A stretch of DNA of 18,433 nucleotides, from positions 1 to 18,433 of the forward strand of contig JADFSZ010000012.1 in assembly GCA_022560555.1 (NCBI GenBank). Reading direction: 5' to 3'. A program made the translations under genes and the position numbers. The notes under the pieces were generated by a model, which did no database searches, had not been told where the DNA came from, and was given only the letters and a program-made list of their open reading frames with translations. This DNA is from JADFSZ01 sp022560555 [NCBI: PVC group bacterium] (GTDB lineage Bacteria; GCA-001730085; JADFSZ01). Of this stretch, positions 1 to 18,433 are shown piece by piece. Position 1 is the stretch's first letter. Each line of letters opens with the position of its first letter.

Positions 1-175
1 AAAGCTTTTGAAGGCTGCCTAACACGGGTGTGGGTCTGTCGGAATGAGTAAAAATCCGGTTCACCCAATCCGGGCCCGGGAGGTGCAAGGATTCTTTAGA
101 GATCGTTTTGCAGGTATGATCCAGTAAACTTTTGCCATCTTTTCCTAGATGTTTTTCTATATCTTTGAGAGCCAT
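1..175 (-). CDS. fbaB: Class I fructose-bisphosphate aldolase, FbaB/DhnA type (5' part only)
   Basis: Only the first 58 codons are inside the window; the gene runs off the left edge. The visible protein starts MALKDIEKHLGKDGKSLLDH and continues with an H-L-P-G-P-D segment (residues 31-36) and a D-R-P-x-P-V-L-x-x-L-Q-x-L segment (46-58). Both align by eye with the N-terminus of E. coli FbaB, where the same spacing of LLGKD, CMTIP, LYLPGHDY and RPPAVLRNMQTL is found. The family cleaves fructose-1,6-bisphosphate through a lysine Schiff base in glycolysis/gluconeogenesis; the catalytic lysine lies outside the window. The ATG at 173-175 is preceded by an AGGAGA ribosome binding site, and a good promoter lies about 50 bases upstream, so the start is well supported. 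It is transcribed alone from its own promoter, in the same direction as the operon upstream of it. Confidence 0.85.
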   Translation of the reverse strand, partial: MALKDIEKHLGKDGKSLLDHTCKTISKESLHLPGPDWVNRIFTHSDRPTPVLGSLQKL

Positions 176-226
176 TCGTATCTCCTGAAAGTCATTTCAT
201 AAGGGTCGTAAATTTCGATTTGGTAC

Positions 227-254
227 ATTTTAACGATTTTCGTCATGTTGTCAA
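227..254 (-). promoter_or_regulatory. sigma70-type promoter for fbaB
   Basis: On the minus strand TTGACA (249-254) is followed after 16 bases by TAAAAT (227-232): a perfect -35 and a 5/6 -10. Transcription would start near 219, leaving a leader of about 44 bases before the fbaB ATG. The promoter sits immediately downstream of the inverted repeat at 260-410. Confidence 0.7.
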
Positions 255-259
255 CATAG

Positions 260-410
260 TAGTTCGGAGCCAGGAGTTCGGAGAATTCATTTACCCTTAC
301 TTAGTCATAACATCTAAAAACCACACGATTTGGATATTGAGTGTTTTGAATTGGAAACTTATGAGGCTTTGAAAAAGGGTTTTTTGCTCCGAACTCTTAA
401 CTCCGAACTA
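260..410. repeat. Inverted repeat with 24-nt arms, each arm a tandem of AGTTCGGAG
   Basis: The left arm (260-283) reads TAGTTCGGAG, four bases, then GAGTTCGGAG. The right arm (387-410) is its reverse complement except for the four central bases (CCAG in one, TTAA in the other). Each arm therefore carries the core AGTTCGGAG twice at a 14-base period. The 103 bases between the arms (284-386) are AT-rich and contain no ORF I can support. Both arms end on TA. The right arm supplies the TAG stop of the upstream tpx-hemB frame. It could be a small non-autonomous (MITE-like) element or a cruciform/bidirectional terminator; there is no clear U-tract directly after a stem, so I favour a repeat element without being able to prove mobility. 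Confidence 0.7.
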
Positions 411-2000
411 ATGGCGTAGCCATTCGGCGGCATCTTTGGCATGGTAGGTGAGGATAAAGTTAGCTCCGGCACGCTTGAAGCTGACAAGGATTTCTAACAC
501 AGCTTCTTTCTCATTTAACCATCCGTTTTGAGCTGCGGCTTTCACCATGGCATATTCTCCCGATACGTTATACACAGCCACGGGAACTTTTGACATTTCG
601 CATATTGTTTTTAAGACATCCAAATAAGACAGACCGGGTTTGACCATAACCATGTCAGCCCCTTCTTCAATATCCAACTCAATTTCCCTCACGGCTTCAC
701 GGGCATTAGCCGGGTCCATCTGATATGTTTTTTTGTCGCCTTTTTTGGGCGTGCTCCCTAGGGCATCCCGAAATGGACCATAGAATGAAGAAGCGTATTT
801 GGCCGAATACGCCAATATCCCGACATTCGTGAATCCTTGTTCGTCTAAAGCGTCTCGAATATACCCCACGCGTCCGTCCATCATGTCCGACGGGGCCACA
901 ATATCGGCACCGGCTTCAGCTTGTGTCAATGTCATTTTCGCCAAAATCTCAAGAGTCTCATCATTCACGATTCGGCCAACATTATCCACAATCCCGTCAT
1001 GACCATCACTGCTGTAGGGATCCATAGCCACATCCGTGATAAGAACGAGATCGGGAATATTTTGTTTGATGAGGCGAATGGTTTTTTGATAAAGTCCTTG
1101 AGAATTGTACGATTCGCGTGCGGTCTTATCCTTTAATGCTTCCGGGATAAGCCCAAAGAGCACCACCCCTGGAATTCCGGATTGGTAGAGTTCCTCGCAT
1201 TCTTTGACAATGAGATCCATGCTCAGGCGGTATATTCCCGGCAGTGAAGGTATTGCCACTCGAAGATTTTTTCCATCACAGACAAAAAGAGGCATAACGA
1301 GATCTTCGACCGAAAGGGAAGACTCACGGACAAGTTTGCGAATGCCCTCCGATTGGCGAAGTCTCCGGGGACGCTTACGAATATTTGCCAAAGATGATTT
1401 GACATCGTATGTGTGAAAATCCACGTCCGTCTTTTCTTCGGATTTTATCAAAGGATCTCTATACATTATTTTACGATGTGATTTTTTAAGATTTTCTAAC
1501 ACATCTTCGTAATTCGGCTCCGTTGTGATCTCCGGAACGATTTGAATGTAACGAATCACGCCTTCGGTGTCCACGATGAAAACGGCCCGCGTGAGAAGAT
1601 TGGCTTCTTTCCAATTTACACCCCAAGCATTTCCGAATTCACGGGAGTTATAATCGGATAAAGACTGAATGTTCTCGGCCTTGTTAGCACCGCACCAGCG
1701 GGCCTGGGCGAAAGGCAGATCACGGCTCACAAGCAAAACAACCGTGTTGTTACCGAGCTTGGCCGCTTCTGTGTTAAATCTTTTGGCCTCCAGATCACAC
1801 ACAGGCGTATCCAAAGAAGGGACAGCTACGATGATACATGTTTTTCCCTTAAATGAAGAAAGGTTTACGGCTTCAAGACCGTTCGAAACAAGTGTGGTGT
1901 CGGGTGCCTGATCACCAACTTTAATTTCATTTCCCGTGATTGTAACGGGTGTTCCTTTAAATGTGACAATATTTTTACGTTCTACAGCGGTTGTACTCAT
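408..2000 (-). CDS. tpx-hemB: Fused thiol peroxidase - porphobilinogen synthase (Tpx-HemB)
   Basis: One uninterrupted 530-codon frame. Residues 1 to about 174 are a complete atypical 2-Cys peroxiredoxin Tpx: peroxidatic C68 in SLDTPVC, resolving C103 in FAQARWCGA, and the family's EITTEPNYE ending. Residues from about 179 to 530 are a complete delta-aminolevulinate dehydratase, which condenses two 5-aminolevulinate into porphobilinogen for heme. Its Schiff-base lysines are K401 (AYSAKYASSFYGPF) and K454 (VKPGLSYLD). The metal loop reads D-V-A-M-D-P-Y-S-S-D-G-H-D-G, so the three zinc cysteines are replaced by A/D/D, as in Mg-dependent forms. The start at 2000 has GGAGG nine bases upstream; the longer reading back to 2096 runs into the aquaporin gene and lacks such a site. 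The alternative hemB start, M179 (1464-1466), has no ribosome binding site and no stop lies in frame before it, so a real fusion is the simplest reading. A lost stop codon through sequencing or assembly error is the main alternative. Confidence 0.88.
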   Translation of the reverse strand: MSTTAVERKNIVTFKGTPVTITGNEIKVGDQAPDTTLVSNGLEAVNLSSFKGKTCIIVAVPSLDTPVCDLEAKRFNTEAAKLGNNTVVLLVSRDLPFAQARWCGANKAENIQSLSDYNSREFGNAWGVNWKEANLLTRAVFIVDTEGVIRYIQIVPEITTEPNYEDVLENLKKSHRKIMYRDPLIKSEEKTDVDFHTYDVKSSLANIRKRPRRLRQSEGIRKLVRESSLSVEDLVMPLFVCDGKNLRVAIPSLPGIYRLSMDLIVKECEELYQSGIPGVVLFGLIPEALKDKTARESYNSQGLYQKTIRLIKQNIPDLVLITDVAMDPYSSDGHDGIVDNVGRIVNDETLEILAKMTLTQAEAGADIVAPSDMMDGRVGYIRDALDEQGFTNVGILAYSAKYASSFYGPFRDALGSTPKKGDKKTYQMDPANAREAVREIELDIEEGADMVMVKPGLSYLDVLKTICEMSKVPVAVYNVSGEYAMVKAAAQNGWLNEKEAVLEILVSFKRAGANFILTYHAKDAAEWLRH

Positions 2001-2038
2001 GATGGTTTCCTCCATGTTAATCGTTTTCAAGAAATCGA

Positions 2039-2230
2039 TTATAAATATATAGCCCCAAGAACGCCCCCAATAATAGGACCCATCCAGTAAAGCCACGCGT
2101 GATGTGATCCTCCTCCCAAGAGCGCCGGGCCCATAAAACGCGCCGGATTCATAGCCGCGATCGCACCGACACCTATAAAAACCAAAGGGAACGTTCCAAT
2201 AAATTCAGCGATACATGCTTTACGATTCAT
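2039..2230 (-). pseudogene. Internally deleted aquaporin/glycerol-facilitator (MIP family) remnant, 63 aa
   Basis: The frame begins MNRKACIAEFIGTFPLVFIG, the first transmembrane helix of MIP channels with its A-E-F-x-G-T-F motif. At about residue 27 it passes directly into MNPARFMGPALLGG and a last helix (W-x-Y-W-x-G-P-I-I-G-G-x-L-G-A), which is the second NPA box and TM6. Everything between, normally about 150 residues with TM2-TM5 and the first NPA box, is absent, yet the frame is kept to a TAA. An AAGGAT ribosome binding site lies seven bases before the ATG and a strong promoter lies upstream, so it is probably still transcribed and perhaps translated as the first gene of the tpx-hemB operon. 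It cannot form a normal six-helix channel. Either it is a decayed gene or a retained short membrane peptide; I favour decay. Confidence 0.8.
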
Positions 2231-2301
2231 GCGAGATCCTTTTGTTATGGGGGTTATGCAAGGTTTTCAAGCCATGTGAGTTTAGGTCAAGACGAAAGCG
2301 T

Positions 2302-2329
2302 ATTATAGCACGAGACTTTATTACGTCAA
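2302..2329 (-). promoter_or_regulatory. Strong extended -10 promoter for the aquaporin remnant / tpx-hemB operon
   Basis: Minus strand: TTGACG (2324-2329), 16 bases, then consensus TATAAT (2302-2307) preceded by TGC (extended -10). The start would be near 2295, about 65 bases before the aquaporin ATG. The rest of 2231-2372 holds no gene. A 5-bp hairpin TCCCA-GGA-TGGGA (2338-2350) follows the korB stop but lacks a U-run, so termination of the kor operon before this promoter is uncertain. Confidence 0.8.
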
Positions 2330-2372
2330 TCTAGGAATCCCATCCTGGGACGAGATGTTTCGGCCTACAATT

Positions 2373-3956
2373 TCAGGAGTCAGGATGTTCTCCGGATGCG
2401 GACTCATAGATATAATTCAAAATATTTCTGATAGACAAAACACCTAAGGGGCCTTCGGAACTTTGGATGGGTAAATGGCGGAATTTCCCCATGGAAAGTT
2501 TATTGATGGCGTAGCCGATGGTGGATGATTCGTGGATTTTTTCCGGACGGATTTTGATGAGGGACAGAACCGGTGTTGTCTCACGGTCCATTTTTTGGAG
2601 CGCTACTTTCAAAAGAATATCCCGTTCCGTGACGATACCTACAAGTTTTTTTCCATCGACTACAAGCAAACACTCCACTTTGTTTTTTTTCATCGTCTGA
2701 ATGGTTTTCGCGATCGAATCATGCGGAGCAACGAAAATACCTGATGTGAGTCCGTATTTACCCAAAACGTTTTTGACGGGTTCCCGTAAAAAACGTAACA
2801 GAGGATTTTCATTTAATTTTTCGGCTTTAGCTTTTAGTTCGGATTGAATTTCTATCTCTTCGTCATAGGGGCGAAACACGGATCCATCCGCGACGGAAGC
2901 TTTTGGCTTTTGACCTTCGGCATGATAGGACCAAAAATAAGTTCCTAAAAGAAGAGATTGGAGATTTCCTTCTCCTCTTTGTTCTATGGATTTTGTGATC
3001 TGATCCCGCACCTGGTCCGCGTATGTTGGACGCTTGACACTTCTTAATACGCCCATGGGCGTGGGTTTATCGGGAAACGACATCTGCGCAAGGATGTACG
3101 CATACGATGGATCCATATTGTATTGATTATGTGTGACAATATCATCTTCTTTAACTCCTTTTTGTCCGACAGTGACCACTTCCGTGGTCATACCATTTAT
3201 ACGGATGCCTTTATTTTTATCACGACCGAACATAAGGGGTTTTCCATGCTCTAACATGAGGATTTGATCTTCTCGAACATCACGGCTTGCAACATCCTTG
3301 AAGGCGTTGTCATGAAAAATCACGCAATTTTGAAGAATTTCAACAAAAGAAGTGCCTTTGTGATTGGCGGCGGCATGAAACACCGAAAGCATATGTTTTG
3401 GATTTGTGTCAATTGTTCGAGCCACAAAAGTTGCTTCAGATGCCAGCGCGAAACAGAGGGGATTGATGGGGGTTTCGATGGATCCCATGGGACTCGTCTT
3501 GGTCTTATGCCCGGGCAACGATGTCGGGCTGTATTGGCCCTTTGTCAATCCGTAAACGCGATTGTTAAACAGCAGGATAGTTACATCCAGATTTCGTCGT
3601 AACACGTGCATGAGATGATTTCCGCCAATCGATAAACCGTCACCATCACCCGTGATGATCCATACGGACAGATCGGGATTCGCGACTTTGAGACCTGTGG
3701 CAATCGTGGGTGCGCGCCCGTGAATTGTATGAAATCCGTACGTATTCAAATAATAAGGAAATCGACTTGAACAACCGATTCCGCTTATGATCACGAAATT
3801 TTCGCGTGGGATCCCCAGCTCCGGAAATATTTTCTGGGCTGTTGACAAGATGGCGTAATCTCCGCATCCCGGACACCAGCGCACATCCACTTTGGGAACA
3901 AAATCCTTGCGGGTTAAGGGGGTAATGATGCTATCTGTTGAGCGAGCCGGTGTCAT
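2373..3956 (-). CDS. korB: 2-oxoacid:ferredoxin oxidoreductase beta subunit with C-terminal CBS pair
   Basis: 527 aa. Residues 1 to about 345 are a KorB-type thiamine-diphosphate subunit: CPGCG (C28, C31), C62 in GIGCSSR and C211 in QNCVIF are the four expected [4Fe-4S] ligands. GDGDGLSIGGNH (103-114) and NNRVYGLTKGQ (131-141) are the ThDP/Mg motifs. With KorA it would decarboxylate a 2-oxoacid, most likely 2-oxoglutarate, to the acyl-CoA and reduced ferredoxin, or run in reverse. Residues about 346-395 are a charged linker, and 400-520 form two CBS motifs (VGIVTERDIL at 439-448 and LGVLSIRNIL at 504-513). Usual KorB proteins end near 280-370 residues, so the CBS tail is an addition. The ATG at 3956 overlaps the korA stop as ATGA and has AAGGA eight bases upstream; the longer reading to 4025 lies inside korA. 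It is the last gene of the CBS-korA-korB operon. Confidence 0.9.
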   Translation of the reverse strand: MTPARSTDSIITPLTRKDFVPKVDVRWCPGCGDYAILSTAQKIFPELGIPRENFVIISGIGCSSRFPYYLNTYGFHTIHGRAPTIATGLKVANPDLSVWIITGDGDGLSIGGNHLMHVLRRNLDVTILLFNNRVYGLTKGQYSPTSLPGHKTKTSPMGSIETPINPLCFALASEATFVARTIDTNPKHMLSVFHAAANHKGTSFVEILQNCVIFHDNAFKDVASRDVREDQILMLEHGKPLMFGRDKNKGIRINGMTTEVVTVGQKGVKEDDIVTHNQYNMDPSYAYILAQMSFPDKPTPMGVLRSVKRPTYADQVRDQITKSIEQRGEGNLQSLLLGTYFWSYHAEGQKPKASVADGSVFRPYDEEIEIQSELKAKAEKLNENPLLRFLREPVKNVLGKYGLTSGIFVAPHDSIAKTIQTMKKNKVECLLVVDGKKLVGIVTERDILLKVALQKMDRETTPVLSLIKIRPEKIHESSTIGYAINKLSMGKFRHLPIQSSEGPLGVLSIRNILNYIYESASGEHPDS

Positions 3957-5794
3957 AGATATGTCCTTATCTTTGTTTCGATTTCCTGGATGGCAAAGGG
4001 TCGTCCCTGAACTTTTGAAAAACATTCGGCGTCTATAAGGTATTTTGCGCGAATCAGCATGGTTAATTGTCCCAGATTTATTTCAGGGATAAGCACTTTT
4101 TCAAAATTTTTGATAATTTGATGCAAATCAAGAGGAAGGGGATTGAGATAACGCAAGTGGAGGCTTGAAACCGCGTGACCTTGTTTTTGCAGGCGATTCA
4201 CGGCTGTGGTAATCGCTCCGTACGTTCCTCCCCAACCGATCACGAGAATTTTTCCATGATCGGATCCGTTGATTTCTGTCGGTTTAAAGTCTCTCGCGAT
4301 ACCTGCGACTTTGCCCGCGCGCAGGCAAACCATTTTCTCGTGATTTTCCGGATCATAACTAACTCCACCAGTTTCATTTTTTTCGAGGCCTCCAATGCGA
4401 TGTTCTTGACCGGGAGTACCGGGAATCGCCAAACGGCGCGCCAGTGTGTGTGGATCCCGCTGATAGGGAACATATTCGACATTTTTGTCCGCGTAGGTGA
4501 TGTGACTTGACGGTAAATCATCAATGGCCGGGATCTTCCACGGTTCTGTTCCATTCGCAATGTATCCATCTGAAAGCATCACCACGGGAGTATTATACTT
4601 AAAAGCGATGCTCGCGCAGTCAATAAATGTCTCGAAACAATCCGAAGGAGACCTCGCGGCTAAAATAGGAACGGGGGATTCTCCGTTACGTCCGAACAAA
4701 ACCTGAAGAAGATCCGCTTGTTCCGTTTTTGTCGGAAGACCGGTGCTGGGACCGCCGCGCTGGACATTGATGACTATCAGAGGAAGCTCCGTGATGACCG
4801 CTAGACCCATCATCTCGGCCTTAAGACACATACCCGGACCGCTTGTCGCCGTTATACCTAAATTTCCGGCAAAACTGGCGCCTAAGGCCATCCCGATGGC
4901 CGCAATTTCATCTTCCGCTTGGAGGGTTTTGATTCCAAAATGTTTGTTGCTTGATAAATAGGCCAAAATGTCGGTTGCCGGTGTGATAGGGTAGCTCGCG
5001 TAAACAACTTCTATATTCGATGTTTTCGCGAATGTAATAATCCCAAAAGATAAAGCTTCATTCCCGGAAATTTTCCGATACACTCCCGGTTCCATCGTTG
5101 TGACAGGACTGACATGGAAATGAGTCGGCATCAATTCGGAGGTTTCGGCAAAATAATAGCCCGCCTTGAGGGCCCGGCTGTTGGCATCAATCACGTCGGT
5201 CTTTTTTGCGAATTTTCTTTTGATCCATCCAAGAGTGTAATCCATGTCACGGTTATAAAGCCAGTAGGTTACTCCGAGCGCAAAAAAGTTTTTGCACAAT
5301 GTCTTTTCCGAAGTTTTAAGGGGATTGTCTTTGAGGACCTCAAGGGTTAAGTCAGTGATTTTGATTTTGATAATCTTAAATTTTTGCGAGAAAGCTTTAT
5401 CTTCAAGAGGATCTGATGTGTAACCGGCTTTTTTAAGATTTTGAGGCGTAAATGTGTTTGTGTTAGCGATCACAATGCCCCCGTTCTTTAACTCGCTAAT
5501 GTTAACTTTGAAGGCCGCCGGATTCATGGCGACAAGAACATCCGGCGTATCTCCGGGAGTGAGAATCTGGTTACTTCCGAAACAGAGCTGAAATCCGGAA
5601 ACACCCGGTAAAGTGCCCTGAGGCGCGCGAATTTCCGCTGGAAAATCCGGAAAAGTGCTGATATCATTTCCGGCGATCGCGCTTGAGTTGGTGAATTGTG
5701 TGCCTGTAAGCTGCATGCCGTCGCCCGAGTCTCCGGCAAAACGAATCACAACCGATTCAAGTTCAGTGACAGATTTTTTCACGTTAGATTCCAT
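3953..5794 (-). CDS. korA: 2-oxoacid:ferredoxin oxidoreductase alpha subunit (gamma-alpha fusion)
   Basis: 613 aa. The N-terminal part (about 14-215) is the gamma domain (FAGDSGDGMQLTG at 19-31, FPAEIRAP at 51-58), and about 240-430 is the POR-N/alpha domain. The YPITPATD motif (268-275) supplies the threonine that contacts thiamine/substrate in this family, with AEDEIAAIGMALGASFAG (293-310), TSGPG (317-321) and GGPSTGLPTKTEQADL (347-362). The C-terminal part (about 510-605) is the transketolase-C-like domain. The gamma-alpha order and two-subunit layout without a separate ferredoxin-like delta gene match the KorAB type known from mycobacteria and Hydrogenobacter. Substrate choice (2-oxoglutarate rather than pyruvate or others) is inferred from that similarity. 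The chosen start (ATG 5792-5794) lies four bases after the CBS-gene stop, with only a weak GGGG ribosome site; a start at 5836 would overlap the CBS gene and has no better site. Confidence 0.9.
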   Translation of the reverse strand: MESNVKKSVTELESVVIRFAGDSGDGMQLTGTQFTNSSAIAGNDISTFPDFPAEIRAPQGTLPGVSGFQLCFGSNQILTPGDTPDVLVAMNPAAFKVNISELKNGGIVIANTNTFTPQNLKKAGYTSDPLEDKAFSQKFKIIKIKITDLTLEVLKDNPLKTSEKTLCKNFFALGVTYWLYNRDMDYTLGWIKRKFAKKTDVIDANSRALKAGYYFAETSELMPTHFHVSPVTTMEPGVYRKISGNEALSFGIITFAKTSNIEVVYASYPITPATDILAYLSSNKHFGIKTLQAEDEIAAIGMALGASFAGNLGITATSGPGMCLKAEMMGLAVITELPLIVINVQRGGPSTGLPTKTEQADLLQVLFGRNGESPVPILAARSPSDCFETFIDCASIAFKYNTPVVMLSDGYIANGTEPWKIPAIDDLPSSHITYADKNVEYVPYQRDPHTLARRLAIPGTPGQEHRIGGLEKNETGGVSYDPENHEKMVCLRAGKVAGIARDFKPTEINGSDHGKILVIGWGGTYGAITTAVNRLQKQGHAVSSLHLRYLNPLPLDLHQIIKNFEKVLIPEINLGQLTMLIRAKYLIDAECFSKVQGRPFAIQEIETKIRTYL

Positions 5795-5798
5795 ATGC

Positions 5799-6278
5799 TT
5801 ATGCCCCGAACGTTTCTGTGGAAATTCGTTCTCCATACGGAGGAAGATTCAGCACTTCCCCCGGTAAATTTTCGGCAATAAATGTGATCAAATTCCGAAC
5901 AGACAAAAGTCCTAAAATGTTTTTTGGATTATGGCATATGGGAATGTGTCTGATGGATGTTTTTCCTAAAAAAATAACAACATCGGAAATAAGCGTATCG
6001 GGCGAAAGAGACAAAACCTTACGGCTCATAAATTTACCAATGGGTGTGGATTTTGCAAGATCGGTCGCGATGAACTTTTCCATTATGTCTCTTCCGGTTA
6101 CAATCCCCGACAGGGCTTTGTCTTTGTTGATGACAAGGACACAACCTGTTTTTTTGGTCTGCATGTCGCGAATAGTGGCCTCGATGGACGTATCTTCCGT
6201 GACAATAATAGGGGTTTGAAGCGGAATGTGTCCGACACTAACGGACCAAAAATCCGTTTTTTGTTTTGATTCAGTCAC
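5799..6278 (-). CDS. Stand-alone CBS-pair protein, first gene of the kor operon
   Basis: 159 aa with two CBS motifs: about 20-75 (ending SGIVTGRDIM) and about 85-145 (ending LGLLSVRNLITFIA), then a short tail containing EVLNLPPYG. CBS pairs bind adenosine nucleotides or SAM and act as regulatory modules. It has no enzyme or DNA-binding domain, so it probably works by contacting another protein, most plausibly KorAB. Its second CBS repeat resembles the end of the KorB tail (LGVLSIRNILNYIYESASGE against LGLLSVRNLITFIAENLPGE), which suggests a common origin for the two. The start is GTG (6276-6278) with GAGGG seven bases upstream. It is four bases from korA and clearly co-transcribed. Confidence 0.85.
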   Translation of the reverse strand: MTESKQKTDFWSVSVGHIPLQTPIIVTEDTSIEATIRDMQTKKTGCVLVINKDKALSGIVTGRDIMEKFIATDLAKSTPIGKFMSRKVLSLSPDTLISDVVIFLGKTSIRHIPICHNPKNILGLLSVRNLITFIAENLPGEVLNLPPYGERISTETFGA

Positions 6279-6325
6279 AAGTTTCCCTCTTGTTATGAAA
6301 ATCCGTGGATGTATAAAAATACTGC

Positions 6326-6356
6326 ATAATAGGGAGAGCCCTTGTCATGCAGTCAA
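6326..6356 (-). promoter_or_regulatory. Possible promoter of the CBS-korA-korB operon
   Basis: Minus strand TTGACT (6351-6356) and TATTAT (6326-6331) are both good hexamers, but the 19-base spacing is long and there is no TG extension. It is the best candidate in the 229-base divergent gap between the CBS gene and the thioesterase gene. Confidence 0.35.
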
Positions 6357-6377
6357 AATTCATCGATACATGGCCAA

Positions 6378-6392
6378 GGCCAAAATTTGGCC
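6378..6392. promoter_or_regulatory. Palindromic operator candidate in the kor/thioesterase divergent region
   Basis: GGCCAAA, one central A, TTTGGCC: a perfect 7+1+7 inverted repeat, preceded by an extra overlapping GGCCAA (6372-6377). A wider ATACAT (6366-6371) and ATGTAT (6403-6408) pair brackets it. It lies just upstream of the proposed kor promoter and about 40 bases upstream of the thioesterase promoter, a fitting place for a regulator that sees both. Confidence 0.45.
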
Positions 6393-6429
6393 GTAAACCT
6401 AGATGTATTAGTAACATAAAATCATTTGT

Positions 6430-6458
6430 TTGTCAAGGCAGGTCTGTGTTAGGATAAA
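6430..6458 (+). promoter_or_regulatory. Promoter candidate for the MenI-like thioesterase
   Basis: TTGTCA (6430-6435), 17 bases, GATAAA (6453-6458). Five of six and four of six matches to consensus. The transcript would begin near 6465, so it excludes an upstream TTG start at 6430 and supports the ATG at 6508. Confidence 0.5.
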
Positions 6459-6507
6459 CGTGTTAGTGGCTGACAACGCTTTGCCGACTATGCCCCTGAG
6501 GAGAAAA

Positions 6508-6918
6508 ATGTTCAAAAAAACACATATTGTTCGGATGAATGATACCGATGCTGCCGGAATCTTGTTTTTCGCAAATCAGTTTTCTATAGTCCATGAGGTA
6601 TACGAAGATTTTATGGAGAGTATAGGGTGCGGATTTGCTCATTTGCTTGATAAAATGAATTTTTTTGTGCCGATTGTTCGTGCTGAGGCTGATTACAAAA
6701 GGTCTGTCAGTGTGGGGGAAAGACTCGAGATCAAACTGTTTGTTGAGAAAGTCGGAACGACGTCTTTTACCATGTCCTATACTTTAACCGGAAAAAATCG
6801 ACGGCGTATCGGGACGGTAAGAACCGTTCATGTGTCCGTCGGTCGTTCTTCAAAAAAGAAGATACCGTTACCCGCGCATCTCAAGAAGATCTTGAAAAAG
6901 CACGTGAGAGTTTTATAG
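6508..6918 (+). CDS. menI: Hot-dog acyl-CoA thioesterase, probable DHNA-CoA hydrolase (MenI-type)
   Basis: 136 aa of the 4-hydroxybenzoyl-CoA thioesterase fold. The active-site segment D12-T-D14-A-A-G-I-L-F-F-A-N-Q-F-S-I-V-H-E-V-Y-E carries the family's catalytic aspartate (D14) followed by the AAG turn. The D-T-D-A-A-G-x-x-x-F-A-N pattern with H-E-x-Y-E is the one seen in cyanobacterial DHNA-CoA thioesterases such as Slr0204. With menB, menA, menC and menE beside it, the natural role is release of 1,4-dihydroxy-2-naphthoate from the MenB product before MenA. A general acyl-CoA thioesterase cannot be ruled out. The ATG follows a GAGGAG site at four bases; the longer frame from TTG at 6430 overlaps the promoter. 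Its stop overlaps the menE stop by six bases on the opposite strand. Confidence 0.75.
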   Translation: MFKKTHIVRMNDTDAAGILFFANQFSIVHEVYEDFMESIGCGFAHLLDKMNFFVPIVRAEADYKRSVSVGERLEIKLFVEKVGTTSFTMSYTLTGKNRRRIGTVRTVHVSVGRSSKKKIPLPAHLKKILKKHVRVL

Positions 6919-8382
6919 CTGCGTCAAGGGTGAAGGGGATGACGTGAGGCGGCTTTTGGCTGTCAGAGCAAGCTTTTGACGGTCCGGTTTGCCCTCCGGG
7001 TTCAACGCGTTTTCGGGCCATGAAAGAAAGTGATCCGGTATTTTATAGCCGGGAAGAAACCGGCGGAGTTCTTGATCAAGGGATTTTTCTTCCGAAGAAA
7101 CATTATCCCGCATCTTAACAAAAGCGACCGGCCGCCATCCAAATTCGGCATTCTCTACCGGAACAACAATGGCCTGGCGCACATCCGGGATGTTTGTCAG
7201 GGCCGCTTCTATTTCTTCGGGTTGAATGTTTTCACCTCCGGAAATAAACATATTGTCCGCGCGTCCCGTGATCACGAGGGTGCCTTTGTCGGTCATATAT
7301 CCCGTGTCACCCGTGTGAAACCACCCTTCGGCATCGCCCGGCCGATGAATATTTTCTTCCTCGATATAACCTTTAAACAATGTCTTTCCACGGACAAAAA
7401 TTTCTCCCGAACCGGAAATTTTTAATTCTCTATGGGGCAGAAGGACGCCGGCCGTCAAAAGTTTCTCAACGGAATCATGGGCTCGTGTTGTTGAAACTTG
7501 ACTGGCCATCTCTGTCAATCCGTACGTGACATGAACGGGGAGGCCTTTTGCATACGCTTCATTTAGCAGCTCTTGCGGGATCGCGCTCCCTCCGATAAGG
7601 ATGGCTTTAATCGAGGAAAGTGTTTTCCGGCTCTCATTTATCTTGAGTAATCTGAAAAGTTGAGTGGATACTAATGATACATGTGTGATCTTGAACTTTT
7701 TAATATTTTCAAGAACATCATCAGGCTTTTTAGGGATCACACATGCGGCTCCTGCCAGCATCGCGCGGTACAGGATGGCTTGGCCCCCTACATGGTACAG
7801 GGGAAGCGTGATGAGCCATCGATCAAGAGATCCGAGCGGAATGTTCATATTGCTTCCAAGCGCACTGTAGTAATGATTCCCAAAGGATAAGACGACGGGT
7901 TTAGGGATTCCCATGGAGCCGGATGTGAACATGATGGACGCGTCTTGGTCGAGAGATAGATTTTCATTGTCCGTCGGAGCTCCCTGTATGACATTGAGAT
8001 CTACGAGGTCTTCAATAAAAATGAGTTTTGCTTGCGAGGAGAAGTCAATGGGAAGTGTTTTTTTAGTTGTGATAAAAAATGGTGTTTTAACTTTTTTGAG
8101 AAGATGATTGATGGCCGTGGACGGAAGCCGTGTCGACAAAGTGCAGGCGACGGCGCCTAAATGCAAAAGAGCCATAAGGACGATGGGGTACTCCAGACGA
8201 TTTTCAATCAAACAGCTCACACGGTCGCAGGGGCGAATACCGGCATTGATGAGATGGGTTTTGACGACACTGACACATGTCAAATATTTTGGGTATGTGA
8301 ACGTGAAATCTTCATTTATCAACGCGGATTGACCGGGAAAATCACGGCTGGCTGTAATAAGCGGGCTTTCTATATCAGACAT
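6913..8382 (-). CDS. menE: o-Succinylbenzoate-CoA ligase
   Basis: 489 aa adenylate-forming (ANL) enzyme. The ATP P-loop TSGSMGIPK is at 153-161, GLTEMA (the A5-type motif) at 288-293, GWFHTGDTG at 353-361, the hinge region ITGRADNMFISGGENIQPEE at 371-390, and the C-terminal lysine in EGKPDR is K465. It would activate o-succinylbenzoate with ATP and CoA for ring closure by MenB. The motifs alone define only an acyl-CoA ligase; the assignment as MenE rests on its place after menC and menA and on its MenE-like length. The ATG at 8382 has AGGAAA eight bases upstream and overlaps the menC stop by eight bases. The 3' end is convergent and overlapping with the thioesterase gene, and no terminator is visible between them. 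Confidence 0.87.
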   Translation of the reverse strand: MSDIESPLITASRDFPGQSALINEDFTFTYPKYLTCVSVVKTHLINAGIRPCDRVSCLIENRLEYPIVLMALLHLGAVACTLSTRLPSTAINHLLKKVKTPFFITTKKTLPIDFSSQAKLIFIEDLVDLNVIQGAPTDNENLSLDQDASIMFTSGSMGIPKPVVLSFGNHYYSALGSNMNIPLGSLDRWLITLPLYHVGGQAILYRAMLAGAACVIPKKPDDVLENIKKFKITHVSLVSTQLFRLLKINESRKTLSSIKAILIGGSAIPQELLNEAYAKGLPVHVTYGLTEMASQVSTTRAHDSVEKLLTAGVLLPHRELKISGSGEIFVRGKTLFKGYIEEENIHRPGDAEGWFHTGDTGYMTDKGTLVITGRADNMFISGGENIQPEEIEAALTNIPDVRQAIVVPVENAEFGWRPVAFVKMRDNVSSEEKSLDQELRRFLPGYKIPDHFLSWPENALNPEGKPDRQKLALTAKSRLTSSPSPLTQL

Positions 8383-9463
8383 GGTGAATTTCCTGACTGC
8401 CTTTTGGGCTTAACCCGGCAAGAGTATTCATATAATAGTCAATGTGGATCGTTGGACCTTTTTGTTTTCGTAGTATTATGTCGCTTCCAAAAACATCCTC
8501 TCTGAAAAATGAACACGTGTCAAGTCCGGCGCCGGGTTCGGCCCAAGACAGAGAGGCCGCATAGTGCGCGCACATGAGCCATCCAAGGGGCGTTTCAAAG
8601 GTGGAGCTGATGATGACATTCTTTTGATGCTGCCGGGCATGATGGATCCAAATGTCCGTGGCTTTTAAGCCTCCGAGAAGCGTGGGTTTTAGGACAAAAG
8701 TTTTAACACCATGAAGATCAATAAAATCATCGCACCCGGGGCCGATCAAGGTTTCGTCAAGAGCGGACAGAATCCCGGTATGTTCATAAAACTCCGGGAT
8801 GTTTCCGGGATCTTCAACAGGTTCTTCGATATAGTCGATGCGAAATCTCGAAATCGATTTTCCGATCTTTAGGGCTTTTGTAAGCGGCCACTCGCGGTTA
8901 GCATCCAAGCGTAGGATGGCTTTTGGATCGATGATGTTCCGAATTTTTTCGAGAGTGGATATTAGTTCTTCTTCTTTAAAATTTTGGGTTTTTAATTTGT
9001 AGGCACGGTATCCTTCCTGGTGGCATAAACGAGCCTTTTTACATATGTCATCACTTGTTCCCGTAAGGAGTGCTTGAGTATAAACCCGGGAATGAAAATT
9101 ACTGTTTAAGATACCCGCCGGAGGTGTTTTGGATCGATGGGACAAAAGATTGAGATAGGCCGCTTCAAATCCGAATTGCACCGATGGAAAAGATGGAATC
9201 GGTGTCCATGCGCTCCAAGTATCAGGGAGGGGATGTGAGAGGATTTCTTTTTTGATACGGGTGGCGTCCAAAAGACAATCCTTTAGGGATTCTTGGCTGA
9301 ATCCGGGTAAAGGCGCAATTTCTCCACATCCTATAAAACCGTCCTTATCCGACATTTTAATAATGATTCCCTCTCGATGGGAGTGAGGGGTGCCTTTGAA
9401 CATCACCGATGAGCGAAAAGGATGTTTGTATTGATAGAGGCTGATATTATGAATAGTGATCAT
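8375..9463 (-). CDS. menC: o-Succinylbenzoate synthase
   Basis: 362 aa member of the enolase superfamily. Catalytic features are in the right order: K-L-K (K156 and K158) on the second strand, metal ligands D187 (LRLDANREW), E213/E214 (YIEEPVEDP) and D236 (SALDETL), and K259 (FVLKPTLLGG) on the opposite face. MenC dehydrates SHCHC to o-succinylbenzoate, the substrate of MenE encoded directly downstream. Dipeptide epimerases share this scaffold, but the men context decides. The ATG at 9461-9463 lies inside the end of menA (17-base overlap), and I see no clear ribosome site, so translation is probably coupled to menA. The N-terminal capping domain is complete, so the protein is full length. Confidence 0.87.
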   Translation of the reverse strand: MITIHNISLYQYKHPFRSSVMFKGTPHSHREGIIIKMSDKDGFIGCGEIAPLPGFSQESLKDCLLDATRIKKEILSHPLPDTWSAWTPIPSFPSVQFGFEAAYLNLLSHRSKTPPAGILNSNFHSRVYTQALLTGTSDDICKKARLCHQEGYRAYKLKTQNFKEEELISTLEKIRNIIDPKAILRLDANREWPLTKALKIGKSISRFRIDYIEEPVEDPGNIPEFYEHTGILSALDETLIGPGCDDFIDLHGVKTFVLKPTLLGGLKATDIWIHHARQHQKNVIISSTFETPLGWLMCAHYAASLSWAEPGAGLDTCSFFREDVFGSDIILRKQKGPTIHIDYYMNTLAGLSPKGSQEIHHV

Positions 9464-10364
9464 ATATTGTTATCCAGATAAAAAATGCCGAGTACGATAA
9501 ACTGACGCATAAAAGAAAGACCCCCGTTTGAGCGAGAAGCCGGTTGAGCTCTTTTTCTTGTCGATAAAACCAAATTTTCTTAATATTTGGTATTGAAAAT
9601 ACCAGACAAATAAAAAACAAAATCAAACTCATCTTAGGATGAAGGGGGAATGTGGTGCCCAGGACAAGCCCCAACGCGATCAGGAATGAAAGCGTGTATT
9701 CCCACTGTGTGAATATTTTTCCGAAACGCACCGCGAGGGTTCTTTTGTCTGATAGCTTATCTGTATTGACATCACGCAAATTATTCACCGCTAATATGGC
9801 AACGGACAAAAATCCGGGAATCATTCCGGCGAATATCACCCACGCGGGACAAGTGAGTGTTTGGACAAAGAAGGTTCCTCCGACGGCAATAGGTCCGAAA
9901 AATATCAAAACAAAAAAATCACCGAGACCGAGGTAGCCCAATGGTTTTGGTCCGGCCGTATACGCCAAGCCGGAAGCGATGGCAAGAACAGCAATGACAA
10001 AAATCGGCCATCCGGCGCGATATATTAAATAGATGCTGATGAGCGCGGCACATCCAAAGGCCCCCATAGCGGCCTGTTTCATGGTTTGGGCTTGAATCCA
10101 TCCTGATGCCACGGCTCTGGCAGGACCAAGGCGGTCATTTCGGTCTGTTCCTTTTTGGAAATCCCAATAATCGTTGGCGTAATTTGTTCCGATTTGGATG
10201 AGCAGCGCGCCGCATAATGTTGCGAAAAAAGAGGGGGCGTGAAAGAATCCTTTATAGAACGCGAGCGCGGCTCCGATCGATACGGGGGCGATGCTGGCTG
10301 AAAGAGTTTTGGGACGTGCGGCAAGAAACCAAACTTGAATACATTTTGCGAATTTACTTTTCAC
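9447..10364 (-). CDS. menA: 1,4-Dihydroxy-2-naphthoate polyprenyltransferase
   Basis: 305 aa integral membrane protein of the UbiA family with eight to nine hydrophobic segments. The first aspartate motif is N64-D-Y-W-D68-F-Q-K-G-T-D-x-x-D, followed by GPARAVASG (80-88); the second is N195-L-R-D198-x-x-x-D202-x-x-x-D206-K-R-T-L-A-V-R-F-G. The N-D-Y-x-D and N-N-L-R-D signatures are those of MenA rather than UbiA or heme O synthase. It prenylates and decarboxylates DHNA at the inner membrane to give demethylmenaquinone. The start is a GTG (10362-10364) with no strong ribosome site; no other start fits before the conserved W-x-x-A-A-R-P-K-T-L segment. It lies 34 bases after menB. Confidence 0.9.
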   Translation of the reverse strand: MKSKFAKCIQVWFLAARPKTLSASIAPVSIGAALAFYKGFFHAPSFFATLCGALLIQIGTNYANDYWDFQKGTDRNDRLGPARAVASGWIQAQTMKQAAMGAFGCAALISIYLIYRAGWPIFVIAVLAIASGLAYTAGPKPLGYLGLGDFFVLIFFGPIAVGGTFFVQTLTCPAWVIFAGMIPGFLSVAILAVNNLRDVNTDKLSDKRTLAVRFGKIFTQWEYTLSFLIALGLVLGTTFPLHPKMSLILFFICLVFSIPNIKKIWFYRQEKELNRLLAQTGVFLLCVSLSYSAFFIWITIYDHYS

Positions 10365-10398
10365 TTATTTTTTTTGACTGGGAACTGGAAACTTTCTT

Positions 10399-11262
10399 TT
10401 AAGGTCTTTTGGGAAATTTTGAAAAGTCCGGTTTCCGCTTTTCGTTAAAAGCATTACGGCCTTCTTGGCCTTCTTCTGACATGTAATAAAGCATGGTCGT
10501 GTTTCCCGCGAGCTCCTGCAAGCCGGCTTGTCCGTCACAATCAGCGTTGAGGGCTGCTTTTAAACAGCGGATGGCCATGGGAGAATGGGCGAGCATCTCC
10601 CGGCACCACTTGATCGTTTCTGCTTCCAGATTTTCATAGGGTACAACCGTATTTATTAAACCCATATCCAGCGCTTGTTGGGCATTATACTGACGGCAGA
10701 GAAACCAAATTTCACGCGCCTTTTTTTGTCCGACAATGCGTGCCATATAACTCGCGCCGTATCCGCCGTCAAATGATCCCACTTTGGGGCCGGTCTGTCC
10801 AAAGATAGCATTGTCGGCCGCGATCGAGATGTCACACATGAGATGAAGAACATGCCCTCCGCCGATCGCGTATCCCGCGATCATGGCCACAATCGGCTTG
10901 GGACACGTACGGATTTGTCTTTGGAAATCAAGAATGTTGAGTCGATGGACACCGTTTTCGTCTTTATATCCCGCGTTTCCGCGAATCTTTTGATCCCCGC
11001 CTGAACAAAAGGCTTCTTTCCCCTGACCTGTCAGAATAATTACACCGATGGACGTGTCTTGTCTAGCATCTTCGAGGGCGTCAGACATCTCGGTGACTGT
11101 TTTCGGACGGAACGCATTTCGGACACGCGGACGATTGATCGTGATTTTGGCGATTCCGCTTGATTTATGGTAGAGAATATCCGTGTAAGTCTTTGCTTCT
11201 TGCCAGGAAACAATGGAAGTTATAGGGGCATTTTGTTTTTTTGAAAGAAGATTTTGATTCAT
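10399..11262 (-). CDS. menB: 1,4-Dihydroxy-2-naphthoyl-CoA synthase
   Basis: 287 aa crotonase-fold enzyme, first gene of the menB-A-C-E operon. Diagnostic stretches are [16 protein letters not shown] (41-56), [12 protein letters not shown] (84-95) and [18 protein letters not shown] (155-172), with S163 and D165 at the catalytic positions. Position 158 is glycine (Q-T-G), as in E. coli-type enzymes that need bicarbonate as an external catalytic base; the other class has Q-T-D. So a bicarbonate dependence is predicted. It converts o-succinylbenzoyl-CoA to DHNA-CoA. I chose the ATG at 11262 rather than 11301: the upstream one has no ribosome site and lies within a good extended -10 element, while 11262 has AAGG at 11 bases and gives the usual MenB length. 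A simple ACTGGRA heptad run fills part of the gap to menA. Confidence 0.92.
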
Positions 11263-11299
11263 GGTGATGGATACCTTAATTACAAATTCGCGAGGACAC

Positions 11300-11308
11300 A
11301 TCTTAGCA
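11300..11308 (-). promoter_or_regulatory. Extended -10 promoter candidate for menB-A-C-E
   Basis: Minus strand TGC followed by TAAGAT (11300-11305). No convincing -35 is present. A start near 11293 leaves a leader of about 30 bases to the ATG at 11262. It lies back to back with the plus-strand promoter at 11352-11380. Confidence 0.45.
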
Positions 11309-11351
11309 TAGCCTGGTTGAATTCGAAAGAGAACGCGTAGGGCTATTTTTC

Positions 11352-11380
11352 TTGTTCCAAATAAAAAGTTCTGCTAAAAT
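11352..11380 (+). promoter_or_regulatory. Extended -10 promoter of the glycosyltransferase operon
   Basis: TTGTTC (11352-11357), 17 bases, TAAAAT (11375-11380) with TGC directly before the -10. A transcript starting near 11387 would have a 5' leader of about 149 bases, which contains the palindrome CTCTTAAGAG (11405-11414) and two strong hairpins. Confidence 0.65.
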
Positions 11381-11434
11381 GTTGATAATTCATTGATTTT
11401 CTTGCTCTTAAGAGAGTTTTAAACTTGCGTAATG

Positions 11435-11464
11435 TTTCAACAAACGGCTGCATGTTTGTTGAGA
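11435..11464 (+). promoter_or_regulatory. Leader hairpin 1 (11-bp stem, 8-nt loop)
   Basis: TTTCAACAAAC (11435-11445) pairs with GTTTGTTGAGA (11454-11464) with one G-U pair, closing the loop GGCTGCAT. It is not followed by a U-run, so it is not an intrinsic terminator. It precedes hairpin 2 by 12 bases. Confidence 0.7.
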
Positions 11465-11476
11465 AGAAAACAAAGA

Positions 11477-11521
11477 TCCTCAAAAGGGCCGACCCCCGGA
11501 TTGGGACGCCCGTTTAGAGGA
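11477..11521 (+). promoter_or_regulatory. Leader hairpin 2: nested stems sequestering the ribosome binding site
   Basis: Three nested helices: TCCTC (11477-11481) with GAGGA (11517-11521); GGGC (11486-11489) with GCCC (11508-11511); and CCC (11493-11495) with GGG (11503-11505), loop CCCGGAT plus flanks. The outer 3' strand GAGGA overlaps the purine-rich Shine-Dalgarno stretch that ends about nine bases before the ATG at 11536. When folded, part of that site is paired, so the element could control translation. I cannot match it to a known riboswitch class; the GGGC...GGGACGC pattern recalls GEMM but the conserved GCAAAGCC is absent. Confidence 0.6.
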
Positions 11522-11535
11522 GAGGGAATCATTCC

Positions 11536-12741
11536 ATGCATTCAAAATGGTCTGTCTGTGTTGTCATTCTCGTTGCCGTCGTGATTAGACTGTTATTTAA
11601 AAGTGATGTTGTCTATGACGGATTTGATGAAAACATATACCACTATTATGTGAACACAGTGCACCAACAAGGTTTCGAAGGCCTTCGTGAGATTTTTCAA
11701 CAGTATTCACGCCATGAAGTTCTGTCGACAGCCCCCTCTCCGTTACGTGTCGGGTACGTATACAGTGCCTATTTGTTTTGTAAAATACTCGGGGAATTCA
11801 GTTTGAATCATCTTGCTTGGTTTTCGTTTGTTTGCGGTCTAGGGCTTGTTGTTGTTGCATGGGCTCTTTTCAGACAATTATTTACGCCTCCCGTGGCTTT
11901 GGCAAGTTCTCTCCTGCTGATAACAAGTCCGATCGGCATGGCCCTATCTCAACGGGCCCTTCAAGATACGTTTATGACACTGATTATTATTTCCTGTGTT
12001 TTGCTGCATTATCTTTATTGCCAAAAACGAACAATGGTGTATTTGATCAGTTTGACACTGACTCTGACCTTAGGATTTTTAACCAAAGAGTCTATGGTTC
12101 TTCTTTACCCATTCTTTATTATCGCCAGCCTTTATTATTGGAAAAACAATTCACCCCCTCATCCTTTATGGGGGACCTTGCCGTTTGTCATAGCTCCTTT
12201 CGTGGCGCTAGGCGTTATGATAACAATAGCCGGCAATCTACAAAATGTTATTGAGTTTTATCAATACCTCTTTTCCATGCAAAATAAGATCCCTTATGCT
12301 GTCAATTTTCAAAAAGGACCTTGGTTTAAATATATTGTAGACTTTTTGCTCATATCGCCCTTGGTTCTGATTTTTGGGATTATTGGGATGAGTTCTTATC
12401 TTGGTGAGGAGTCGCCTCATCGTGCCGGAAGAGCTTTTTGCAGCGTGTTTATGCTTGTGAGTCTCGCCGTTTGCAGTTGTGTGGTCATCATGAATATTCG
12501 TCATGTGTATTTTCTGGATGTATCTCTTCGGGCTTTAGCTGTTCTCGGAGCACTGCAAGTATCGAGCCTTTTAGCTCAAAAATGGCCGCAATTTCTTAAT
12601 CAAAGTGTTGTATGTTTGATCATCATTCTTTCTTTGGTCACAACAGACTTGTATCAATACTATAAACTTTTTATCGAAGCAAAGATCTATGATCCGATAA
12701 CAGCCAATTTAATTCAGGGTTTAGGTTTTGTGAGTCAGTAA
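11536..12741 (+). CDS. GT-C type membrane glycosyltransferase (PMT/ArnT-like)
   Basis: 401 aa with about nine or ten hydrophobic segments. The first helix (5-22) is followed by a periplasmic loop starting D-V-V-Y-D-G-F-D-E-N-I-Y-H-Y-Y, which holds the acidic D-E pair placed as in the catalytic DE(x)YY region of ArnT/PMT-2 proteins. A later segment SQRALQDTFMTL (136-147) and TKESMVLLYPFF (186-197) match the usual second and third loops of the family. Such enzymes move a sugar from a polyprenyl-phosphate donor to a lipid, glycan or protein outside the membrane; acceptor and sugar cannot be read from sequence. The ATG follows GAGAGGG at nine bases. It is the first gene of an operon with the TPR glycosyltransferase, 26 bases apart. 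Confidence 0.75.
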   Translation: MHSKWSVCVVILVAVVIRLLFKSDVVYDGFDENIYHYYVNTVHQQGFEGLREIFQQYSRHEVLSTAPSPLRVGYVYSAYLFCKILGEFSLNHLAWFSFVCGLGLVVVAWALFRQLFTPPVALASSLLLITSPIGMALSQRALQDTFMTLIIISCVLLHYLYCQKRTMVYLISLTLTLTLGFLTKESMVLLYPFFIIASLYYWKNNSPPHPLWGTLPFVIAPFVALGVMITIAGNLQNVIEFYQYLFSMQNKIPYAVNFQKGPWFKYIVDFLLISPLVLIFGIIGMSSYLGEESPHRAGRAFCSVFMLVSLAVCSCVVIMNIRHVYFLDVSLRALAVLGALQVSSLLAQKWPQFLNQSVVCLIIILSLVTTDLYQYYKLFIEAKIYDPITANLIQGLGFVSQ

Positions 12742-12767
12742 AGTCCCCATCGATTTCGGAAGAAAAT

Positions 12768-14531
12768 ATGAGCCAAGCTTCTAAAAGAAAAATACATCCG
12801 GCATGGTTGATGTTGTTGATAGGTACGGTGGGTGCTATTTTCTATATGAATTCTCTGGACGGAGAATTTGTCTGGGATGATCTCAGTCTGATCAAAAACA
12901 ACTACTTTCTTCATGGCGATGTTCCGATAATAAAAATTTTTTCTCAGAGCATCCGGGCGGGCGCCGGCGTGAAGGGAGATACTTTTTACCGGCCGATTCA
13001 AATATTGAGTTATATCTGGGACTACAAAATCGCCGGCTTGGACGTGCGGATGTATCACGCGACCAGTGTGATCGTACATATCCTGGTTGGCGTGAGTTTG
13101 TTTTGGCTTTTTTATTTGGTGACTGAACGCCGGGGCCTTTCTCTCGTAGGCGCGCTTTTATATACGGTGCATCCCCTTCATACGGAGGCCGTGAGTTATA
13201 TCTCGGGCCGCGCGGATCCTTTGATGGCGCTTTTTATGTTGTGGGCGTTTGGCCTGTATATTATGAGTCGTAAACGGACGCGGCCGGTTTTATTGATCCT
13301 CAGCTACATGTGTTATGTCGGGGCTCTTTTATCAAAAGAATACGCGCTGATACTTCCCATATTTCTTATTCTCTATCACATGAGCTTTCATGAAAAGATT
13401 CCATGGAAAAATCTCATTGGTTTTTTTGCTTTAGGTCTCCTGTTCCTTGTCGTACGATCAAACCTTGTTGAGAGTTCTCATGACCCTGCGTTTATTCCTC
13501 CGAGTTTTCTAGAAAGAATTCCCGGGATATTTGTCGCGTTTGTCCAATATTTGAAACTAATCTTTTGGCCCATGGGGCTCCATATGGAGTATGGCGGGAA
13601 ATATTTTGATTATTCTTATGGGCTGATGTGGGTGGGGCTCGCCGTATTCATCGGGTTTCTCACCATCCTCAAACAATCCAAAAAGAAAAACCCTTTAGTG
13701 TTTTTTGGGCTAAGCTGGTTTTTGATCGGTCTCATTCCTCATTCAAATATTATTCCTTTGAACGCGTACATGGCCGAGCATTGGTTGTATGTTCCTTTGA
13801 TGGGTTTTATCTTGGCTTTTGTATGTGGTGTAGATCGGCTAAAGATATCCCCTCGCTCGAAATCCATCCTAGCAGGGCTTCTTATATGCCTTTTAGGTTT
13901 TTTAACAGTCAGGCAAAATCAGGTTTGGCAAACCCCTGTCACTCTCTATGAACATACCCTGAAATATTCCAGGGATAGTTCACGCGTTATGAATAATTTG
14001 GGCGTGATTTATTTTAAACAGGGTCAGAAAGAAAAAGCCATACGGCTATTTGAAAACGCCATCCGGGTAGAGCCCCGGAATATTAATCCCTATAGCAATC
14101 TTGGTAACGCGTACCGAAATAAAGGGCAATTTGAAAAAGCCCTTGCCCTGTATAAAAAAGTACTTCAAATAACACCCGATGACGCGGGAGTCTACAGCAA
14201 TATCGGCAACATTTATTTAGACCAAGGCCTTTTGGAAGAGGCCGAAAGGTATTATAAAAAAGCCGTGTCCGTAAATCCGTATCACGCAACATCATTTAAC
14301 AACCTGGGTTTAGTGTATTTTAAAAAAAGTGACTTACCCATATCCGAAAAAATGTTTCTAAAAGCCCTTTCATTGAATCCTCATTATGCCGAGGCTTGTT
14401 ATACACTGTCGCTTATTTATTATGAGTTGGGCCGTATGAAAGATGCGATTCTTTATTTTGACCGTGCGAAATCTTTAGGATATTCGAGCCCGGATTTTGC
14501 CGAAATCCTTAAGTCCCATAGAACACGATAA
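12768..14531 (+). CDS. TMTC-like membrane glycosyltransferase with five C-terminal TPR repeats
   Basis: 587 aa. Residues 1 to about 385 are multi-pass membrane (first helix 12-28) and carry the hallmarks of TMTC/DUF1736 O-mannosyltransferase-like proteins: FVWDD (34-38) in the first external loop, FYRP (73-76), the histidine-rich HPLHTEAVSYISGRADPL (135-152), and LSKEYALILP (188-197). Residues about 405-575 hold five 34-residue tetratricopeptide repeats (A-x-x-x-Y-x-N-L-G-x-x-Y pattern, each ending x-P-x). In animals TMTC proteins mannosylate cadherins; bacterial relatives are uncharacterised, so substrate is unknown. TPRs probably sit outside the membrane and hold an acceptor protein. The ATG follows GGAAG at eight bases. 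It is likely co-transcribed with the glycosyltransferase before it and the small membrane protein after it. Confidence 0.82.
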   Translation: MSQASKRKIHPAWLMLLIGTVGAIFYMNSLDGEFVWDDLSLIKNNYFLHGDVPIIKIFSQSIRAGAGVKGDTFYRPIQILSYIWDYKIAGLDVRMYHATSVIVHILVGVSLFWLFYLVTERRGLSLVGALLYTVHPLHTEAVSYISGRADPLMALFMLWAFGLYIMSRKRTRPVLLILSYMCYVGALLSKEYALILPIFLILYHMSFHEKIPWKNLIGFFALGLLFLVVRSNLVESSHDPAFIPPSFLERIPGIFVAFVQYLKLIFWPMGLHMEYGGKYFDYSYGLMWVGLAVFIGFLTILKQSKKKNPLVFFGLSWFLIGLIPHSNIIPLNAYMAEHWLYVPLMGFILAFVCGVDRLKISPRSKSILAGLLICLLGFLTVRQNQVWQTPVTLYEHTLKYSRDSSRVMNNLGVIYFKQGQKEKAIRLFENAIRVEPRNINPYSNLGNAYRNKGQFEKALALYKKVLQITPDDAGVYSNIGNIYLDQGLLEEAERYYKKAVSVNPYHATSFNNLGLVYFKKSDLPISEKMFLKALSLNPHYAEACYTLSLIYYELGRMKDAILYFDRAKSLGYSSPDFAEILKSHRTR

Positions 14532-14550
14532 CAGGTAAAAGAGCGAAAGT

Positions 14551-14751
14551 ATGGAAACGAATCAAAAAGGAAATGCCCTCAACGGAATCGTTTTTTTTGT
14601 GACTCTTGCTGTTGTATTTGGGCTGGTCGGATACTTCATTGTTAAAGGACTTCCGTGGGGGGCGAAAAGAAAAGATCTGTCGATTGAGACGCCGGCTCAA
14701 CAAACGGAGCCGATCCCAAGAAAGAAAAGATCTTTTGGCGGACATCGATAA
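14551..14751 (+). CDS. Small single-pass membrane protein, unknown function
   Basis: 66 aa, not recognised. A polar N-terminus (METNQKGNALNG) precedes one strong transmembrane helix (about 13-33, IVFFVTLAVVFGLVGYFIV). Then comes a basic and Q/E/P-rich tail (PWGAKRKD at 36-43, RKKR at 57-60) of about 30 residues ending GGHR. The positive residues follow the helix, so the tail is predicted cytoplasmic and the N-terminus outside. It starts 19 bases after the TPR glycosyltransferase stop with a purine-rich but weak ribosome site (AGAGCGAAAG), and the histidine kinase follows with its own promoter. It could be an accessory of the glycosyltransferase pair; that is context only. Confidence 0.65.
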   Translation: METNQKGNALNGIVFFVTLAVVFGLVGYFIVKGLPWGAKRKDLSIETPAQQTEPIPRKKRSFGGHR

Positions 14752-14768
14752 TGCGCGATGAATTTTCT

Positions 14769-14796
14769 TTGTTCGACCTAATATTTATGGTAAGAT
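14769..14796 (+). promoter_or_regulatory. Extended -10 promoter for the histidine kinase
   Basis: TTGTTC (14769-14774), 16 bases, TAAGAT (14791-14796) preceded by TGG. The start would be near 14803, 33 bases before the ATG at 14836. GGAG lies eight bases before that ATG. Confidence 0.6.
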
Positions 14797-14835
14797 TTTA
14801 AAAATGTTAGAGTTGCCAAATTCGGAGTTTTTGAT

Positions 14836-16239
14836 ATGAGTACAAGCGCAGTCGTATATTTTGTCGTTGGCATCCTTGGTATCTTTATGGCTTTTCTCAT
14901 TGTCCATATGGCGCGCCTTTCGTCTCAGGCGAAATCTGTTGATGAACTGCGGCGCAAAAAATCCACAAAGATTTTTTCATCTTCTCACGCGGATCAACCC
15001 ATTGACCGTATTGTTTTTGATGAAGTTAGCCGTTATGTTAAATCAGAGGAACGATCCCGTGAGATCAGCCAGCGCGTCTCTCAAGTCTTTGATAAAGAAC
15101 TCAGCAAACGAACCGAAGAGATGAGTCGTAAACATGAAGCCATTGTGAAAGAAAAGACGCATAGCGAGGAAGTGGCATGGAAGAAATATAAGAAAGTTTT
15201 GAACGACAAAAAAACGACCGAAGGCGTAATCAGAAGCCTCGCCGAAGGTCTTGTGGTCGTGGACGCGGAAGGGAAAGTCATTGTGATGAATCCCGCGGCG
15301 GAGAAACTCCTGGGTGTATCGAAAAAAGAAAAAATCGGACGTCCGATAACGGAGAACTTGAAAGCCAGCCATTTAGCCAGTTTTACTCATGGGGGTGAAG
15401 AGGACCGTGAGATTGAAATCTATAGTGAAGAAGACGAAACAAAGAAAATCCTGAGAGCCAGTTCGGCTGTGATTGAAAATGAAAATGGCCAAACTGTCGG
15501 TATGGTGTCCGTATTATCGGACATCACGAAACAAAAAGAATTGGATCAGCTTAAGGCCGAATTTGTCAGTAAAGTTTCCCATGAATTGCGTACCCCTCTG
15601 ATTGCAATCCAAAAATCCGTATCCCTTCTTTTTAGCGAGTCCGCGGGAAAAATAACGGATACCCAAAAACAATTTTTGTCTATGGCGGAGCGCAATCTGA
15701 AACGCTTAACGCTCCTGATCAATGATCTTCTGGATTTATCTAAATTAGAAGCCGGAAAAATGCAGATCAAACGCGAGTATCGGCAAATGTCCGCAGTGAT
15801 TCGTGATACGGTGGAAACCCTCATACATTGGGCGAATACAAAATCAATCAAACTGGAGCAGGAAGTTGAAGATAAATTACCGGATGTCAATATTGATGAC
15901 AACCGGATTATCCAAGTCTTGACGAATCTCGCGGGCAATGCCATTAAGTTTACACCCAATGAGGGTCGGGTGACGATCTCAGTGAGAGCTCGGCATGAAA
16001 AAGGTGAGATGGAAATCTGTGTGGAAGATACAGGGGTCGGAATCGAGCCGGACGATCTGTCCAAAGTATTTGATAAATTTCAGCAAGTCGGAGAAAGAGC
16101 GTCTACGGATATCGCGGGAACGGGATTGGGATTGTCTGTGGCCAAAGAGATCGTTGAGCTTCACGGGGGAAGAATTTGGGCTGAAAGTGACAAAGGGGCC
16201 GGGGCCCGGTTTATTTTCACCATTCCCTTAACGACCTAG
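14836..16239 (+). CDS. Membrane-anchored PAS sensor histidine kinase
   Basis: 467 aa. One N-terminal transmembrane helix (6-25) with essentially no periplasmic domain, then a charged linker with coiled-coil character (about 50-130). A PAS domain follows (about 126-232: SLAEGLVVVDAEGKVIVMNP, then LGVSKKEKIGRP), and HisKA with the phospho-acceptor H249 in SHELRTPL. The HATPase domain carries the N box (N364, N368), G1 DTGVGI (398-403) and G2 GTGLGL (428-433). All catalytic motifs are intact. The input is therefore cytoplasmic or at the membrane, sensed by the PAS domain; no heme or flavin ligand residue is recognisable. The partner is probably the receiver encoded 61 bases downstream, although that gene has its own promoter. 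Confidence 0.92.
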   Translation: MSTSAVVYFVVGILGIFMAFLIVHMARLSSQAKSVDELRRKKSTKIFSSSHADQPIDRIVFDEVSRYVKSEERSREISQRVSQVFDKELSKRTEEMSRKHEAIVKEKTHSEEVAWKKYKKVLNDKKTTEGVIRSLAEGLVVVDAEGKVIVMNPAAEKLLGVSKKEKIGRPITENLKASHLASFTHGGEEDREIEIYSEEDETKKILRASSAVIENENGQTVGMVSVLSDITKQKELDQLKAEFVSKVSHELRTPLIAIQKSVSLLFSESAGKITDTQKQFLSMAERNLKRLTLLINDLLDLSKLEAGKMQIKREYRQMSAVIRDTVETLIHWANTKSIKLEQEVEDKLPDVNIDDNRIIQVLTNLAGNAIKFTPNEGRVTISVRARHEKGEMEICVEDTGVGIEPDDLSKVFDKFQQVGERASTDIAGTGLGLSVAKEIVELHGGRIWAESDKGAGARFIFTIPLTT

Positions 16240-16265
16240 TTGTAGTAGGCACGAAGAAATGTTTC

Positions 16266-16274
16266 TGGTATAAT
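16266..16274 (+). promoter_or_regulatory. Perfect extended -10 promoter for the response regulator
   Basis: TGG followed by consensus TATAAT (16269-16274). No -35 hexamer at the usual distance, which an extended -10 can compensate. Transcription would start near 16281, giving a leader of about 20 bases with AAGGAGG (16286-16292) eight bases before the ATG. TAATG (16271-16275) and CATTA (16282-16286) form an inverted repeat over the start point, a possible operator. Confidence 0.65.
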
Positions 16275-16300
16275 GGACGTACATTAAGGAGGAAAGGTTC

Positions 16301-16699
16301 ATGAACAATAAAAACATCAAAGTCCTGTTGATTGATGATGAGGATGATTTTCGTCAATTGATGAAGTTTTGGCTGGAATCAAAAGGCTATTCTGTTTTGG
16401 CCGCATCCAACGGGGCCGATGGCATAGAGTTGGTTAAAAATGACCAACCGAACATCATCTTTTTAGATCTGCGTATGCCTGTTATGGACGGGGTTGCCAC
16501 CCTCAAGGAAATCCGGACGTTTGACCGGGATTTGCCCGTCATTGTGATCAGTGCCTTCTTGGATGACCCTCGAGCCAAGGAAGCGATGGCTTTTGGTATC
16601 TCCGGTGTTTTTAATAAAGCCAAAAATTTTGACGAGGGCCTCACTATCCTGGAAGTTGCTTTGAGACGCCACAAAAGCCTTAAGAGAGACCCTGAGTAA
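16301..16699 (+). CDS. Receiver-only (CheY-like) response regulator
   Basis: 132 aa, a single REC domain without output domain. The acidic pair D12/D13 binds Mg, D56 in FLDLRMPVMDG is the phospho-acceptor, S84 (VISAF) stands for the conserved Thr/Ser, and K106 (VFNKA) is the conserved lysine. It is likely phosphorylated by the kinase encoded just upstream and must act by binding a protein, or as an intermediate of a phosphorelay. A very strong ribosome site and its own consensus -10 suggest it is made in excess of the kinase. No terminator is seen between its stop and the next promoter at 16753. Confidence 0.92.
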   Translation: MNNKNIKVLLIDDEDDFRQLMKFWLESKGYSVLAASNGADGIELVKNDQPNIIFLDLRMPVMDGVATLKEIRTFDRDLPVIVISAFLDDPRAKEAMAFGISGVFNKAKNFDEGLTILEVALRRHKSLKRDPE

Positions 16700-16752
16700 T
16701 TGCTTCTTTTCTCCCCGCTTCAAAACACTCGCCAAGGCTCTTAACTTATTTC

Positions 16753-16780
16753 TTGACAATGTGATACACTGTGTTAATAT
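16753..16780 (+). promoter_or_regulatory. Strong promoter for the structured leader and GspA-like gene
   Basis: TTGACA (16753-16758), 16 bases, TAATAT (16775-16780) preceded by TGT, so both a consensus -35 and an extended -10. A start near 16787 leaves about 243 bases before the ATG at 17030. Confidence 0.7.
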
Positions 16781-16788
16781 AGAGAATT

Positions 16789-16883
16789 AGCGCTTCGGCC
16801 TAATATGGTTAGGCTTTTAAATTTATGCGGTGGAACCATGGATGTCAAAATAGACCAAGTCTGGTTTTGAAAGCCGAAGCTTT
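16789..16883 (+). ncRNA. Structured 5' leader with mutually exclusive helices (candidate cis-regulatory RNA)
   Basis: The first 100 bases of the predicted transcript can fold into a multi-branched structure. P1 is GCTTCGGC (16792-16799) with GCCGAAGC (16873-16880), a perfect 8-bp closing stem. P2 is GCCTAA (16798-16803) with TTAGGC (16809-16814). P3 is TCAAAA (16845-16850) with TTTTGA (16865-16870), capped by AGAC-CAA-GTCT. P2 and P1 share bases 16798-16799. A fourth helix, GGCTTT (16812-16817) with AAAGCC (16870-16875), would break P1, P2 and P3. Competing helices right after a strong promoter are what a riboswitch or attenuator looks like. I do not recognise a known class. The rest of the gap (16884-17004) shows no gene. 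Confidence 0.5.
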
Positions 16884-17004
16884 ATTTTGGCATGTGAAGT
16901 GCGCTTATATTCTGTGGAGAGTGCATCTAAGGGAGAAATCATTCGAAGGAGCGAAAAAACGTACAGGTTTCTTGAGATTGTGTTGAAAAAAACGTCATTT
17001 CTAA

Positions 17005-17020
17005 CCTTTTTTAAGAAAGG
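17005..17020 (+). promoter_or_regulatory. Hairpin sequestering the ribosome binding site of the GspA-like gene
   Basis: CCTTT (17005-17009) pairs with AAAGG (17016-17020), extendable by one G-U pair over a UUAA loop. The 3' strand is the Shine-Dalgarno sequence (AAAGGAA, eight bases before the ATG at 17030). A weak AU-rich stem like this could be opened by temperature, ribosomes or the upstream structure. Confidence 0.5.
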
Positions 17021-17029
17021 AACTTAGAG

Positions 17030-17899
17030 ATGAGCTACTTTAAGGTTTTAGGGTTTCAAAAAGAGCCGTTTTCAACATCACCGGATCCGGAATTTTTCTA
17101 TCAGTCGAAAGAGCATGAAAAGGCTTTAACTCATATCCTGATTGAGCTGCGTCTCAAGGGCGGATTGTCCGTAATTTTGGGCGATGTGGGCATCGGGAAA
17201 ACCACACTGTCGCGAAAACTCATTCAAGAGCTTCGTGACCGAGATGACTTTATCTTTCATATCATTTTAGACCCTTCCTTTGAAAACGAACAAGATTTTC
17301 TTACATCCCTTATCAGGAATTTTGATATTCCGCAAGTTTCCGGGAACAATGTGTCTGTAAACGACCTGAGAGAGTCTCTGGAACGATTTTTATTTCAAAA
17401 AGCCGTTCACGAAGGCAAAACCGTGACCCTCATTATTGATGAAGCTCAAAAACTCAACGCGACAAGCTTAGAAGCCCTGCGTGTGCTTCTGAATTATGAA
17501 ACCAACGAGTACAAACTTATACAGCTCGTGCTGCTCGGGCAGTTGGAGCTTCATAGCCGGGTTATGAATATTCCAAATTTTCTTGATCGGATCAGCTTTA
17601 AATACATGCTCAATCCCCTTGATTTTAAAGAAGTGAAGGAGATGATTTATTTTCGCATGCTCCAGGCCGGATATGATTCCCGTATGGATCTGTTCTTGGA
17701 TAACGCGATGGAGGGTATTTACGAGTTTACCAAAGGATACCCAAGAAAAATTATTATGTTATGTCGTCGAGCCCTCAAATCCTTGGTATTGAAGAATAAA
17801 TATGTCGTGGATGCTGAGCTGGTTCGGGAACTTATTGAAGAAGAAGCGAAATCAGGATGGACCAGAAGCGAGACATTACTCCAGAAAAGCAACTGCTGA
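17030..17899 (+). CDS. GspA/ExeA-like AAA ATPase
   Basis: 289 aa. The N-terminus MSYFKVLGFQKEPFSTSPDP is the signature opening of ExeA/GspA-type ATPases (F-G-x-x-x-x-P-F-x-x-x-P-D-P). Walker A is GDVGIGKTTL (51-60), Walker B LIIDEAQ (134-140), then LLNYE (153-157), LLGQLEL (168-174) and the R-I-S-F segment (187-190) that carries a candidate arginine finger. The C-terminal helical lid domain runs from about 195 to 280. In Aeromonas ExeA pairs with ExeB and remodels peptidoglycan for secretin assembly, through a C-terminal peptidoglycan-binding domain; this protein ends before any such domain. The next gene overlaps by 43 bases and is GspC-like, so a role in a type II secretion or type IV pilus-like envelope machine is likely. 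Similar ATPases also occur as TniB/IstB-like transposition helpers, but no transposase is present here. Confidence 0.85.
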   Translation: MSYFKVLGFQKEPFSTSPDPEFFYQSKEHEKALTHILIELRLKGGLSVILGDVGIGKTTLSRKLIQELRDRDDFIFHIILDPSFENEQDFLTSLIRNFDIPQVSGNNVSVNDLRESLERFLFQKAVHEGKTVTLIIDEAQKLNATSLEALRVLLNYETNEYKLIQLVLLGQLELHSRVMNIPNFLDRISFKYMLNPLDFKEVKEMIYFRMLQAGYDSRMDLFLDNAMEGIYEFTKGYPRKIIMLCRRALKSLVLKNKYVVDAELVRELIEEEAKSGWTRSETLLQKSNC

Positions 17900-18433
17900 A
17901 CATTATTGAGGATCCAAAGGCCGGTGAGGCGGATAACCTAAAAGCAAAACGCCTGCGGCGTCATAGTTTTAGCTGGCTTTCACTTGGAGCCCTTAAAGGG
18001 AGGATATCTTTTGCGAAGAATTTTTTTTCAAATCAATTTCATCGTAAAGACACACAAGCGTTTAGTATCCGTTCTGTTAACAACATGATGACCATCATTG
18101 TCATGGCTCTGGCAGGATTTTTGATTATGAATATTGCGACCGCGCTGATGAATATGGGAGGGGGAAGGATGTTTAAGGTGAAATCTGTTTCGGGCGGAAC
18201 AACTCTTGTGTATGACATCAAGCCGGGATTTGTTAAACCCTTGAACGGGATACTTTTGAAAATCCGCGGTCGGGACATTTTTAAGATGGGGGAATTAAAG
18301 AAGCCTCAGACTCAGGAAGTCGTCGCGGAAGAACCTAAGGAAGATCCTCGCGCCAAAGCGTTAGAGGCGGTCATTCATCTCCGGCTCGTCGGGATATCCT
18401 GGTCAAGCGATCCCGACGCGATGATCGAAGACA
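17857..18433 (+). CDS. GspC/PulC-like single-pass inner-membrane protein (3' end outside window)
   Basis: 192 codons are visible; the frame is open at the right edge. A basic cytoplasmic region (1-75, R/K-rich at 29-35) leads to one transmembrane helix (about 77-99, MMTIIVMALAGFLIMNIAT). A linker with a lysine/glutamate/proline-rich stretch follows (148-166), and then IHLRLVGISWSSDPDAMIED (173-192). That last piece looks like the first strand of the GspC homology region (L-x-L-x-G-x-x-x-x-x-D-P-x-x-A-x-I-E-D), which in type II secretion contacts the secretin GspD. The cytoplasmic part is longer than in classical GspC. The ATG at 17857 lies inside the ATPase gene and has only a weak ribosome site, so translation is probably coupled; the exact start is uncertain. 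Confidence 0.65.
   Translation, partial: MDQKRDITPEKQLLNIIEDPKAGEADNLKAKRLRRHSFSWLSLGALKGRISFAKNFFSNQFHRKDTQAFSIRSVNNMMTIIVMALAGFLIMNIATALMNMGGGRMFKVKSVSGGTTLVYDIKPGFVKPLNGILLKIRGRDIFKMGELKKPQTQEVVAEEPKEDPRAKALEAVIHLRLVGISWSSDPDAMIED

What the first reader, a model, noticed from the sequence alone, without database searches (positions are those of the whole stretch)
408..2000. Complete thiol peroxidase fused in frame to a complete Mg-type porphobilinogen synthase
Both halves keep all catalytic residues (Tpx C68/C103; HemB K401/K454 and the aspartate metal loop) and normal lengths, with only a few linker residues. There is no stop between them and no ribosome site before M179, so the two enzymes would be made as one chain. 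I know of no described Tpx-HemB fusion. A link is plausible: HemB substrate ALA and heme intermediates generate peroxide, and a tethered peroxidase could protect the enzyme. Alternatively a tpx stop codon was lost recently.
Basis: partly seen in the sequence, partly recalled or inferred. Interest (0 to 1): 0.78.

Follow-up and report, generated by a model that had tools for sequence, protein, structure and literature searches.

The report
Peroxide-removing enzyme fused to heme enzyme
In one draft genome of a poorly known bacterial phylum, a peroxide-destroying enzyme and a heme-building enzyme are encoded as one uninterrupted protein; both halves look intact, but without reads or close relatives neither its reality nor its use is proven.

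Summary
On the minus strand, 2000 to 408 is one open frame of 530 codons: an intact thiol peroxidase (Tpx, residues 11-172) and an intact Asp-type (non-zinc) porphobilinogen synthase (HemB, 207-529), joined by about 35 residues rather than "a few". Both pass NCBI's equivalog cut-offs and keep their catalytic residues. A GGAGG precedes the tpx ATG; no internal start codon near the junction has more than a 3-base match. It is the only Tpx or HemB match in the 91.5%-complete genome. No fusion appeared in 120 other genomes searched, 54 of which gave a HemB-side match, nor in 103 other HemB loci. Tpx relatives end at aligned residues 174-177 (11 of 12); here the frame reads through, while both other frames stop there. 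One substitution or a slip in an A6 run, in evolution or in the assembly, would join the genes. The one other phylum genome held has no Tpx, so the junction cannot be checked in relatives. Best reading: a real, lineage-specific read-through fusion of two ordinary enzymes, probably with little functional coupling.

The parts
408..2000 (-). tpx-hemB fused gene, 530 aa, ATG 2000 to TAG 408
   Evidence: one open frame; the only match at E <= 0.001 in the own genome, 1-530 in one place, no stop inside
1482..2000 (-). thiol peroxidase (Tpx) part, residues 1-173; peroxidatic C68, resolving C103, R138 (roles recalled)
   Evidence: Redoxin; NF001808 above cut-off; alignment with 12 frames from other genomes; best solved relative 2jsy, E 1.2e-52
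1377..1481 (-). linker, residues 174-208, no Pfam or NCBIfam domain; contains M179, TTG184, GTG193 and TTG204, none with more than a 3-base ribosome-site match; an A6 run lies at its 5' edge
408..1376 (-). porphobilinogen synthase (HemB/ALAD) part, residues 209-530 plus stop; Lys 401 and 454, Asp loop from 323
   Evidence: (best solved relative 1w1z, E 2e-119)
2009..2013 (-). Shine-Dalgarno GGAGG before the tpx start
2302..2329 (-). promoter-like site TTGACG-16-TATAAT with TG before the second hexamer, upstream of the aquaporin remnant and tpx
   Evidence: 11 of 12 positions; a consensus match only: 6 sites found in the region, shuffles mean 4.1, sd 2.4
2039..2230 (-). 63-aa aquaporin remnant (start and end pieces joined in frame, middle missing), between the promoter-like site and tpx
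   Evidence: ORF; PF00230 positions 184-221, E 8.1e-9, the only MIP match in the genome; the N-terminal piece was recognised by reading
260..410 (.). 151-bp element with about 24-bp terminal inverted repeats; its edge overlaps the hemB stop codon
   Evidence: repeat-end pattern (up to 2 mismatches) matched 23 times on 14 contigs of the genome, 5 of these being shifted registers of a neighbouring match; 0 matches of the reversed control pattern

Best explanation
This is a real, lineage-specific gene fusion. An ordinary tpx gene and an ordinary hemB gene, neighbours in one transcription unit, became one reading frame when the tpx stop was lost, by substitution or by a slip in the A6 run. The cell makes one 530-residue chain from the tpx ribosome site. 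The Tpx half reduces peroxides through its Cys68/Cys103 pair, recharged by the thioredoxin system; the HemB half condenses two molecules of 5-aminolevulinate to porphobilinogen for heme. The roughly 35-residue linker extends the N-terminal arm that HemB enzymes carry, so the HemB oligomer would bear one Tpx per subunit. Shown: open frame, domains, catalytic residues, single copies in the held genome, ribosome-site pattern, presence of hemE and thioredoxin reductase. Inferred: the stop-loss origin, translation as one chain, activity of both halves, and that coupling is weak or absent.
For: One frame with no stop from 2000 to 408. Both halves pass curated equivalog cut-offs. Active-site residues are kept. 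GGAGG lies before the tpx ATG, and none of the four internal ATG/GTG/TTG codons from M179 to TTG204 has more than a 3-base match. No other Tpx or HemB match in the genome. hemE is present, 426 bits, above cut-off, followed by an ORF that reads as hemN (named by reading); thioredoxin reductase is above cut-off. Of 12 Tpx frames from other genomes, 11 end at aligned residues 174-177 and one at 179, so this frame reads through the normal end. The contig belongs with the rest of the bin: the repeat beside hemB occurs on 14 of its contigs.
Against: Only one draft genome (222 contigs) shows it. The one other genome of the phylum held has no Tpx and a 45%-identical HemB with a Cys metal loop next to hemL, so there is no independent copy. 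Both other frames stop at the junction, one as TAATG overlapping M179 just after an A6 run, so a one-base error could produce the fusion. The missing ribosome site at M179 is weak evidence: several apparent starts in the window (korA, menC, menA, tmtc, g17857) also have 3 or fewer, and 729 of 3000 random places have 4 or more. hemC was not found and hemL matches are below cut-off, so a complete heme pathway is not shown. The neighbouring aquaporin gene is a remnant, so the locus holds at least one damaged gene.
Confidence: 0.6

Rival explanations
1. Sequence or assembly error. tpx and hemB are two adjacent or overlapping genes; one wrong base at the tpx stop, or one A too many or too few in the A6 run, fuses them on paper.
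For: The natural Tpx end falls at the junction. In both other frames a stop lies there, one as TAATG overlapping M179. Fragmented draft of 222 contigs. No second copy of the fusion in 120 other genomes searched.
Against: Such errors are rare per base in a polished short-read consensus (recalled; the sequencing method here is unknown). Both halves are otherwise undamaged. M179 has no ribosome site of its own, though coupled genes often lack one.
Confidence: 0.22
2. Functional tether: the Tpx half is kept on HemB because removing or sensing peroxide next to HemB protects or regulates porphobilinogen synthesis.
For: In Leptospira interrogans sublethal H2O2 raises peroxidases and also hemA, hemC/D, hemB and hemL (PMC7567364, passages). 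Arabidopsis ALAD activity is redox-dependent through cysteines, one in its N-terminal arm (PMC10839789, passages). [quoted passage not shown]
Against: In Leptospira the heme genes were not under PerR. The three HemB cysteines here (C241, C268, C467) are Cys in only 3, 11 and 1 of 103 other loci. No recurrent fusion or adjacency was found.
Confidence: 0.12
3. The frame is fused but HemB is mainly made separately, by internal initiation at M179 or another internal start, or by cleavage of the linker.
For: The linker has no domain. Many free HemB proteins begin shortly before RPRRLR and some seem to carry longer extensions (where starts were not decided), so a start at M179 would give a normal HemB.
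Against: No ribosome site of more than 3 bases before any of the four internal start codons; no in-frame stop near M179 to allow coupling.
Confidence: 0.06

Closest known systems
Free-standing thiol peroxidase Tpx (NF001808; solved example 2jsy)
   Same: Full domain, peroxidatic and resolving Cys, conserved Arg
   Different: No stop at the usual place; the chain continues into HemB
Free-standing Asp-type porphobilinogen synthase HemB (NF006762; solved examples 1w1z, 1b4k, 1gzg)
   Same: Full domain, both Lys, Asp loop, normal C-terminus
   Different: Carries a Tpx domain on its N-terminal side; none of 103 other HemB loci shows one in the stretch held (in one of them, L018, the contig ends inside HemB)
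Fusion inside the heme pathway: hemC/D in Leptospira (listed as one ORF in PMC7567364)
   Same: Two enzymes in one reading frame, of the heme pathway
   Different: There both halves are heme enzymes; here one half is a peroxidase with no known place in the pathway
Redox-sensitive plant ALAD acted on by thioredoxin (PMC10839789, passages)
   Same: A thiol redox partner acts on an Mg-type HemB, with a cysteine of the N-terminal arm involved
   Different: Separate proteins; here the only cysteines N-terminal to HemB residue 241 are those of the Tpx domain

Membership tests
Thiol peroxidase (Tpx) | Passes the curated Tpx equivalog model | tested here: met
   NF001808, 192 bits, cut-off 123, profile 3-166 of 167
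Thiol peroxidase (Tpx) | Peroxidatic Cys in T-x-x-C, resolving Cys, conserved Arg (roles recalled) | tested here: met
   T65-C68, C103 and R138 align with 2jsy and with most of 12 relatives; the resolving Cys is absent in 3 of the 12 relatives themselves
Thiol peroxidase (Tpx) | Peroxidase activity with thioredoxin | not testable with these tools
   Thioredoxin reductase is present above cut-off; activity needs an assay
Porphobilinogen synthase (HemB) | Passes the curated equivalog model over its full length | tested here: met
   NF006762, 499.9 bits, cut-off 297, profile 4-325 of 327
Porphobilinogen synthase (HemB) | Two Schiff-base lysines (roles recalled) | tested here: met
   K401 and K454, identical in 103 of 103 other loci
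Asp-type (non-zinc) HemB | Asp instead of Cys in the metal loop (types recalled) | tested here: met
   D327 and D335; Asp in 84 and 83 of 103, Cys in 19 and 20
Mg-stimulated HemB | Allosteric Mg site and response to Mg | not testable with these tools
   E435, E439 and D443 are conserved (101, 102 and 103 of 103), but which of them binds Mg was not checked and the response needs an assay
Tpx-HemB fusion as a recurrent architecture | Same fusion in other genomes | tested here: not met
   0 of 120 other genomes searched, 54 of them with a HemB-side match; 0 of 103 other HemB loci.
Artefactual fusion | Reads or an independent genome show a stop at the junction | not testable with these tools
   No reads; one other phylum member held, without Tpx

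The most novel reading that the evidence does not exclude
A peroxide-responsive porphobilinogen synthase: the Tpx domain sits on the N-terminal arm that is proposed to decide between HemB oligomers, so the redox state or dimerisation of Tpx would switch HemB between active and inactive assemblies and tie heme synthesis directly to peroxide.
Probability: 0.08. Interest if true: 0.7.

Novelty: new variant of a known kind. Interest (0 to 1): 0.35.

Why it matters
If real, it joins two widespread enzymes in a way I did not find elsewhere, and is a natural test of whether heme synthesis gains from a peroxidase held at an early step. If it is an assembly error or a neutral stop loss, it is a useful warning that a single draft genome can suggest a new architecture by one base.

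Tried and rejected
Considered that the contig is a contaminant: judged unlikely, since the repeat beside hemB is on 14 contigs of the bin. Considered that another hemB or tpx copy makes this one dispensable: the full-length query found no other match in the genome. Considered that other genomes have tpx next to hemB as a precursor: tblastn of Tpx over 111 loci hit only the window's own locus and five loci fetched for their peroxiredoxin; in the 10 of 40 relative genomes with a HemB match and a Tpx match below 1e-20 the two are on different contigs. Long open frames upstream of HemB in L010, L021, L022, L084 and L102 hold no Tpx hit. One search lists L073, L101 and L067 with matches that begin at residues 164-185; one search finds only 3 open codons upstream of residue 207 in L073 and no Tpx hit in any of the three. 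In L018 the locus begins inside HemB, and in L021 and L066 the open frame runs to the locus end after 262 and 65 codons, so these say less. Considered a conserved cysteine switch in this HemB: its three cysteines are rarely conserved.

Led nowhere: the viral-contig scan matched 10 patterns but no relative. Of the three phylum searches around other genomes, two held only 3 genomes each and one 77. The structure model is confident for most of HemB but not for Tpx (ten-residue blocks of residues 1-210 have mean pLDDT 27-47); I could supply only HemB rows, so it says nothing against the Tpx fold, and no fold search was made with it. The linker's lower third-position GC (0.32 against 0.44 and 0.47) is too short a sample to weigh. 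The name of the phylum could not be learnt from the calls made. PMC11763182 (passages) bears on oxidation of heme intermediates, not on a fusion.

Full report
What is there. The stretch 408-2000 holds, on the minus strand, one reading frame of 530 codons from ATG 2000 to TAG 408. Pfam finds Redoxin at residues 27-168 and ALAD at 209-527. NCBIfam names them thiol peroxidase (NF001808, 192 bits, cut-off 123) and porphobilinogen synthase (NF006762, 499.9 bits, cut-off 297). The nearest solved relatives by sequence are 2jsy for Tpx (E 1.2e-52) and 1w1z for HemB (E 2e-119).

Integrity of both halves. The Tpx half keeps T65-C68, C103 and R138 in an alignment with 12 Tpx-like frames from other genomes. 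The HemB half keeps both lysines (103 of 103 other loci identical) and an Asp metal loop (D327: Asp in 84 of 103; D335: Asp in 83 of 103; the rest at these two sites are Cys). Catalytic roles are recalled from the families. HemB runs to its normal C-terminus (profile 325 of 327).

The junction. The Tpx match ends at residue 172. Of the 12 frames from other genomes, 11 end at aligned residues 174-177 and the most divergent one at 179. The first strongly conserved HemB residues begin at about 210. Both other frames have a stop at the junction, one of them as TAATG overlapping the ATG of M179, and an A6 run lies just before it. One substitution or a one-base slip would therefore separate or join the genes. 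Such an event may have happened in evolution or in the assembly; the sequence alone cannot tell.

Expression. A GGAGG Shine-Dalgarno precedes the tpx start. Before M179, TTG184, GTG193 and TTG204 the longest match to the anti-Shine-Dalgarno complement is 3 bases or none. Other starts of the window reach 4-8 (aquaporin remnant, korB, cbs, menE, g11536, hk, rr, AAA), but korA, menC, menA, tmtc and g17857 have 3 or none at the starts tested, and 729 of 3000 random places reach 4 or more, so the lack is suggestive, not decisive (two further test positions in that call, named fba and menB alt2, did not fall on start codons and are not counted). A promoter-like site (11 of 12 positions, TG before the second hexamer) lies at 2329-2302, upstream of the aquaporin remnant and tpx; the total of 6 sites in the region is within one sd of shuffles (mean 4.1, sd 2.4).

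Genome context. It is the only match for this protein in the own genome (1.66 Mb, 222 contigs, 91.5% complete). hemE is present (426 bits) and followed by an ORF that reads as hemN (named by reading only). Thioredoxin reductase is present (391.6 bits). hemC was not found, while the control found it in 11 of 14 known genomes, and the three hemL matches are below cut-off. These gaps count against a complete heme pathway; part of the genome is missing, so they are not conclusive. The only other genome of the phylum held, G001, has a HemB of 45% identity with a Cys metal loop next to hemL and no Tpx, only a weak peroxiredoxin match (30% identity, E 6.1e-5).

Search for the same fusion. Searches examined 120 other genomes (40, among them the one; then 76, 2 and 2 new ones); no match covers both domains. 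A HemB-side match was listed for 54 of the 120: 23 of 40, 28 of 77 (a different 28), and one more and two; the other 66 say little, partly because searches used strict thresholds (1e-8 with a 111-residue junction query, 1e-40, 1e-60). In one search all 29 rows begin at residue 198 or later. Of the 40 relatives, 10 have both a HemB match and a Tpx match below 1e-20, on different contigs in all 10. With 23 loci these make the 103 other HemB loci. This is not an exhaustive search.

Literature. Six searches aimed at the fusion and two on peroxide and on the HemB arm gave no title or abstract start that describes such a fusion; three of the six returned no paper at all, the others 1, 6 and 1. I saw listings only, and passages of PMC11763182, PMC7567364, PMC10839789 and PMC535902. 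The library holds open-licence papers only.

How it may work. The chain is likely made as one piece and each half acts as its free relatives do. A functional gain is conceivable: heme genes and peroxidases rise together under H2O2 in Leptospira (where the heme genes were not under PerR), Arabidopsis ALAD is redox-sensitive through cysteines that include one in its N-terminal arm, and PBGS with the allosteric Mg site is thought to change between octamer and hexamer, with the arm proposed to be decisive in the human enzyme. But the cysteines of this HemB are rarely conserved (Cys in 3, 11 and 1 of 103) and no recurrence is seen, so I rate the functional tether at 0.12 and its boldest form, a peroxide-switched HemB, at 0.08.

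Verdict. Observation confirmed; interpretation partly supported. A new combination of two well-known enzymes, probably real (0.6), possibly an artefact (0.22), with no evidence yet of a new mechanism.

Noticed in passing
2039-2230, minus: A 63-aa aquaporin remnant: start and end of an aquaporin joined in frame with the middle missing; the only MIP match in the genome.
   Followed up: partly
260-410: A 151-bp element with about 24-bp terminal inverted repeats, most printed ends having TA just outside or at the edge, as in mariner-type miniature elements (type recalled); the end pattern matches 23 times (18 sites) on 14 contigs, and here it overlaps the hemB stop codon.
   Followed up: partly
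G000 as a whole: hemC was not found and hemL only below cut-off, although hemE and a hemN-like ORF are present: missing sequence or an unusual route.
   Followed up: partly
2373-4025 and 5799-6278, minus: The 2-oxoacid:ferredoxin oxidoreductase beta subunit carries a C-terminal CBS region, and a separate two-CBS protein is encoded just upstream of the alpha subunit.
   Followed up: no
6430-6918 plus; 6913-11301 minus: menE, menC, menA and menB lie together with a thioesterase-like gene on the opposite strand (4HBT_2) that might supply the DHNA-CoA hydrolase step; its NCBIfam matches are below cut-off.
   Followed up: no
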